Part shown: in pieces, positions 1 through 64,000 of the stretch
How positions within the stretch are numbered: position 1 is the stretch's first letter
Layout: every line of letters starts with the position of its first letter
Source of the DNA: Terracoccus luteus
GTDB taxonomy: Bacteria; Actinomycetota; Actinomycetes; Actinomycetales; Dermatophilaceae
DNA length: 64,000 nt
NCBI RefSeq assembly: GCF_003635045.1
Contig: NZ_RBXT01000001.1
Coordinates: 1,364,001 to 1,428,000, forward strand
Direction of reading: 5' to 3'
Notes under the pieces: generated by a model
Database searches by the model: none
What the model was told of the DNA's origin: nothing
The model's input: the letters and a program-made list of their open reading frames with translations, nothing else
Translations under genes and position numbers: made by a program

Positions 1-2786
1 AGGTGTGCGACCTCATCCGCGAGATGGGGGTGCGGGTGGCCGCCCGCGGCTCGGGCGCCGGTTCCGTCGTCAACTTCCTCCTCGGCATCTCCGGGGTCGA
101 CCCCATGCGGCACGGCCTGCTCATGCAGCGGTTCTGCTCGCCACTGCGGGCCGAGCTGCCCGACATCGACATCGACGTCGAGTCCGCCCGCCGCACCGAG
201 ATCTACGAGCGGATCCTCGAGCACTTCGGCGGTGAGCGCGTCACGTGCGTGTCGATGATGGACACCTACCGGGTGCGTCACGCCATCCGTGACGTCGGGG
301 CGGCGCTCGGGCTGCCGCCGCCGGAGGTCGACGCGATGGCCAAGGCCTTCCCGCACATCGCCGCCCGCAACGTGCGCCACGCCCTCGCCGAGCTGCCCGA
401 GCTGCGGGCGAGCGGTCTCGACGTGCCGCGGCTGCAGCTGATGTTCGACATCGTCGAACGGCTCGACGGGCTGCCGCGCCACATCGCGCTGCACCCGTGC
501 GGGGTCGTGCTGTCCGACTCGGCGCTGCTCGACCGCACGCCCGTCGAGGCGAGCTGGCTCGGCTTCCCGATGAGCCAGTTCGACAAGGACGACGTCGAGG
601 AGATGGGCCTGCTCAAGCTCGACGTCCTCGGCATCCGCATGCAGTCGGCGATGGCCCACGCGCTGCAGGAGGTCGAGCGCGTCGACCGGGTCGTCGTCGA
701 CCTCGACGACGAGCAGCAGGTGCCCTTCGACGACGAGCCGACCTTCGAGATGATCCGGTCGACCCGCACGCTCGGCTGCTTCCAGATCGAGAGCCCCGGG
801 CAGCGCGAGCTCATCGGCAAGTTCGGCCCGCGCAGCTTCGAGGACATCATCATCGACATCTCGCTCTTCCGACCCGGACCGGTCAAGAGCGACATGATCG
901 TGCCCTTCCTCGAGGCCCGGCAGGGCTGGAAGAACCCCTCGTACCTGCACCCGACCCTCATCCCCGCGCTCGAGCAGACCGAGGGGGTCGTCGTCTTCCA
1001 CGAGCAGGTGCTCATGATCGTCGCCGAGACGACCGGCGTCACCCTCGCCGAGGCCGACGAGGTGCGCCGGGCCATGGGCTCGACCGCCGGTCAGGCGCAG
1101 GTCGAGGCCTGGTGGCGGCCCGCGGCCCGGGCCCGCGGCTACGACGAGCAGGCGGTCGACCGCATCTGGGAGGTGCTCAAGGCCTTCGCCTCGTTCGGGT
1201 TCTGCAAGGCGCACGCCGCGGCCTTCGCCCTGCCGACCTACCAGTCCGCCTGGCTCAAGGCGCACCACCCGGCCGCCTTCCTGTCCGGGGTGCTGACCCA
1301 CGACCCCGGCATGTACCCGAAGCGGCTCATCCTCGACGACGCCCGGTCGTTCGGGGTCGAGATCCTCGGCCTCGACGTCAACGCCTCGACGGGCGCCTAC
1401 CGGTACGAGCGCACCGACGACGGTCGTCCGGGCATCCGCCTGTCGCTCGCCGACGTGCACGGCATCAGCGAGGCCGAGGTGGCACGCATCGTCGGGGGAC
1501 AGCCGTACGCGAGCCTGTCCGACTTCTGGCAGCGGGCGCACGTCTCGCGGCCCGTGGCCGAGAGGCTCGTGCTCGCCGGCGGTTTCGACGCCCTGCACGA
1601 CATCGACCTCGGGGGCGACCCCGGCGCCGGGGCGCGGGCCCGACGCGGCAGCTGGCAGGACGACCGGCAGCTCGGCCCGGCCGACGGGCGGCAGCACGAG
1701 GGCGTGCCGAACGGTCGGGCGCCGGCCGGGCTGGGGCGCCCCGGTCTCGGCCGGGGCGGGCTCGGCCGACGTGGCCGGGTCACCCGCCGCGACCTGCTGC
1801 TGCACGTCGCCGAGCTCGACCGGTGGTCCTCCTCCCAGCGTCGGGTCTCGGCCGCCTCGAAGGGCCGGCGGGCCCGGGTCACGTCGGTGTCGGTCGACGG
1901 CGGCATCCGGGCCCTGGCCGCGGCCCAGTCGCAGGCCGCGGCGCCGGTGCCCGACCAGGTCCCGACCCAGCTGGCCCTCGACCTCGGCGACACCCCGACC
2001 CTGCAGACCACGAGCGGGCTGCCCGAGATGACCGGCCCCGAGCGGGTGCGGGCCGAGCTCGAGGTGCTCGGCCTCGACGCGAGCGGTCACGTCGTCGACT
2101 TCTACGCCCCGATGCTCGACGCCCTCGGGGTGACGCGCGCCCGTGACCTGCTCGAGGGCCGCAGCGGCCGCGAGGTGTGGGTCGCCGGCGTCAAGGTGGC
2201 CACCCAGACGCCCCCGATCCGCTCGGGGCGTCGCGTCGTCTTCCTCACCCTCGACGACGCGACCGGCCCGAGCGACCTCACCTTCTTCGAGGACGTCCAG
2301 GGCCCCTACGCGGGCACCGTCTTCCACTCGTGGCTGCTGCTGTGCCGGGGGGTGGTGCGCCGCACCGGGCCTCGGGGGGTCTCGATCCGGGCGACCGGGG
2401 CGTGGGAGCTCTCGGCGTTGCAGGACGCCTGGACCGCGGGCGGCGTCGAGGCGGTCCGTGACGCCCTCGAGGCCGCCGACCGCGGGGCCTGGGAGCGGGT
2501 CGAGGCCCTCGCCGCGCAGGGCGCAGGGCAGGGGGTCGGGGAGGGGCCCGACGGCCGTCGGGTGCTCGTGCACGCCTCCGGCTTCCGGCAGTCGCCCTAC
2601 GCCGACATCAAGCCCGCCGGCACCGACGTCCGGGCCACCCGAGGCTCCGGGTCGTTCGTCCCGGCCGCGGCCCTCGACCCCGACCCGGGCACCCGCCGAC
2701 GCCCCGCCTCCGGTGCCGTCGGCCACCCCGTCGACGCCCCACCGCGCAAGCTGTGGCACGCCAGTCCCGGAAGCTCGGGGCACTAG
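1..2786 (+). CDS. dnaE2: Error-prone DNA polymerase III alpha subunit, DnaE2/ImuC type (5' truncated by window)
   Basis: Only the C-terminal ~927 residues are present; the reading frame is already open at base 3 and the GTG there is internal. The fragment begins in the polymerase palm: RGSGAGSVVNFLLGI is followed by PDIDIDV, the aspartate-rich active-site motif of C-family polymerases, so the PHP domain and part of the palm lie off the left edge. After the palm come fingers (FRPGPVKSDMI, FGFCKAHAAAFALPTYQSAWLKA), a helix-hairpin-helix region, a low-complexity Gly/Arg linker (about residues 535-590) and an OB-fold (about 710-800). The tail ends KLWHASPGSSG, typical of the DnaE2 clade rather than replicative DnaE1. 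DnaE2 is known as the SOS mutagenesis polymerase. Its context here, a methyltransferase and dinB immediately downstream, agrees with a translesion role. No ImuA or ImuB homologue is visible in the window. Confidence 0.88.
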   Translation, partial: VCDLIREMGVRVAARGSGAGSVVNFLLGISGVDPMRHGLLMQRFCSPLRAELPDIDIDVESARRTEIYERILEHFGGERVTCVSMMDTYRVRHAIRDVGAALGLPPPEVDAMAKAFPHIAARNVRHALAELPELRASGLDVPRLQLMFDIVERLDGLPRHIALHPCGVVLSDSALLDRTPVEASWLGFPMSQFDKDDVEEMGLLKLDVLGIRMQSAMAHALQEVERVDRVVVDLDDEQQVPFDDEPTFEMIRSTRTLGCFQIESPGQRELIGKFGPRSFEDIIIDISLFRPGPVKSDMIVPFLEARQGWKNPSYLHPTLIPALEQTEGVVVFHEQVLMIVAETTGVTLAEADEVRRAMGSTAGQAQVEAWWRPAARARGYDEQAVDRIWEVLKAFASFGFCKAHAAAFALPTYQSAWLKAHHPAAFLSGVLTHDPGMYPKRLILDDARSFGVEILGLDVNASTGAYRYERTDDGRPGIRLSLADVHGISEAEVARIVGGQPYASLSDFWQRAHVSRPVAERLVLAGGFDALHDIDLGGDPGAGARARRGSWQDDRQLGPADGRQHEGVPNGRAPAGLGRPGLGRGGLGRRGRVTRRDLLLHVAELDRWSSSQRRVSAASKGRRARVTSVSVDGGIRALAAAQSQAAAPVPDQVPTQLALDLGDTPTLQTTSGLPEMTGPERVRAELEVLGLDASGHVVDFYAPMLDALGVTRARDLLEGRSGREVWVAGVKVATQTPPIRSGRRVVFLTLDDATGPSDLTFFEDVQGPYAGTVFHSWLLLCRGVVRRTGPRGVSIRATGAWELSALQDAWTAGGVEAVRDALEAADRGAWERVEALAAQGAGQGVGEGPDGRRVLVHASGFRQSPYADIKPAGTDVRATRGSGSFVPAAALDPDPGTRRRPASGAVGHPVDAPPRKLWHASPGSSGH

Positions 2787-2860
2787 GGTGAGGACATCCG
2801 TGACGCCGTCGGCGACCCGTCCGACCCGGTCCGGCACGGCCGTGGTGAGAGCCACGACGG

Positions 2861-2920
2861 AAGCCCCGGTGAAAGCCCCGGTGAAAGCCCCGGTGAAAGC
2901 CCCGGTGAAAGCCGTGGTGG
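2861..2920. repeat. 12-bp tandem repeat upstream of the methyltransferase
   Basis: Four exact copies of AAGCCCCGGTGA (2861-2908) are followed by a degenerate fifth copy (2909-2920). The repeat lies in the 171-bp gap between the dnaE2 stop and the methyltransferase GTG. Because the unit is a multiple of three the methyltransferase frame stays open through it, reading as a Gly-Glu-Ser-Pro repeat, back to the dnaE2 stop. Confidence 0.95.
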
Positions 2921-2957
2921 ACGGCCGGACCCCACCGCACCCTTCCTGGAGGACCCC

Positions 2958-3722
2958 GTGCCCGACGAGCAGCGACCGCGGCGACGTGCCTCGGTCCGGC
3001 CGAACGCCGTCGGGGCGGCCGTCGTGGCCCTGGCCGCCGACCGGTCGGACCGGCTCGGTCGCCCGCTCGAGGTGCTCGACCTCGGTGGCGGCACCGGCGG
3101 CGTCGCCGTGGCCCTCGGCGAGGCCGGCCACCGGGTCACCGTCGTCGACCCCAGCCCCGACGCCCTCGCCGCCCTCACCCGTCGCGCCCGTGAGTCGGGC
3201 ATCGAGGGCCTCGTCACCGGCGTCCAGGGCGACGGCGACTCGCTGGCGGAGGTGCTCGACGGGCGCGTCGTCGACCTCGCCTGCTGCCACGGCACCCTCG
3301 AGTTCGTCGACGACCCCGAGACCACCCTGCGGGCGGTCGCGGCCGCGCTCGCACCGGGCGGCGTGCTCTCGCTGCTCGTCTCCGGCCGCCTCGCCGTCGT
3401 CTTCGCCAAGGCACTGGCCGGCGAGTTCGACCAGGCGCGGTCGGCCCTCCGGCACCCGAGCGGTCGCTGGGGCCCGACCGACCCGCTGCCGCGCCGGTTC
3501 GACCCCGACGAGGTCGAGGCGCTGCTCGCCCGCACCGGGTTCACGGTCGAGCAGTCGCGCGGCATCGACGTGCTGCGCCACCTCGTCCCCGCCCCCCTCG
3601 TCGACTCCGAGGGTGACCGTGCCGCCGTCGCCGAGCTCGACGAGCTGCTCGTCGAGGTGGCCGGTAGCGAGCTCCTCCGCATCCTCGGTCATGGCCTGCA
3701 CGTCGTCGCCCGTCGCGACTGA
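2958..3722 (+). CDS. Class I SAM-dependent methyltransferase in the translesion locus
   Basis: A 254-residue protein with a Rossmann methyltransferase fold. The glycine-rich SAM-binding motif LDLGGGTGG is at residues 40-48, the acidic motif II (VTVVDPSPDAL) follows, and HGTLEFVDDPETTLRAVAAAL is the post-II strand with the usual 'prepare and present' helix. The substrate is not identifiable from sequence. The GTG at 2958 is chosen because GGAGGA sits at 2948-2953. The same frame remains open upstream to the dnaE2 stop with no better start codon, so an N-terminally longer ancestral form is possible. Its position between two error-prone polymerases suggests co-transcription, but a DNA-repair role is only inferred from that. 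Confidence 0.85.
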   Translation: MPDEQRPRRRASVRPNAVGAAVVALAADRSDRLGRPLEVLDLGGGTGGVAVALGEAGHRVTVVDPSPDALAALTRRARESGIEGLVTGVQGDGDSLAEVLDGRVVDLACCHGTLEFVDDPETTLRAVAAALAPGGVLSLLVSGRLAVVFAKALAGEFDQARSALRHPSGRWGPTDPLPRRFDPDEVEALLARTGFTVEQSRGIDVLRHLVPAPLVDSEGDRAAVAELDELLVEVAGSELLRILGHGLHVVARRD

Positions 3723-3777
3723 CCCGGCGCGAGGCCCCGCGCCCCTTGCCGTGAGGTCGTCGGCGAGGTCGCCTATG

Positions 3778-3849
3778 GGCCTGTCGGTGGGCCTGTCGGT
3801 GAGTCTGTCGGTGGATCTGTCGGAGGGCCTGTCGGAGGGTCTGTCGACG
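3778..3849. repeat. Second 12-bp tandem repeat, upstream of dinB
   Basis: Six tandem 12-bp units of the form GGCCTGTCGGTG (first two identical, the rest with 1-4 changes) fill the gap between the methyltransferase stop and the dinB GTG. The unit sequence differs from the one at 2861 but the period is the same. Again the dinB frame is open through the repeat back to the preceding stop. Confidence 0.93.
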
Positions 3850-3872
3850 AGCCCGACCGCGGGGGGTGCCCG

Positions 3873-5150
3873 GTGAGCCGCCGTCAGTTCGCCGCGCCCA
3901 CCCGTGACGGCGACGGTCCGGCCGACGACACCGGCTGCACCGTCCTGCACGTCGACATGGACGCCTTCTACGCGTCCGCGTCGCTCATCTCGCGGCCCGA
4001 GCTGCGCGGGCGACCGGTCGTCATCGGCGGCGCCGGCGGGCGCTCCGTCGTGCTCTCGGCGACGTACGAGGCCCGCGCCTTCGGGGTGACCTCCGCGATG
4101 CCCATGGCCCGGGCGCGCCGACTCTGCCCGCAGGCCGTCGTCATCGAGCCGGACCACCACCGCTACGCCGTCATCTCCGACGCGATCATGGCGACCTTCG
4201 CCTCCGTCACCGAGCAGGTCGAGCCGTTGTCGCTCGACGAGGCCTTCCTCGACGTCGCCGGCGCCATCCGGCGGCTCGGGCCGCCCACGCGCATCGCCGA
4301 GCAGCTGCGCGACACCATCGCCGACGAGCAGGGCATCACCTGCTCCGTGGGGGTGGCCTCGACGAAGTTCGTGGCCAAGCTCGCCTCGAGCCTGGCCAAG
4401 CCGGACGGGCTCATCGTCGTGCCCCGGGCCGAGACCGTCTCCTTCCTGCACCAGCTGCCCGTCGGCGCGATCTGGGGGGTGGGCGACCGCACCGAGGAGC
4501 ACCTGCACCAGCTCGGCCTGCGGTCGGTCGCCGACCTCGCGCACACCCCGCTCGAGACGCTGCAGCGGGCCCTCGGCGACGTGGCCGGCCGCAGCCTGCA
4601 CGACCTCGCCTGGGGCCGCGACCCCCGGTCGGTCGTACCGACCCGGCGCGAGAAGTCCATCGGTGCCGACGAGACCTTCGCGCACGACATCGACGACCCG
4701 GTCCGCATCCACCGCGAGCTGTTGCGCCTCGCCGACCGCACGGCCGCCCGGGCCCGGTCGGCCGGCATGACCGGGCGCACCGTCTCGATCAAGGTGCGCT
4801 TCTCCGACTTCACGACCATCACCCGGGCCAAGACGCTGCGCCACCACACCGACGTCTCCCGTGAGATCTTCGCCACGGCCCGCGAGCTCTACGACCGCCT
4901 CGGCCTCCAGCGCGCGCGCATCCGGCTCGTCGGGGTCCGCCTCGAAGGGCTCGTCGAGACCGGCGCGGCCCCCATCCAGGCCCGCCTCGACGAGCCCGAG
5001 CACGGCTGGCGCGACGCCGACCGCGCCGTCGACCGCGCCAGCGCCCGGTTCGGTGCCGGATCCGTGCGTCCGGCGAGCCTCATGGGGGGTACGCCGGGTC
5101 GCCGGGGTGACGGTTCCGGGACCCCGGGCGCGGGTACGAGAGGGGGGTAG
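3873..5150 (+). CDS. dinB: DNA polymerase IV (Y-family translesion polymerase)
   Basis: A 425-residue Y-family polymerase. HVDMDAFYASASL (residues 26-38) carries the first catalytic aspartate, YEARAFGVTSAMPM is the fingers motif, and SLDEAFLDV (about residue 120) carries the second catalytic pair. A helix-hairpin-helix thumb (VGDRTEEHLHQLGLRSVADL) and the little-finger domain follow. The last ~40 residues are low-complexity and GR-rich with no obvious beta-clamp motif. It copies past lesions and is commonly placed next to DUF3040 in Actinobacteria, as here. The GTG at 3873 is the first start matching the family's N terminus. I found no GAAC-N4-GTTC LexA box immediately upstream, so SOS control, if any, would come from a promoter outside the window. 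Confidence 0.93.
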   Translation: MSRRQFAAPTRDGDGPADDTGCTVLHVDMDAFYASASLISRPELRGRPVVIGGAGGRSVVLSATYEARAFGVTSAMPMARARRLCPQAVVIEPDHHRYAVISDAIMATFASVTEQVEPLSLDEAFLDVAGAIRRLGPPTRIAEQLRDTIADEQGITCSVGVASTKFVAKLASSLAKPDGLIVVPRAETVSFLHQLPVGAIWGVGDRTEEHLHQLGLRSVADLAHTPLETLQRALGDVAGRSLHDLAWGRDPRSVVPTRREKSIGADETFAHDIDDPVRIHRELLRLADRTAARARSAGMTGRTVSIKVRFSDFTTITRAKTLRHHTDVSREIFATARELYDRLGLQRARIRLVGVRLEGLVETGAAPIQARLDEPEHGWRDADRAVDRASARFGAGSVRPASLMGGTPGRRGDGSGTPGAGTRGG

Positions 5151-5194
5151 TCGTCGCACGCGAGGGTTTCGCGAGGTGCCCGTGGGGCATCGAG

Positions 5195-5223
5195 TTCCCA
5201 AGGGCGGCGACCGGACCTATCCT
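5195..5223 (+). promoter_or_regulatory. Candidate sigma-70 type promoter for the DUF3040 gene
   Basis: TTCCCA (5195-5200) and TATCCT (5218-5223) are separated by exactly 17 bp. Transcription from here would give a leader of about 70 nt carrying the GGAGG at 5291. A second -10-like TACGAT lies at 5257-5262 without a recognisable -35. Confidence 0.45.
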
Positions 5224-5301
5224 GAGTTCAAGAGCCCGAGTCGTGGCCGGCTGGCATACGATTCGGGTAGTAGACGACGAGATCGCACAGGGAGGTGCCG
5301 A

Positions 5302-5712
5302 GTGGCACTCTCGGAACACGAGGAAGCCCTACTCCAGCAGATGGAGGAGGCCCTCTACGCCGAAGATCCGCGCTTCGCTTCACGGATCGAGAAGACGAAG
5401 AAGCGGTCGGGCGGGCGTGGTCGTGTCGTCGTGGGCGCCGTGGCCGGCGTCGCCGGTCTCGCGCTCGTCGTGTTCTCCGCCATGATCAGCCAGATCTGGC
5501 TCGGGGCCGTCGGCTTCGCGATCATGGTCGCCGGCATCGTCTACGCCATCACCCCGTCGAAGACGACCCTCGCGGCCGTCAGCGACGACGGGACGCCCAA
5601 GCCCCGCCAGCAGCGGACGACGCCCGGCCGGGGAACGGCCCCCAAGGCCGGCGGCAACTTCATGGAGCGTCTCGAAGAGCGCTGGGACAAGCGCCGCCGC
5701 GACCAGTTCTGA
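5302..5712 (+). CDS. DUF3040 small membrane protein
   Basis: A 136-residue protein starting MALSEHEEALLQQMEEALYA, the signature opening of the actinobacterial DUF3040 family. A basic stretch (KTKKRSGGRGR) precedes two adjacent membrane helices (about residues 41-60 and 64-83), and a basic, disordered C-terminal tail follows. GTG 5302 is preceded by GGAGG at 5291-5295. The family's function is unknown; the gene usually sits by dinB and near the division-wall cluster. Here mraZ does not follow; a DUF456 gene points back toward it instead. Confidence 0.9.
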   Translation: MALSEHEEALLQQMEEALYAEDPRFASRIEKTKKRSGGRGRVVVGAVAGVAGLALVVFSAMISQIWLGAVGFAIMVAGIVYAITPSKTTLAAVSDDGTPKPRQQRTTPGRGTAPKAGGNFMERLEERWDKRRRDQF

Positions 5713-5825
5713 GCCTCACCTCCCGGGGGTCCACCCCCGACCGTTCACCGGTATGCCCGGCGTCGACCCGGTCGTGACCACCGCCATCGTGACCGTGGCG
5801 CCCCCAGCGCGGGTCCGACGCGTCG

Positions 5826-6317
5826 TCAGGCCCGCGTCACCCACACGGTGACGACCCATGTCGTGACGAGGGCGAGGGCCGTGAGCAGCTCGACTCCGAG
5901 GTTGACCACGACGGCCCGCAGCGCCTGACCGGTCGCCCGCCGCGCCACCACCGGGTCTCGGTGCCGGACGCTCTGCACGATGAAGACGGTCGCGACGAAG
6001 CCGAGCGGCCCTCCGACGACCGGGACGACGAACAGCCCGACCACCCCGACGAGCAGGGCCAGCCCGATGACCCACGTCGGCACCCCCGCCGCCTTGAGCC
6101 GTCGGCCCGGGAAGAGGTACTGCGCCACGAGCCCGGCGGCGTAGACGAGCGTCGCCACGCCCAGCCCCACCCAGCCGCCGGTGGTGCCGGCCGCGATCGC
6201 CCACACGACGAACGCCCCCCACACGAGCAGCAGCCCGGGCAACACGGGGACGATGATCCCGACCGTCCCGACCGCCATGGCGAGCGCCACGAGCACGGTC
6301 GTCTCCGAGATCACCAC
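5826..6317 (-). CDS. DUF456 family integral membrane protein
   Basis: A 163-residue hydrophobic protein with four to five predicted helices and the DUF456 pattern of glycine-rich membrane segments (GTVGIIVPVLPGLLLVWGAFVVWAI, GLALLVGVVGLFVVPVVGGPLGF). The open frame extends 26 codons further upstream, but that part is basic and unlike the family. Tandem GTG codons at 6317 and 6314 with GAAGGAA upstream give the likely start. Convergent with the DUF3040 gene. Function unknown. Confidence 0.8.
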   Translation of the reverse strand: MVISETTVLVALAMAVGTVGIIVPVLPGLLLVWGAFVVWAIAAGTTGGWVGLGVATLVYAAGLVAQYLFPGRRLKAAGVPTWVIGLALLVGVVGLFVVPVVGGPLGFVATVFIVQSVRHRDPVVARRATGQALRAVVVNLGVELLTALALVTTWVVTVWVTRA

Positions 6318-6397
6318 GTGAGTTCCTTCAGTCGTCGTCGCACCTTTGTCCTGAGAGCACCGTACCGACCGACCACACCCGTCCCGGGGACGCACGA

Positions 6398-6425
6398 ACG
6401 CGCCGACCCCGAAGGGTCGGCGCGT
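6398..6425 (-). terminator. Hairpin terminator of the DUF7455 gene
   Basis: A 12-bp perfect stem (6398-6409 with 6414-6425) closes a CGAA/TTCG tetraloop, 45 bp past the stop of the minus-strand gene at 6470. There is only a weak T-run after it, as is common for high-GC actinobacterial terminators. Confidence 0.75.
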
Positions 6426-6469
6426 CCGTCTGGTCCTGTGCCCCCGTCAGCGGGTGGCCGCGACCTGGC

Positions 6470-6697
6470 TCAGCGCTCCTCGGCTCCGGCCGCGGCCGGG
6501 GTGTCCGTGAGCCGGTCCGTCTCGTCGATGATGTCGACGGCCTTGTCGCGCAGGGCCGGGACGTACTCCCGACCGTGGTGCGCGCAGAAGAACAGCTCGC
6601 CGCCCGACGTGAGCCGGGCACGGATGTACGCCTGGGCGCCACAGCGGTCGCAGCGGTCGGCTGCCGTCATCTCGGGTGCCAGTGCTGTAGTCATCAT
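6470..6697 (-). CDS. Small zinc-ribbon-like protein (DUF7455)
   Basis: A 75-residue protein (MMTTALAPEMTAADRCDRC...). DRCDRCGAQAYIRARL contains a CxxC pair and GGELFFCAHHGREY supplies a third Cys and two His, consistent with one bound zinc. The C terminus is an acidic tail. The start at 6697 is favoured over a longer open frame because GGAGGATTGAGG lies just upstream. In many Actinobacteria this gene sits between the principal sigma factor and the second topoisomerase B gene; the parE neighbour fits that, although sigA is not in this window. Biochemical role unknown. Confidence 0.82.
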   Translation of the reverse strand: MMTTALAPEMTAADRCDRCGAQAYIRARLTSGGELFFCAHHGREYVPALRDKAVDIIDETDRLTDTPAAAGAEER

Positions 6698-7205
6698 GCT
6701 CGCCTCAATCCTCCCTCGTCGGGTCCTCGTCGAGGACCCTCTTCCATTCCAACCTCGCCCGGGCCGGGTCTCCCTGCTCTGTCCCCCGTGGGCTCGTGCT
6801 GGTTCCAACAGTCAATCACGCACATTCGTTCCCCATCGTCAGGCTCGAAGGATGAGACCTGCGTCATGCCACGATCGTTACCCCCACGTCATCCCCACGC
6901 CGTCTTCGCTCCCGGCGTCCGGTCGGATGGGGGCACCCGTCCCGTACCCGTCACGACCCGCGCCCGACCCACGAGACCGGATGCCGTCCCGCCCGGTCCG
7001 CGTCGCCCGCGCGGTCCGCACCGCCTGCTCCACCCACGCCACCCCACGCCACCCCACGCCGCCGCCGACCTGAGGTGCGCGCATAGCCGCCCACAGCCGC
7101 CCCCGGCCGCGTGCCTGCCGGGGGCACGCCCGCCACCTCGTTACGCTGCCTGGGACGGCATCCGTGTCGTCCGGCACCAGCACGCACCACCGAAAGAGCA
7201 GCCCT
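6698..7205. promoter_or_regulatory. 508-bp divergent intergenic region between the DUF7455 gene and parE
   Basis: No gene with convincing codon usage is seen here. The left half is less GC-rich than the genome and should hold the two divergent promoters. Near the right end there are nearly three copies of a 10-bp unit ACCCCACGCC (7032-7060). A -10-like TACGCT at 7142-7147 is the best candidate on the parE side. Confidence 0.5.
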
Positions 7206-9338
7206 GTGGCTTCCGCCTCCCGCCCCACCTCGTCCGGCACGGGCGACTACACCGCCCGCCACCTCCAGGTCCTCGAGGGCCTCGAGGCGGTGCGCAAGCG
7301 ACCCGGCATGTACATCGGCTCGACCGACCAGCGCGGCCTCATGCACTGCCTGTGGGAGATCATCGACAACGCCGTCGACGAGGCGCTGGCGGGTGTGTGC
7401 ACCGACATCGTCGTCGTCCTCGGGGCCGACGGCTCCATCGAGGTGCGTGACAACGGCCGTGGCATCCCCGTCGACGTCGAGCAGCGCACCGGTCTGTCCG
7501 GCGTCGAGGTCGTCTTCACCAAGCTGCACGCCGGGGGCAAGTTCGGCGGTGGCTCCTACGCCGCCACGGGAGGCCTGCACGGCGTCGGCGCCTCGGTCGT
7601 CAACGCCCTGTCGTCCCGCCTCGACGTCGAGGTCGACCGCGCCGGCAAGACGTACGGCATGAGCTTCCGTCGGGGCGAGCCCGGGCGGTTCGCCGACTCC
7701 GGCACGACCGGTGCACCACACTCGCCCGACGCCGCCTTCACCGCCTACGAGACCCGCAGCGAGCTGCCCGTCGTCGGCAAGGCGAAGCGGGGCGTCACCG
7801 GCACGCGGGTGCGCTTCTGGCCCGACCGCCAGATCTTCCTCAAGAGCGCCGACCTCGACTACGACCAGCTGACCGCCCGCGCCCGGCAGACGAGCTTCCT
7901 CATCCCCGGCCTGCGCCTCGTCCTGCGCGACGAGCGGGCGGCCTCCTCCGGCGAGCCCGTCGTCGAGGAGGTCTTCCAGCACGACGGTGGCATCAGCGAG
8001 TTCGTCGAGTTCCTCGCCCCCGACGCCGCCATCACCGACGTGATGCGGCTCGAGGGGTCGGGCACCTTCACCGAGACGGTCCCCGTGCTCGACGACCAGG
8101 GGCACATGACCCCGACCGAGGTGCAGCGAGAGTGCGGAGTCGACGTCGCGCTGCGCTGGGGCCAGGGCTACGACGCCCGCCTGCTGTCGTTCGTCAACAT
8201 CATCACGACCCCCAAGGGCGGCACCCACGTCACCGGGTTCGAGCAGGCGCTGCTCAAGGTCTTCCGCCGCCAGCTCGAGCTCAACGCCCGCCGCCTCAAG
8301 GTCGGCAACGACAAGCCGGAGAAGGACGACGTGCTCGCCGGGCTCACCGCCGTCGTCACCGTGCGCCTCGCCGAGCCCCAGTTCGAGGGCCAGACGAAGG
8401 AGGTGCTCGGCACCAACGCCGTGCGCGCCATCGTCGCCAAGGTGGTCGAGCAGCAGCTGACCGAGCGTCTGACGTCGTCGAAGCGCGACGACAAGCTGCA
8501 GGCCACGCGGCTGCTCGAGAAGGTGACGGCCGAGATGAAGTCGCGCATCAGCGCGCGGCTGCACAAGGAGACCCAGCGCCGCAAGACCGCCCTCGAGAGC
8601 TCGAGCCTGCCGACGAAGCTGCGCGACTGCCGCACGACCGACGTCGGGCGCACCGAGCTGTTCATCGTGGAGGGCGACTCGGCCATGGGCACGGCCAAGG
8701 AGGCCCGCAACAGCGAGTTCCAGGCCCTGCTGCCGATCCGCGGCAAGATCCTCAACGTCCAGAAGGCGTCCGTGGGCGACATGCTCAAGAACGTCGAGTG
8801 CGCCTCGATCATCCAGGTCATCGGCGCCGGGTCGGGCCGCACCTTCGAGCTCGAGGCCGCCCGCTACGGCAAGGTCATCATCATGACCGACGCCGACGTC
8901 GACGGCGCCCACATCCGCACGCTGCTGCTCACGCTGTTCTTCCGCTACATGCGCCCGCTCGTCGAGGCGGGTCGCGTCTATGCCGCCATGCCGCCGCTGC
9001 ACCGCATCGAGGTCGTCAACGCCGGCGCGAAGAAGAACGAGCTCATCTACACGTACAACGACGCCGACCTGCGTCGCACCCTCGCGCGCCTCGAGCGCGG
9101 CAACAAGAAGATCAAGCAGCCGATGCAGCGCTACAAGGGCCTCGGCGAGATGGACGCCGACCAGCTGGCCGACACGACGATGGACCCCCGCAAGCGCACC
9201 CTGCGCCAGGTGACGATGCGCGACCTCGAGGCGGCCGAGCGCGTCTTCGAGCTGCTCATGGGCAACGAGGTCGCGCCCCGCAAGGACTTCATCATCGACA
9301 GCGCCGCCGAGGTCGACCGCGAGCGCATCGACGCCTGA
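7206..9338 (+). CDS. parE: Type IIA topoisomerase subunit B (topoisomerase IV, ParE-type)
   Basis: A 710-residue ATPase subunit of a GyrB/ParE enzyme. The GHKL ATPase domain starts at DYTARHLQVLEGLEAVRKRPGMYIGS and has EIIDNAVDEAL (residues 51-61). A transducer domain follows, then TOPRIM with EGDSAMG (about 489) and DADVDGAHIRTLLLTLFFRY (about 562), and the C-terminal RYKGLGEMDADQL. The EGDSAMGTAKEARN version, rather than EGDSAGG, and the partner gene at 16863 point to the second topoisomerase of Actinobacteria instead of the oriC-linked gyrase. GTG 7206 is preferred; GTG 7164 in the same frame would add 14 residues. Confidence 0.88.
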   Translation: MASASRPTSSGTGDYTARHLQVLEGLEAVRKRPGMYIGSTDQRGLMHCLWEIIDNAVDEALAGVCTDIVVVLGADGSIEVRDNGRGIPVDVEQRTGLSGVEVVFTKLHAGGKFGGGSYAATGGLHGVGASVVNALSSRLDVEVDRAGKTYGMSFRRGEPGRFADSGTTGAPHSPDAAFTAYETRSELPVVGKAKRGVTGTRVRFWPDRQIFLKSADLDYDQLTARARQTSFLIPGLRLVLRDERAASSGEPVVEEVFQHDGGISEFVEFLAPDAAITDVMRLEGSGTFTETVPVLDDQGHMTPTEVQRECGVDVALRWGQGYDARLLSFVNIITTPKGGTHVTGFEQALLKVFRRQLELNARRLKVGNDKPEKDDVLAGLTAVVTVRLAEPQFEGQTKEVLGTNAVRAIVAKVVEQQLTERLTSSKRDDKLQATRLLEKVTAEMKSRISARLHKETQRRKTALESSSLPTKLRDCRTTDVGRTELFIVEGDSAMGTAKEARNSEFQALLPIRGKILNVQKASVGDMLKNVECASIIQVIGAGSGRTFELEAARYGKVIIMTDADVDGAHIRTLLLTLFFRYMRPLVEAGRVYAAMPPLHRIEVVNAGAKKNELIYTYNDADLRRTLARLERGNKKIKQPMQRYKGLGEMDADQLADTTMDPRKRTLRQVTMRDLEAAERVFELLMGNEVAPRKDFIIDSAAEVDRERIDA

Positions 9339-9475
9339 GCGTCGCCCACCGGGCCGGATGCCGGTCCGCCCGGCGAGACGGTGAGCGCCCTCGCAGGCCC
9401 GTTGCTCCGCGACCCGTGCTTACCATGTGGTCCCGTGCCGCCCGGCGTGCGGGACCGTCGCCGAAGGGGATTCGC

Positions 9476-10786
9476 ATGAGTCAGGGCAGCACGACCGACG
9501 CCGCCGACGGGCACGACCGGCACTTTGCCGTCGACGTGCCCGCCTCCGGGGCCGGGTCGCAGCCGTTGACCCGGCCCGAGCGGCCGCTCGAGGAGCAGCC
9601 GCCGCCGCAGCCCGCCGGAACCCCTGCCACCGGGCGACGTGACGACGTGGGCACCCGTGGTGGCGGGTCGGAGGGGCCGGGCTCACCGGCATCCGGTGAG
9701 GTCCGCGAAGTGGCGGACGCGACGGGTACCGACGGCGCGAGCGAGGCGGACGAGGCCGTCGCGGCCCTCGACGTCCGGCCGGAGACGACCGTGCCCGGCG
9801 CCACCGCGTACCTGCAGCAGGACGAGCTCGACTGGGCCGCCGAGCGGATCCGCCGCGTGTCCGAGGCCTTCACGGCCAAGGTCGTCGGGCAGGCGCGGCT
9901 GCAGGAGACGCTGCTCATCGCCCTGCTCACCGGCGGTCACGTCCTGCTCGAGAGCGTCCCCGGCCTGGCCAAGACGACGGCGGCGCAGACGCTCGCCGAG
10001 GCGGTGGGCGGGCGCTTCCACCGCATCCAGTGCACCCCCGACCTGCTGCCGAGCGACATCGTCGGCACCCAGGTCTACAACCAGCACTCGGGGACCTTCG
10101 AGACCCAGCTCGGCCCGGTGCACGCCAACGTCGTGCTGCTCGACGAGATCAACCGCAGCAGCGCCAAGACGCAGTCGGCGATGCTCGAGGCGATGCAGGA
10201 GCGGCAGACCTCGATCGGCGACCGCACGTACCCGCTGCCCGACCCCTTCCTCGTCCTCGCGACCCAGAACCCCATCGAGCAGGAGGGCACCTACCCGCTG
10301 CCCGAGGCGCAGATGGACCGGTTCATGCTCAAGGACGTCCTCGACTACCCCTCGCCCGCCGAGGAGGCCGAGGTGCTGCGCCGCATCGACTCCGGCGTCT
10401 TCGCCGCGCAGCCGCACCCGGTCGTCTCGCTCGACGACGTCAGCCGCCTGCGCCGACTCGCCTCCCGGGTCTACGTCGACCCGGCGATCGTCAACTACAT
10501 CGTCGGCATCACCTACGTGACCCGGCACCCGCGCGACTACGTCGAGCCGCGGCTCGCCGGGTACGTCGAGTTCGGGGCGAGCCCGCGGGCGAGCATCGCC
10601 TTCGCGAGCGCCGCCCGGGCGCGGGCGCTCGTCGACGGGCGCAACCACGTCGTCCCCGACGACGTCAAGGCCCTGACGCACCGCGTGCTGCGTCACCGGG
10701 TGACCCTCGGCTTCGAGGCCGCCGCCGACGAGGTGGCGGTCGAGCAGGTCGTCGACGCCATGGTCAACGGGATCCGGACCCCCTGA
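9476..10786 (+). CDS. MoxR-family AAA+ ATPase
   Basis: A 436-residue AAA+ protein. Residues 1-~120 are a Pro/Gly/Glu-rich disordered extension. The ATPase follows with Walker A ESVPGLAKTTAA (from ~159), Walker B VVLLDEINR (about 219-227), sensor 1 ATQNPIEQEGTYPLPEAQMDRF and a lid domain ending GIRTP. MoxR ATPases are chaperone-like and work with VWA-domain partners to mature or insert metals into client proteins. The ATG at 9476 has GAAGGGGA upstream. It heads a run with DUF58, two VWA proteins and a TPR protein, the standard MoxR gene set; no client enzyme is encoded in the cluster. Confidence 0.92.
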   Translation: MSQGSTTDAADGHDRHFAVDVPASGAGSQPLTRPERPLEEQPPPQPAGTPATGRRDDVGTRGGGSEGPGSPASGEVREVADATGTDGASEADEAVAALDVRPETTVPGATAYLQQDELDWAAERIRRVSEAFTAKVVGQARLQETLLIALLTGGHVLLESVPGLAKTTAAQTLAEAVGGRFHRIQCTPDLLPSDIVGTQVYNQHSGTFETQLGPVHANVVLLDEINRSSAKTQSAMLEAMQERQTSIGDRTYPLPDPFLVLATQNPIEQEGTYPLPEAQMDRFMLKDVLDYPSPAEEAEVLRRIDSGVFAAQPHPVVSLDDVSRLRRLASRVYVDPAIVNYIVGITYVTRHPRDYVEPRLAGYVEFGASPRASIAFASAARARALVDGRNHVVPDDVKALTHRVLRHRVTLGFEAAADEVAVEQVVDAMVNGIRTP

Positions 10787-10842
10787 GGGTCGGACCAGAG
10801 CCCCACGAGCCGGAGCAGCGAGAGAGCGCAGGAGCCGACCAC

Positions 10843-11730
10843 ATGCCGACGACGATGCTGACGCGGGTGAAGAGCAAGCTCTTCGTCCATGCCCGGCGTC
10901 GCTCGCGCGGGATGCTCGAGGGCGAGTACGCCTCGGTCTTCCACGGGCGCAGCCTCGACTACGACGACCTGCGCGACTACGTCATCGGTGACGAGGTCCG
11001 CGACATCGACTGGAAGGCGAGCGCCAGGCACACGCGGCCGTTGGTCAAGCGCTACGTCGCCAACCGCAAGCAGAACCTCGTCCTCGTCGTCGACACCGGC
11101 CGAGGCATGGCGGCGACGACGCGCAGCGGGGAGAGCAAGAAGGACGTCGCGGTCGCCGCGGCGGGTCTCGTCGGGTGGCTCGCCCAGCGGCACGGTGACC
11201 TCGTGGGGCTGGTTCGCGGGACGGCATCCTCGACGGTCTCGCACGACCTGCGCGGCACCGAGGCGCACCTCGAGCTGCTGCTGCGCGCGGTCGACGGCGC
11301 GACCCGGCTCGACGGGGAGCAGAGCAACCTCGCCGTGCAGCTGCGGTGGATCGTGCAGAACGTCAAGCGGCGCCTGTTCCTGCTCGTCGTCGCCGACGAC
11401 CGCGACCTCGACCCGGCCCTCGACGAGCTGCTGCGCCGGCTGCACGTGCAGCACGAGATCCTCTGGCTCACGGTCGAGGACGCCGACCCGACCGCGATCG
11501 ACGCGGGCGTGACGGCCTACGACGTGGCCGACGGCTACTCCCTGCCGACCGGGGTGCGGCTCGACCCGAAGGTGCGGGCGGCGTGGGCGGCCGAGACCCG
11601 GGCGCGGCTGCAGCGCACGAACGAGCTGCTCGACCGGCGCGCCATCAACCACGCCCGGGTGGGCTCGACCGACCAGGTGGTCACCACCGTGTTCGCCCTG
11701 CTCGAGAGGCAGCGCCGTGCTCGCCGCTGA
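10843..11730 (+). CDS. DUF58 domain protein of the MoxR cluster
   Basis: A 295-residue soluble protein with the DUF58 signature (GRSLDYDDLRDYVIGDEVRDIDWKASAR, about residues 36-62), followed by a divergent VWA-like fold (VLVVDTGRGM, with the MIDAS serines not conserved). GGAG at 10831 precedes the ATG at 10843. DUF58 proteins pair with MoxR ATPases and VWA partners. Its end overlaps the next start by 14 bp, so translation is coupled. Confidence 0.88.
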   Translation: MPTTMLTRVKSKLFVHARRRSRGMLEGEYASVFHGRSLDYDDLRDYVIGDEVRDIDWKASARHTRPLVKRYVANRKQNLVLVVDTGRGMAATTRSGESKKDVAVAAAGLVGWLAQRHGDLVGLVRGTASSTVSHDLRGTEAHLELLLRAVDGATRLDGEQSNLAVQLRWIVQNVKRRLFLLVVADDRDLDPALDELLRRLHVQHEILWLTVEDADPTAIDAGVTAYDVADGYSLPTGVRLDPKVRAAWAAETRARLQRTNELLDRRAINHARVGSTDQVVTTVFALLERQRRARR

Positions 11731-12202
11731 CCCGACGCCGCCACCCGGCTTCTACGCCCCCGACCCCTACGCCACCCGGTGGCTGTGGATCGGTGTGGCC
11801 CTGCTCGCCGCCGTCGTGCTCTGGTACGCGTGGGTGTGGTGGTCGACCCGTGAGCGGGCGCTGGTGGTGCCGCCCCGCATCACCGCCGACCGGCTGACCC
11901 GGCTGCGGGCCGACTACGCCCGCCAGATCGACGTCGTCGTCGCCCGTGCCGACACCGGCGAGATCACCCAACGTCGGGCGCACCAGCAGCTGAGCGTGCT
12001 CGTGCGCCACTTCGTGCAGGAGGTGTCCGGCATCCACGCCCCGACGATGACACTGACCGACCTCAACGCCCGCGGCGAGCGGCTCGAGCCCGTGTCGGAG
12101 GTCGTCGGGACGCTCTACCCCGGGGAGTTCGCGCCCGGGCAGGCCAGCACCGTCGGCGGCGCCGCGGCCGTGGCGAAGCAGGTGGTGGCGCGATGGACCT
12201 GA
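11717..12202 (+). CDS. Single-pass membrane protein of the MoxR cluster (DUF4381-like)
   Basis: A 161-residue protein with one N-terminal membrane helix (WLWIGVALLAAVVLWYAWVWW, about 22-42) preceded by a short proline-rich segment, and a cytosolic helical domain rich in Arg and Leu. Position and topology match the small DUF4381-type member that follows DUF58 in MoxR operons, but the primary sequence is not distinctive. The GTG start lies inside the preceding gene and the stop overlaps the next start. Confidence 0.7.
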   Translation: MLAADPTPPPGFYAPDPYATRWLWIGVALLAAVVLWYAWVWWSTRERALVVPPRITADRLTRLRADYARQIDVVVARADTGEITQRRAHQQLSVLVRHFVQEVSGIHAPTMTLTDLNARGERLEPVSEVVGTLYPGEFAPGQASTVGGAAAVAKQVVARWT

Positions 12203-13167
12203 AGTACCCGGCCCTGCTGGCCGTCGCCCTGCTCCTCGCCGTCGTCGGCGTGATGCTCGTCCACCGGCGCCTCACGAAGCGGCGCGGTGTCAGCGCCGCC
12301 GCTGTCGCGAACTCGACTGCCCTGACAGCACTTCCGGCCTTCCAGCGGGCGCTGCGCGGGCACCGCATCCGGCTCGCGGTCCTGGCCGCGAGCGGGTGCC
12401 TGCTCGCGGGGTCGGCCCTCGTCGGGGCGGCGCGCCCGCTCGACACGACGGTCGAGCAACCCCAGACGCGCAACCGCGACATCATGCTCTGCCTCGACAT
12501 CTCCGGCTCGATGGCCTCGTTCGACGCCGAGCTCGTCTCGACCTTCCAGGACCTCGTCAAGAGCTTCCAGGGCGAGCGCATCGGGCTCGTCATCTTCAAC
12601 TCGTCGGCCGCCACCGTCTTCCCGCTCACCGACGACTACGTCTTCATCAACGACGAGCTCGCCAACGCGCAGAAGGCACTGTCCGGCGACCCCGAGTATG
12701 ACTCCTTCTTCGCCGGCACCTTCAACGGGCGCGGGACCTCGCTGATCGGCGACGGCCTCGCGACGTGCGTGACGAGCTTCGACCGGGTCGACACCCAGCG
12801 GGCGCGCTCCGTCGTGCTCGCCACCGACAACCACCTCGCCGGCCGACCGCTCGTCGAGGTCGACGAGGCGGGCCGACTCGCCACGTCGAAGGGCGTGCGC
12901 GTCTACGGCCTCAACCCGCAGGAGGACGGGCTCGACAGCGAGGCCGCCGAGATGCGCACCGTCGTCACCGCCACGGGCGGCCGCTACTTCGCGATGGGCG
13001 ACGAGGGCGCCATCGGCTCCATCGTCAGCTCGGTGCAGGCGCAGGAGGCCAGCCTCATCGACTCGGCCGCCCGCGCGCTCTACACCGACAGCCCGACGCT
13101 GCCCATCGCGTTCGCGGGCCTCGGCCTCGCCGGCGTCATCGGGGCGGCACGGCGGTGGTCGTCGTGA
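12193..13167 (+). CDS. VWA-domain membrane protein (BatA-like)
   Basis: A 324-residue protein with two N-terminal membrane helices (about 5-23 and 57-77), then a von Willebrand A domain with a canonical MIDAS motif DISGS (from residue 102), a threonine motif in GRGTSLIGDGL and an aspartate in VVLATDNHLAG. A final hydrophobic segment (PIAFAGLGLAGVIGAA) anchors the C terminus. In MoxR systems the VWA protein binds a divalent metal and a client or partner at the membrane face. It overlaps both neighbours. Confidence 0.88.
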   Translation: MDLKYPALLAVALLLAVVGVMLVHRRLTKRRGVSAAAVANSTALTALPAFQRALRGHRIRLAVLAASGCLLAGSALVGAARPLDTTVEQPQTRNRDIMLCLDISGSMASFDAELVSTFQDLVKSFQGERIGLVIFNSSAATVFPLTDDYVFINDELANAQKALSGDPEYDSFFAGTFNGRGTSLIGDGLATCVTSFDRVDTQRARSVVLATDNHLAGRPLVEVDEAGRLATSKGVRVYGLNPQEDGLDSEAAEMRTVVTATGGRYFAMGDEGAIGSIVSSVQAQEASLIDSAARALYTDSPTLPIAFAGLGLAGVIGAARRWSS

Positions 13168-14267
13168 CGTTCCTGCCCGTGGTGGCCTGGCCCCTGCTGC
13201 TCTTCCTCGTCCTCGCCGCCCTCGTGGCCGTGTGGTGGCCGTCCGACGGTCGGATGCCGGTGGGCCGGTCCGGGCGCGCCGGTGCGGTCACCGGGTCTCC
13301 CGGGTCGGTCGGGGCGGGAACCGTCCCGACCGGGAGGTCCGTGCGGTCGGCACTGTCGAGGCCGGCCGGCACCCGATGGCGCCTGACCGTTGCGGTCGCG
13401 CTGCTCGGCACGGCGGCACTGCGGCCGGGACTCCCCGGTGGTGAGGTCGACACGACCGCGGCCAACCTCAACGTCTACTTCGTCGTCGACACGACGACGA
13501 GCATCGTCGCGGAGGACTACGGCGACGAGCGGCCGCGCGTGCTCGGGGTGCGCGACGACATCGTCGACATCGCGCGGGCCCTGCCGGGGGCGCGGTACTC
13601 GGTGCTCACCTTCGACCAGTCGACGCGGGTCCGGCTGCCGCTGACGACCGACACGACGGCCCTCGGTGCGGCGGTCGAGACCCTCGCCCCCGAGCCGTCG
13701 GAGTACTCGCGCGGCACCACCGTCTCCGAGGCCAGGGAGCGGCTGGCGGCCCTGCTCGAGCAGGCGAGCACCGCCCAGCCCGAGCGCGGCCGGGTCGTCT
13801 TCTACCTCGGAGACGGCGAGCAGACGGCCGCCGACCCGCCGGCCCCGTTCGAGATCCGTGAAGGCCTCGTCAACGGGGGAGCGGTGCTCGGGTACGGCAC
13901 GAGCGAGGGCGGCCGCATGCGGGCCACCGCCGCCCGTTTCGGCTCGAGCACCGAGTACCTCAAGGACCCGACCACGGGGGAGGACGCCCGTTCCGTCGCC
14001 GACGATGGGACGCTGCGCGCCATCGCCGAGCAGCTGCGGGTGCCCTACGTCCACCGCGAGGCGGGCGACGGCATCGGCGCCGTCGTCGACGGCATCGACC
14101 TCGACCGCTACGGCACCAACGCCGAGATCGAGCAGCAGCGGGTGCGTGCCCGTGAGGAGCTGTACTGGCCGCTGCTGCTCGGCGTCGCCGGCCTCGCCGT
14201 CTGGGAGATCGGCGCCGCCGTCGCCGGCATCACCTCGAGCCGTCGCCGCCGGGAGGCCGCACCGTGA
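13164..14267 (+). CDS. Second VWA-domain membrane protein (BatB-like) with altered MIDAS
   Basis: A 367-residue protein with an N-terminal helix (TFLPVVAWPLLLFLVLAALVAVWW), a second hydrophobic segment near residue 75, a VWA domain and a C-terminal helix (LYWPLLLGVAGLAVWEIGAAVAG). The MIDAS reads DTTTS (from residue 109), with Thr where the consensus DxSxS has its first Ser; metal binding may still be possible. Translation probably starts at GTG 13164, giving a GTGA overlap with the previous stop, although GTG 13155 is in frame. Confidence 0.83.
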   Translation: MTFLPVVAWPLLLFLVLAALVAVWWPSDGRMPVGRSGRAGAVTGSPGSVGAGTVPTGRSVRSALSRPAGTRWRLTVAVALLGTAALRPGLPGGEVDTTAANLNVYFVVDTTTSIVAEDYGDERPRVLGVRDDIVDIARALPGARYSVLTFDQSTRVRLPLTTDTTALGAAVETLAPEPSEYSRGTTVSEARERLAALLEQASTAQPERGRVVFYLGDGEQTAADPPAPFEIREGLVNGGAVLGYGTSEGGRMRATAARFGSSTEYLKDPTTGEDARSVADDGTLRAIAEQLRVPYVHREAGDGIGAVVDGIDLDRYGTNAEIEQQRVRAREELYWPLLLGVAGLAVWEIGAAVAGITSSRRRREAAP

Positions 14268-15148
14268 CCCGGCCCAGCACCCTGACGACCCCGCCACCCC
14301 GCGCGAGCGAGCCCGGCGCGGCGACCCCGGCCCCGACGGCATCCGACCGCTGGTGGCGTCATCTCCTGTCCCGGATGCCGCGTCGCCGGCGCCGCGCCCT
14401 GCCGCCGCACCTCGCGGCGCGGCGGCGACGTCTGCTGCTCGCCTCGCTGCCCGTGACCGTGCTGCTCGCCCTCGTCGCACTGCGCCTCGTCACCCTCAAC
14501 CCGGTGCACGACCGCACCCTCGCCGCGTACACGGCCGGTGACGTCGACGGCACGACCACGTGGGGCGAGCGGCAGGGCTGGGTCAACGTCGTCGAGGGGT
14601 TCCGTGCCCCCTTCGCGCTCGGCGACGCGCAGGTGCTGGCGGGCCGGTTCGAGCAGGCCCGGCCGTACTTCGAGCAGGCCTTCGAGGAGGTGCCGAAGGG
14701 CGGGGTCGACGAGTGCAAGGTGCGCGTCAACCTCGGCCTGACCTACGAGGCGCTCGGTGACGCCGCGAAGGCCGCCGAGCGGGAGACCGAGTGGCGCCAG
14801 TTCTACGACAAGGGCATCACGACGATGGCCGAGCGGCCGCCCCTGTGCGACGCGCCGGAGGGCGGTGACAGCGGGCAGCGGGCCTCCGACGCGCAGCAGC
14901 GCATGGAGCAGAAGAGCCAGGACGAGCAGCAGCAGGGCCAGGAGCCGCAGCAGCCCCAGGAGGGCCAGGGCGAGCAGCCTCCGCCCCAGCCGCAGCCCGA
15001 CTCCGGGCAGCAGCCGACGCCTGAACAGCAGGAGCGACTGCGCCAGCAGCAGCAGCGCAACACGGCCGAGCGCAACCAGCAGCAGGACGACGACTCCCGC
15101 AGCCAGAACGGCGGCGGGGGAGGCCCGGCGGTGCCCAAGCCCTGGTGA
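14264..15148 (+). CDS. TPR-like membrane protein with glutamine-rich tail (BatC-like), end of the MoxR operon
   Basis: A 294-residue protein. A basic, proline-rich N terminus (1-55) precedes one membrane helix (LLLASLPVTVLLALVALRLVTL, about 57-78). A short tetratricopeptide-like helical pair follows (AQVLAGRFEQARPYFEQAFEEV ... VNLGLTYEALGDAAKAAERE). Residues ~205-294 are a Gln/Pro-rich disordered tail. It starts at GTG 14264 in a GTGA overlap with the second VWA gene. TPR proteins close many MoxR operons, probably as a scaffold outside or at the membrane. Confidence 0.8.
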   Translation: MTRPSTLTTPPPRASEPGAATPAPTASDRWWRHLLSRMPRRRRRALPPHLAARRRRLLLASLPVTVLLALVALRLVTLNPVHDRTLAAYTAGDVDGTTTWGERQGWVNVVEGFRAPFALGDAQVLAGRFEQARPYFEQAFEEVPKGGVDECKVRVNLGLTYEALGDAAKAAERETEWRQFYDKGITTMAERPPLCDAPEGGDSGQRASDAQQRMEQKSQDEQQQGQEPQQPQEGQGEQPPPQPQPDSGQQPTPEQQERLRQQQQRNTAERNQQQDDDSRSQNGGGGGPAVPKPW

Positions 15149-15208
15149 CCACAGCGCCGACAGACCGCGTCCGTCATCGCTGAGCGGATGCCGGGTGGCG
15201 GGCATCGT

Positions 15209-15273
15209 GCGCCTGGCACCTCTCGCCGCCCGGGGGTGTCGAACGCGCGTCACGATGTACGTCTGGCACCCCC
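15209..15273 (+). repeat. Intergenic hairpin element, copy 1
   Basis: GGCACCTCT (15215-15223) is followed by a long imperfect hairpin: 15232-15247 pairs with 15258-15273 using mostly Watson-Crick pairs plus several G-U pairs on the plus strand. The same arrangement (GGCACCTCT, then GGGGTGyCGrACGCGCGTCAC, then TGTrCGyCTGrCACC) recurs at 35481-35536. It lies between the end of the MoxR operon and the convergent globin gene and overlaps the 3' end of the latter. Confidence 0.8.
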
Positions 15274-15798
15274 GCTGGCTCGGAGGCGCCGAGCGCACGG
15301 CCGGGTGACGGCCGGCTCCGTCCAGGCGCCGGGCTGCAGCCCGTCCCACGACCAGTGGGGCACGGCGAGACCCGCGGGCACGTCGTCGGCGGAGACGTGG
15401 AAGCGGTACATCGACGTCGTCGTGGCCCAGGTGAAGTAGTCGTGCAGCACCGTCCGGAGGGGCTCCCCGTCCAGGCCCGCGTCGATGAGGGCCAGGTCGA
15501 AGCAGGCGACGGCCCGCTCGTTCATCTCGGGGTGCTCGCCGTTGCCGCTGTGGGCGCGCACGACCGACGACTCGTCGCCGAGCCCGCGCGAGTAGTCGTC
15601 CGGTCCGCCGAGCGCCTCGGCCCAGTAGGCGGCGAGCCGCTCGGTGTGGTCGTCGCGGTACCCGTGGCTGAAGGCGTGGGCCACGACCGCGTCGGCCAGC
15701 ACCCGTTCGTGCCACGCGTGGGCGAGACGCCGGACGCCGGGACCACCGCCCATCGCCTCGTGCACCGTCGCCCCGGACGCTCCGTCGACCGTCGCCAT
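15250..15798 (-). CDS. Group II truncated haemoglobin-like protein
   Basis: A 182-residue globin-like protein: LAHAWHERVLADAVVAHAFSHGYRDDHTERLAAYWAEALGGP corresponds to the B-E helices of truncated haemoglobins, ERAVACFDLALIDAGL to the G helix, and VPHWSWDGL to the usual C-terminal end of this actinobacterial subfamily. Such proteins bind haem and oxygen and are linked to detoxification of NO or peroxide. The last ~17 residues, rich in Arg, are encoded inside the hairpin element at 15209-15273, so the natural end may once have been shortly after WSWDGL. Confidence 0.78.
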   Translation of the reverse strand: MATVDGASGATVHEAMGGGPGVRRLAHAWHERVLADAVVAHAFSHGYRDDHTERLAAYWAEALGGPDDYSRGLGDESSVVRAHSGNGEHPEMNERAVACFDLALIDAGLDGEPLRTVLHDYFTWATTTSMYRFHVSADDVPAGLAVPHWSWDGLQPGAWTEPAVTRPCARRLRASGGARRTS

Positions 15799-15858
15799 CG
15801 CGCCACTGTGGCACGACCGGGAGTCACCGACCAGCAGCCCACGCAGTGGTGAGGATGG

Positions 15859-16866
15859 TCAGGGACCGTCGACCAGCCGGGCCCGGTGCTCGACGACGGG
15901 GAATGCCTTGGCAGCGCACGAGCCCGGGCGCACCGGCCCCGACGCCACGCGCTCGATGTGCACGAGCCAGCGGCGGCCGTCGGCGTGCACCACCTCGACC
16001 GCACCGGTGGCGACCCCGTCGGTGTCCCGGCCGATGCCGGCGGATGCCGGTCGCGTCGTGAACGCGGAGAGTGACGTCTCGTCCGTCAGGCCCCGGACGA
16101 ACGACTCCGCGCACGCCTCGGCGGAGGGGATGCCGGAGCGGCCGCGGTCGTGCAGCGGACCGAACAGCGTTGCGGGAGTGTGCCCCCCGGCGCTCGTCGT
16201 CAGCAGCTCGGCGGTGCTGGCGTCGTCGAGACGCGCGTAGTTCTGGCCCCACGGCAGCAGCACGGCGGTGGGTGAGAACCGGTGGCCACCGGTGTGCGAG
16301 ACCTCCCACACGCGGTCGGGGGCGAGGGCGTGGGCGGCAGCCGCCAGCGGTCGACCGCGGACCGCGCAGCACACGTCACGGCGACCGTTGGTGCAGACGA
16401 GCAGGGCGGGCGGCGCCGTCACAGAGCCCGGCAGCGACGCGGCGACGGCTCGGCGGTCACCGGCCGCCAGTGCGTGCCAGTCGAGGCCGACGAGGTCGCC
16501 CGCGCGGCCGAGCTCGGCCAGCAGCAGCCACGCCTCGGCGGGGCGCTCACCGCCGGTCCACGCGACGAGCACCTGGCGCGGGTGCGGCTGGTCGGGGTGT
16601 CCGCTGGGGCGGCGCATGAGCATGAACCGCCCACCGAGACGGGTGCACCGGGTCTCGAGGTCGCCGCCGAGCGCCGGGTCGAGGTGGCTCTGGCGCGCGG
16701 CCACCCGCCCCCACGGCCCGTTCTGCTCGAGCACGACGAAGAACCGCGCCGGGGCGGCCGTGCCGAAGGCGCTCGTGCCGTCGAGGTCCGACAGCACCGA
16801 GCAGGCGTCGGCAGCCGACCGCCCGTGGCCCGCGGTGGCGGGGTGCTGCCCCGGCAGGGTCGTCAC
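15859..16866 (-). CDS. Sucrase/ferredoxin-like family protein
   Basis: A 335-residue protein of the Suc_Fer-like family with a thioredoxin-like ferredoxin fold. The C-terminal domain has CTNGRRDVCCAVRGRPLA and HTGGHRFSPTAVLLP, giving the cysteines and histidine expected to hold an iron-sulfur cluster. The N-terminal half begins CSVLSDLDGTSAFGTA. Its redox partner is unknown. Translation starts at GTG 16866 within the parC stop (GTGA overlap), so it is co-transcribed with parC. Confidence 0.82.
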   Translation of the reverse strand: MTTLPGQHPATAGHGRSAADACSVLSDLDGTSAFGTAAPARFFVVLEQNGPWGRVAARQSHLDPALGGDLETRCTRLGGRFMLMRRPSGHPDQPHPRQVLVAWTGGERPAEAWLLLAELGRAGDLVGLDWHALAAGDRRAVAASLPGSVTAPPALLVCTNGRRDVCCAVRGRPLAAAAHALAPDRVWEVSHTGGHRFSPTAVLLPWGQNYARLDDASTAELLTTSAGGHTPATLFGPLHDRGRSGIPSAEACAESFVRGLTDETSLSAFTTRPASAGIGRDTDGVATGAVEVVHADGRRWLVHIERVASGPVRPGSCAAKAFPVVEHRARLVDGP

Positions 16867-19400
16867 TCGGTCGCCGGCCCCGCCCCGTCGGCATCCGCAT
16901 CGGGCGCGTCCGCCGCGAGCGGACCGGCCCCGCCCGGGGAGTCGCGCGAAGAGTCGGCCGGAACCCCGGCGACGGCGGCGATGACGGCGGTGCCGGGCAC
17001 ACCCGACCCGTCGCGTCGCCCGTCGGCGTCCGGCAGGGGGACGGCCACCCCGTTGGCGGCCGAGGCGCGCACCGGGGTGTTGCCGGCGAAGGCGAGCACG
17101 AGGGTGTCCTCGCCCTTGAGGAAGCGGTGGCAGCGGACGCCGCCGGTGGCCCGGCCCTTGGGCGGGTACTCGGTGAAGGGCGTCACCTTGAGGGCGCCGG
17201 CCTCCGTGCCGGGCAGCGCCGCGCTCGTGCCGGACGAGGTGACCACGACGGCCTCGCGAGCCGGGTCGACCACCCCGAACCACACGGCCGTCGCACCGGG
17301 GGAGAGCTTGACGCCGGCCATGCCGCCCGCGGCCCGCCCCTGCGGGCGCACGCCACCCGCGGGGAAGTGCAGCAGCTGCGCGTCGCTCGTGATGAAGACG
17401 AGGTCGACGTCGGCACGGTCGGCCACCGCGGCGCCGACGACGCGGTCGCCGGGACGCAGCCCGATGACGTCCCACTCACCGCCCTTGGGCGCGTCGGGGG
17501 TGACCCGCTTGACGACACCGGCGGCGGTGCCCAGCGCGACGACGGGGGCCAGCTCGCCGACGGGCACGATGGTGACCGGCTGCTCGCCCTTGGCGAGGTC
17601 GACGTACGCAGCGAGCGGCGCCCCGCCCGAGAGGCTGGGGGCGCCGTTGGTCGGGGGCAGGGTGGGCAGGTCCAGGGCCGAGAGCCGCACCATGCGCCCC
17701 GCCGAGGTGATGAGGCCGAACTCGCCGCGGGCGGTCGTGGCGACCGACCCGACGACGGCGTCGTGCCTGCTGCGCCCGCCCTCGGTCGGCACCGGGTCGG
17801 CGCTCGCGGTGCGAGCCAGCAGCCCGGTCGAGCTGAGCAGCACCCGGCACGGGTCGTCGGCCACCTCGAGCGGGGTCGCACCGGCCGACGCGGCGGCGCC
17901 GGTGCCCTCGAGCAGCACGGTGCGGCGGGGGGTGCCGTGGGCCTTGGCGACCTCCGCGAGCTCGGTCGAGACGAGGCGGCTGAGCAGCTTCTCGCTGTCG
18001 AGCAGGGCGCGCAGCTGCTCGATGTCGCGCTCGAGGTCGGCCTTCTCGGACTCGAGCTCGATGAGGGAGAACTTCGTCAGGCGGCGCAGCTGCAGCTCGA
18101 GGATGTAGTTCGCCTGCACCTCGCTCAGCTCGAAGACCTCGATGAGGCGGGCGCGGGCGGTGGCGGTGTCGTCGCTGCCGCGGATGAGCTGGATGACCTC
18201 GTCGATGTCGAGGATCGCGACGAGCAGGCCCTCGACGAGGTGCAGTCGCTCCTCGCGCTTGGCCAGGCGGTGCGCCGTGCGGCGGCGCACGACGTCGGTG
18301 CGGAAGTCGACGAAGACCTGGAGCAGCTCCTTCAGGCCCATGGTCCGCGGCTGCCCGTCGACGAGGGCGACGTTGTTGATGCCGAAGTTCTCCTCCATCG
18401 GCGTGAGCCGGTAGAGCTGCTCGAGCACCGCCTCGGGGTTGAACCCGTTCTTGACCTCGATGACGAGCTGCAGCCCGTTCTGGCGGTCGGAGAGGTCCTT
18501 GAGGTCGGCGATCCCCTGCAGCTTCTTCGCCTGCACGAGGTCCTTGACCTTCTCGATGACCTTCTCGGCCCCGACGAGGTAGGGCAGCTCGGTGACGACG
18601 ATCCCCTTGCGCCGCGGCGAGACCGACTCGATGCGCACCGTCGCGCGGGTGCGGAAGCTGCCGCGGCCGGTGAGGTAGGCGTCGCGGATGCCGTCGAGCC
18701 CGACGATGCGACCGCCGCACGGCAGGTCGGGGCCGGGCACGAACTTCATGAGGTCCTCGAGCGAGCACGAGGGGTTGGTGATGAGGTGCCGGGCCGCGCC
18801 GATGACCTCGACGAGATTGTGCGGCGCCATGTTCGTGGCCATGCCGACGGCGATGCCGGCGGCGCCGTTGACGAGCAGGTTCGGGTACGCCGCCGGCAGC
18901 ACGGCGGGCTGGTACTGCGTGTCGTCGTAGTTCGGGACGAAGTCGACGGTGTCCTCGTCGAGGCTGCCGACCATGAGCAGCGCGGCCGAGGCCATGCGTG
19001 CCTCGGTGTAGCGGGCGGCGGCCGGTCCGTCGTCGAGGGAGCCGAAGTTGCCGTGCCCGTCGATGAGCGGCAGCCGCAGCGTGAACGGCTGCGCCATGCG
19101 CACGAGGGCGTCGTAGATGGCCGTGTCGCCGTGCGGGTGGTACTTGCCCATCACCTCGCCGACGACGCGCTGGCTCTTGACATGGCCCCGGTCGGGGCGC
19201 AGGCCCAGCTCGTTGGCGCCGTAGAGGATGCGTCGCTGCACCGGCTTGAGCCCGTCCCGCGCGTCGGGCAGCGCGCGGCTGTAGATGACGCTGTACGAGT
19301 ACTCGAGGAAGGCGTTGCTCATCTCCTCCTCGACGTCGATCCCGACGATCTTCTCCTCGAAGTCCTCGGGAGGAGGTGGGGTGGTCGTTCGTCGGGCCAT
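16863..19400 (-). CDS. parC: Type IIA topoisomerase subunit A (topoisomerase IV, ParC-type)
   Basis: An 845-residue GyrA/ParC subunit. It contains the winged-helix domain, the quinolone-resistance region (KYHPHGDTAIYDALVRMAQ, about 87-104) and the catalytic tyrosine in AARYTEARM (Y131). A coiled-coil linker (ANYILELQLRRLTKFSLIELESEK) follows, then a beta-propeller C-terminal domain with weak repeats. No GyrA-box QRRGGKG is seen, which fits a ParC-type decatenase rather than a supercoiling gyrase. It is the partner of parE at 7206 and faces it across the MoxR cluster. Confidence 0.92.
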   Translation of the reverse strand: MARRTTTPPPPEDFEEKIVGIDVEEEMSNAFLEYSYSVIYSRALPDARDGLKPVQRRILYGANELGLRPDRGHVKSQRVVGEVMGKYHPHGDTAIYDALVRMAQPFTLRLPLIDGHGNFGSLDDGPAAARYTEARMASAALLMVGSLDEDTVDFVPNYDDTQYQPAVLPAAYPNLLVNGAAGIAVGMATNMAPHNLVEVIGAARHLITNPSCSLEDLMKFVPGPDLPCGGRIVGLDGIRDAYLTGRGSFRTRATVRIESVSPRRKGIVVTELPYLVGAEKVIEKVKDLVQAKKLQGIADLKDLSDRQNGLQLVIEVKNGFNPEAVLEQLYRLTPMEENFGINNVALVDGQPRTMGLKELLQVFVDFRTDVVRRRTAHRLAKREERLHLVEGLLVAILDIDEVIQLIRGSDDTATARARLIEVFELSEVQANYILELQLRRLTKFSLIELESEKADLERDIEQLRALLDSEKLLSRLVSTELAEVAKAHGTPRRTVLLEGTGAAASAGATPLEVADDPCRVLLSSTGLLARTASADPVPTEGGRSRHDAVVGSVATTARGEFGLITSAGRMVRLSALDLPTLPPTNGAPSLSGGAPLAAYVDLAKGEQPVTIVPVGELAPVVALGTAAGVVKRVTPDAPKGGEWDVIGLRPGDRVVGAAVADRADVDLVFITSDAQLLHFPAGGVRPQGRAAGGMAGVKLSPGATAVWFGVVDPAREAVVVTSSGTSAALPGTEAGALKVTPFTEYPPKGRATGGVRCHRFLKGEDTLVLAFAGNTPVRASAANGVAVPLPDADGRRDGSGVPGTAVIAAVAGVPADSSRDSPGGAGPLAADAPDADADGAGPATE

Positions 19401-19491
19401 GCCGCGTGAGGCTCCTCGCGTGTGTCCTGCAGGTCAGGCTGGTCGGTCGGGTCGGTCACCCGCGCACGGGTGTCCGACGTCCCATCCTCCC

Positions 19492-20121
19492 CTAGCCCTC
19501 CACGGGGCCGGGCCGAGGCACGCCGAAGCGCCCCCAGTGGCCGACCTCGCCGGCGTCGCGGCGGTGCCGCCGCAGGCTCGGGCTCTTCGGGCCGGGCAGG
19601 GCGTACCCGACCGCGACGACCCCGACGACCCGCCGGTCGGCCGGGATGGCGAACGCCTCGTGCACGGCGTCCTGCCGCGTGGCCGGCACCCCGAAGAAGA
19701 GGCTGCCGAGGCCCTCGTCGGTGGCGGTCAGCAGCATGAGCAGGGCCGCCATGCCCGTGTCGACGTCCCAGTAGGGCACCGGCCACCGACTCTCGTCGCG
19801 GTCGGCCCACCCCTTGTCCGCAGCGGCGTAGCGCTCGAGGTAGGCCTGCTTGTCCGACAGGCACAGCACGAGCAGGGGCGCCGACCGGATGCCGGTGAGC
19901 CAGGCGTCGGGGGCCACCCCCTCCTCGGCGGTGGCCGACCAGAACGCGTCGCGCTCGGCCGCCTCGCGCAGCACGACGAAGTCCCAGCCCTGGCTGAACC
20001 CCGCGCTGGGCGCCCGGACCGCGTTCTCGAGCAACCGCTGCACGACGTCGTCGGGCACCGGCCGGTCGGGGTCGTACCGTCGCACCATGCGCCGCCGGCG
20101 CACCACCTCGCTGAACTCCAT
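19492..20121 (-). CDS. Nitroreductase family oxidoreductase
   Basis: A 209-residue FMN-dependent nitroreductase fold: MEFSEVVRRRRMVRRYDPDRPVP is the N-terminal FMN phosphate-binding segment, APSAGFSQGWDFVVL binds flavin and dimerises, and GLGSLFFGVPATRQDAVHEAF ... VVGVVAVGYALP is the C-terminal half. The open frame continues further upstream, but ATG 20121 matches the family start. Divergent from the Pat-like gene. Substrate unknown. Confidence 0.88.
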   Translation of the reverse strand: MEFSEVVRRRRMVRRYDPDRPVPDDVVQRLLENAVRAPSAGFSQGWDFVVLREAAERDAFWSATAEEGVAPDAWLTGIRSAPLLVLCLSDKQAYLERYAAADKGWADRDESRWPVPYWDVDTGMAALLMLLTATDEGLGSLFFGVPATRQDAVHEAFAIPADRRVVGVVAVGYALPGPKSPSLRRHRRDAGEVGHWGRFGVPRPGPVEG

Positions 20122-20239
20122 GGCGCCACCCTGCCACCCGCCGCCGACGCCGCCCGGCTGCACCCACGACGTCACGCGGGGTCGTGTCGGGGTCGCCGCG
20201 AGGCGGCCACGGCCACAGCGCGACGTCAGCACGACGTGA

Positions 20240-20254
20240 CACGATGGGCCCATG
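20240..20254 (+). promoter_or_regulatory. Leaderless -10 element of the Pat-like gene
   Basis: CACGAT (20240-20245) is followed by 6 nt and then the ATG at 20252, with no Shine-Dalgarno sequence, so transcription should start at or next to the start codon. Confidence 0.5.
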
Positions 20255-22999
20255 GCGGACGGCACGACGGCATCCGGTGAGGCGCCGAGCCCGCGCGCCG
20301 TCGACCCGGACCTGCTCGACGAGACCCAGCCCATGGAGGTGGTCTCCGCGCGTGAGAGCGGCGGGCCCGTCGAGTGGGAGGCCGACGTCGTGCTCAAGGA
20401 CGGCTCGGTCGCCCACGTCCGGCCGATCGCCCCGGCCGACGCCGACGGCATTCGTGCCTTCCACGCGCATCAGTCGGCCGAGTCGATCTACCTGCGCTTC
20501 TTCGCCCCCATCCGCGAGCTGAGCGCACGCGACATCCACCGCTTCACCCATGTCGACCACCACGACCGGGTCGCCCTCGTCGCCACCCTCAACGGCGACA
20601 TCATCGGCATCGGCCGCTTCGACCGCATCGACCGGTCGTCGGCCGAGGTCGCCTTCAACATCTCCGACCGCTTCCAGGGCAAGGGGATCGGCTCGGTCAT
20701 GCTCGAGCACCTTGCCGCCATCGCCCAGGAGGTCGGCATCACGCGCTTCACCGCGGAGGTGCTGCCGCAGAACCGCAAGATGATCACGGTCTTCAAGGAG
20801 GCCGGCTACGAGGTGTCCTCGCGCATCGAGGACGGCGTCATCGAGGTCGCCTTCGACATCCTGCCGACCGAGCAGAGCAAGGCGGTGCAGCTCGCCCGCG
20901 AGCACCGCGCCGAGGCCCGCAGCGTCAGCACCATCCTCTTCCCCGAGACGGTCGCGGTCGTCGGGGCGAGCCGGCGCGACGACTCGATCGGCGCCCTCGT
21001 CATGCGCAACATCCTCGGGGCGGGTTTCGCGGGGCGGCTCTACGCCATCCACCCCGAGGCCGACCAGATCCAGGGCGTGCCGGCCTACCCGTCGGTGCTC
21101 GACGTGCCGGGGCAGGTCGACCTCGCCGTCGTCGTCGTGCCACCGAAGCAGGCGCTCGCGGTCGTGCGCGAGTGCGGCCAGGCCGGGGTGCGGGCCCTGC
21201 TCGTGCTCTCCAGCGGGTTCGCCGAGGCGGGGGAGGAGGGCGTCAAGCTGCAGGACAAGCTGCGTCGCCGGGCCCGCCGCGCCGGCATGCGGGTCGTGGG
21301 GCCGAACAGCTTCGGCCTCATCAACAACGACCCCGCGGTGCGCCTCAACGCCACGATCGCGCAGGTCATCCCGGATGCCGGGCGGCTCGGCCTGTTCGCC
21401 CAGAGCGGCGCGCTCGGCATCGCCGTCCTCGCGTCCGCGGCGCGCCGAGGCCTCGGGATCTCCGTCTTCGCGTCGGCGGGCAACCGGGTAGACGTGTCGG
21501 GCAACGACCTCATGCAGTACTGGATCGACGACCCCGAGACCGACACGGTCGGGCTCTACCTCGAGTCGATGGGCAACCCCCGCAAGTTCTCGCGCATCGC
21601 CCGCCACCTCGCCACCGTCAAGCCGGTCGTCGTCGTCTCGTCGGGCGTCTCGAGCTTCGCCGCCCCGCCCGGGCACCGCACCCGCACGACGAACGTGCCG
21701 CCCCAGGCCTTCGACGCGCTGCTGCGGCAGGCGGGTGTCATCCGGGTCGAGAACATCCACCAGCTCTTCGACGTCGCCCAGCTCACCCTGCACCAGCCGG
21801 TGCCGCGCGGTGACCGGGTCGCCATCGTCGGCAACTCCGACGCCCTCGGCGCGCTCAGCGCCGGCGCCTGCCTCAGCTGGGGGCTGCGCGTGACCCACGG
21901 CCCGGTGTCGCTGCTGCCGCAGGCGCCGGCGGCCGAGTTCGCCGCGGCGCTCGACGCCGCCTTCGCCGACCCCGAGGTCGATAGCGTCGTCGCCGCCTTC
22001 ATCCCCCCGCTCGTCACGAGTGTCAGCGACGTCCGCAGTGCGATGACGACGGTCGTGTCGAAGTACGAGAAGCCTTGTGTCGCGACCTTCCTCGGCGTCC
22101 GCGGTGTCGACGGGGGGCTCGACTACGTCCAGGCCGACGGGGTGTCGCGGTCGGTGCCGGCCTACGCGACGCCGGAGGACGGCATCCGGGCCCTCAACGC
22201 GGTGACGCGGTACGGGCAGTGGCGGGCCCGCGACCGGGGCACGACGGTCTCGCCCGTCGGCATCGACCGCGCGGCGGCCGAGACCCTCATCGCGCGGGTG
22301 CTCAACGCGAGCCCCGAAGGGCGGTCGCTCGACGCCGACGAGACCGCCGAGCTGCTCGCGGCCTACGGCATGCGCCTGTGGCCGGCGGTCGTCGTCGACG
22401 ACGTCGAGGCTGCGGTCGAGGCGGCCGACGCCCTCACCTACCCCGTCATCCTCAAGTCGACGTCACCGATCGTGCGCCACCAGCCGGGCATCGCGGGCCT
22501 GCGCAGCGACCTCGTCGACGCAGAGTCGGTGCGCGACGCCTTCGCCTCCCTGACGCAGCGGCTCGGCCCGCTGGCGGCCGACCGGTTCGTCGTGCAGCGC
22601 ATGGCGGTGCCCGGGGTCTCGTGCGTGCTGCGGGCGACGGAGGACCCGCTCTTCGGCCCCGTCGTCAGCTTCTCGGTGGCCGGGCCGCCGACCGACCTGC
22701 TCGGCGACGTCGCCCACCGCGTGCCGCCGCTGACCGATGTCGACGTCACCGACCTCATCGACGGCGTCAAGGCGGCCCCGCTGCTCACCGGCCACCGCGG
22801 GTCGGCGCCCGTGCACCGGGCGGCGCTCGCCGACCTCGTCGCCCGGCTGTCGGTGCTCGCCGACGACCACCCCGAGCTCGCCTCGGTCGAGCTCAACCCG
22901 GTCAACGCGTGGACCGGTGGCGTCGACCTGCTCGGCGCCGACGTCGTCGTGCGTCCCGCCCTCGTGCGCAAGGACCCGGGCCGCCGCAAGATGGGCTGA
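20252..22999 (+). CDS. GNAT acetyltransferase fused to an acyl-CoA synthetase-like (ADP-forming) module, Pat-like
   Basis: A 915-residue multidomain protein. An N-terminal GNAT domain (about 50-200; SDRFQGKGIGSVMLEHLAAIAQE is the acetyl-CoA pyrophosphate loop) is followed by a CoA-binding Rossmann domain (about 230 onward; ETVAVVGASRRDDSIG), a succinyl-CoA-ligase-like domain, and an ATP-grasp domain (about 690-915; YPVILKSTSPIVRHQPG ... VELNPVNAW). In Actinobacteria this layout is found in protein lysine acetyltransferases that modify acyl-CoA synthetases. The catalytic His expected for a functional NDP-forming synthetase is not obvious, so the synthetase part may be only a sensor. Confidence 0.85.
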   Translation: MADGTTASGEAPSPRAVDPDLLDETQPMEVVSARESGGPVEWEADVVLKDGSVAHVRPIAPADADGIRAFHAHQSAESIYLRFFAPIRELSARDIHRFTHVDHHDRVALVATLNGDIIGIGRFDRIDRSSAEVAFNISDRFQGKGIGSVMLEHLAAIAQEVGITRFTAEVLPQNRKMITVFKEAGYEVSSRIEDGVIEVAFDILPTEQSKAVQLAREHRAEARSVSTILFPETVAVVGASRRDDSIGALVMRNILGAGFAGRLYAIHPEADQIQGVPAYPSVLDVPGQVDLAVVVVPPKQALAVVRECGQAGVRALLVLSSGFAEAGEEGVKLQDKLRRRARRAGMRVVGPNSFGLINNDPAVRLNATIAQVIPDAGRLGLFAQSGALGIAVLASAARRGLGISVFASAGNRVDVSGNDLMQYWIDDPETDTVGLYLESMGNPRKFSRIARHLATVKPVVVVSSGVSSFAAPPGHRTRTTNVPPQAFDALLRQAGVIRVENIHQLFDVAQLTLHQPVPRGDRVAIVGNSDALGALSAGACLSWGLRVTHGPVSLLPQAPAAEFAAALDAAFADPEVDSVVAAFIPPLVTSVSDVRSAMTTVVSKYEKPCVATFLGVRGVDGGLDYVQADGVSRSVPAYATPEDGIRALNAVTRYGQWRARDRGTTVSPVGIDRAAAETLIARVLNASPEGRSLDADETAELLAAYGMRLWPAVVVDDVEAAVEAADALTYPVILKSTSPIVRHQPGIAGLRSDLVDAESVRDAFASLTQRLGPLAADRFVVQRMAVPGVSCVLRATEDPLFGPVVSFSVAGPPTDLLGDVAHRVPPLTDVDVTDLIDGVKAAPLLTGHRGSAPVHRAALADLVARLSVLADDHPELASVELNPVNAWTGGVDLLGADVVVRPALVRKDPGRRKMG

Positions 23000-23087
23000 G
23001 CGTCACCCGCCCGGGTGCGCGGGCGGCCGTCCTCAACCGGTCTCGCTCCGGTCGGCGGGCGGGCCCGCAGGTGCAAGGATGGCCCCC

Positions 23088-23681
23088 ATGCGACGTCCCC
23101 CCAGCGGGCAGACCCTGCCCGACGAGCTCACCGCGGCCATCACGAGGGCCGGCTACTACCCGGCGCTCGTCTGCGACGTCGTCGAGTCGGCCCTCGCGGG
23201 CGGTGTGGCTCGCGCGCACCTCGTGCACCAGGAGACGACCTTCGACCAGGACTCCGTGCGCCGGCACGTCACCGTGCTCGTCGTCACCGACCGTCGGCTC
23301 GTCATCGCCCACGCCGACGACCACGCCGAGCCCGGCGAGCAGCTCATGGCGACGGCCACGACCGAGACGGTGCCGCTCGGGGCCGTGCGCGGTGTCATGG
23401 TCACCCACGTCGTGGCCGAGCCCGAGTCGTTCACGCCCGGCACCCACAGCCGCGACATCACCCTGACGCTCGGCTGGGGTGCGGTCAGCCGCATCGACAT
23501 GGTGCCCGCCCAGTGCGGCGACCCCGACTGCACGGCCGACCACGGCTTCGAGGGGACCATCGCCAGCGACGACATCTCCCTGCGGGTCAGCGCCGCCGCC
23601 GACGGTGAGGATGCCGTCGACCGGGCCCTCGAGTTCGCGCGCGTGCTCTCCGCGAGCATCGGCGGCGGCCCGGCCGCGTGA
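23088..23681 (+). CDS. DUF5998 family protein
   Basis: A 197-residue soluble protein (LPDELTAAITRAGYYPALVCDVVESALAG ... GDPDCTADHGFEGTIASDDISLRVS) belonging to the actinobacterial DUF5998 family of unknown function. It usually sits, as here, just before the phosphatase and thymidine kinase. AAGGA at 23075-23079 supports ATG 23088, though ATG 23079 is in frame. The next gene overlaps its stop by 4 bp. Confidence 0.82.
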   Translation: MRRPPSGQTLPDELTAAITRAGYYPALVCDVVESALAGGVARAHLVHQETTFDQDSVRRHVTVLVVTDRRLVIAHADDHAEPGEQLMATATTETVPLGAVRGVMVTHVVAEPESFTPGTHSRDITLTLGWGAVSRIDMVPAQCGDPDCTADHGFEGTIASDDISLRVSAAADGEDAVDRALEFARVLSASIGGGPAA

Positions 23682-24973
23682 CGGCGTCGCCGCGCAAGCC
23701 CCGCAAGCCGCGGGCCGGACGCACCGGTCCGACCACGCCGGCGCCTGCGTCGGGCACCGACCCGACCGTGGCGCCAGCCACGCCGGCGATGTCGGCCACG
23801 ACGGCAGGGGCGCCTGCCCCGCCCGCCGGCCCACCGGCATCCGGGCCCGTCGACTGGCACTCCGCCTCCCTCGCCTCGGTGCTGCCGTCGGTGGCCGACG
23901 CGCTCGGGGTGCGGGCCTTCACGGGGCGCGACCGCTTCGGTCTGCCGCGCACCCGCCGGGCCGTCGTCGTGCTCGTCGACGGCCTGGGGCACGACCTGCT
24001 CGTGCGCCGCAGCGGCCACGCGCCGTTCCTGCGCTCGCACGCCGCGACGACCCACCGGGTCCCGTGCGGCTACCCGAGCACGACCGCGACGTCGATGGGC
24101 ACGTTCGGTACGGGCCTGCCGCCCGGCTCGCACGGGCTCGTCGGCATGCAGGTGCTCGACCCCGACACGGGGCGGCTGCTCAACGAGCTGTCGTGGGAGC
24201 ACGGGCCCGATCCGCTGCTGTGGCAGCCGAACTCGACGGTCTTCGAGGCGGTCGAGGCCTCCGGCGTGCGCGTGACCATGGTGGGCCCCCACTACTTCGA
24301 GGGGTCTGGGCTGACGACGGCCGCGCTGCGCGGGGGCGGCTTCCGGGCCGCGGCGAGCCTCGACGACCGGGTCGACGCCGCGGCCGCCGCGGTGGCCGCC
24401 GACTCCCGCTCGCTCGTCTACCTCTACTGGGGCGAGGTCGACAAGGTCGGCCACGTGCACGGCTGCCAGTCTTGGCAGTGGGGTGACGAGGTCGAGGCGC
24501 TCGACCGCGGGCTGGCCCGGCTCGCGGCGACGGTGCCCGACGACGTGACCATCGTGGTGACGGCCGACCACGGAATGCTCGACGTGCCCTTCCACGACCG
24601 CGTCGACCTCGCGCACGAGCCGGACCTCATGGAGGGCGTGGCCGAGCTCGGGGGAGAGGCGCGCTCGCTCCACCTCTACACGCGCCCCGGAGCGGCGGGC
24701 GACGTCGCGGCCCGGTGGACGTCCGAGCTCGGTGACCGCCTCAGCGTGCTCACCCGCGACGAGGTCGTCGACGGGGGCTGGTTCGGCGCGGTGCGCCCCG
24801 CGGTGACGGAACGCATCGGCGACGTCGTCACCGTCATGCACGGCTCCTTCGCCGTCGTGCACTCGGGCCTCATGCGCCCACAGGTCGTCGGTCTGCTCGG
24901 GCTGCACGGCTCGACGAGCGACGACGAGCTCGCCGTGCCCGTCGTCGTCGTCGCGCCGCGGGCCGGCGCGTGA
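23678..24973 (+). CDS. Alkaline-phosphatase-superfamily protein (nucleotide pyrophosphatase/phosphodiesterase-like)
   Basis: A 431-residue enzyme of the NPP/alkaline phosphatase superfamily. VVVLVDGLGHDLL supplies the first metal-binding aspartate, YPSTTATSMGTFGTG the nucleophilic Thr region, LVYLYWGEVDKVGHVHG and VTADHGMLDVP further metal ligands, and VMHGSFAVVHSGLM / LLGLHGSTSDDELAVP the C-terminal His. There is no signal peptide; a 60-residue Pro/Ala-rich N terminus precedes the domain. The exact substrate (nucleotides or phosphodiesters) is not resolvable. Starts at GTG 23678 in a GTGA overlap. Confidence 0.83.
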   Translation: MTASPRKPRKPRAGRTGPTTPAPASGTDPTVAPATPAMSATTAGAPAPPAGPPASGPVDWHSASLASVLPSVADALGVRAFTGRDRFGLPRTRRAVVVLVDGLGHDLLVRRSGHAPFLRSHAATTHRVPCGYPSTTATSMGTFGTGLPPGSHGLVGMQVLDPDTGRLLNELSWEHGPDPLLWQPNSTVFEAVEASGVRVTMVGPHYFEGSGLTTAALRGGGFRAAASLDDRVDAAAAAVAADSRSLVYLYWGEVDKVGHVHGCQSWQWGDEVEALDRGLARLAATVPDDVTIVVTADHGMLDVPFHDRVDLAHEPDLMEGVAELGGEARSLHLYTRPGAAGDVAARWTSELGDRLSVLTRDEVVDGGWFGAVRPAVTERIGDVVTVMHGSFAVVHSGLMRPQVVGLLGLHGSTSDDELAVPVVVVAPRAGA

Positions 24974-25007
24974 CGCCGGTGCGCAGGGACGGGCGGCCCC
25001 GGACCTC

Positions 25008-25024
25008 TAGGGTGGTCCCTCGTG
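25008..25024 (+). promoter_or_regulatory. Leaderless -10 element of tdk
   Basis: TAGGGT (25008-25013) lies 8 nt before the GTG at 25022. The same TAGGGT-N8-GTG layout precedes dut at 32792, with similar spacer sequences (GGTCCCTC and CGGTCCTC). Confidence 0.6.
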
Positions 25025-25759
25025 GCTGAGCTCGTCTTCTTCTCCGGGACCATGGACTGCGGCAAGTCGACGCTGGCCCTGCAGATGGACCACAACCACG
25101 CCGCCCGCGGCCGGGTGGGCCTGATCTACACAAAGCTCGACCGGGCCGGGGCCAACGTGCTCTCGTCGCGCCTCGGGCTCTCGCGCGGCTCCCTCGAGGT
25201 CGGCGACGACCTCGACTTCTGGGAGTCGACCGTCAGCCGAGCCACCGCCGGCGCCCGCATCGACTACCTCGTCTGCGACGAGGCGCAGTTCTACACCGCG
25301 GCCCAGGTCGACCAGCTGGCCCGCGTCGTCGACGAGATGGACGTCGACGTCTTCGCCTTCGGCATCACGACCGACTTCCGCACCGAGCTGTTCCCCGGCA
25401 GCAAGCGGCTCATCGAGCTCGCCGACCGCGTGTCGGTGCTGCAGGTCGAGGCCCTGTGCTGGTGCGGCCGCCGGGCGACGACCAACGCCCGCGTCGTCGA
25501 CGGGCAGATGGTCGTCGAAGGTGAGCAGGTCGTCGTCGGCGACACCGCCCCGGCCGGGTCCGAGGTCGTCCCCGAGGTCGAGTACGAGGTGCTGTGCCGA
25601 CGGCACTACATGCGTCGGATGACCTCGCACGCCGCCCGGGCCGCGAGCATCTCGCCGGAGGTGCTGCCGTTCGACCTCGACGTCTGCGCGGTGCCGTCGC
25701 CGCCCGCCCACCCGTCGGAGTCGACGCGACCACCACTGCCGATCACCCAGGCCGACTGA
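25022..25759 (+). CDS. tdk: Thymidine kinase (type II)
   Basis: A 245-residue thymidine kinase that phosphorylates thymidine in dTTP salvage. The P-loop GTMDCGKST occupies residues 9-17 and the Mg-binding VCDEAQF about 84-90. The zinc lobe contains CWCGRRATTNARV and a later VLCRRHYMRR. The C-terminal ~25 residues are a Pro/Ser-rich tail. GTG 25022 needs no Shine-Dalgarno sequence if the transcript is leaderless, as the -10 spacing suggests. Confidence 0.93.
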   Translation: MAELVFFSGTMDCGKSTLALQMDHNHAARGRVGLIYTKLDRAGANVLSSRLGLSRGSLEVGDDLDFWESTVSRATAGARIDYLVCDEAQFYTAAQVDQLARVVDEMDVDVFAFGITTDFRTELFPGSKRLIELADRVSVLQVEALCWCGRRATTNARVVDGQMVVEGEQVVVGDTAPAGSEVVPEVEYEVLCRRHYMRRMTSHAARAASISPEVLPFDLDVCAVPSPPAHPSESTRPPLPITQAD

Positions 25760-25760
25760 C

Positions 25761-25815
25761 CCGGACCTGAGCCGGACCTGAGCCGAGCTGACCGACACGA
25801 GCCGACCGACACGAG
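25761..25815. repeat. Short direct repeats downstream of tdk
   Basis: Two adjacent copies of CCGGACCTGAG (25761-25771, 25772-25782) are followed by two adjacent 14-bp units ending ACCGACACGAG (25788-25801, 25802-25815). Confidence 0.85.
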
Positions 25816-25833
25816 CGCACCGACGCTTTCGAG

Positions 25834-25862
25834 TTGCCGACCGCCTGAGGCGTACCTAGCGT
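25834..25862 (+). promoter_or_regulatory. Candidate promoter of the SGNH hydrolase gene
   Basis: TTGCCG (25834-25839) and TAGCGT (25857-25862) are spaced by 17 bp, close to a consensus sigma-70 promoter. The predicted leader (~37 nt) contains GGGAGC just before the GTG at 25907. Confidence 0.6.
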
Positions 25863-25906
25863 CGAAGACGGCTGCAACGGAGCAGCCCACATCCTGGGAG
25901 CACCTC

Positions 25907-27277
25907 GTGACCGACCGCCGAACCGCCCCGCCCGACAGCCCCGACGCCCCGTGTCCGACGGTGCACGCGGCCGCAGCCGCACCCGAGGGGCGGCACCGGC
26001 ACCGTCGCCGGGCCCTCGCCGCCGGCGCCGCGGCCGCCCTGATCGCCACCGGCCTCACCGGGCTCGTCGGTGGGTCGGCCGGCGCGGCACAGCCCGCGGC
26101 CGCCGCGGCACCCGGCACCCCGGCATCCGCCCTCACCGCCGACCCCGACAGCCCCGCGTGGGTGGGCAGCTGGGCGACGGCGGTGTACGAGGCCGGCACG
26201 CAGGAGCCGGCCGCGTCGGGCTTCGAGAAGCAGACCCTGCGCCAGGTGACGCACCTGTCGATCGGGGGCGACCAGGTCCGGGTGCGCCTCACCAACGCCT
26301 TCGGCACGCAGGACCTCGTCGTCGGGACGACGAGCGTGGCCCGCCACGCGCGTGCCGGCGGCGCGGCCACGGCCGGCGCCCCGACCAGGCTGACCTTCAA
26401 CGGCAAGGAGTCGGTGACGATCCCGCCGGGCGCCGAGGCGGTCTCGGACCCGCTCGCCATGACCGTGCCCGACGACAGCGACCTCGTCATCAGCACCTAC
26501 CTGCCTCAGGCCACCGGACCGGCGACGTACCGCAGCAGCGGCTGGTCGACCTCGTACGCCGCCGACGGTGACGCCACCCGCGCCACCGGGGCCTCCCGCT
26601 ACGAGGCCATCGGCGCCAGCTTCTACTTCCTCGACGGCGTCGACGTGTACACGCGCTCGTCGGGCGCGGTCGTCACCTTCGGCGACTCCATCACCGAGGG
26701 CTGCTGCTCCGCGTCGTTCGTCGACCAGAACGTCCGCTACCCCGACTTCCTCGCCGACCGGCTCACCGCGCAGCCGCAGGCCCTCAAGATGGGCGTGCTC
26801 AACGCCGGCATCAGCGGCAACCGCCTGCTCGCCGACGGTGCCGGGGCCAACGCCATGGCGCGGTTCGAGCGCGACGTGCTCGGCCAGACCGGTGTCAGGA
26901 GCGTCATCCTGCTCGAGGGCATCAACGACATCGGGGTCACCGGCGGCTCGCTCGACCCGAGCCAGCTCATCGGCGTGTACCGCCAGTTCATCACCCGGGC
27001 GCACGACGCCGGCCTCACCGTCGTCGGCGCCACGCTGACGCCGTACAAGGGCGCCGGCTACTACAGCGCGGCGGGCGAGCGCGACCGTCAGGCGGTCAAC
27101 GCGTGGATCCGCACGAGCGGCGAGTTCGACGCCGTCGTGGACTTCGACCGCGTCATCCGCGACCCGCAGGACGCCGCGCGCATGCTCCCCGTCTACGACC
27201 CGGGCGACCACCTGCACCCCAACGCGGCGGGCTACGCCGCCATGGGCGCCGCCGTGCGGCTCGCGGTGTTGCGCTGA
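25907..27277 (+). CDS. Secreted SGNH/GDSL-family esterase
   Basis: A 456-residue exported hydrolase. An arginine-rich N region (RHRHRRRALAAGAAAALIATGLTGLVGG, about 26-54) leads into a hydrophobic signal core and an Ala-rich cleavage region. A beta-rich N-terminal domain precedes the SGNH catalytic domain with block I GDSITEG (Ser ~261), block III GINDIG (Asn ~339) and block V DHLHPN (Asp/His ~433-436). Such enzymes remove acyl groups from cell-envelope or plant glycans or lipids. It is transcribed alone from the promoter at 25834 and is convergent with sepH. Confidence 0.87.
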   Translation: MTDRRTAPPDSPDAPCPTVHAAAAAPEGRHRHRRRALAAGAAAALIATGLTGLVGGSAGAAQPAAAAAPGTPASALTADPDSPAWVGSWATAVYEAGTQEPAASGFEKQTLRQVTHLSIGGDQVRVRLTNAFGTQDLVVGTTSVARHARAGGAATAGAPTRLTFNGKESVTIPPGAEAVSDPLAMTVPDDSDLVISTYLPQATGPATYRSSGWSTSYAADGDATRATGASRYEAIGASFYFLDGVDVYTRSSGAVVTFGDSITEGCCSASFVDQNVRYPDFLADRLTAQPQALKMGVLNAGISGNRLLADGAGANAMARFERDVLGQTGVRSVILLEGINDIGVTGGSLDPSQLIGVYRQFITRAHDAGLTVVGATLTPYKGAGYYSAAGERDRQAVNAWIRTSGEFDAVVDFDRVIRDPQDAARMLPVYDPGDHLHPNAAGYAAMGAAVRLAVLR

Positions 27278-27331
27278 CGTCGGTCGGGCCGCCACCCACC
27301 GTGGTGGTGACGTCGCGATGACGTCAGGATT

Positions 27332-27356
27332 CCGCCCGGGTCGGTGACCCGGGCGG
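27332..27356. terminator. Bidirectional hairpin terminator between the SGNH gene and sepH
   Basis: A perfect 11-bp stem (27332-27342 with 27346-27356) with a 3-nt loop lies between two convergent stops. CATCGTTTCG follows on the plus side. Confidence 0.75.
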
Positions 27357-27373
27357 CATCGTTTCGTGCGGGG

Positions 27374-28927
27374 TCAGTCGCCCTTGCGTCCGAACATGAT
27401 GTCGTCCCAGCTCGGCACGCTCGGGCGACCCTTGCGGCCGGATGCCGGTCGCTTCGGTGGCGTCGGACGTGCGGGCGCCGGCTCGGCGGGTGCTTCGGGC
27501 TCGGGCTTGCGTTCCGGCTCGGTCGCCGCGGCGGTGTCGGTGTCGTGCTCGTCGTCGTCCGGGTGGGCGGCGTCAGCGGCCTCCGCCTCCACGTCCCGTG
27601 ACGGTTCCTGCGGCGCAGACGAGCCCGGGTCGCCGAGGGCGTCGTCGACGGGCGGGCCGACCTCGGGGGCGTCCGCCCCGTCGTCGTCCCCGTCATCGTC
27701 CCGGTCGTCGTCACGGGCGACCGGGAGCGGCGCCGTCTGGTCGGACCCGGCGGGCGTGTCGGCGTCCCCGGCGTCCTTGGCGTCCTCGAAGTCGTCGAGG
27801 GGGAGCGGCTGGTCGTACCGGCTCGGGCTCGCCGTCGAGGTCGCGGCGCGGTCGCTCGCCGTGGCCCCGGTCCCGGCGGCCTCGGCATCCTCGGTGTCGG
27901 CGTCGTCCCAGCCGTCGTCGACGGCGTCGCCAGAGCCGTCGTCCGAGCCGTCGTCCACGAGGTCGTCGACGGCGTCGTCGAGGGTGGGCTCCGGCGCGGC
28001 GTCTCCTGCCGACTCGACCTCCGCGGAGCGACGCTCGTCGTCGTCCTCGGCCGCGCCGTGGGCGGCGGGCGGGAGCCCGGCGTCCTCGACCCGCACCGAG
28101 AGCTCCTCCAGGGGCAGCGCCTCGTCGGGCGCGGCGTCGAGGCCCGGGGCGTCGCTCGCCTTCGACCCGCGACGGCGCCGGCCACGGGCCGAGCTGCGTT
28201 CCCGCATGGCGGCCATGAGGTCGACGGGCTCGGCCCGACGCCGCTTGGGACGGGCGGCCACGCCACCCTCGGCCTCGACGTCGTACACCTGGCTCGGCCG
28301 CGAGGGCGCCTGCAGGTGCGGGGCGGGGATCGGGCCGGGCGCCTGGACGTCGTCGTCCTCGCTCAGCCAGCGGGCCTCGTCGTCGGTGGCCGACACGGTG
28401 CGGGCGAGGGGGTCGAAGCCCCACACCGCCTGACGCTGGCGCCCGCCGGCGACGAAGAGGACGAGCACGCTCCAGCGACCGGTCGGCGAACGGAAGGAGT
28501 CCCAGACGGCCGTCCCCGGGTCGAGCTCACGGGCGCGCATCCGCTCGGTGACCCGCGCCTCGAGCGTGGGCGCGGGACCGCCGGCACCGGCACCCCGCGG
28601 GCGCAGCCGCACCTGACGGGCCAGGCCGGCGACGTACTCGCGCTCGGCGATGATCGGCCCCTCGTAGCGGCGCACCTTGTCGACGCTCCACCCGGCCCGC
28701 TCGGCGACCTCGTCGGCGCCGACCCCGGCGCGGATGAGGGCCTGGACGTCCTTCGGGCGCATCTGCGCGCCGGTCTCGGCGTCCGTCGAGAAGGTGCGCG
28801 GGCGCTCCCGACGGGCGGCGGTGCGCAGGGGCTCGTCGATGGGCACGCTGTACCGGTTGCCCTCGTCGTCGGCGAGCAGCAGGTGCAGGCCGTCCTCGTG
28901 GACGCCGATGAACCTGAGGTCCTGCAT
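27374..28927 (-). CDS. sepH: Septation regulator SepH (DUF3071)
   Basis: A 517-residue protein whose N-terminal ~165 residues form the DUF3071 domain (MQDLRFIGVHEDGLHLLLAD ... LRPKDVQALIRAGVGADEVAERAGWSVDKVRRYEGPIIAEREYV, including a helix-turn-helix-like segment). The remaining two thirds are acidic and disordered (Asp/Glu/Ala), ending in a short basic motif RPSVPSWDDIMFGRKGD. SepH is known from Streptomyces and mycobacteria to bind FtsZ and stimulate its assembly at division sites. It is divergent from the TRIC channel gene. Confidence 0.88.
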   Translation of the reverse strand: MQDLRFIGVHEDGLHLLLADDEGNRYSVPIDEPLRTAARRERPRTFSTDAETGAQMRPKDVQALIRAGVGADEVAERAGWSVDKVRRYEGPIIAEREYVAGLARQVRLRPRGAGAGGPAPTLEARVTERMRARELDPGTAVWDSFRSPTGRWSVLVLFVAGGRQRQAVWGFDPLARTVSATDDEARWLSEDDDVQAPGPIPAPHLQAPSRPSQVYDVEAEGGVAARPKRRRAEPVDLMAAMRERSSARGRRRRGSKASDAPGLDAAPDEALPLEELSVRVEDAGLPPAAHGAAEDDDERRSAEVESAGDAAPEPTLDDAVDDLVDDGSDDGSGDAVDDGWDDADTEDAEAAGTGATASDRAATSTASPSRYDQPLPLDDFEDAKDAGDADTPAGSDQTAPLPVARDDDRDDDGDDDGADAPEVGPPVDDALGDPGSSAPQEPSRDVEAEAADAAHPDDDEHDTDTAAATEPERKPEPEAPAEPAPARPTPPKRPASGRKGRPSVPSWDDIMFGRKGD

Positions 28928-29063
28928 GGCGGTGCTCTCCCGGTCGCTCGTCGCGGTGGTCTCGTGCTGGTCTCGTGGTCAGGTGCCGACGTCCACGACG
29001 ACAGGTACCGAGCGTCGAGCATGCCACCGGCCCGGGCAGCACGAAAGCGACCACGCCGCACGA

Positions 29064-29078
29064 GTACCGTCTGAGGTG
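29064..29078 (+). promoter_or_regulatory. Leaderless -10 element of the TRIC channel gene
   Basis: TACCGT (29064-29069) precedes the GTG at 29076 by 6 nt; a second GTG follows at 29079. Confidence 0.4.
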
Positions 29079-29771
29079 GTGCTCCCCACGAACCCGTCCG
29101 CGCAGCTCGCCCTCGACCTCGTCGGCGTGTTCGTCTTCGCGCTCTCGGGCGGGCTGGTCGGGGTGAAGAAGCGGTTCGACCTCTTCGGCGTCCTCGTCCT
29201 CGCCTGCGCGGCCGCGCTCGGTGGTGGTGTCCTGCGCGACCTGCTCATCGGCGCCATCCCGCCGGTCGGCATCAGCGACTGGCGCCTGCTGACGGCGGCC
29301 GGGCTCGGTGGCCTCGTCACCTTCCTCTTCCACCCCGGCGTCGCGCGCATCACGCGTTTCGTGCGGGTGCTGGATGCCGTGGGGCTGGCGGCGTTCGCCG
29401 TGGCCGGCAGCCTCAAGGCCGTCACGACCCCCGGCGTGACCCCGGTGACCGCCGTCATCGTCGGGGTCCTCACCGCCGTCGGCGGCGGTGTCATCCGCGA
29501 CCTGCTCGCCGGTCAGGTGCCGGAGGTGCTCCGTCGTGAGCTCTACGCCGTGCCGGCCATGCTCGGCGCCATCGTCGTCGTCACCTTCGCCCAGTTCGGC
29601 ACCGTCGGCGACCTCGCCCTGTGGTCTGCCGCCGCCCTCGTCTTCGCCGTCCGCATGGTCGCCGTCCACCTCGACCTCAACGCCCCGACCCCCCTGCGCA
29701 CCGGGGGCGGCCACTCGGCGGGCACGTCCTCCGCGTCCTCCCGGGGAGGCGGCCCGCCCGATCGGGCATGA
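29076..29771 (+). CDS. Trimeric intracellular cation (TRIC) channel family membrane protein
   Basis: A 231-residue protein with seven predicted membrane helices built as an inverted repeat. The two conserved glycine motifs are ALGGGVLRDLLIGAIPP and AVGGGVIRDLLAGQVPE, both with the buried Arg-Asp pair of bacterial TRIC proteins. These channels conduct K+ or Na+ across the cytoplasmic membrane. The final ~30 residues are a Gly/Ser-rich tail. Start at the first of two GTGs (29076/29079), consistent with the leaderless -10. Confidence 0.87.
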   Translation: MVLPTNPSAQLALDLVGVFVFALSGGLVGVKKRFDLFGVLVLACAAALGGGVLRDLLIGAIPPVGISDWRLLTAAGLGGLVTFLFHPGVARITRFVRVLDAVGLAAFAVAGSLKAVTTPGVTPVTAVIVGVLTAVGGGVIRDLLAGQVPEVLRRELYAVPAMLGAIVVVTFAQFGTVGDLALWSAAALVFAVRMVAVHLDLNAPTPLRTGGGHSAGTSSASSRGGGPPDRA

Positions 29772-29846
29772 CCAGCCCGAGCCCACCCACCGGCATCCGA
29801 CCACCAGCCAGCCGCACCACGCCCTCGACCTAGAAAGCTCCACGAC

Positions 29847-30965
29847 ATGGACCCGTACGACGCCATCCTCCTGCTCTCCTTCGGTGGGCCCGAGGCCCCG
29901 GAGGAGGTCATGCCCTTCCTGCGCCGGGTCACCGCCGGTCGCGGCATCCCCGACGAGCGGCTCGAGGAGGTCGGTCACCACTACCACCTCTTCGGCGGGC
30001 GCAGCCCCATCAACGACCAGAACCGCGAGCTGCTCGCGGCCCTACGGGCCGAGCTGGACCGCCGCGGCATCGACACCCCGCTGCTCTGGGGCAACCGCAA
30101 CAGCGAGCCCTTCGTCGCCGACGCCCTGCGCGAGGCGCGTGAGGCCGGGCACCGCCGCGTCGTCACGCTGACGACGAGCGCCTACTCCTGCTACTCCTCG
30201 TGCCGCCAGTACCGCGAGGACCTCGCCGCCGCCATGGCCGAGCTCGAGGCCGACGCGGAGGGCACCGACGGTCTCGAGGTCGACAAGGTGGGGCAGTACG
30301 CCGCCCGCCCCGGCTTCCATCGGGCGAACCTGGGCCGTCTCGTGCAGTCGATGCGGGCCCTCGACGGCGCCCCCGACGCCGAGGTCGCGCTCCTCTTCGT
30401 CACCCACTCCATCCCCGACACGATGGACGAGACGTCCGGCCCCGGCGACGGTGACGGCAACCTCTACCAGCGCCAGCACCTCGCCCTCGCGTCGTCGCTC
30501 ACCGAGGAGGCGAACGGCGTCCTCGGTCGTGACCTCGAGGGCGAGCTCGTCTTCTGCTCGCGGTCCGGGCCGCCGAGCCAGCCGTGGCTCGAGCCCGACG
30601 TGAACGACCGCATCGAGCAGCTGGCCGCCGACGGCGTCAAGCACGTCGTCGTCGCCCCGATCGGGTTCGTCAGCGACCACATGGAGGTCGCCTACGACCT
30701 CGACACCGAGGCGGCCGAGACCGCCGAGAAGGTCGGGGTGCAGCTCGTGCGGGTGCCCACGGTCGGCACCGACCCCGTGTTCGTCGCCGACCTCGTCGAC
30801 GCGCTCGAGGAGCGCGCGGCAGAGGCGCGCGGCGAGGCCGTGCCCCAGTTCGACGGGCGCCGCCCGTCGGTCTGCGAGGTGGGCTGCTGCCCGAACCTGC
30901 GGGCCGCCAAGCCCGCCCTGTGCGGCCGCGACTCCGCCGCGCTCGCCGCCGGGGAGCCCTCGTGA
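29847..30965 (+). CDS. cpfC: Ferrochelatase (coproporphyrin III ferrochelatase)
   Basis: A 372-residue ferrochelatase that inserts Fe2+ into coproporphyrin III. It opens DAILLLSFGGPEAPEEVMPFL, has the metal-site histidine in LLFVTHSIPDTMD and the glutamate in APIGFVSDHMEVAYDLD. A C-terminal Cys cluster (CEVGCCPNLRAAKPALCG) together with an upstream Cys is consistent with the [2Fe-2S] cluster known in actinobacterial enzymes. The other haem genes of the route (hemE, cgoX, chdC) are about 26 kb downstream. The stop overlaps the start of the phosphatase gene. Confidence 0.93.
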   Translation: MDPYDAILLLSFGGPEAPEEVMPFLRRVTAGRGIPDERLEEVGHHYHLFGGRSPINDQNRELLAALRAELDRRGIDTPLLWGNRNSEPFVADALREAREAGHRRVVTLTTSAYSCYSSCRQYREDLAAAMAELEADAEGTDGLEVDKVGQYAARPGFHRANLGRLVQSMRALDGAPDAEVALLFVTHSIPDTMDETSGPGDGDGNLYQRQHLALASSLTEEANGVLGRDLEGELVFCSRSGPPSQPWLEPDVNDRIEQLAADGVKHVVVAPIGFVSDHMEVAYDLDTEAAETAEKVGVQLVRVPTVGTDPVFVADLVDALEERAAEARGEAVPQFDGRRPSVCEVGCCPNLRAAKPALCGRDSAALAAGEPS

Positions 30966-31813
30966 CCGGCGACGCCGGGCAGCCCTCGGGCGAGGTGGTC
31001 GTCGAGCTCGAACGGCTCTGCGTCGAGGTCGCCGCCGAGGCCTCGCGGTTCATCCGAGACGAGCGGCCCGACCGCGTCCGGGTCGCCCAGACCAAGTCGA
31101 CCGAGACCGACGTCGTGACGCTGATGGACACCGCCTCCGAGCGGCTCATCCACGAGCGGCTGCTCGCAGCCCGGCCGGACGACGGCATCCTCGGCGAGGA
31201 GGGTGCCGACGTCGCCGGCTCGAGCGGCCTCACGTGGGTCGTCGACCCGATCGACGGCACCGTCAACTACCTCTACGACATCCCCGCCTACGCGGTGTCG
31301 ATCGCGGTCGTCACCGGTGACGTCTCGGTCGCCGGCGGGTGGACCGTCGTCGCGGGGGCCGTCGCCGACCCGTCACGTCGGGTCGTGCACCACGCCCGCC
31401 GCGGCGGTGGGTCGTGGACCGTCGCCGAGGGTGAGGGGCCCGACTCACGCACCGGCCGCGCGCTGCACGTCAGCGACGAGACGCTGCTCGCGCGGACCCT
31501 GCTCGCGACCGGCTTCGGCTACGCCGCCGAGACCCGTGCGCGTCAGGCCGAGGTGATGACCCGGGTGCTGCCGGCGGTGCGCGACATCCGCCGCATCGGC
31601 AGCGCCGCGCTCGACCTCGTCCGGGTGGCCGAGGGCACCGTCGACGCCTACGCCGAGGCGGGGCTGAACCCCTGGGACCTCGCCGCGGGGTGGCTGCTCG
31701 TCGAGGAGGCGGGTGGCATCGTGACCGGCACCGGACGGCATCCGGGCAAGGAGCTCACCGTGGCGGCCCCGCCGTCCCTCGTCGACGAGGTGAAGTCGCT
31801 CTTCGTCGGCTGA
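30962..31813 (+). CDS. suhB: Inositol monophosphatase family protein
   Basis: A 283-residue Mg2+-dependent phosphatase of the IMPase/SuhB family: metal ligands in ILGEEG and WVVDPIDGTVNYLYD, and the C-terminal GLNPWDLAAGWLLVEEAGG. The likely substrate is inositol 1-phosphate or a related sugar phosphate. GTG 30962 overlaps the ferrochelatase stop by 4 bp. The homologous gene lies close to DUF4193 and dut in mycobacteria, as here. Confidence 0.88.
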   Translation: MTGDAGQPSGEVVVELERLCVEVAAEASRFIRDERPDRVRVAQTKSTETDVVTLMDTASERLIHERLLAARPDDGILGEEGADVAGSSGLTWVVDPIDGTVNYLYDIPAYAVSIAVVTGDVSVAGGWTVVAGAVADPSRRVVHHARRGGGSWTVAEGEGPDSRTGRALHVSDETLLARTLLATGFGYAAETRARQAEVMTRVLPAVRDIRRIGSAALDLVRVAEGTVDAYAEAGLNPWDLAAGWLLVEEAGGIVTGTGRHPGKELTVAAPPSLVDEVKSLFVG

Positions 31814-31826
31814 GCCGTCGGGCTGC

Positions 31827-32012
31827 TCAGGCGGCGCGGAAGGGGGCCAGCTCGGGGACGGTCAGCCCGTTCTCGGCGGCCAGCCGCGCGAACGACTCGA
31901 GCTCGCCCGTGTGCACCTGCACGCCGTAGTCGTCGCCGGCGTCGGCGGCGCGTTCGAGGTCGGCCAGGGCGTCCCTGACTCTCTGCCGGATCTGGTCGAC
32001 GAACTCGGTCAT
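31827..32012 (-). CDS. Small conserved-looking protein of unknown function
   Basis: A 61-residue, mostly helical acidic protein (MTEFVDQIRQRVRDALADLERAADAGDDYG...). Codon positions follow the genome's GC3 bias and the ATG is preceded by GGAGGTGCCCC on the minus strand, a good ribosome-binding site, so I regard it as real. It has no recognised domain. Confidence 0.7.
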   Translation of the reverse strand: MTEFVDQIRQRVRDALADLERAADAGDDYGVQVHTGELESFARLAAENGLTVPELAPFRAA

Positions 32013-32467
32013 GGGGCACCTCCGTGGTGGTCGGCAGATCGGTCGGTCGCTCGGATGGGCGGACGGCCGACCCTACCCCGGCCGCCGTCGACCGGGCGCT
32101 CGGCGCCCAGCGACCACGGGCGGTCGGGGTCCGCGCCCTCTGCTCAGTGTCGTGCGCCACACACGTCGTCGACGCGACCGTCGGGCGTCCGGTCGGTGAA
32201 CCCTGGGCGACCGGGGAGGGGCGCCCGGAGGGGTGCTGGGAGGTGCCCACGACCGGGTCGTCGGGGGTACGTCAGGGGTGTGCGGGCCGGTCCGCAGACC
32301 CGAGGTGACAACGCCCGGGAAAAGGTGCACAATCCGCGCACGCGGTGATGCATGCATCGGGTGGTCCGGGGGGCGTTCCAGCAGGGAACAAGCCCGGGGT
32401 CATGCGCGTTCACCGCGTCAGGGTGCTGCGCGCTGCAGCAGCCGAGAGGGATGAGGGAAGAGACGAG
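32013..32467. promoter_or_regulatory. 455-bp gene-free region upstream of the DUF4193 gene
   Basis: No open frame here shows coding character. It separates the 61-residue minus-strand gene from the plus-strand DUF4193 gene and contains the promoter described at 32305-32333. After it, about 130 nt of leader run to the start codon, including an AT-richer GCATGCATC block at 32347. Confidence 0.55.
32305..32333 (+). promoter_or_regulatory. Strong candidate promoter of the DUF4193 gene
   Basis: GTGACA (32305-32310), a 17-bp spacer and CACAAT (32328-32333) form one of the best -35/-10 pairs in the window. The leader would be about 130 nt, long for this region. Confidence 0.6.
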
Positions 32468-32767
32468 ATGGCAACCGATTACGACGCACCACGCAAGACG
32501 GACGACGACCTCAACGAGGACTCCATCGAGGAGCTGAAGTCCCGCCGCGTCGACAAGAGCAGCTCGAGCGTCGACGTCGACGAGACCGAGCAGGCCGAGG
32601 GCTTCGAGCTCCCGGGCGCCGACCTCTCCGGCGAGGAGCTGTCGGTCCGGGTCCTGCCCAAGCAGGCCGACGAGTTCACCTGCGGTCGCTGCTTCCTGGT
32701 CCACCACAGGAGCCAGCTCGCCAAGGAGACCAACGGCACGATGATCTGCACGGAGTGCGCTGCCTGA
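32468..32767 (+). CDS. DUF4193 zinc-ribbon protein
   Basis: A 99-residue acidic protein ([27 protein letters not shown]...) ending in a zinc ribbon: [14 protein letters not shown] and CTECAA provide two CxxC pairs. This is the actinobacterial DUF4193 family, which sits next to dut in mycobacteria too. Function unknown; the fold suggests nucleic-acid or RNA polymerase contact, which is only inference. ATG 32468 is preceded by GAGGGAAGAGA. Confidence 0.9.
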
Positions 32768-32791
32768 TCACCGGCGCAACAGTGGGGCAAG

Positions 32792-32808
32792 TAGGGTCGG
32801 TCCTCGTG
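32792..32808 (+). promoter_or_regulatory. Leaderless -10 element of dut
   Basis: TAGGGT (32792-32797) is followed by CGGTCCTC and GTG (32806). This matches the tdk promoter in hexamer and spacing. It decides the dut start in favour of 32806 over the in-frame ATG at 32755, which overlaps the previous gene. Confidence 0.6.
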
Positions 32809-33378
32809 ACCGACCCTTTCGCTGTCCCGGGTGGGGTGCGCGAGGCCGGTGACGCGGGCGACGAGGTGGTGCTGCGCGTCCTGCGCCTCGACCCCGACCT
32901 CCCGCTGCCGGCCTACGCCCACCCCGGGGATGCCGGTCTCGACCTGCCGTCGCGCGTCGACGTCACGCTGGGGCCGGGGGAGCGGGCACTCGTGCCGACC
33001 GGGCTGGCCGTCGCCCTGCCGGCCGGCCACGCCGGGTTCGTGCACCCCCGCTCCGGACTCGCGGCGCGCCACGGCATCTCGATCGTCAACGCCCCCGGGA
33101 CCGTCGACGAGGGCTACCGCGGCGAGGTGCTCGTCAACCTCGTCAACCTCGACCGTGAGCAGCCCTTCCACGTGCGACGGGGTGACCGCATCGCCCAGCT
33201 CGTCGTGCAGCGGGTGGCCCGTCCGCTCATCGCCGAGGTCGATTCGCTCGGGACGACGGCGAGGGGTGACACTGGTCACGGTTCCACGGGCGGTTTCGGC
33301 CCCGCAGCGCAGCTGGTGCCCGACACGACCACAACGACCGCGCCCGCGCAGGGCAGCACGACGCGAAGGACGGAATGA
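32806..33378 (+). CDS. dut: dUTP diphosphatase (trimeric dUTPase)
   Basis: A 190-residue dUTPase hydrolysing dUTP to dUMP. All five motifs are visible: HPGDAGLDL (I), [12 protein letters not shown] (II), [13 protein letters not shown] with the catalytic Asp (III), [10 protein letters not shown] (IV) and GSTGGFG (V). The tail after motif V is longer and Thr-rich compared with typical ~150-residue enzymes. The ATG of the next gene overlaps the stop. Confidence 0.95.
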
Positions 33379-34283
33379 CGGTGGGACTCTTCAACCGCGG
33401 CAAGACCAAGCAGGCCACGGGACAGGACGCGGACACGCGCCCCGACGACGACGGCATCCGGGACGACGCCGACCTCCGCGAGGACGCCACGGACGGCGAC
33501 CGTCCCGACGGCGTCGACCTCGGTGTCGACCCCGGTGACGGGCCTGCTGACGAGTCCGGTGACGCCGCCGACCTCGGCCACGCCGTCGACGCCGAGCGCG
33601 AGGCGAACCCGCCGCGGACCGGCGACGAGGGTCCGTTCGACCGGTCGCACGTGCAGGACGACTCCGAGTACCTCAACCTCGGCGCCCTCTGGTTGCGCGG
33701 CAAGCAGGACATGGAGCTGCGGCTCGAGGTCAACGAGCAGGAGCAGCAGATCACCGGGGTGACCGCACTGATCGGTGAGTCGGCGGTGCAGCTGCAGGCG
33801 TTCGCCGCGCCGCGCACCGAGGGCGTGTGGGTCGACATCCGCAACGAGATCGCCGGCAGCATCACCGACGCCGGCGGCACCGCCGAGGTCGTCACCGGCG
33901 AGTTCGGCCAGGAGCTCATGACGCGGATGCCGCAGAACGCTCCCGACGGCCGGGTCGTGTTCATGCCGGCCCGCTTCATCGGCGTCGACGGGCCGCGTTG
34001 GTTCCTCCGTGCCGTCGTCAGCGGTCGCGCCGCCGTCGAGCCCGAAGCAGCCGACGAGGTGTACGAGGTCATCCGCACGGCGGTCGTCGACCGCGGCGAC
34101 GAGGCGATGCCGCCGCGCGAGCTGCTGGCGCTCCGCCTGCCGGAGGCCCCCGCCGCCCCGGAGGGTGCGGCCGACGCGGCCGTGGACGACGACTCGGACG
34201 GTTCCGACGGCGGGCAGCAGCCCGTCGGCCTCGACGACCTGCGCCCCTTCGAGCGCGGCCCCGAGATCACCGAGGTGCGCTGA
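33375..34283 (+). CDS. DUF3710 family protein
   Basis: A 302-residue protein with an acidic, disordered N terminus (1-~95) and a globular DUF3710 domain ([20 protein letters not shown] ... [13 protein letters not shown] ... [20 protein letters not shown]). The C-terminal tail is acidic. It is coupled to dut by an ATGA overlap and to the OB-fold gene by a 4-bp gap, the same order as in mycobacteria. Function unknown. Confidence 0.88.
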
Positions 34284-34287
34284 CACC

Positions 34288-34680
34288 GTGGCCACGGGTC
34301 ACACCGGGGTGCTGCGCCGGCTCACCGAGCGGCTCACGCGCTCGACCGACGACCTCGAGGCCGCCGAGATGCAGCGCGAGTCGGCCGAGGTGGGCGTGGT
34401 GCCGATCGACGCCGTCCGGCTGCGCGAGCGCGCCACGGTGTCGGGCGAGATCCGCTCCGTGACCCTCCGGCCGCGCGACGACGTGCCCGCGCTCGACGTC
34501 GAGGTGTGGGACGGCACCGGCACGCTGCACCTCGTGTGGCTCGGCCGACGGCGCATCGCCGGCATCGACCCCGGCGTGAAGCTGCGGGCCACCGGCCGCG
34601 TCTCGCGCCATCGCAACCTCACGACCATCTTCAACCCGGCCTACGAGATCATCGGCCGCACCGGAGCCGCACATGAGTGA
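34288..34680 (+). CDS. OB-fold nucleic-acid-binding protein
   Basis: A 130-residue protein: a short helical N terminus (LRRLTERLTRSTDDLEAAEM) then an OB-fold (RATVSGEIRSVTLRPRDDVPALDVEVWDGTGTLHLVWLGRRRIAGIDPGVKLRATGRVS). RecG-wedge-like OB proteins of this size occur beside DUF3710 and DUF3159 in Actinobacteria. GTG 34288 is the first start after the preceding stop. It may bind DNA or tRNA; no partner is evident. Confidence 0.82.
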   Translation: MATGHTGVLRRLTERLTRSTDDLEAAEMQRESAEVGVVPIDAVRLRERATVSGEIRSVTLRPRDDVPALDVEVWDGTGTLHLVWLGRRRIAGIDPGVKLRATGRVSRHRNLTTIFNPAYEIIGRTGAAHE

Positions 34681-35458
34681 CGACCCCGCCACGACGGCAT
34701 CCGGACGCGGCGACCATCCCGGCTCGTCCGGCGCGACGGGTGCGACCGGCACACCGGACGCCCCCGGTCGTCGGGACGCCCCCGAGAAGGCCGACCTCCG
34801 TCGCTACGCCACGGTCGAGGAGCTGCTGCGCGACAAGCTCTCCGAGGCCATCGGCGGCTGGCGCGGCGCGGCCGAGTCGGCGGTGCCGACGCTCGCCTTC
34901 GCGCTGACGTGGACCCGCACCCAGGACCTGCGCACCGCTCTCGTCGTCGCCGGCGCGTGCGTCGTCGTGCTGCTGCTCGTGCGGCTGGTCCAGCGCCAGG
35001 ACGCCCGGTTCATCGCCTACGCCGCGGTCGGCGTCGGCATCTCCGCCTTCTTCGCGCTGCGGTCCGGGCGTGCCGAGGACGCCTTCCTGCCCGGCATGAT
35101 CCAGAACGCGGGTCTGCTCGTGCTGCTGCTCGTGACGAACCTGACCCGCTGGCCGTTGTTCGGCTTCGTCGTCGGCGTCGCCGAGCCCGAGGTCTTCGCC
35201 GAGGACCCCACCTGGTGGCGGCGCCACCGCGGCATCGTCACCGTCGCCTCACGGCTGGCGTGGGTGCTCATCGCCCTCAACGTCGTGCGTCTCGCCGTCA
35301 TGGTGCCGCTCTACCTCGCCGAGCAGGTGGCGGCCCTCGGCGTGGCCAAGGTCGTGCTCGGCTGGCCGCTCTACCTCGTGGCCCTCACCGTCATGGGCGC
35401 GATCCTGCTGCGCGGCCGCACCCCGATCGACGCCCGCGGCCCCGCCGCCCCCGCCTGA
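34673..35458 (+). CDS. DUF3159 family membrane protein
   Basis: A 261-residue protein: a Gly/Pro/Thr-rich N terminus (1-~40), a conserved segment RRYATVEELLRDKLSEAIGG, then five to six membrane helices. The sequence NLTRWPLFGFVVG and the FAEDPTWWRRHRG loop are typical of DUF3159. Overlaps the OB-fold gene by 8 bp. Function unknown; last gene of the dut operon, followed by the hairpin array at 35481. Confidence 0.87.
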   Translation: MSDDPATTASGRGDHPGSSGATGATGTPDAPGRRDAPEKADLRRYATVEELLRDKLSEAIGGWRGAAESAVPTLAFALTWTRTQDLRTALVVAGACVVVLLLVRLVQRQDARFIAYAAVGVGISAFFALRSGRAEDAFLPGMIQNAGLLVLLLVTNLTRWPLFGFVVGVAEPEVFAEDPTWWRRHRGIVTVASRLAWVLIALNVVRLAVMVPLYLAEQVAALGVAKVVLGWPLYLVALTVMGAILLRGRTPIDARGPAAPA

Positions 35459-35480
35459 CCTCACCCGGTCCGCCGCGTTC

Positions 35481-35580
35481 GGCACCTCTGACCCGTCAGG
35501 GGTGCCGGACGCGCGTCACCGTGTGCGCCTGACACCGCTGAGCCGTCAGGGGTGCCGGACGCGCCGTTGTGTGATGCCGA
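35481..35580 (+). repeat. 50-bp tandem hairpin repeat, copy 2 of the intergenic element
   Basis: Two 50-bp units (35481-35530, 35531-35580) share an exact 21-bp core starting CGTCAGGGGTGCC (35494-35514 and 35544-35564). Two mutually exclusive hairpins are possible on the plus strand: GGCACC-TGAC/GTCA-GGTGCC (35481-35506), or GGTGCCGGACGCGCG with CGTGTGCGCCTGACACC (35501-35536), because both use the same GGTGCC. The element resembles that at 15209-15273. Confidence 0.85.
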
Positions 35581-35644
35581 GCGCGCCGTATGCGCCGCGT
35601 CTGGCATCACACAGCGGTGAACAGACGGCGTTCGGCATCACACA
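35568..35644. repeat. Inverted repeat TGTGTGATGCC / GGCATCACACA with an extra copy
   Basis: TGTGTGATGCC (35568-35578) is exactly complementary to GGCATCACACA (35603-35613), with partly complementary sequence between them. A third copy of GGCATCACACA lies at 35634-35644. The block separates the DUF3159 gene (+) from the convergent TrkA gene (-) and may act as a bidirectional terminator. Confidence 0.8.
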
Positions 35645-35683
35645 AGCGCCGACGGACGCAGGATGCCGGGTGGCTCGCTCCGG

Positions 35684-36370
35684 TCAGAGCGCGCCGAGCG
35701 ACTTCGGCCGGTCACCGGGGGCGACGATGGCCTGCAGGTGCTCTTCCTGCTCCGTCGTCGTGATGAAGAGCAGCTCGTCGCCGGCCTCCATCGCGTCGTC
35801 GGGCGTGGGGGCGAGCGGCCGCTGCTCGCGGATGATCGCGACGAGCACCGTGTCGATCGGCCAGTCGACGTCGCCGACCCGGCGGCCGGCGAAGGGGCTG
35901 ACGTCGGGCAGCGTGATCTCGACCATGGCCGCGCGGCCCTGCTGGAACTCGAAGATGCGCACGAGGTCGCCGATGCTGACGGCCTCCTCGATGAGCGCCG
36001 TCATGAGGCGCGGTGTCGAGACGGCGACGTCGACGCCCCACGACTCGTCGAACATCCACTCGTTCTTGGGGTTGTTGACGCGGGCGACCGTGCGCGGCAC
36101 CCCGAACTCGGTCTTGGCCAGCAGCGAGATGACGAGGTTGGCCTTGTCGTCACCCGTCGCGGCGACGACGACGTCGGACGTCTCGAGGTGGGCCTCCTCG
36201 AGAGCCGTGATCTCGCAGGCGTCGGCGAGCAGCCACGACGCCTCGGGCACGCGCGAGGCCTGCACGTCGTCGGCGTCCTTGTCGATGAGCAGGATCTGGT
36301 GCCCGTTGCCGAGCAGCTCGCGGGCGATGGAGCGGCCGACGCTGCCGGCTCCGGCGATGACGACGCGCAT
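35684..36370 (-). CDS. trkA: TrkA/KtrA-type potassium channel regulator (CeoC-like)
   Basis: A 228-residue cytosolic regulator with an N-terminal RCK (TrkA-N) Rossmann domain, MRVVIAGAGSVGRSIAREL with GxGxxG for NAD(H), and a C-terminal TrkA-C domain (SPFAGRRVGDVDWPIDTVLVAIIRE ... GDELLFITTTEQEEHLQAI). Such subunits gate K+ uptake channels in response to nucleotides. It follows a second copy at 36443 with 72 bp between them, like ceoB-ceoC in mycobacteria. No K+ pore gene is present. Confidence 0.9.
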   Translation of the reverse strand: MRVVIAGAGSVGRSIARELLGNGHQILLIDKDADDVQASRVPEASWLLADACEITALEEAHLETSDVVVAATGDDKANLVISLLAKTEFGVPRTVARVNNPKNEWMFDESWGVDVAVSTPRLMTALIEEAVSIGDLVRIFEFQQGRAAMVEITLPDVSPFAGRRVGDVDWPIDTVLVAIIREQRPLAPTPDDAMEAGDELLFITTTEQEEHLQAIVAPGDRPKSLGAL

Positions 36371-36442
36371 GCACGTCTCCTTCGGGGTGTCGGTCAGTGG
36401 CTGTGGGGCTGACGGTCGGACGAGGGGGCGGGAGAGGACGGC

Positions 36443-37105
36443 TCAGACGGGGGCCGGTGGCTGGTCGCAGATGCGCTCCACCCGGGCCAGCTCGTCTCGG
36501 CGGACGCTGAGGTGCACGAGGTCGCCCTGCTGCACGACCATGCCCGGCGTCGGGATCGCGCCCTCGCCGAGCCGCGTGACGTAGGCGACGCGTCCGCCGG
36601 TCTGCTCCTCGACCGCCGAGAGCGGGCGGCCGATCCACGCCGGGGCGAGCGGCACCTCGGCAATGACGATCTTGCCGCTCGGGTCGGTGAGCTCGGGCAT
36701 GGCGCCCTGGGGGAGCAGCCGCTGGATCATCTGGTCCGAGGTCCAGCGCACGGTCGCGACGGTGGGGATGCCGAGCCGCTGGTAGACCATCGCGCGCTGC
36801 GGGTCGTAGATGCGGGCGGCCACGTGCTCGACACCGAACGTCTCGCGGGCCACCCGGGCCGCGAGGATGTTCGAGTTGTCACCGCTGCTCACCGCGGCGA
36901 AGGCATAGGCCTCCTTGATGCCGGCGGCGACGAGGGTGTCGCGGTCGAAGCCGATGCCGGTGACCGTCTGCCCCTCGAACTCGGTGCCGAGCCGGCGGAA
37001 GGCGGAGGCCTCCGAGTCGATGACGGCGACGTCGTGACCGGCACGCCCGAGGGTGCGGGCCAGGGTCGAGCCGACACGGCCGCAGCCCATGATGACGAAG
37101 TGCAC
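36443..37105 (-). CDS. trkA: TrkA/KtrA-type potassium channel regulator (CeoB-like)
   Basis: A 220-residue paralogue of the downstream TrkA: VHFVIMGCGRVGSTLARTLGRAGHDVAVIDSE binds NAD(H), and the TrkA-C domain begins near VIAEVPLAPAWIGRPLSAVEE. The open frame continues upstream, but GTG 37105 is the family start. It is divergent from the APC permease gene, with 170 bp between the starts. Confidence 0.9.
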   Translation of the reverse strand: MHFVIMGCGRVGSTLARTLGRAGHDVAVIDSEASAFRRLGTEFEGQTVTGIGFDRDTLVAAGIKEAYAFAAVSSGDNSNILAARVARETFGVEHVAARIYDPQRAMVYQRLGIPTVATVRWTSDQMIQRLLPQGAMPELTDPSGKIVIAEVPLAPAWIGRPLSAVEEQTGGRVAYVTRLGEGAIPTPGMVVQQGDLVHLSVRRDELARVERICDQPPAPV

Positions 37106-37263
37106 GAGCGCGACGGTACACCGTGCGTGGGGCGCTCCCGAGCCGACCGACGGCAGCCGGATGCCGGGTCGCGGGCCCCCGCCGGACGGGGCCCGGCGCC
37201 GTGGTGGCGTACCGCCACCCGGACGGGTGTCGCGACGGTGCGCGACCGGCATCCGCAGCGGCA

Positions 37264-37278
37264 TACAGTATCGCCGTG
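37264..37278 (+). promoter_or_regulatory. Leaderless -10 element of the APC permease gene
   Basis: TACAGT (37264-37269) lies 6 nt before GTG 37276 and there is no Shine-Dalgarno sequence. TACAGT is close to the TATAAT consensus. Confidence 0.55.
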
Positions 37279-39285
37279 CCAGGTACCGGTTCGCTGTTCA
37301 AGCGTGTGCTCGTGGGTCGCGCGATGCGCAGCGACAAGCTGGGTGACACCCTGCTGCCCAAGCGGCTCGCGCTGCCCATCTTCGCGAGCGACGCGCTCTC
37401 GTCGGTCGCCTACGCGCCCGACGAGATCATGCTCATGCTGGGCCTCGCCGGCGGCGCCTTCGCGATGACGCACAGCTGGCAGATCACCATCGCCGTCGTG
37501 CTCGTCATGGTCGTCGTCGTGGCGTCGTACCGGCAGAACGTGCGGGCCTACCCCTCGGGCGGCGGCGACTACGAGGTGGCCACCGTCAACCTCGGCCCCA
37601 AGGCCGGCCTGACGGTCGCGAGCGCGCTGCTCGTCGACTACGTGCTCACCGTCGCGGTGTCGGTCAGCTCGGGCGTGCAGAACGCCGGCACGGTGCTCGG
37701 CTTCGTCCGTGGCAACGAGGTGCCGGTGGCGGTCGGGCTCATCGTCTTCCTCACCGCGATGAACCTGCGCGGCGTGCGCGAGTCGGGCAAGGCCTTCGCG
37801 GTGCCGGTCTACGCCTTCATGCTCGCCATCATCGGCATGGGCATCTTCGGCTTCATCCAACACTTCACCGGCAGCCTCACCCCGTCCGAGAGCGCCGACC
37901 TCGTACTCGTGCCCGAGGGCGGCGAGGAGATCACGGGGGTGGCGGCGGCCTTCCTGCTGCTGCGCGCCTTCTCGTCGGGCTGCGCGGCCCTCACCGGCGT
38001 CGAGGCGATCAGCAACGGCGTGCCGGCGTTCAAGAAGCCCAAGAGCGACAACGCGGCCACGACCCTGCTGCTCATGGGCAGCATCTCGATCGCGATGCTC
38101 GCCTCGATCATCACCCTGAGCAACTGGACCGGCATCAAGATCGCCGAGGACCCCGCGACCCAGCTGCTGCGCGACGGCCAGCCGGTCGGCGACGACTACG
38201 TGCAGCACACGGCCATCGGCCAGCTCGCCACCTCGGTGTTCGCGAACCTGCCGGTCGGCATCGTCTTCGTCTCGATCGTCACCGGCCTCATCCTCATCCT
38301 GGCCGCGAACACCGCCTTCAACGGCTTCCCGGTGCTCGGCTCGATCCTCGCCCGCGACGGGTACCTGCCCCGCCAGCTCTACACCCGCGGCGACCGCCTC
38401 GCCTTCAGCAACGGCATCCTCATCCTCGCGGCGGCCGCGATCCTGCTCGTCGTCGTCTTCCGGGCCAACGTCAACGCCCTGCTGCAGCTCTACATCGTCG
38501 GTGTGTTCGTCAGCTTCACGACGAGCCAGACCGGCATGGTGCGCCACTGGACCCGGCTGCTGCGCCTCGAGCGCGACCCGAAGGAGCGGGGGCGCATGAT
38601 GCGCTCGCGCGTCATCAACGGGGTCGGGGCGGCCATGTCGGCCACGGTGCTCATCGTCGTGCTCATCACGAAGTTCCAGGCGGGCGCCCGCTACGCCATC
38701 ATCGCGATGGCCGTCCTCTTCGTGCTCATGCTCGGCATCCGTCGCCACTACGACCGGGTGCGCAAGGAGCTCGAGATCGACTGGGACGTCGAGCGGCCCA
38801 TGCTGCCCAGCCACGTGCACGCCATCGTCTGCGTCTCGAAGGTGCACAAGCCGACGATGCGCGCCCTCGCCTACGCCCGCGCCAACCGCCCGAGCTACCT
38901 CGAGGCCATCGTCGTCGACGTCGACCACGAGGAGACGCAGGCGCTCATCGACGAGTGGGACCGCCGCCAGATCCCCGTGCCACTCAAGGCGCTGTCGTCG
39001 CCGTACCGGCAGATCACGCGGCCGATCCTCGACTACGTGCGCTCGATCCGCAGCGGCAACCCGCGCGACATCGTCACGGTGTACCTGCCGGAGTACGTGC
39101 TCGGCAGGTGGTGGGAGCAGGTGCTGCACAACCAGAGCGCCCTGCGCCTCAAGGCCCGTCTGCTCTTCACCCCGGGCGTCATGGTCGTCAGCGTGCCGTG
39201 GCAGCTGCAGTCGTCGGAGGGCGCCGAGCGCGAGTGGATCGACGAGCCGCCGGTGAGCGGCTCGGTGCGCGGCGGCAACCTGTGA
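37276..39285 (+). CDS. APC-superfamily amino-acid/cation permease
   Basis: A 669-residue transporter with about 12 membrane helices. KRLALPIFASDALSSVAYAPDEIMLMLGLAGG is the start of TM1, YPSGGGDYEVATVNLGPKAGL the loop and TM3, and ALTGVEAISNGVPAFKKPKSDNAA the helix 6-7 region. Residues ~500-669 form a cytosolic domain containing VHAIVCVSKVHKPTMRALAYARANRP, which resembles a UspA-like fold. The homologue in mycobacteria also adjoins the ceo genes, so K+ or amino-acid transport is plausible. Ends in a GTGA overlap with the RNA methyltransferase. Confidence 0.88.
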   Translation: MPGTGSLFKRVLVGRAMRSDKLGDTLLPKRLALPIFASDALSSVAYAPDEIMLMLGLAGGAFAMTHSWQITIAVVLVMVVVVASYRQNVRAYPSGGGDYEVATVNLGPKAGLTVASALLVDYVLTVAVSVSSGVQNAGTVLGFVRGNEVPVAVGLIVFLTAMNLRGVRESGKAFAVPVYAFMLAIIGMGIFGFIQHFTGSLTPSESADLVLVPEGGEEITGVAAAFLLLRAFSSGCAALTGVEAISNGVPAFKKPKSDNAATTLLLMGSISIAMLASIITLSNWTGIKIAEDPATQLLRDGQPVGDDYVQHTAIGQLATSVFANLPVGIVFVSIVTGLILILAANTAFNGFPVLGSILARDGYLPRQLYTRGDRLAFSNGILILAAAAILLVVVFRANVNALLQLYIVGVFVSFTTSQTGMVRHWTRLLRLERDPKERGRMMRSRVINGVGAAMSATVLIVVLITKFQAGARYAIIAMAVLFVLMLGIRRHYDRVRKELEIDWDVERPMLPSHVHAIVCVSKVHKPTMRALAYARANRPSYLEAIVVDVDHEETQALIDEWDRRQIPVPLKALSSPYRQITRPILDYVRSIRSGNPRDIVTVYLPEYVLGRWWEQVLHNQSALRLKARLLFTPGVMVVSVPWQLQSSEGAEREWIDEPPVSGSVRGGNL

Positions 39286-40640
39286 CCTCGGCCTGCGGCG
39301 GACGGCGGCCTCGTCGCCGCGAACCGTCCGTGTCCGCCCCCTCGCTCGTCGGCGCCGAGTGGGAGGTCGAGGTCGGCCCCGTCGCGCACGGCGGCTTCTG
39401 CATCGCCCGCCACGAGGGCCAGGTCGTCTTCGTGCGCCACGCGCTGCCGGGCGAGCGGGTCCTGGCCCGCGTCACCGAGGGTCGCGTCGGTGACCGCTTC
39501 GTGCGGGCGGATGCCGTGTCGGTCGGCCAGGCGTCGCCGCACCGGGTCGTGCCGCCCTGCCCGTGGTCGGGCCCCGGCCGGTGCGGGGGCTGCGACTTCC
39601 AGCACGTCGACCTCGCCGAGCAGCGGGCCCTGAAGGCCGCGGTCGTGCGCGAGCAGTTCTCCCGGCTCGCCGGGCTCGACGTCGACGTCGAGGTGGCCGC
39701 GGTGCCGGGCGACCACGACGGACTCGACTGGCGCACCCGGGTCGAGTTCGCGGTCGACGGCACCGGCCGGGCGGGGCTGCGGCGCCACCGCTCGCGCGAC
39801 GTCGTCCCCGTGGAGGACTGCCTCATCGCCACCCGTCCGGTGGTCGGGTCCGGCGTGCTCGACCGGTCGTGGCCCGGCGTGGCCGCGGTCGACGTCATCG
39901 ACGCCGCCGACCCGGCCGAGCCGGTGCTCGTCCCGGTACCGCTGGAACGGGCTCGCGAGCGGGCTCGGCCCCAGGGCCGGGACCGACGGGGCGGCGACCG
40001 TCGCTACCGCGGTCCGCAGCCGGATGCGGGCAGGGACGACGCCGGCGACGGTGGCCTCGTCCGCGAGGTCGTGCGTGACGGCGACTGGTCGGGGGAGTAC
40101 GCCGTCGCCGCGCGCGGGTTCTGGCAGGTGCACCCCGGCGCCGCCCCGACCTTCCTGCACCGGGTCACCGTCCTGCTCGAGGCGGCCCCCGGCGACCGGG
40201 TGCTCGACCTCTACGCCGGCTCGGGCCTGTTCACCGCGCGCCTCGGCGAGCTCGTCGGCCCCGACGGGATAGTGCTCGGCATCGAGGGCGACCGGCGGGC
40301 CGTCGAGAACGGTCGGGCCAACACCGGGCACCTGCCCAACGTCGAGTGGCGGGCGGGCCGGGTCGACGCCGAGCTGGCCACCCTCGTCGACCAGGGCGTG
40401 GGCGCCGACCTCGCGGTGCTCGACCCGCCGCGCACCGGCGCCGGACCCGAGGTCATCGCGCACCTCGCCGCGCTCGGGGTGCGCCGGGCGGTCTACGTGG
40501 CCTGCGACCCGGCCGCGCTCGCGCGCGACGTCGCGACCGCGCTCACCCACGGCTACCGGCTCGCCTCGCTCGAGGCCCACGACGCCTTCCCGATGACCCA
40601 CCACGTCGAGTGCATCGCGGTGCTCGAGCGAGCCGACTGA
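39282..40640 (+). CDS. TrmA/RlmD-type 23S rRNA or tRNA uracil-5 methyltransferase
   Basis: A 452-residue class I RNA (uracil-5) methyltransferase. An N-terminal TRAM domain (EWEVEVGPVAHGGFCIARHEGQVVFVRHALPGE) precedes a [4Fe-4S] motif CPWSGPGRCGGCDFQH. The SAM-binding domain has VLDLYAGSGLFTARLGE and the catalytic part has VLDPPRTGAG and VYVACDPAALARD, with the nucleophilic Cys. A low-complexity Arg/Gly insertion (about 220-255) interrupts the middle. Translationally coupled to the permease gene, as its mycobacterial homologue is adjacent to it. Confidence 0.9.
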   Translation: MTSACGGRRPRRREPSVSAPSLVGAEWEVEVGPVAHGGFCIARHEGQVVFVRHALPGERVLARVTEGRVGDRFVRADAVSVGQASPHRVVPPCPWSGPGRCGGCDFQHVDLAEQRALKAAVVREQFSRLAGLDVDVEVAAVPGDHDGLDWRTRVEFAVDGTGRAGLRRHRSRDVVPVEDCLIATRPVVGSGVLDRSWPGVAAVDVIDAADPAEPVLVPVPLERARERARPQGRDRRGGDRRYRGPQPDAGRDDAGDGGLVREVVRDGDWSGEYAVAARGFWQVHPGAAPTFLHRVTVLLEAAPGDRVLDLYAGSGLFTARLGELVGPDGIVLGIEGDRRAVENGRANTGHLPNVEWRAGRVDAELATLVDQGVGADLAVLDPPRTGAGPEVIAHLAALGVRRAVYVACDPAALARDVATALTHGYRLASLEAHDAFPMTHHVECIAVLERAD

Positions 40641-40660
40641 CCGGCATCCGACCCCTCGCC

Positions 40661-40734
40661 GGCGAACACACCGAGCAATGAGCAGGTACGCGTGTTGCAA
40701 CTCGCCGACCTGCGCATTGCTCGGTGTGTTCGCC
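40661..40734. repeat. 74-bp near-perfect palindrome between two plus-strand genes
   Basis: Arms 40661-40687 and 40708-40734 (27 bp each) are complementary at 26 positions; the inner 20 nt contain the 8-bp palindrome GTTGCAAC at the centre. Counting the whole 74 bp, 33 of 37 base pairs match. It starts 20 bp after the methyltransferase stop and ends 60 bp before the thioesterase start. Confidence 0.93.
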
Positions 40735-40793
40735 CGGGCCCGGCCGGGGGTGCCCCCAACGAGGCCGCGACGCGGCCGCGAGAGCATGGGCCC

Positions 40794-41210
40794 ATGTCAG
40801 CCCGACCGCCGTTCACCCTGCCCGTCACCGTCCGCTTCTCCGAGATCGACGTCGCCGGGGTCGTGTTCAACTCGCACTACCTCACGTGGTGCGAGGACGC
40901 GAAGGTCGGCTTCCTCGACAGCATCGGCTACGACCCCGCCCGCTTCGCCGCCGAGCACCACCTCGCCCTCGTGCGGCACGCCGAGATCGACTGGGTCGTC
41001 AGCCTGCGCCCGCTCGACCGCGCCGAGATCCGGGTGACGGTCGACCGGGTCGGCACGTCGTCGTTCACCCTGCGCCACGAGATCTGGCGCACGGGCGCCG
41101 ACCCCGCCCTCACGGCATCCTGCGTCATCACCTACGTCTGGTTCGACACCCTCGCCGGCGCGAAGATCCCGCTCGACGAGCACGTGCGGGGCGCCCTGAG
41201 CGCCGCCTGA
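40794..41210 (+). CDS. Acyl-CoA thioesterase (4HBT hot-dog family)
   Basis: A 138-residue hot-dog fold protein. VTVRFSEIDVAGVVFNSHYLTWCEDAKVGFLDSIGYD has the conserved Asp-x4-Val-x-Asn pattern of 4-hydroxybenzoyl-CoA thioesterase-like enzymes, and the rest gives the long helix and beta sheet. It hydrolyses an acyl-CoA whose identity cannot be read from sequence. ATG 40794 has no clear Shine-Dalgarno sequence. Confidence 0.87.
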   Translation: MSARPPFTLPVTVRFSEIDVAGVVFNSHYLTWCEDAKVGFLDSIGYDPARFAAEHHLALVRHAEIDWVVSLRPLDRAEIRVTVDRVGTSSFTLRHEIWRTGADPALTASCVITYVWFDTLAGAKIPLDEHVRGALSAA

Positions 41211-41283
41211 CCGGGCGCCGTCGAGCCCGTGAGGATGCCGGTCGGCGGGCCGTGACGGCCGGTGGCGCGGGGTGCGTGGCGGG

Positions 41284-41313
41284 CTGACAATGGGGACGCC
41301 GTGTGGTTAGATA
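41284..41313 (+). promoter_or_regulatory. Aconitase promoter
   Basis: CTGACA (41284-41289), an 18-bp spacer and TAGATA (41308-41313) form a sigma-70-like promoter. The leader of about 45 nt holds the operator at 41314 and GGAAGGAG at 41349-41356. Confidence 0.6.
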
Positions 41314-41331
41314 TATCTTGACGTCAAGATA
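41314..41331. promoter_or_regulatory. 18-bp perfect palindrome, candidate operator of acnA
   Basis: TATCTTGACGTCAAGATA is a perfect palindrome immediately after the -10 box, so a bound dimer would block initiation. The surrounding 30 bp are strikingly AT-rich for this genome. The sequence does not match the AcnR site I know from corynebacteria; the regulator is unidentified. Confidence 0.75.
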
Positions 41332-41362
41332 AATTGAGCAGAGTCGCTGGAAGGAGCCCGTC

Positions 41363-44167
<2,805 letters not shown>

Positions 44168-44184
44168 CCCTCCCGTCGGCCGAC

Positions 44185-44225
44185 CAGGGGCCCGGATGCC
44201 GCGACGCGCGGTGACCGGGCCCCTG
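44185..44225 (+). terminator. Hairpin terminator of acnA
   Basis: An 11-bp perfect stem (44185-44195 with 44215-44225) closes a 19-nt loop, 18 bp after the acnA stop. TCGTCCGTCCC follows. Confidence 0.75.
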
Positions 44226-44259
44226 TCGTCCGTCCCGGGGCGGGTGACATGCTCGTGGG

Positions 44260-45417
44260 GTGAGCGAGCGACACGTGACCCTGACCGTCTGGGAGGACGA
44301 GTTGGACTGGCTCCCGGCCGAACCCGTCGAGCACACCGACGCCTGGGTCGAGGGGGCCGGGCCGGTGCGCTGGTCGGCGAGGCGCTGGGAGTCGCCGGTC
44401 GTCGATAGCACGTTCGAGGCGCTCGAGCTCGTCCCGTCGTGGAACGCGCAGACCCCGGCCGGCACGTGGCTACTCGTCGAGGGGCGCGTGCTTCAGGCGT
44501 CGGGGTGGAGCCCGTGGCTGACCTTCGCCCGCTGGACCGACGCCGGGGTCGACCCCGACCACGGTGGGGGAGCGATGGTGCGCACGACCGTCAAGGACCA
44601 GCCGGTCGAGGGCGGGCGCATGGCCCACGACGCCTTCGTCGCCGACCCCGCGTCACCCTTCTCGGCGTGGCAGGTGCGGCTGACGGCCCTGTCCGAGCGT
44701 GACCACGGGCCGTGGCCGACGGTGTCGCTCGTGGCCGCCTGCGTATCGGCCGTCACCGTCGGGGCCGACGAGCCGACCAGCCGACCCGGTGTCGCGCGCG
44801 GTGTCGAGATCGCCGTCCCCCCGCACTCGCAGCGGCTGCACGTCGACACCTTCGCCCACTGGGACGAGGGCGGTCAGTCGTGGTGCTCCCCGACGTCGAC
44901 GACGATGCTGCTCGAGCACTGGGGGCACGCCCCGACCGCGGACGAGACGGCGTGGGTGGGCGACCGCCCGGACCCGGCCGTCGTGCACGCCGTGAGCCGG
45001 GTCTACGACGCGGCCTTCGCCGGGGCCGGCAACTGGGCCTTCAACGCCGCCTACGCCGCGACGAGGGGCCTGCGGGCCTACGTCACCCGCCTGCGCGACC
45101 TCACCGAGGTCGAGGCGTTCGTCGCCGCCGGGGTGCCCGTCGTCGTGTCGGTCGCCTTCGAGCCGGAGCAGCTCGACGGCGCCGGCTACGGCACCTCGGG
45201 CCACCTGCTGACCGTCGTCGGGTTCACGCCCGAGGGTGACGTCGTCTCCAACGACCCCAACAGCCACCGGATCCCGAGCAACGACGAGGTGCGCACGGTC
45301 TACCGCCGCGACCAGTTCGAGCGCGTCTGGCTCGGCACCAACGGCGGGATGACCTACGTCATGCACCCGGCCGACCACCCCCTGCCGCCGCCGCCGGCCG
45401 AGGCCAACTGGGCCTGA
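44260..45417 (+). CDS. C39-family (papain-like) peptidase domain protein
   Basis: A 385-residue protein. The N-terminal half (1-~190) is a beta-rich domain with many Trp residues and no recognised name. The C-terminal half is a Peptidase_C39_2 domain with the catalytic Cys in GGQSWCSPTSTTMLLEHWG (C209), His in GTSGHLLTVVGF (H315) and Asp/Asn in VVSNDPNSH (about 330). There is no clear signal peptide, so it may act in the cytosol. Substrate unknown. GTG 44260 is chosen as the first start after the acnA terminator. Confidence 0.8.
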   Translation: MSERHVTLTVWEDELDWLPAEPVEHTDAWVEGAGPVRWSARRWESPVVDSTFEALELVPSWNAQTPAGTWLLVEGRVLQASGWSPWLTFARWTDAGVDPDHGGGAMVRTTVKDQPVEGGRMAHDAFVADPASPFSAWQVRLTALSERDHGPWPTVSLVAACVSAVTVGADEPTSRPGVARGVEIAVPPHSQRLHVDTFAHWDEGGQSWCSPTSTTMLLEHWGHAPTADETAWVGDRPDPAVVHAVSRVYDAAFAGAGNWAFNAAYAATRGLRAYVTRLRDLTEVEAFVAAGVPVVVSVAFEPEQLDGAGYGTSGHLLTVVGFTPEGDVVSNDPNSHRIPSNDEVRTVYRRDQFERVWLGTNGGMTYVMHPADHPLPPPPAEANWA

Positions 45418-45455
45418 CCGGACCGCCCGGCGCAGGGACGGTGCGCCCACCGGGG

Positions 45456-45471
45456 CAGACTGGGGCCCATG
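45456..45471 (+). promoter_or_regulatory. Possible leaderless -10 element
   Basis: CAGACT (45456-45461) lies 7 nt before ATG 45469. It is weaker than the TAGGGT and TAGCGT examples. Confidence 0.35.
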
Positions 45472-45837
45472 GCAGCGCACGTCCCACCGGGCTGGCCCGA
45501 GGGGGTCCCGCCGGCCCACACCCCGGGCTGGCAGGACCGCGCCGTGATGTGGCTGCTCGACGTGTGCCCGCCCGACTACCGGGGCTACAGCGGGTGGCGC
45601 AAGCACCCGATCGCCCTCGCCTGGTTGGCCCGTCGCCACCTCGACGGCCAGGTCGGGGCTATGCGCGAGGCCTGGCGCGAGGCCCGGGTCGAGGTCGGCC
45701 CGCACGTCCCGCCGGAGGCGCTGACCGAGATCCTGGCCCAGATCGAGGCTGAGGGGATCCGGCTGCTGGCTGCCTCACGCTCGGCTCGGCTGCTGCACGA
45801 GGCGCTGCAGGGCAAGGTCTTCGCCCCGCGGCTCTGA
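45469..45837 (+). CDS. Conserved-looking protein of unknown function
   Basis: A 122-residue, Trp- and Pro-rich soluble protein (GWQDRAVMWLLDVCPPDYRGYSGWRKHPIALAWLARRHLDGQVGAMREAWREAR). It looks like a globular helical protein of the kind encoded between acnA and dxs in related genomes, but I cannot assign a domain. It lies 51 bp after the C39-type gene. Confidence 0.72.
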   Translation: MAAHVPPGWPEGVPPAHTPGWQDRAVMWLLDVCPPDYRGYSGWRKHPIALAWLARRHLDGQVGAMREAWREARVEVGPHVPPEALTEILAQIEAEGIRLLAASRSARLLHEALQGKVFAPRL

Positions 45838-45979
45838 GCGTCGACGGGGACCGGGACGACCGGCATCCGACACCGTCGACACCGGGTGCTCACACGACCG
45901 GCACGCCGGGCGTGCGGGTCGTGGCGCGCTGGGCACGTAGACTCGACCGACAACCCGATGCGGAGAGGACGAGGCACGC

Positions 45980-47845
45980 GTGAGCCTGCTCGAGACGATC
46001 ACGAGCCCAGCGCGGCTCAAGGCGATGGAGCCGAGCCGGCTTCCCGCGTTGGCCGAGGAGATCCGCACGTTCCTCGTCACGGAGGTGTCGAAGACCGGTG
46101 GGCACCTCGGGCCCAACCTCGGGGTCGTCGAGCTGACGATCGCGCTGCACCGGGTGTTCGACTCCCCGCGCGACGTCATCGTCTTCGACACCGGTCACCA
46201 GTCGTACGTGCACAAGCTGCTCACCGGGCGGCAGGACTTCTCCAAGCTGAAGAAGCAGGGCGGGCTGTCGGGGTACCCGAGCCGCGCCGAGAGCGACCAC
46301 GACGTCGTCGAGAACTCGCACGCCTCGACCTCACTGTCGTGGGCCGACGGCATCGCCAAGGGGCGCCGGCTGAAGGGCGAGCGCGACCGGCACACCGTCG
46401 CCGTCATCGGCGACGGCGCGCTCACCGGCGGCATGGCGTGGGAGGCGATCAACAACATCGCCGTCGACAAGGACCTCCCGCTCGTCATCGTCGTCAACGA
46501 CAACGAGCGCAGCTACGCCCCGACGATCGGTGGTCTCGCCGAGCACCTCGCGACGCTGCGCACGACGCGCAGCTACGAGCGCGTGCTCGACTGGGGCAAG
46601 CAGACGCTCTCGCGCACGCCCGTCGTCGGCGGGGCGATGTTCGAGACGCTGCACGGCGTCAAGAAGGGGATCAAGGACATCGTCGCCCCGCAGGGCATGT
46701 TCGAGGACCTCGGCCTCAAGTACGTCGGGCCGGTCGACGGTCACGACATCGAGACGCTCGAGCGCACCCTGGCCAAGGCCCGCGAGTTCGGCGGGCCCGT
46801 CATCGTGCACGTGCTGACCCAGAAGGGCCGCGGCTACCAGCCGGCCATCGACGACGCCGCCGACCAGTTCCACAGCGTCGGCAAGATCAACCCCGAGACA
46901 GGGCTGCCGTTCGAGGTCGGCGGCCGCATCTGGACCGACGAGTTCAACGCCGAGATGGTCGCCATCGGTGACGAGCGCCCCGATGTCGTCGCTATCACCG
47001 CGGCGATGCTCATCCCGGTCGGGCTCGACGGGTTCGCCGCCGCCCACCCCGACCGCGTCTTCGACGTCGGCATCGCCGAGCAGCACGCCGTGACGATGGC
47101 ATCAGGCCTGGCCTACGCCGGCCTGCACCCGGTCGTCGCGGTGTACGCGACGTTCCTCAACCGCGCCTTTGACCAGCTGCTCATGGACTGCGCCCTGCAC
47201 CGCGCCGGTGTGACGTTCGTGCTCGACCGGGCGGGCCTGACCGGCAGCGACGGTGCGTCGCACAACGGCATGTGGGACATGTCCCTGACCTCGATGGTGC
47301 CGGGGCTGCGGCTCGCGGCGCCGCGTGACGGCGAGCAGGTGCGCGCCCAGCTGCGTGAGGCCGTCGAGGTCGACGACGGCCCGACCGTGCTGCGCTTCCC
47401 CAAGGGCGACGTCGCCGACCCGCTGCTCGCGGTGCGCCGTCACGGCGACGTCGACGTCCTCTTCGAGAACGAGGGCGAGGCCGTCGACCTGCTCGTCGTG
47501 GGGGTCGGTGCCTTCGCCGGTCTCGCCACGGATGCCGGTGAGAAGATCGCCGCGCACGGTCGCACCGTCCGCGTCGTCGACCCCCGGTGGGTGCTGCCGG
47601 TCAGCGACGACGTCGTCGACCTCGCGCGCGCGGCCTCTGCCGTGGCCGTCGTCGAGGACAACCTCGTCAGCGGCGGCGTCGGCGCGGCGGTGACCCTCGC
47701 GCTGTCGCAGGCGGGCGTGCAGGTGCCCGTGCACACGTACGGCATCCCGAAGCGGTTCCTCGACCACATGTCGCGCGGCCAGCTGCTCGAGCAGCTCGGC
47801 CTCACCGCCGACCAGCTCGTCACGGACCTCGAGTCCCGCCTCTGA
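45980..47845 (+). CDS. dxs: 1-deoxy-D-xylulose-5-phosphate synthase
   Basis: A 621-residue thiamine diphosphate enzyme making DXP from pyruvate and glyceraldehyde 3-phosphate, the first step of the MEP isoprenoid pathway. The TPP motif [18 protein letters not shown], the transketolase-type pyrimidine domain [36 protein letters not shown] and the C-terminal domain are all present. GGAGAGGACGAGG precedes GTG 45980; TAGACT at about 45937 is a candidate -10 box. Length is normal for the family. Confidence 0.95.
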
Positions 47846-47891
47846 ACCGTCGGTGAGCCCGGGCAGCCAGGGGGCGTGCAGGTGGGCGACG

Positions 47892-47907
47892 TAGCGTTGC
47901 CTTCATG
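47892..47907 (+). promoter_or_regulatory. Leaderless -10 element of the small membrane protein gene
   Basis: TAGCGT (47892-47897) lies 7 nt before ATG 47905; the same hexamer and spacing occur at 58359. Confidence 0.55.
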
Positions 47908-48222
47908 GAGCTCCGCGACCCCGCCCACGTCGACACCGCACCCCTGGCCGCCCTCGGGCTCGTCGGCGGGTTCCTCGCCGCCAGAGAGACCGGCATCCGG
48001 CCCCTCGGAGGCGTCGTGCTCGGCCTCGCCGGGTTCTACGCCGGGAGAAGCTGGCTCGCGCAGTCCGGGCCGGCGGCGACCGCCGGACTGTCGGCGGTCT
48101 ACCTCGGCGGCTTCGGCGCCTCGCACGTGCTGGCCAAGCGCATCGGCGCCTGGCCCGCGGTGCTCTCCGTCGCCGCGGTCAGCGCGGTCGCGGCCTGGGC
48201 CGTGAACGACCGCCACCGCTGA
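47905..48222 (+). CDS. Small integral membrane protein of unknown function
   Basis: A 105-residue protein with three to four short hydrophobic helices (PLAALGLVGGFLAARE, PLGGVVLGLAGFYAGRSWLA, AGLSAVYLGGFGASHVLA, AWPAVLSVAAVSAVAAWAV). No domain recognised. It is read leaderless from the TAGCGT element and is followed by the large palindrome at 48230. Confidence 0.75.
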   Translation: MELRDPAHVDTAPLAALGLVGGFLAARETGIRPLGGVVLGLAGFYAGRSWLAQSGPAATAGLSAVYLGGFGASHVLAKRIGAWPAVLSVAAVSAVAAWAVNDRHR

Positions 48223-48229
48223 GCCGCTG

Positions 48230-48299
48230 TCAACTGGCAGATCAGCTGGCGTCGGGTGCTGTCAGAGCGACAGCGGATGCCAGCTGATCCGCCAGTTGA
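48230..48299. terminator. 70-bp palindrome between convergent genes (probable bidirectional terminator)
   Basis: Arms 48230-48253 and 48276-48299 (24 bp) match at 22 positions, and an inner hairpin GCTGTC/GACAGC (48258-48263, 48269-48274) sits in the loop. It lies 8 bp after the stop of the small membrane gene and 21 bp from the stop of the HTH-MurA gene. Confidence 0.8.
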
Positions 48300-48320
48300 T
48301 CGCGCACCGGAGCCCGTGAC

Positions 48321-49850
48321 TCAGATGTCGCGGAAGACCTCGATGGTGGCGCCGAGCTTGTTGAGGCGCTCGGCGAGGTCCTCGTAGCCGCGGTTGATGA
48401 CGTAGACGTTGCGCAGCACCGACGTGCCCGGCGCGGCGAGCATCGCGAGCAGCACGACGACGGCAGGCCGCAGGGCCGGCGGGCAGACGACCTCGGCCGC
48501 GCGCCACTTCGTCGGGCCCTCGACGATGACCCGGTGCGGGTCGAGCAGCTGCACGCGCCCGCCGACCTTGGTCAGCTCGGTGAGGTAGATGGCCCGGTTC
48601 TCGTACACCCAGTCATGGATCATCGTGCTGCCCTCGGCCACCGCGCCGATGAGCGCGAAGAACGGCAGGTTGTCGATGTTGAGGCCGGGGAAGGGCATCG
48701 GGTGGATCTTGTCGGTCGGCGCCTTGAGCGGGCCCGAGATTGTCGTGAGGTCGACGAGGCGGGTCTTGCCGTTGGCCGAGACGTACTCGTCGGAGAGGCG
48801 GTACTTCATGCCCATGCCGTCGAGGGTCGAGAGCTCGATCTCGATGAACTCGATCGGCACCCGGCGGATGGTGATCTCGCTGTCGGTGACGACGGCGGCG
48901 GCCAGCAGGCTCATGGCCTCGATCGGGTCCTCGCTGGGGGAGTACTCGACGTCGATGTCGATGACGCCCTTGCCGTGCACCGTCAGGGTCGTCGTGCCGA
49001 TGCCGTCGATGCGCACGCCGAGCTTCTCGAGGAAGAAGCAGAGGTCCTGCACCATGTAGTTCGGGCTGGCGTTGCGGATGACCGTCGTGCCCTCGTACCG
49101 CGCGGCTGCCATGAGGACGTTCTCGGTCACGGTGTCGCCGCGCTCGGTGAGGACGATCGCGCGCTGCGGGTTGACGCTGCGATCGGAGCGCGCCTCGTAG
49201 AACCCGTGGGTCGCCGTGACCTCGAGGCCGAACGCGCGCAGCGCCGACAGGTGCGGCTCGACGGTGCGGGTACCGAGGTCGCAGCCGCCGGCGTAGGGCA
49301 GCTCGAATGCGTCGTAGTCGTGCAGCAGCGGACCGAGGAACATGATGACCGTGCGCGTACGGCGGGCGGCCGCGACGTCGATCGAGTCGAGGTCGAGGCG
49401 GGCCGGGGGCGTGATCTCGAGGTCGCTGCTGTCGGGCAGCCAGCGGGTCTTGACCCCGAGTGAGCCGAGCACCTCGAGGATGCGGTTGACCTCCTCGATG
49501 CGCGCGAGGTTGCGCAGTGTCGTGCGGCCGCGGTTGAGCAGCGAGGCGCAGAGCAGCGCGACGGCCGCGTTCTTCGAGGTCTTGACGTCGATCGAGCCGG
49601 ACAGGCGCTGCCCGCCCACGATGCGCAGGTGCTGCGGGCCGGAGTGGCCGAGGCTGACGAACTCGGAGTCGAGCGCGTCACCGATCTTGGCCAGCATGTC
49701 CAGGCTGAGGTTCTGGCGCCCCTGCTCAATGCGCGCGACCGCGCTCTGCGAGGTGGCCAGCAGCTCGGCGAGGTCGTTCTGCGTCATGCCCTTGTGGCGC
49801 CGGGCGTCGCGGATGAGACCGCCGATACGGGTGAGGTAGGTCTGGGTCAC
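48321..49850 (-). CDS. MurA-family enolpyruvyl transferase with an N-terminal XRE helix-turn-helix domain
   Basis: A 509-residue fusion. Residues 9-62 are an XRE-type HTH (IRDARRHKGMTQNDLAELLATSQSAVARIEQGRQ); residues ~70-509 are an EPSP-synthase/MurA barrel. MurA landmarks are kept: VKTSKNAAVALL (substrate Lys and Asn), GGCDLGTRTVEPH (the PEP-reactive Cys of E. coli C115), MPFPGLNID (general-base Asp of D305) and VYENRAIYLTEL (Arg of R397, though ENRF has become ENRA). It could be a cell-wall enzyme (UDP-GlcNAc enolpyruvyl transferase) that also regulates transcription, or a MurA-derived sensor. GTG 49850 fits a leaderless -10, and a 20-bp palindrome upstream is a likely self-operator. Confidence 0.85.
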   Translation of the reverse strand: MTQTYLTRIGGLIRDARRHKGMTQNDLAELLATSQSAVARIEQGRQNLSLDMLAKIGDALDSEFVSLGHSGPQHLRIVGGQRLSGSIDVKTSKNAAVALLCASLLNRGRTTLRNLARIEEVNRILEVLGSLGVKTRWLPDSSDLEITPPARLDLDSIDVAAARRTRTVIMFLGPLLHDYDAFELPYAGGCDLGTRTVEPHLSALRAFGLEVTATHGFYEARSDRSVNPQRAIVLTERGDTVTENVLMAAARYEGTTVIRNASPNYMVQDLCFFLEKLGVRIDGIGTTTLTVHGKGVIDIDVEYSPSEDPIEAMSLLAAAVVTDSEITIRRVPIEFIEIELSTLDGMGMKYRLSDEYVSANGKTRLVDLTTISGPLKAPTDKIHPMPFPGLNIDNLPFFALIGAVAEGSTMIHDWVYENRAIYLTELTKVGGRVQLLDPHRVIVEGPTKWRAAEVVCPPALRPAVVVLLAMLAAPGTSVLRNVYVINRGYEDLAERLNKLGATIEVFRDI

Positions 49851-49857
49851 GCCGACG

Positions 49858-49863
49858 AATGTA
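49858..49863 (-). promoter_or_regulatory. -10 element of the HTH-MurA gene
   Basis: On the minus strand TACATT (49863 to 49858) lies 7 nt before GTG 49850, giving a leaderless transcript. It overlaps the edge of the operator at 49861-49880. Confidence 0.55.
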
Positions 49864-49880
49864 ACTCATATATGAGATAC
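49861..49880. promoter_or_regulatory. 20-bp palindromic operator at the HTH-MurA promoter
   Basis: GTAACTCATATATGAGATAC is symmetrical except for one base pair (position 4/17). It is AT-rich in a GC-rich genome and overlaps the -10 region, the expected position for repression by the XRE domain encoded just downstream. Confidence 0.75.
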
Positions 49881-49953
49881 CCACGAATCGCCGCGCCCGA
49901 CGTGGCCCGGTTCGTCACCAGTCGTGCCACGGTCTGTGACCCGCGAAACGGCC

Positions 49954-49992
49954 GAGGATGCCGGTGCGCTCGGTCAGCGCACCGGCATCCTC
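49954..49992 (-). terminator. Hairpin terminator of the fadA-fadB operon
   Basis: A perfect 17-bp stem (49954-49970 with 49976-49992) with a 5-nt loop lies 32 bp past the fadB stop. Each arm contains the recurrent word GGATGCCGGTGCG. Confidence 0.82.
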
Positions 49993-50023
49993 ACGTCGTG
50001 GTCGAGGCCCGGGGGCAAGCGCC

Positions 50024-52159
50024 TCAGCCGCGGGCGGCCACCTGCGCCACGCCCGGCGGGAGGAAGCGCGTGCCGGTGACGGCCTCGGCGACCCCGGTAC
50101 GGTCGAGCAGCGGCGTGAGGCCGCCGTTCCAGAACTGGAAGCCGGCGCCGGTGATCATGGCGAGGTCGAGGTCCTTGGGGCTGGCGACGACGCCCTCGTC
50201 AAGCATCCGCCGCGCCTCGTCGGCGAGCACGCGGAGCACCCGCTCGCGCACCGCGGCCACGTCGAGCACGACCGGGTCGGCCGGCGTCTCGACGAGCTCG
50301 AGCACCTCGGGGTCGAGCACGGGGCGCCCCGACGAGAGGTCGTAGAAGCCGCGACGGCCCGACTCGACGACCCGCTTGAGCGTCGGCGACGCCCAGAACC
50401 GGTCCGGGAAGGCCCGCACGAGCGTCTCGCCGTTGTGCAGGGCGATGGCCGGTCCGACGAGGCCGATGAGCACGAACGGCGGCATCGGGGCCAGGCCGGC
50501 GAAGGCCCGGTCGACGACCTCGATGGGAGTGCCCTCGTCGACGATGCGGGCGGCCTCGCCCATGAAGCGACCGAGCAAGCGGTTGACGACGAAGCTGGGC
50601 CGGTCGGCCGCGCGGATGCACGTCTTGCGCAGGGAGGCGCCGACGGCGAAGGCGGTGGCGAGGGTCGCCTCGTCGGTGTGCTCGCCCGGGATCACCTCGA
50701 GCAGTGGCATGACCGCGACGGGGTTGAAGAAGTGCAGCCCGACGACCCGCTCGGGGTGCTGGAGCCGTGAGCCCATCTCGGTCACCGATAGGCTCGAGGT
50801 GTTGGTCGCCAGGACGCACTCGGCGCCGACGACGGCCTCGACCTCGGCGAACACCTGCTGCTTGACGGCCATCTCCTCGAAAACGGCCTCGATCACCAGG
50901 TCGGCGTCGGCGAAGCCCGCCTTGTCGACCGAGCCCGTGACGAGCCGGCTCAGGCGACGCAGCCGGTCGGGGGACAGTCGTCCCTTGCCGGCGAGCTTCT
51001 CGAGCTCGGCGTGCACGTAGCCGACGCCCTGGGCCAGCCTGGCCTCGTCGACGTCGGTCAGCACGACCGGCACCTGCAGGCGCTGCACCACGAGCAGGGC
51101 CAGCTGCCCGGCCATGAGCCCGGCACCGACGATGCCGACCTTGGTCACCGTCCGGGCCAGGGAGCGGTCCGGGGCACCCGCGGGGCGCTTGGCCCGCTTC
51201 TGGACGAGGTCGAAGGCGTAGAGCCCGGCGCGCAGCTCGTCGCTCATGATGAGGTCGGCCAGGGCGTCGTCCTCGGCGGCGAAACCCTCCTCGCGGGTCG
51301 CGGTGCGAGCCGCGGCGAGCAGGTCGAGTGCGACGTACGGGCTGCGCGCCTGACGGCCGGTCTTCGCGTCGGCCAGCGCCCGGGCCTTGGCGACGGCCGC
51401 GGACCAGGCGGCCTCGTCACGGTCGACGCCGGGTCGCTCGACGACGACCTCGCCGCCGAGCACGCGCGCGGCCCACGCGACCGACTCCTCGATGAAGTCG
51501 GCGGGCTCGAGCAGCACGTCCGACAGGCCGAGGCGGTGGGCCTCGGGCCCCTTGAGCATGCGGTTCTGGGCCAGCGGGTTCTCGACGACGACGGTGAGCG
51601 CCCGCTCGATGCCGACGAGGTTCGGCAGGCGCCAGCAGCCGCCCCAGCCGGGGACGAGGCCGAGGAAGACCTCGGGCAGCGCGACGGCGGGGACACCGGC
51701 GCTCATCGTGCGGTACCTCGCCGAGAGGGCGAGCTCGAGCCCGCCGCCCATGACCGCGCCGTTGACGAACGCGAAGGTCGGCACCGGCAGGTCCTCGAAG
51801 GCGGCGAAGGCGGCGTGCCCGGCCCGGGCGATCTCGAGCGCCTGCTCGCGCGCCGTGACGTGGGGGACGCCCGACAGGTCTGCCCCGACGGCGAAGACGA
51901 ACGGCTTGCCGGTCACCGCGACCGCGGTGATCTCGGCCGCGGCGGCCCGGCGGTGCAGGGCCTCGAGCACCGACGCCAGCTCGGCGAGGGACGCGGGGCC
52001 GAACGTGTTGGGTCGCGTGTGGTCGTGCCCGTTGTCGAGGGTGATGAGCGCCAGCGTGCCGGCACCGCCGGGCAGCGCGACGTCGCGCACCAGACTGTGG
52101 GTGACGACCTCGGTCGCAAAATCGGTTGCGCTGCTGGGCTTCTCGGTGGTCGCGGTCAC
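50024..52159 (-). CDS. fadB: Fatty-acid oxidation complex alpha subunit (enoyl-CoA hydratase / 3-hydroxyacyl-CoA dehydrogenase)
   Basis: A 711-residue bifunctional beta-oxidation enzyme. The N-terminal crotonase domain has the oxyanion-hole GGGLELALSARYR and ALPEVFLGLVPGWGG, with catalytic Glu positions. The NAD-binding domain begins KVGIVGAGLMAGQLALL (near 340), with the catalytic His in VVGLHFFNPVAVMPLLEVI; the dehydrogenase C-terminal domains end at ITGAGFQFWNGGLTPLLD. It hydrates enoyl-CoA and oxidises 3-hydroxyacyl-CoA. GTG 52159 overlaps the thiolase stop by 4 bp, so the two subunits are co-translated. Confidence 0.94.
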   Translation of the reverse strand: MTATTEKPSSATDFATEVVTHSLVRDVALPGGAGTLALITLDNGHDHTRPNTFGPASLAELASVLEALHRRAAAAEITAVAVTGKPFVFAVGADLSGVPHVTAREQALEIARAGHAAFAAFEDLPVPTFAFVNGAVMGGGLELALSARYRTMSAGVPAVALPEVFLGLVPGWGGCWRLPNLVGIERALTVVVENPLAQNRMLKGPEAHRLGLSDVLLEPADFIEESVAWAARVLGGEVVVERPGVDRDEAAWSAAVAKARALADAKTGRQARSPYVALDLLAAARTATREEGFAAEDDALADLIMSDELRAGLYAFDLVQKRAKRPAGAPDRSLARTVTKVGIVGAGLMAGQLALLVVQRLQVPVVLTDVDEARLAQGVGYVHAELEKLAGKGRLSPDRLRRLSRLVTGSVDKAGFADADLVIEAVFEEMAVKQQVFAEVEAVVGAECVLATNTSSLSVTEMGSRLQHPERVVGLHFFNPVAVMPLLEVIPGEHTDEATLATAFAVGASLRKTCIRAADRPSFVVNRLLGRFMGEAARIVDEGTPIEVVDRAFAGLAPMPPFVLIGLVGPAIALHNGETLVRAFPDRFWASPTLKRVVESGRRGFYDLSSGRPVLDPEVLELVETPADPVVLDVAAVRERVLRVLADEARRMLDEGVVASPKDLDLAMITGAGFQFWNGGLTPLLDRTGVAEAVTGTRFLPPGVAQVAARG

Positions 52160-53394
52160 GCGACGACCTCCTTCGCGTCGGAGTCGGTGCTGGCCCGGTA
52201 GGCCTCGTGGTGCGGGTTCTCCCAGACGACGGCGCCGCCCATGCCGATGCCGATGCACATGGCGGTGAGGCCGTACCGCACCTCGGGGTGCGCCTCGAAC
52301 TGGCGGGCCAGCTGGGTCATCAGGCGCACGCCCGAGCTGGCGAGCGGGTGCCCGGTCGCGATGGCGCCGCCGTACTCGTTGACGCGCGGGTCGTCGTCGG
52401 CGATCCCGAAGTGGTCGAGGAAGGCGAGCACCTGCACGGCGAAGGCCTCGTTGAGCTCGAAGAGGCCGATGTCCTCGATGCCGAGACCGGCCTTGGCCAG
52501 TGCCTTCTCGGTGGCGGGCACCGGCCCGACACCCATGACCTCGGGCTCGACGCCGACGTAGGCGAACGAGACGAGGCGCATGCGCACGGGCAGCCCCAGC
52601 TCGGCGGCGGCCTCCTCCGACGCGAGCAGGCAGGCGGTCGCGCCGTCGTTGAGCCCGGCGGCGTTGCCGGCGGTGACGTTGCCGTGCGGCCGGAACGGCG
52701 TCTTGAGGGCGGCGAGGTCGTCGACGGTCGTCCCGGGCCGCGGCGGCTCGTCGACGGTGGCCAGCCCCCAGCCCTGCTCCGCGTGCCGGGTGGCCACGGT
52801 GACGAGGTCGGGCTGGATGTGGCCGTCGGCGTACGCCTTCGCGAGCTTGTCCTGGCTGCCGACGGCGAAGGCGTCGGCGCGCTCCTTGGTCAGGTGCGGG
52901 AAGCGGTCGTGGAGGTTCTCGGCGGTCTTGCCCATGACGAGGGCGTCGGGGTCGACGACGCGCTCGGCGACGATGCGCGGGTTGGGGTCCACGCCTTCGC
53001 CCATCGGGTGGCGGCCCATGTGCTCGACGCCTCCGGCGATGGCGACGTCGAGCGCCCCGAAGGCGATCGAGGACGCCGTCGTCGTGACGGCCGTCATGGC
53101 GCCCGCGCACATGCGGTCGACAGAGTAGCCGGGCGTCGTGTTCGGCAGGCCGGCCAGAAGCGCGGCCGTGCGCCCCAGGGTCAGGCCCTGGTCACCGATC
53201 TGGGTCGTGGCGGCGACCGCCACCTCCTCGACGCGCTCCTTCGGCAGGGACGGGTGTCGGTGCAGCAGCTCGCGGATGCAGCGCACGACGAGGTCGTCGG
53301 CGCGGGTCTGGGCGTACATGCCCTTCTCACCCGCCTTGCCGAAGGGGGTGCGGACGCCGTCGACGAAGACGACCTCTGAGAGCGGACGGGGCAC
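52156..53394 (-). CDS. fadA: Acetyl-CoA C-acyltransferase (thiolase)
   Basis: A 412-residue thiolase carrying out the final step of beta-oxidation. The acyl-accepting Cys is in VDRMCAGAMTAVTTTASS, the active-site His in GGAIATGHPLASSG, and the second Cys in TAMCIGIGMGGAVVWE; NEAFAVQ is present. GTG 53394 is supported by GGAGG just upstream on the minus strand. The open frame extends further, but that region lies in the promoter. First gene of the fadA-fadB operon. Confidence 0.94.
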   Translation of the reverse strand: MPRPLSEVVFVDGVRTPFGKAGEKGMYAQTRADDLVVRCIRELLHRHPSLPKERVEEVAVAATTQIGDQGLTLGRTAALLAGLPNTTPGYSVDRMCAGAMTAVTTTASSIAFGALDVAIAGGVEHMGRHPMGEGVDPNPRIVAERVVDPDALVMGKTAENLHDRFPHLTKERADAFAVGSQDKLAKAYADGHIQPDLVTVATRHAEQGWGLATVDEPPRPGTTVDDLAALKTPFRPHGNVTAGNAAGLNDGATACLLASEEAAAELGLPVRMRLVSFAYVGVEPEVMGVGPVPATEKALAKAGLGIEDIGLFELNEAFAVQVLAFLDHFGIADDDPRVNEYGGAIATGHPLASSGVRLMTQLARQFEAHPEVRYGLTAMCIGIGMGGAVVWENPHHEAYRASTDSDAKEVVA

Positions 53395-53420
53395 GGTGCC
53401 TCCAATGACGACGGGCGGAC

Positions 53421-53456
53421 ACCGGCATCCTACTTCTCGGTAACTTGGATGCCGGT
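53421..53456. promoter_or_regulatory. Dyad element in the fadA upstream region
   Basis: ACCGGCATCC (53421-53430) and GGATGCCGGT (53447-53456) are exact inverted repeats around a 16-nt AT-richer core TACTTCTCGGTAACTT. The core contains an imperfect TTAC/GTAG dyad on the minus strand. On that strand it lies 27-62 bp before the thiolase start codon, where a regulator of fatty-acid degradation would be expected. Confidence 0.55.
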
Positions 53457-53502
53457 CGCACCCGTCCGCGCCCGTCGTGGCGGTCGTCACACCGCCGGGG
53501 TG

Positions 53503-54885
53503 TCAGCCCGCGAGCACCGGGTGCTCGCGGCAGGCGAGCGAGATGAGCGGCGCCGTGATCGTCGTCTGCCAACGCCGGGCACCGAGCGCCTGCAGCGCGG
53601 CGGCGACGTCGTCGGTCGTCGGGGCGGCCGGTCCGTCCCAGAGGAAACGGCGCAGCAGGTCGGGTGTCAGCAGGTTCTCGACCGGCACGGCGAGCTCGCC
53701 GCTGACGGCGGTGAGCAGCTCGCGCGCGCGGGCCACCCGGGCGGCGGCCACCGGGTCGCGGTCGGCCCAGGCCTTGATCGGCGGCGGGCCGGAGGGCGGC
53801 AGCGTGAGCGGGGGCAGGTCGGACTCCGGCAGCTCGAGCGCCCGGGTGAGGGCCGCGAGCAGGGCGTCGTGGTGCCGCCGGATGGACCGGGCCAGACGCC
53901 CGTCGGGGGAGGACAGCGACCGTGGTGGCTTCGTCGCGCGCTGGTTGGCGATGGCGATCTCGCTGATGGCGGCGTCGGGCACGACCCGGCCCGGCGCGAC
54001 GTCGCGGTCACGGGCGATGCGGTCGCGCTCGAGCCAGAGCTCGTGCACGACCGCGAGGCCACGGCGCCCCCGCACCTTGTGCATGCCGGACGTCCGCCGC
54101 CACGGGTCGACCCGTGGCTCGGGCCCGGTGAAGCCGAGCAGGCTCTCGAACTCCTCGGCCGCCCAGGCGGCCTTGCCCTGCGCCTGCAGGTCGGCGGCGA
54201 CGGCGTCACGCAGGCGGCCGAGCACCTCGACGTCGAGGGCGGCGTAGAGCAGCCACGGCTCGGGCAGCGGCCGGGTCGACCAGTCGACGGCCGAGTGCTC
54301 CTTGGCGAGTGACAGCCCGAGGTAGTGCTCGACCATCGCGCCGAGGCCGACGCGGGGGAGTCCGGCGAGGCGGCCGCCCAGCTCGGTGTCGAACAGCGCC
54401 TTGGGGCGGAGGTTCACCTCGGTGAGGCAGGGGAGGTCCTGGGTCGCCGCGTGCAGGATCCACTCGGCGTCGCCGATCGCGTCCTGTACCGGGCTGAGGT
54501 CGGGGCACGTGATGGGGTCGATGAGGAAGCTGCCGGAGCCCTCACGGCGCAGCTGCACGAGGTAGGCGCGCTGCCCGTACCGGTAGCCCGAGGCGCGCTC
54601 GGCGTCGACCCCGATCGGGCCGTGACCCTCCCGGATGCGGCGGGCGACCTCGTCGAGGCCGCGCTCGGTCGAGACGACGTCGGGTACGCCGTCGCGCGGG
54701 TGGGTCAGGGCGACGAGCGGTGGGGTGAGCGACTGGGCGACCGGCTCGGCCTCGGCGGCCGACGCGGCACCCGACCCAGCGGAGTGTTCGGCGCCCGGCT
54801 GACCGGCATCCGGCTCGACTGAGTCGATGACGGGCTCGGCGACGTCGGGTTCGAGGGCGACGGGACGGGCGGCGGGTTCGGTCAC
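53503..54885 (-). CDS. rnd: RNase D-like 3'-5' exonuclease with HRDC domain
   Basis: A 460-residue protein. An acidic, disordered N terminus (1-~75) precedes a DEDD exonuclease domain: IGVDAERASGYRYGQRAYLVQLRR (Exo I), WILHAATQDLPCL (Exo II) and LLYAALDVEVLGRLRD (Exo III). An HRDC domain follows (ALLAALTRALELPESDLP ...). It probably trims structured RNAs such as tRNA or rRNA precursors. Its GTG overlaps the DUF3000 stop by 4 bp. The mycobacterial counterpart (Rv2681) has the same DUF3000 neighbour. Confidence 0.88.
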   Translation of the reverse strand: MTEPAARPVALEPDVAEPVIDSVEPDAGQPGAEHSAGSGAASAAEAEPVAQSLTPPLVALTHPRDGVPDVVSTERGLDEVARRIREGHGPIGVDAERASGYRYGQRAYLVQLRREGSGSFLIDPITCPDLSPVQDAIGDAEWILHAATQDLPCLTEVNLRPKALFDTELGGRLAGLPRVGLGAMVEHYLGLSLAKEHSAVDWSTRPLPEPWLLYAALDVEVLGRLRDAVAADLQAQGKAAWAAEEFESLLGFTGPEPRVDPWRRTSGMHKVRGRRGLAVVHELWLERDRIARDRDVAPGRVVPDAAISEIAIANQRATKPPRSLSSPDGRLARSIRRHHDALLAALTRALELPESDLPPLTLPPSGPPPIKAWADRDPVAAARVARARELLTAVSGELAVPVENLLTPDLLRRFLWDGPAAPTTDDVAAALQALGARRWQTTITAPLISLACREHPVLAG

Positions 54886-55463
54886 CGGCGCTGCCCCGGC
54901 AGCGGGACGACGCCGTCGGGGAGGGGCGGGATGCCGCCGACCGTGCACAGCATGTCGGCCCAGGCGCGCAGGTGGTCGGTGACCGCACCCTCGGCGGGCG
55001 ACCACGAGGCGCGGATCTCCATCTCGACGCTCGCCTCGCGCTCGGCCAGACCGGCGAAGCTCTCGGAGACGACGCGGGTCACGGTGCCGGCCTCGGCCGC
55101 CCACGTGAGGTCTCGCGCCGCGAGCGACTCGGTGAGCCACGACCAGCCGACGGCCCCGAGCATGGGGTCACCGGCGAGCTCGGGCTCGAGCTCGGCCCGG
55201 GCGAAGGTGACGATGCGCCAGGCACCCTCCCAGGCCTCGGGACAGGAGGGGTCGTGCAGCAGCACGAAACGACCGGTGGCGAGGTCCTCGTCGGGGTCGG
55301 TCGGGTCGATGACGTCGGCGGTGAGGGCGGCCGCGTGGGGCGCGATGCGCGTCGGCGCGGGCACCTCGGTCAGGCGCACCTCGGCCCGGAGCCGGACGTC
55401 GCGCAGCGACGACAGCGTCCTGGCGAACACCGCGCCGTGGCCCGGCATCGTTCTCGTGTGCAC
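54882..55463 (-). CDS. DUF3000 family protein
   Basis: A 193-residue actinobacterial protein: [39 protein letters not shown] ... [38 protein letters not shown] and [13 protein letters not shown] define DUF3000. Function unknown. It is the first gene of a pair with the RNase D-like gene and is divergent from hemE. Starts at GTG 55463 or possibly ATG 55448. Confidence 0.9.
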
Positions 55464-55543
55464 CCGACGACGATAAGCCGGGGCGGCGCGATCTGTCCTC
55501 AGGGCGCGCCGACGGCGCGTCCGGGCGCGACACGCCGACGTGG

Positions 55544-55558
55544 CACCATGGACCGGTG
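55544..55558 (+). promoter_or_regulatory. Possible leaderless -10 element of hemE
   Basis: CACCAT (55544-55549) lies 6 nt before GTG 55556. The hexamer is a weak match to consensus. Confidence 0.35.
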
Positions 55559-56620
55559 CCGACGACAGCCCCGACGACCCCGCGTGACCTGACCAGAGAC
55601 AGCGACCTCGTCAGGGCGGCCCGGCGGCAGGACGTCGGTCGCACGCCGGTCTGGTTCATGCGGCAGGCCGGGCGCTCGCTGCCCGAGTACCGCGCCGTGC
55701 GCGAGGGCATCCCGATGCTCGAGTCGTGCATGCGCCCCGAGCTCGTCACCGAGATCACCCTGCAGCCGGTGCGCCGGCACGGGGTCGACGCCGCCATCTT
55801 CTTCAGCGACATCGTCGTCCCGCTCAAGGCCGTGGGGGTCGACCTCGACATCGTCCCGGGCGTCGGGCCCGTCGTGGCCGCCCCGGTGCGCACCCGCGCC
55901 GACCTCGACCGCCTGCCCGAGCTGACGCCCGACCACGTCCCCTACATCACGGATGCCGTCGAGCAGCTGACGCGTGAGCTCGGCCCGACCCCGCTCATCG
56001 GGTTCGCCGGCGCCCCCTTCACGCTGGCGTCCTATCTCGTCGAGGGCGGCCCGTCGAAGAACCACGAGCGCACCAAGGCCCTCATGCACGGCGACCCCGA
56101 GCTGTGGGCCGACCTGTGCGCCCGGCTGGCCCAGATCTCCGGCGCCTTCCTGCGGGTGCAGGCGTCGGCCGGCGCGAGCGCGGTGCAGCTGTTCGACTCG
56201 TGGGTCGGGGCGCTCTCGCGTGCCGACTACGTGGCCCACGTGCAGCGTCACTCGGCGGCCGCGCTCGCGGCCGTGGACGACCTCGACGTGCCGCGCATCC
56301 ACTTCGGTGTCGGCACCGGCGAGCTGCTCGACCTCATGGGGGAGGCGGGTGCCGACGTCGTGGGCGTCGACTTCCGGGTGTCGCTGTCCGACGCCACGCG
56401 TCGGCTCGGCCCGTCCTACGCGGTGCAGGGCAACCTCGACCCGGCCCTGCTCTTCGCGCCCTGGCCGGCGCTCGAGCGCCGGGTGCGCGAGATCGTCGAA
56501 GAGGGTCGGCAGGCGCCGGGCCACATCTTCAACCTCGGCCACGGCGTGCTGCCCGACGTCGACCCCGACGTGCTGACGCGGGTGACGGCGCTCGTGCACG
56601 AGTGCTCCACCCGCTCATGA
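55556..56620 (+). CDS. hemE: Uroporphyrinogen decarboxylase
   Basis: A 354-residue decarboxylase converting uroporphyrinogen III to coproporphyrinogen [19 protein letters not shown] (about 31-46) carries the substrate-binding Arg residues, and [23 protein letters not shown] with [18 protein letters not shown] the conserved core; [13 protein letters not shown] and [14 protein letters not shown] complete the family signature. Normal length. The murJ start overlaps its stop (ATGA). Confidence 0.95.
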
Positions 56621-58332
56621 CGACGACCGCGTCGAGTAACGAGACCGCGGCGGCGACCAGCCCGTCGGTCGCCCGCTCCAGCCTGACCATGTTCGGCGGG
56701 TCGGTGGCCTCGAGGGTGCTCGGTGTCGTGCGCAACGGGCTGCTCACCGCCATCGTCGGGGCCGGGCTCGCGGGCGACGCCTTCTCGATCGCGAACACCC
56801 TGCCGAACGTGCTCTACGTGCTGGCGGCGGGCGGCATCCTCAACGCCGTTCTCATCCCGGCCCTGGCCCGCGCGATGAAGCTCGACGACGGCGGGCAGGA
56901 GTTCACCGACCGCGTCATCACGGTCGCGCTCGTCGGCATGGCCGTCATCACCGCGGTCGTCATGGCGGGCGCCGGGCTCTTCGTCACCCTGCTCGCCGGC
57001 GAGCAGAGCCCCGACTTCAAGCGCCTCGCGATCGCCTTCTCGCTCATCTGCCTGCCGCAGATCTTCTTCTACGGACTCTTCGCCCTGCTGGGCCAGATCC
57101 TCAACGCCCGCGGGCGGTTCGGGGCCTTCGCCTGGGCTCCCTTCGTCGCCAACGTCGTCGCGGTGCTCGGGCTGCTCACCTTCCTCGTCGTGCATCCCAA
57201 GCCCGGCCCCCGCCCGGGCAGCCCGCCCGGGGCGCCGCTCGAGCCGACGCAGTGGACGCCCGGCATGATCTGGCTCTTCGCCGGGTCGGCGACGCTGTCG
57301 GTCGTCGTGCAGGCGCTGTGGCTCGTGCCGGCCCTGCGCCGCACCGGGTTCCGCTACCGGCCGCGCTGGGGGCTGCGCGGCGTCGGACTCGGCGGTGTCA
57401 GCCGCCTCGCGCTCTGGGCCTTCACGGGCCTCGCCGTCTCGCAGCTCGGCTTCTTCATCTCGCAGGGCACGCTGAACCGGGCCACCGCGGAGGCCAAGGA
57501 GATCGGGCTGGGCGAGGTCGCGCGCGGTCCCGCGGCATCCGGCATCGCCTTCACCCTGTTCATGCTGCCGCACGCCTTCATCACGGTGTCCGTCATCACC
57601 GCGCTGTTCCCGCGGTTCTCCAGGGCCGCCGCCGACGGTGACCGCGAGCAGCTGGGGCGCGACTTCCGTACCGGTCTCGTCATGCCGCTCGTCGCGACCG
57701 TGCCGGTCATGGTCGGGGTCATGGTGCTCTCGCGCCCGGTCGTGGCGCTGCTCAACCCCGGGATCGACCAGCGCTCGGTCGACGTCGCCGCCGCGACGCT
57801 CGTCATCATGATCCTCGGCATCGTGCCGTTCGGCGTCGACCTGCTCTGCTACCGCATGTTCTTCGCCCTCGAGGACGGCCGCCCGACCGTGCTCATGCAG
57901 GTGCTGCTCACCGGCACGAGCGCCGTGGCCGCCCTGCTGACGCTGCGCTTCAGCCCCGTCGCGGCCATCGGCATCATGGCCATGGGCCAGACCGTCGGCA
58001 ACGTGATCAGCTCGGGCACCGGGCTCATGCTGCTGCGACGTCGTCTCGGCACTCTCGGGCTGACGGTCGTCGTCGACACCGTGGCCCGCATCGGGGTCGC
58101 TGCCGCCGTCGCCGGTCTCGTCGCCTGGGGCGCCACGATGGTCGTCGAGCCCTTCACCGTCGGCTCGGTCGAGTCGGGGGCGTCCGTGCTGCGCCGCATG
58201 TTCGCCAGCGCCGTCGAGATCGGCCTCGTGGGGCTCGTGCTCGTCGTGGTCTACCTGCTCGTCGCGCACGCCCTGAAGGTGCGCGAGGTGCGCCAGCTCA
58301 CCGCCATGGTGCGCTCGCGCGTCGCCGGCTGA
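56617..58332 (+). CDS. murJ: MurJ/MviN-family lipid II flippase-like protein
   Basis: A 571-residue protein of the MATE-like MOP superfamily with about 14 membrane helices. [63 protein letters not shown] is the typical first third, and [17 protein letters not shown] the conserved C-terminal segment. It lacks the extra C-terminal domain found on the main actinobacterial MviN, so this may be a second copy. A glycine/proline-rich loop ([13 protein letters not shown]) breaks the middle. Unusually, it sits inside the haem operon, overlapping hemE. Confidence 0.87.
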
Positions 58333-58358
58333 CCCCGCAGGGCCGCGACGCCGGCGAG

Positions 58359-58374
58359 TAGCGTCATGGGCATG
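58359..58374 (+). promoter_or_regulatory. Leaderless -10 element of the DUF3224 gene
   Basis: TAGCGT (58359-58364) lies 7 nt before ATG 58372, matching the arrangement at 47892. It gives the downstream haem genes an internal promoter. Confidence 0.55.
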
Positions 58375-58800
58375 CCAACCGCCAGTGCCACCTTCACGAC
58401 ATCCGACTTCGAGGTCACCGACTTCGTCCCCGACGTGACGACCGCCCTGCCCACCGGCCACCTCCGGATGCGCAAGGTCTACACCGGCGAGGTCGCGGGG
58501 AGGAGCGTCACGCAATTCACCTCCGCCTTCGACCAGGCGAGCGGGGTGGGTACCTACGTCGCCCTCGAGTCCTTCGAGGGAGCCGTCGAGGGGCGTACCG
58601 GCTGCTTCAACTTCGTCCACGCGGCGTCGACGAGTGGCCAGGACCGAGCCGACGAGTACGGCCTCATCGTCCGGGGCAGTGGCACGGGGGCGCTGGTGGG
58701 CATCTCGGGTACCGTCTCGCTCACGATCGACGACGAGGGCGCGCACCACATGACGTTCGACTACGCCATCCCGGACGACGCGCCGCGGCGGGCCGAGTGA
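58372..58800 (+). CDS. DUF3224 family protein
   Basis: A 142-residue beta-rich protein ([16 protein letters not shown] ... [17 protein letters not shown]-like N-terminal strands, [45 protein letters not shown]), matching the DUF3224 family of allene-oxide-cyclase-like beta barrels. Function unknown. ATG 58372 is preferred over ATG 58366 because of the leaderless -10. Overlaps cgoX by 4 bp. Confidence 0.85.
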
Positions 58801-60239
58801 GGCGCGTCGCCGTCGTCGGTGGTGGCATCAGCGGGCTCGCCGCCGCGTGGGAGCTGGTCAGCCACCCGGATGCCGTGGGGTCCCTCGAGGTGACCGTCTT
58901 CGACGCCGCCCCTGCCGTCGGCGGCAAGCTCGCCCTCGCCACGGTCGGGGGAGTGACCCTCGACGTCGGGGCGGAGTCGATGCTGGCCCGGCGGCCGGAG
59001 GGCGTCGCCCTCGCCACCGAGGTCGGCGCCGGCGACCGCATCACGCACCCCGCCCGGGTCTCGGCCTCGATCGTCTCCGGCGGGCGGCGGTGGCCGATGC
59101 CGTCGGGAACCTTGATGGGAGTCCCGTCCGAGATCGACCGCGTGCGTGGGCTGCTCACCGACGAGGAGGCCGACCGCGCTGCCGCAGAACGGATCTCACC
59201 GGTGCACGGGGACGTGTCCGTCGGCGATCTCGTCGACGCCCGACTCGGACGTGCCGTCACCGACAAGCTCGTCGAACCCCTGCTCGCCGGGGTCTACGCC
59301 GGCCACTCGCGCGAAATCTCGGCCGAGCTGGCCGTACCGGCACTGGCGGCCGCCGCGCGCGAGGGGCGGTCCCTCGTCGCGACGGCCCGGGTGGCGGCGA
59401 AGGCCGCCTCGGCGACCGCCACCACCGACACGCCAGCGCCCGTGTTCGCCTCTCTCGTGGGCGGACTCGGCACCCTGCCCGGTCTCGTGGTCGACGCTCT
59501 TCGGGCCAAGGGGGTGGAGGTGCGCACGTCGACGACGGTGCGGCGCCTGACCCGCCGGGGCGACGAGCTCGTGCTCGTCACCGGGCCGACGACCGACGAG
59601 GTGGACCACGTCGTCGACGCCGTGGTGCTGGCCACGCCGGCGGCCGCGACGTCCCGGCTGCTGCGCAAGGAGGCCCCTGGCGCGGCGACCGCGCTGGCCG
59701 GCATCCGGTACGCCTCGCTCGCTCTCGTCACCCTCGCCCTCGAGGGGAAGCCGACCGACCTGCTCGAGGGCAGCGGCTTCCTCGTACCGCCCACCGAGCC
59801 GCTGACGATCAAGGCCTCCACGTTCAGCAGTGTCAAGTGGCCGTGGCTGGCGCAGGCGCACCCGGGCAGGACGGTCCTGCGGGCCTCCGTCGGCCGCGCT
59901 CGCGAGGAGCACGTGCTGCAACGGTCCGACGCCGAGCTGGTCGACGTGGCCCTGGGCGACATCGCGACGGTGCTCGGCCGGCGGCTGCCCGAGCCGGTCG
60001 ACGTGCACGTGCAGCGGTGGGGTGGGGCCCTGCCGCAGTACGAGGTCGGTCACCGGCAGCGCGTCGAGGTCGCCCGGGCGCCTCTGCCCGGCGTGCACGT
60101 GTGCGGCGCGGCCTACGACGGTGTCGGCATCCCCGCGTGCGTCGCGAGCGGGCGGGCCGCCGCCCGGGCAGTGCTCGAGCAGCTGGCGGCGCCCGGGGAG
60201 GCCGTGCGCGAGCAGCCCGGACCGCTTGGGATGATGTGA
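58797..60239 (+). CDS. cgoX: Coproporphyrinogen III oxidase (HemY-type flavoprotein)
   Basis: A 480-residue FAD-dependent oxidase converting coproporphyrinogen III to coproporphyrin III in the coproporphyrin-dependent route. It begins [18 protein letters not shown] (FAD-binding GxGxxG), has [23 protein letters not shown] and ends with [23 protein letters not shown]. Older annotation calls this family protoporphyrinogen oxidase (hemG/hemY). GTG 58797 overlaps DUF3224; chdC follows after 2 bp. Confidence 0.93.
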
Positions 60240-60241
60240 CC

Positions 60242-60943
60242 ATGAGCGACAAGCTGACCCCCGCCCGCATGCGCGAGATCAACGACACCATCCGGTACTG
60301 CATGTGGTCGGTCTTCGCCGTGGGCGAGCCGCTCGGCGACGACCGCGACAAGCTCGCCGGCGAGCTGGAGACCTTCCTCGCCGAGGTCGAGCAGTCGGGC
60401 GTCGTCGTGCGCGGCCTCTACGACGTGGCCGGCCTGCGGGGCGACGCGGACGTCATGGTGTGGTGGCACGCCGAGACCATCGAGGCGCTGCAGCAGGCGT
60501 ACCACGGCCTGCTGCGCACCGAGCTCGGCAGCCACCTGAGCCCCGTGTGGAGCTCGGCGGCGCTGCACCGCCCGGCCGAGTTCAACAAGAGCCACATCCC
60601 GGCGTTCATGGCCGACGAGACGGCCCGCCGCTACGTCTGCGTCTACCCCTTCGTCCGTTCGTACGAGTGGTACCTGCTCGACGACGGCGAGCGTCGCGAC
60701 CTGCTGCGCGAGCACGGCCAGATGGCCCGCGACTACCCCGACGTGCGCGCCAACACGATCGCCTCGTTCGCCCTGGGCGACTACGAGTGGATGCTCGCCT
60801 TCGAGGCCGACGAGCTGCACCGCATCGTCGACCTCATGCGTGACCTCCGCGCGTCCCGGGCCCGTCGCCACGTCCGCGAGGAGATCCCGTTCTACACCGG
60901 CCCCAAGGTGGATGCCGGTCAGCTCGTGCGCTCGCTGCGCTGA
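60242..60943 (+). CDS. chdC: Coproheme decarboxylase (HemQ, chlorite-dismutase-like)
   Basis: A 233-residue protein completing haem b synthesis from coproheme III with H2O2. The catalytic Tyr is in [25 protein letters not shown], followed by the proximal-site region [40 protein letters not shown] is the typical end. The downstream sequence is gene-poor and less GC-rich, so it looks like the end of the core operon. Confidence 0.94.
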
Positions 60944-61127
60944 GTCCGCCCGGGGCGGAACACGTCGACCGTGCAGGCGCCTGCGGCGTAAGCGGTATGA
61001 CGTGGAGCCCGGCTCGGGCACGCACACTTTGCGGCTGGCGAAAGCTGCAGCTGGGTGCAGCCTAGGCAGTCATCGCATCGCGACCTCACGCCAGTCGGCT
61101 TTCACCCTCATGCCGAATAGCGGACGA

Positions 61128-61379
61128 CTACGACTGGTGCCTTCGCGCGTAGCGGCCCGACGGATCCGGAGGATGACGAGTCACGTGAAACCTCCACGCC
61201 GCCACCCCCATCCCGAGTGCGTCGACAACTGCGACAACCCACGGCAGCCATAGCCGGCCGGTTGCCTCCCCCGTGTCTTGGAGGACCTCTGCGAGCCAAA
61301 AGACCACTGGGGCTGGTTGCGCGAAGAAGAACACCCCCCACGCGATCAGCTCCCCGCGCCGCATGGGCTGCCACTTCAC
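61128..61379 (-). CDS. Small two-helix membrane protein, unknown
   Basis: An 83-residue protein with two hydrophobic segments (LIAWGVFFFAQPAPVVFWLAEVL and LWLPWVVAVVDALGMGVAAWRF) and a basic tail. No domain recognised. Starts at GTG 61379 or ATG 61364; no strong ribosome-binding site. The amino-acid pattern looks membrane-like rather than random, but confidence is moderate. Confidence 0.55.
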   Translation of the reverse strand: MKWQPMRRGELIAWGVFFFAQPAPVVFWLAEVLQDTGEATGRLWLPWVVAVVDALGMGVAAWRFHVTRHPPDPSGRYARRHQS

Positions 61380-61539
61380 CGACAGAGCCGTTCCCGGCTG
61401 GCGAGAAATGCCGCCTGTGGTGATCTATCTCCTCCGACGGCGAGAAGTAGGCCCATGGCAGAAAGAGTGCCAGAACCAGCCTCATCGCTGATGGCGGACG
61501 CCCGACTCTGCCGTGACCGCCGCCCTGGTGAGGCGAGTG

Positions 61540-62142
61540 TCAGCCAGGGCGAAACATGCGTCTGAACAACCGTGCTCGTCGCTCCCACCGCTCCCGTCGC
61601 TCTCGCCTCTCGCGCTGGTACGGGTACTCAAACCCCTCGATACTGGGTTCGATCCGGATCATCTCCTGACGGAGCACATGCTCATATGACGCTCGGTCGA
61701 ACACGAGGTCGGGGAACGTAACGTCGTTCCCAAGCGCGGACGCAGCCTCGTCGTAGTCGGTCTGATGACCGATCGCCTGCCACGTGACCACGTCAGCATC
61801 AAAGATGAGCCGGGCAGTCACCGCACCGCATCCGAGATCACCACATTCGGGGCAGGTGTACAGAGAGACGCGGCCGTCCGGTAGATCGCCAGGGGCATCA
61901 CCCAGCAGTCGCTTGATCGCGGCCACACTCTCGTTTGGCCACGCCTCCTGAATGACCCCGACGAAATCGAGATCCGCAGGCGCATGCTCGACCAACATCG
62001 TGAACACCGACGCCCCAGCCATGGTGAAGTCGAGGTACGTGACCGGCGTCTTGCTCTGGCCACCCTCTCCGAAGGTGGTGAATCCCCCCGACGTACGGAG
62101 GTCGCGCTCAGCCGGGGTCAACCCGAAAGCACGCCCTGTCAC
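61540..62142 (-). CDS. Protein of unknown function with CPECGDLGCG motif
   Basis: A 200-residue protein. The centre has TCPECGDLGCGAVTARLIFDADVVTWQAIGHQTDYDE, a Cys-rich segment (CxxC and a third Cys) followed by beta strands; I recall this motif from a family of uncharacterised actinobacterial proteins. The C terminus is very Arg-rich (QRERRERRERWERRARLFRRM). The GTG at 62142 lacks a ribosome-binding site and has AACATT 5 nt upstream, compatible with a leaderless start. Confidence 0.65.
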   Translation of the reverse strand: MTGRAFGLTPAERDLRTSGGFTTFGEGGQSKTPVTYLDFTMAGASVFTMLVEHAPADLDFVGVIQEAWPNESVAAIKRLLGDAPGDLPDGRVSLYTCPECGDLGCGAVTARLIFDADVVTWQAIGHQTDYDEAASALGNDVTFPDLVFDRASYEHVLRQEMIRIEPSIEGFEYPYQRERRERRERWERRARLFRRMFRPG

Positions 62143-62305
62143 GTCTAAATGTTCTCAGATGCTCCGCTCCGGATGGGCATGCACCGCCCAGACCGACGCC
62201 CCACCGCTCCGACTTCGATACGCGTACAAACGCGCGCTACTGCCGTATTAGGAACGATTGTGCCGCCCTGACGCGCAGCCTCGGAACGTTCTCTCAGCTG
62301 CGCTG

Positions 62306-63469
62306 TCAGGTCAGCGTCAGGGGCGCGATCTTCGCTCGTCGAGCCGCCACACGCACCGCGGACTGCAGCGCATCGAGCACGGCTTGTTCGGGCTCGGGGT
62401 GAGCGTTTACTTGTGGGTGCAGAGGGACCTCGACCCACAGGTCTCGCCCGTCCAGGCCGCTCGATGGCCGGGTGGCCTCAGGCATGCACACCGCCGAGAT
62501 GTTCAGGGTCGCCATCCCGGACGCGGCCCACCACTGCTTCACTTCAGGCAGCCGCGCCAGGCCCACGGTCCTCCAGGCCCGCTGGTGCTCCCGCGAGAGT
62601 CGCCACGGCTCCCCGTTGATCCAGCCGAGCTCGACGTCGGCCGGGCGCGACGGGTCACTCGTGCTGAAATGCACGACCCGGACTGCCGGTACCTGCGGCT
62701 CGGTGGTCAGCGCCAGCGCGTCGAACGGGTTCACTGGCTCAAGGCTGTCGAGGTCGGCGATCAGAAGCGTGTGGCTCAGCTGGAACCCGCCCAGGTCTAC
62801 GGCCAAGGCCATCGTGGCGCTGCCGGCTCCCTGCCACGTTGGTGCGTCCGGCCCGCGGCGAGAGACGCCGGCATGCACCTTGCGACTTCGTCCGATCGGC
62901 TCGTCCTGGCCGCGTCGGGCGATCTCGATCCACGTCTCGTCCGGCGCGCCCACCCGGACCTCGGTCACCAGCCGCGCCCGGTGTCGGCGGTCAGGGGCAG
63001 CCTTCCACCGACTGACGAGCCGCTCGACGGGGCCGCGCGCCAACATCTCTGCTGCCAACAGCGGCCACGGTCCCGGGTCCTCACCAGCCAGCGGAGCCAG
63101 CTCCTCGCAGGCGCGGCGCAGCACCGTGAAGGCCAACCACCACCGCTGCTCGACACTCAGCCCGGCAACGGCATCCGGCACGGCTACTCCCCCGGATTCG
63201 CCGCCTTCCATCAGCTCATCGAACACGGTCAGCTCCAGGGCCTCGGGTGCTTCAACCTCGTCGGCAATCAGGACCTGAACGAGAGAAGACCGTAGCCGAA
63301 CCTCGTGCGAGACAAGCAAGATCCGCAGTTGGGCCGCAACGACCGCGCCCGCCTTGGCCAAGGCGTCGCCACCGATGGAACCGGCAAGCCAGGGACGACC
63401 GACCCGCCCACCATCGGGCCACAACCACGCCCCTCGCACGCCCACACTCACAGCCGCAGTATGAGTCAT
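62306..63469 (-). CDS. Uncharacterised 387-residue protein
   Basis: No recognised domain. The N-terminal half is helical and Ala/Leu-rich (AGAVVAAQLRILLVSHEVRLRSSLVQVLIADEVEAPEALELTVFDELMEGGESGG), and a later part contains WWAASGMATLNISAVCMPEA. Start uncertain: ATG 63469 lies in a 13-bp palindrome GTATGAGTCATAC (63459-63471, given on the plus strand), while CATACT within it is 6 nt before an in-frame GTG at 63451 that could be a leaderless start. The coding frame follows GC3 bias only moderately. Confidence 0.6.
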   Translation of the reverse strand: MTHTAAVSVGVRGAWLWPDGGRVGRPWLAGSIGGDALAKAGAVVAAQLRILLVSHEVRLRSSLVQVLIADEVEAPEALELTVFDELMEGGESGGVAVPDAVAGLSVEQRWWLAFTVLRRACEELAPLAGEDPGPWPLLAAEMLARGPVERLVSRWKAAPDRRHRARLVTEVRVGAPDETWIEIARRGQDEPIGRSRKVHAGVSRRGPDAPTWQGAGSATMALAVDLGGFQLSHTLLIADLDSLEPVNPFDALALTTEPQVPAVRVVHFSTSDPSRPADVELGWINGEPWRLSREHQRAWRTVGLARLPEVKQWWAASGMATLNISAVCMPEATRPSSGLDGRDLWVEVPLHPQVNAHPEPEQAVLDALQSAVRVAARRAKIAPLTLT

Positions 63470-63471
63470 AC
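63459..63471. promoter_or_regulatory. 13-bp palindrome over the start of the 387-residue gene
   Basis: GTATGAGTCATAC is perfectly symmetrical around its central base and covers ATG 63469. It could be an operator or chance; it is AT-rich for this genome. Confidence 0.4.
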
Positions 63472-63518
63472 GAGGCCCCAGCAGGCCCAAGCGGACATCC
63501 GCTCATGCCGCGCATAGG

Positions 63519-64000
63519 TCAATCCCTAGGCGAGTGCGTTCGTGCCGCGTGGACCGCGCGCAAGGCCTCGACGGCGTGGGCACCCCAATGAATCTCGAAG
63601 TTGAATCGCCACTCCCACACCGCGTCGACGACCGTCTCCGGAACGTCCACGAGCGAAAGGCCGCCGCGCAGGTCGCGCCAGATGTCAGCCAGGTCATCGG
63701 CGAGAGGCAGGTTGACGACCTCAGGCTCTTGATCGCCGCCGACGTCCATGGAAGTCCAGTAGTCCCCGAGGTCTCCAAGTGTGTGGTTCACCGCGACAAA
63801 CCGCTCCCGCCACGCCCCGTAGCTGACTTCTCCCGCGTCCACATCTGTCGAGGGCTCGTCGGACGGGAGTTGCACGGCGAGTTCGAGCAACCGGGGCAGC
63901 AAGACCGCCAGACGGTCGAGGACCGTATCGCGCGAAAGGGTCTCGACCTGCTCAATGAGACCGCAGTAGGAGCGGGCAACTTCGACGAATGCCTCTAGGG
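63519..64000 (-). CDS. DUF5063 family protein (5' end outside window)
   Basis: The frame is open from 63519 to the right edge, ~160 residues on the minus strand. The apparent internal start (TTG at 63902) is not the real one: upstream codons continue the family pattern, LEAFVEVARSYCGLIEQVE then DTVLDRLAVLLPRLLELAVQLP. This helical opening and the later DYWTSMDVGGDQ, LADDLADIWRDLRGGLSLVD, VWEWRFNFEIHWGAHAVEALRAVH match DUF5063, a family of unknown function. Confidence 0.8.
   Translation of the reverse strand, partial: LEAFVEVARSYCGLIEQVETLSRDTVLDRLAVLLPRLLELAVQLPSDEPSTDVDAGEVSYGAWRERFVAVNHTLGDLGDYWTSMDVGGDQEPEVVNLPLADDLADIWRDLRGGLSLVDVPETVVDAVWEWRFNFEIHWGAHAVEALRAVHAARTHSPRD

What the first reader, a model, noticed from the sequence alone, without database searches (positions are those of the whole stretch)
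35481..35644. Tandem hairpin repeat with two mutually exclusive folds, related to an element 20 kb away
Two 50-bp units share a 21-bp exact core. In the RNA the GGTGCC of each core can pair either with GGCACC upstream (35481-35506) or with GACACC downstream (35501-35536). The element at 15209-15273 has the same layout; its hairpin keeps pairing through T-G in place of C-A and other changes, so the structure is better kept than the sequence. Downstream is a separate TGTGTGATGCC / GGCATCACACA inverted repeat with a third arm. This looks like a dispersed family of structured elements.
Basis: seen in the sequence. Interest (0 to 1): 0.62.

Follow-up and report, generated by a model that had tools for sequence, protein, structure and literature searches.

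The report
Scattered palindromes of a nuclease gene
The repeat is a scattered copy of a palindrome family that also sits beside an uncharacterised nuclease-like gene; many actinobacteria carry such a gene between palindromes of its own type, which looks like a selfish DNA element whose workings can now be tested.

Summary
Element A is two 42-bp hairpins, 50 bp apart start to start (35473-35564; 15207-15298); element B (35567-35645) lies beside the first. The genome holds 10 A and 9 B places, 12 in all. The RNA-structure reading is not supported: in A and B the arms of one copy pair no better than shuffled arms. In this genome B also abuts a gene between rho and rpmE for a ~320-aa protein with an AbiEi-like part (Z 11.9) and a Vsr-like, homing-endonuclease-like domain (Z 8.5); in two relatives A flanks such a gene on both sides. 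This is general: 53 of 66 testable named loci share a gene-specific repeat, mostly palindromic, between both flanks, against 0 of 66 windows further out and 0 of 300 shuffled pairs. The palindromes recur as solos (10 in Nocardioides ungokensis, 6 and 5 in two Kribbella). I read this as a REPtron-like selfish element with a protein unrelated to RAYT. Binding, cutting and spread are inferred. Ten paper searches found no report of the link.

The parts
35473..35514 (.). Element A, first hairpin (two 18-nt half-sites, 6-nt loop)
   Evidence: found by model R1
35523..35564 (.). Element A, second hairpin, start 50 bp after the first, 8-bp spacer
35567..35614 (.). Element B, central hairpin; same palindrome family as beside the nuclease gene at 829 kb of this genome
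   Evidence: best R2 hit, E 1.0e-18
35627..35645 (+).
15207..15248 (.). Element A copy at 15 kb, first hairpin
15257..15298 (.). Element A copy at 15 kb, second hairpin; overlaps the 3' end of the globin-like ORF 15250-15798 (-)

Best explanation
The window elements are solo copies (A alone at 15 kb, A joined to B at 35 kb) of a palindromic repeat family that belongs to a nuclease gene. The complete unit elsewhere is: palindrome; a stretch with one or two TCCACAG boxes; the gene; palindrome near the stop codon. The protein has an AbiEi-like part that I infer binds the palindrome as a double-stranded inverted repeat, and a Vsr-like domain that I infer cuts or nicks there. Repair of such breaks would copy palindromes, and sometimes the whole cassette, to new places, leaving one or a few cassettes and several solos per genome. 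Shown: the repeat families; matched, gene-specific palindromes on both sides of the gene; genome-specific solos; conserved acidic residues and predicted folds; a shared site (rho-rpmE) occupied in both orientations. Inferred: binding, cutting, spread by repair, control through the TCCACAG box.
For: A on both sides of the gene in G069 and G016. In the window's genome a 65% identical protein is encoded at 828212-829111 and the B hairpin starts 48 bp after the match. Named loci: flanks share a repeat in 53 of 66 (score >= 20), 0 of 66 windows 900 bp further out, 0 of 300 shuffled pairs; first set 31 of 40 above the 95th percentile of 80 shuffles. Strong hairpins within 350 bp upstream in 30 of 76 loci and downstream in 33 of 78; 1-4 of 70-76 in each of ten other bins. 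Solos specific to the genome's own palindrome: N. ungokensis 12 places, 10 solo, 0 in 9 other genomes; Kribbella 8 and 7 places, 6 and 5 solo, 0 in 8 others; G041 6 of 7 fetched solos. Palindrome similarity follows protein similarity (Mantel 0 of 500). Folds: AbiEi Z 11.9, I-Bth0305I Z 8.5. Opposite orientation at the same rho-rpmE site in two Humibacillus genomes.
Against: No binding, cutting or movement was observed. No clean empty/filled site or target duplication was found. The own-genome cassette at 829 kb shows B on one side only (upstream score 9), and no A-flanked nuclease was found in G000, G052 or G070 although they carry A. 13 of 66 loci miss the flank threshold; strict hairpins are on both sides in only 18 of 73. 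In G020 no strict hairpin was seen in the 5 fetched stretches, and in G113 the solo does not resemble the flank hairpins fetched. A also travels upstream of an unrelated HNH gene in G016. Z 8.5 is modest by the tool's own note, and Foldseek gave no E <= 0.001 for the nuclease domain.
Confidence: 0.58

Rival explanations
1. Operator reading: the protein is an autoregulated DNA-binding protein, as AbiEi antitoxins are; the flanking palindromes are its operators and the solos are regulatory sites elsewhere or chance-spread copies. The nuclease domain acts on other DNA, for example of phages or plasmids.
For: N-terminal part resembles AbiEi; in A and B each arm keeps its own degenerate half-site, as a protein-binding site would; the upstream palindrome lies before the TCCACAG region in 26 of 32 loci. 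That AbiEi binds inverted repeats at its promoter is recalled, not looked up.
Against: An equal palindrome lies near the stop codon, where an operator is not needed (median 12 bp, n = 33); both window copies lie between convergent gene ends, not at promoters; solos recur 5-10 times per genome.
Confidence: 0.22
2. Passive repeats: REP- or MITE-like palindromes spread by some other enzyme (a RAYT/IS200-type or another transposase, or the DUF222-HNH elements), and nuclease genes merely sit in them.
For: Five repeats of about 1.9 kb in G016, with a DUF222-HNH gene, carry an A pair upstream; A persists in genomes without an A-flanked nuclease.
Against: Each nuclease lineage has its own palindrome, on both sides, and genomes with another nuclease lineage lack it. 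HNH similarity was found near none of the 80 named nuclease loci. Presence of RAYT genes was not tested.
Confidence: 0.12
3. Structured RNA: two-way terminators between convergent genes, or a switch with two exclusive folds.
For: Very stable folds; both window copies between convergent genes; covariation in G041.
Against: No covariation in A or B; G-U and A-C about equal; no Rfam match; no terminator-like site by a T-run rule; copies also lie upstream of the nuclease gene. The G041 covariation could also come from template switching that perfects palindromes.
Confidence: 0.06

Closest known systems
REPtron: RAYT (TnpAREP) with REP palindromes (passages of PMC3733652; abstract of PMC8266576)
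   Same: A DNA-processing enzyme gene flanked by palindromes that also occur as dispersed intergenic solos, enzyme and repeat diversifying together.
   Different: RAYT is an HUH tyrosine transposase acting on single-stranded REP with a GTAG tag; here the protein has an AbiEi-like part and a Vsr-like domain, and solos number about 5-10 in the genomes examined.
EDxHD / Vsr-like homing endonucleases such as I-Bth0305I (passages of PMC3943268; free-standing homing: passages of PMC6083498)
   Same: Catalytic domain fold (Z 8.5); possibly spread by break and repair.
   Different: AbiEi-like DNA-binding part; gene-specific palindromes on both sides and solos; homing untested.
AbiEi antitoxins (6y8q) and Rv2827c (1zel)
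   Same: N-terminal 200 residues (Z 11.9 and 7.7).
   Different: Fused to a nuclease-like domain; no toxin partner looked for.
DUF222-HNH (13E12-type) repeats of actinobacteria
   Same: Repeated nuclease genes; five in G016 carry an A pair upstream.
   Different: Unrelated nuclease; A lies upstream only.

Membership tests
REPtron (RAYT/REP) | Palindromes flank the gene and are dispersed as solos | tested here: met
   53 of 66 loci; solos in N. ungokensis, two Kribbella, G041
REPtron (RAYT/REP) | Protein is an HUH Y1 (IS200/IS605-like) transposase | tested here: not met
   AbiEi-like plus Vsr-like folds; weak AbiEi_4 and DUF559 only in Pfam
Vsr-like (EDxHD) homing endonuclease | Catalytic domain fold | tested here: met
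   I-Bth0305I Z 8.5, 89 aligned, 3.1 A; modest, and no Foldseek E <= 0.001
Vsr-like (EDxHD) homing endonuclease | EDxHD active site | tested here: inconclusive
   An E..D..ExDG..H pattern in 69 of 76 stop-free loci; residues were not superposed on I-Bth0305I
Vsr-like (EDxHD) homing endonuclease | Cuts an allele lacking the gene and is copied into it | not testable with these tools
   No clean empty/filled pair found
AbiEi antitoxin (AbiE toxin-antitoxin) | AbiEi fold | tested here: met
   Residues 8-201, Z 11.9, 183 aligned
AbiEi antitoxin (AbiE toxin-antitoxin) | Operon with AbiEii toxin | not tested
   Neighbouring genes were not screened for it
Structured RNA family | Covariation that keeps pairing | tested here: not met
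   A and B no better than shuffled; met in G041 by two measures
Structured RNA family | Match to a known RNA family | tested here: not met
   No Rfam match at gathering score in the window

The most novel reading that the evidence does not exclude
A new class of selfish genetic element in Actinomycetota: an AbiEi-like/Vsr-like nuclease that recognises its own flanking palindromes, spreads cassette and palindromes by break and repair into orientation-neutral palindromic targets, changes specificity from lineage to lineage, and is tied to replication through DnaA-box-like TCCACAG sites.
Probability: 0.38. Interest if true: 0.9.

Novelty: new variant of a known kind. Interest (0 to 1): 0.78.

Why it matters
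The protein is common (a relative in 141 of 186 family genomes, and in 115 of 394 genomes drawn from the class), yet the three examples tested score below the Pfam cut-offs. Its palindromes give each copy a predicted DNA target, so the function of an uncharacterised nuclease family becomes directly testable. If the reading holds, it is a second, unrelated way for palindromic repeats to spread in bacterial genomes beside RAYT/REP, and it supplies many natural pairs of nuclease and target with differing specificities.

Tried and rejected
RNA reading: covariation in A and B not above shuffles; no Rfam match; no terminator-like or promoter-like site at 35300-35800.

Clean insertion site: the G069 solo (C3:1086344) against G070 shows a partial A and about 140 bp missing upstream; the G070 solo (C2:377847) lines up with a shorter, diverged palindrome in G069; another solo is shared by both. 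So no empty/filled pair and no target duplication.

Which protein part sets specificity: partial correlations 0.19 (N-terminal) and 0.16 (C-terminal) do not decide. Within-element likeness of the four A arms: one of six comparisons p 0.015, the others 0.13 to 0.67. Gene orientation around all own-genome sites: my crude caller gave overlapping calls and I do not use it. Sequence search of solved structures with one protein: none. Not tested: RAYT genes in the genome, matched palindromes at other gene families, dispersal of the second own-genome palindrome type.

Literature: ten searches. The listings that combined DUF559, AbiEi, Vsr or homing-endonuclease terms with palindrome or repeat terms showed no paper that links them by title and abstract; the library holds open-licence PMC papers only.

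Full report
What is in the window. The window is G000:C1:1364001-1428000 of a 4.02-Mb genome in one contig; its relatives are actinobacteria. The element lies between a DUF3159 gene (34673-35458, +) and a TrkA-type gene (35684-36370, -), which converge. It has two modules. A is two 42-bp hairpins, 35473-35514 and 35523-35564. B is a hairpin at 35567-35614 plus one more 3' half-site at 35627-35645. The second A copy, 15207-15298, lies between a TPR-type gene (14264-15148, +) and the 3' end of a globin-like ORF (15250-15798, -), and its second hairpin lies inside the end of that ORF.

Copies and geometry. A model of the single A hairpin (R1) finds 17 hairpins at 10 places with E <= 0.01; the next candidates are E 0.2 (the weak first hairpin of a known place) and E 0.55. 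A model of B (R2) finds 9 places. Together these are 12 places: 3 with A alone, 7 with A and B side by side, 2 with B alone. Of the 12 A elements listed (9 own, 3 of G016), 10 have two fitting hairpins with starts 50 bp apart; the one at 2051 kb has a degraded second hairpin, and at 1591 kb the degraded first hairpin also starts 50 bp before the second. The spacing recurs in other genera (for example L069-L072, L075, L077; one pair, in L060, is 51). A occurs in 10 of 186 family genomes, 6 of 53 genera, B-like hairpins in 51 of 186, 22 of 53 genera. A and B half-sites share the core GCGTYYGGCAYC, in the order + - + - in A and - - + + in a full B (my reading).

Structure or half-sites. The folds are very stable, but any long inverted repeat is. 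If pairing were selected, arms within a copy should match better than arms of different copies. They do not: A 84.3% against 84.1% shuffled, B 84.4% against 84.4%, and G-U and A-C are about equally frequent (37 and 33). One of six arm-to-arm comparisons in A had p 0.015, the others 0.13 to 0.67. The simplest reading of A and B is an array of double-stranded half-sites for a DNA-binding protein. In genome G041 the palindromes are nearly perfect and covary (8 copies; percentage paired and covariation score 0 of 500 shuffles; number of covarying pairs 75 of 500). There a role of the hairpin, or correction by template switching, stays possible.

The nuclease link. In two relatives (G069, G016) A pairs stand on both sides of one gene. 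It encodes about 320 residues with weak AbiEi_4 (E 0.002 and 0.014, those two relatives) and DUF559 (E 0.015 to 0.15, all three proteins tested) matches, below Pfam's cut-offs. In the window's own genome a 65% identical protein is encoded at 828212-829111 between rho and rpmE, and a B hairpin starts 48 bp after the match, at 829159-829206. So the window's B is a further copy of the palindrome beside that gene. That cassette has no matching repeat upstream (score 9), and no A-flanked nuclease was found in G000. A second own-genome nuclease (87522-88421) has another matched palindrome type (L113). In G007 the gene is in two pieces, with A hairpins on both sides.

Generality. The protein is found in 141 of 186 family genomes (E <= 1e-10) and, by profile at E <= 1e-25, in 115 of 394 genomes drawn from the class, 55 of 138 genera. 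One scan of named genomes gave 80 loci, among them Humibacillus, Knoellia, Janibacter, Flexivirga, Phycicoccus, Terrabacter, Kribbella, Nocardioides and Cellulomonas. Strong hairpins occur within 350 bp upstream in 30 of 76 and downstream in 33 of 78 loci, against 1-4 of 70-76 in each of ten further bins; both sides 18 of 73, either side 43 of 73. The flanks share a repeat with score >= 20 in 53 of the 66 loci with enough flank, 0 of 66 for windows 900 bp further out and 0 of 300 for flanks paired across loci. In an earlier set 31 of 40 exceeded the 95th percentile of 80 shuffled pairings and 19 the maximum. The repeats are mostly palindromes and differ between genes. Palindrome similarity rises with protein identity: a shared palindrome in 3 of 3 pairs above 80% N-terminal identity, 9 of 22 at 65-80%, 7 of 162 at 55-65%, 1 of 1353 below (56 loci, Mantel 0 of 500).

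Solos. In Nocardioides ungokensis the palindrome of its nuclease occurs at 12 places, 2 beside the gene and 10 elsewhere, and in none of 9 other panel genomes, two other Nocardioides among them. In Kribbella antiqua it occurs at 8 places (6 solo), in K. rubisoli at 7 (5 solo, 2 beside its own nuclease), and in none of the 8 others; both at E <= 0.001. In G041, 6 of 7 fetched solo candidates carry the TTTGGACATGC palindrome that stands on both sides of its nuclease. Two solos of G061 resemble its flank palindromes. The check was negative in G020 (no strict hairpin in 5 fetched stretches) and in G113 (the solo differs from the flank hairpins fetched).

Cassette anatomy. The downstream hairpin starts a median of 12 bp after the stop codon (n = 33, range -110 to 286). 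Upstream, TCCACAG (either strand) occurs in 65 of 75 loci, against 3 of 75 in windows further out and 1 of 78 downstream; in 26 of 32 loci with an upstream hairpin it lies between hairpin and gene, 4-68 bp from the hairpin. It resembles an actinobacterial DnaA box (TTGTCCACA); that name is recalled, not tested. In 9 of 80 named loci rpmE lies close by, five times in the gene's direction and four times against it. I read this as repeated insertion or replacement at one site.

Protein. The model of the whole protein (24 sequences, pLDDT 82.8, pTM 0.72) aligns over residues 8-201 to the AbiEi antitoxin of Streptococcus agalactiae (Z 11.9, 183 aligned, 4.1 A; Foldseek E 1.2e-5). The C-terminal domain alone (51 sequences, pLDDT 79.2) aligns best to the homing endonuclease I-Bth0305I (Z 8.5, 89 aligned, 3.1 A) and to NGO0050 (Z 8.0), then 6.0 and lower. 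Foldseek itself had no E <= 0.001, and the tool warns that a best Z near 8 can be a common arrangement, so the Vsr-like label rests on the fold together with the residue pattern: E..D..ExDG..H in 69 of 76 stop-free loci, with E209, D240, E251, D253 and H257 invariant in 24 aligned proteins and D253 only nearly so in 51.

How it may work. Shown: which sequences go together, where, and how specifically. Inferred: the AbiEi-like part binds the palindrome; the nuclease domain cuts or nicks it; repair from another copy spreads palindromes and sometimes the cassette. A palindromic target would make insertion indifferent to orientation, as seen at rho-rpmE. The operator reading is the main rival. A can also travel with another element: five repeats in G016 carry an A pair upstream of a DUF222-HNH gene (one member tested in Pfam; the others by similarity).

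Known systems. It works like a REPtron (passages of PMC3733652; abstract of PMC8266576) but is not one, since the protein is not an HUH transposase. It resembles free-standing homing endonucleases (passages of PMC3943268 and PMC6083498), but the DNA-binding part, flanking palindromes and solos differ, and homing is untested. Ten paper searches found no report of the link.

Noticed in passing
window 1-64000, 64 places, for example 15186-15193 and 35661-35668: The octamer GGATGCCG occurs 64 times in the window against 5.9 expected from shuffles (largest of 100: 12), on both strands, about once per kb; perhaps a Chi-like or other genome-wide signal of this group.
   Followed up: partly
L062-L066 (G016): Five repeats of about 1.9 kb (two cut by contig ends) with a DUF222-HNH gene carry an A hairpin pair about 100 bp upstream of the gene.
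   Followed up: partly
L113 (own genome 87522-88421): A second nuclease of the same family in the window's genome, with another type of matched flank repeat (GGTTCGAGGTAATC...); its solos were not searched.
   Followed up: no
upstream of the nuclease genes, 65 of 75 named loci: A TCCACAG box, often two, resembling DnaA boxes, lies before the gene.
   Followed up: partly
L078, L080, L082 (rho-rpmE): The rho-rpmE interval is a recurrent site for this gene, in both orientations.
   Followed up: partly
window 40648-40747: Inverted repeat with 50-nt arms, 80% complementary, no gap between the arms, unrelated to A or B by eye.
   Followed up: no
window 2839-2922: Five tandem copies at 12-bp spacing (GCCCCGGTGAAA) inside or near coding sequence.
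   Followed up: no
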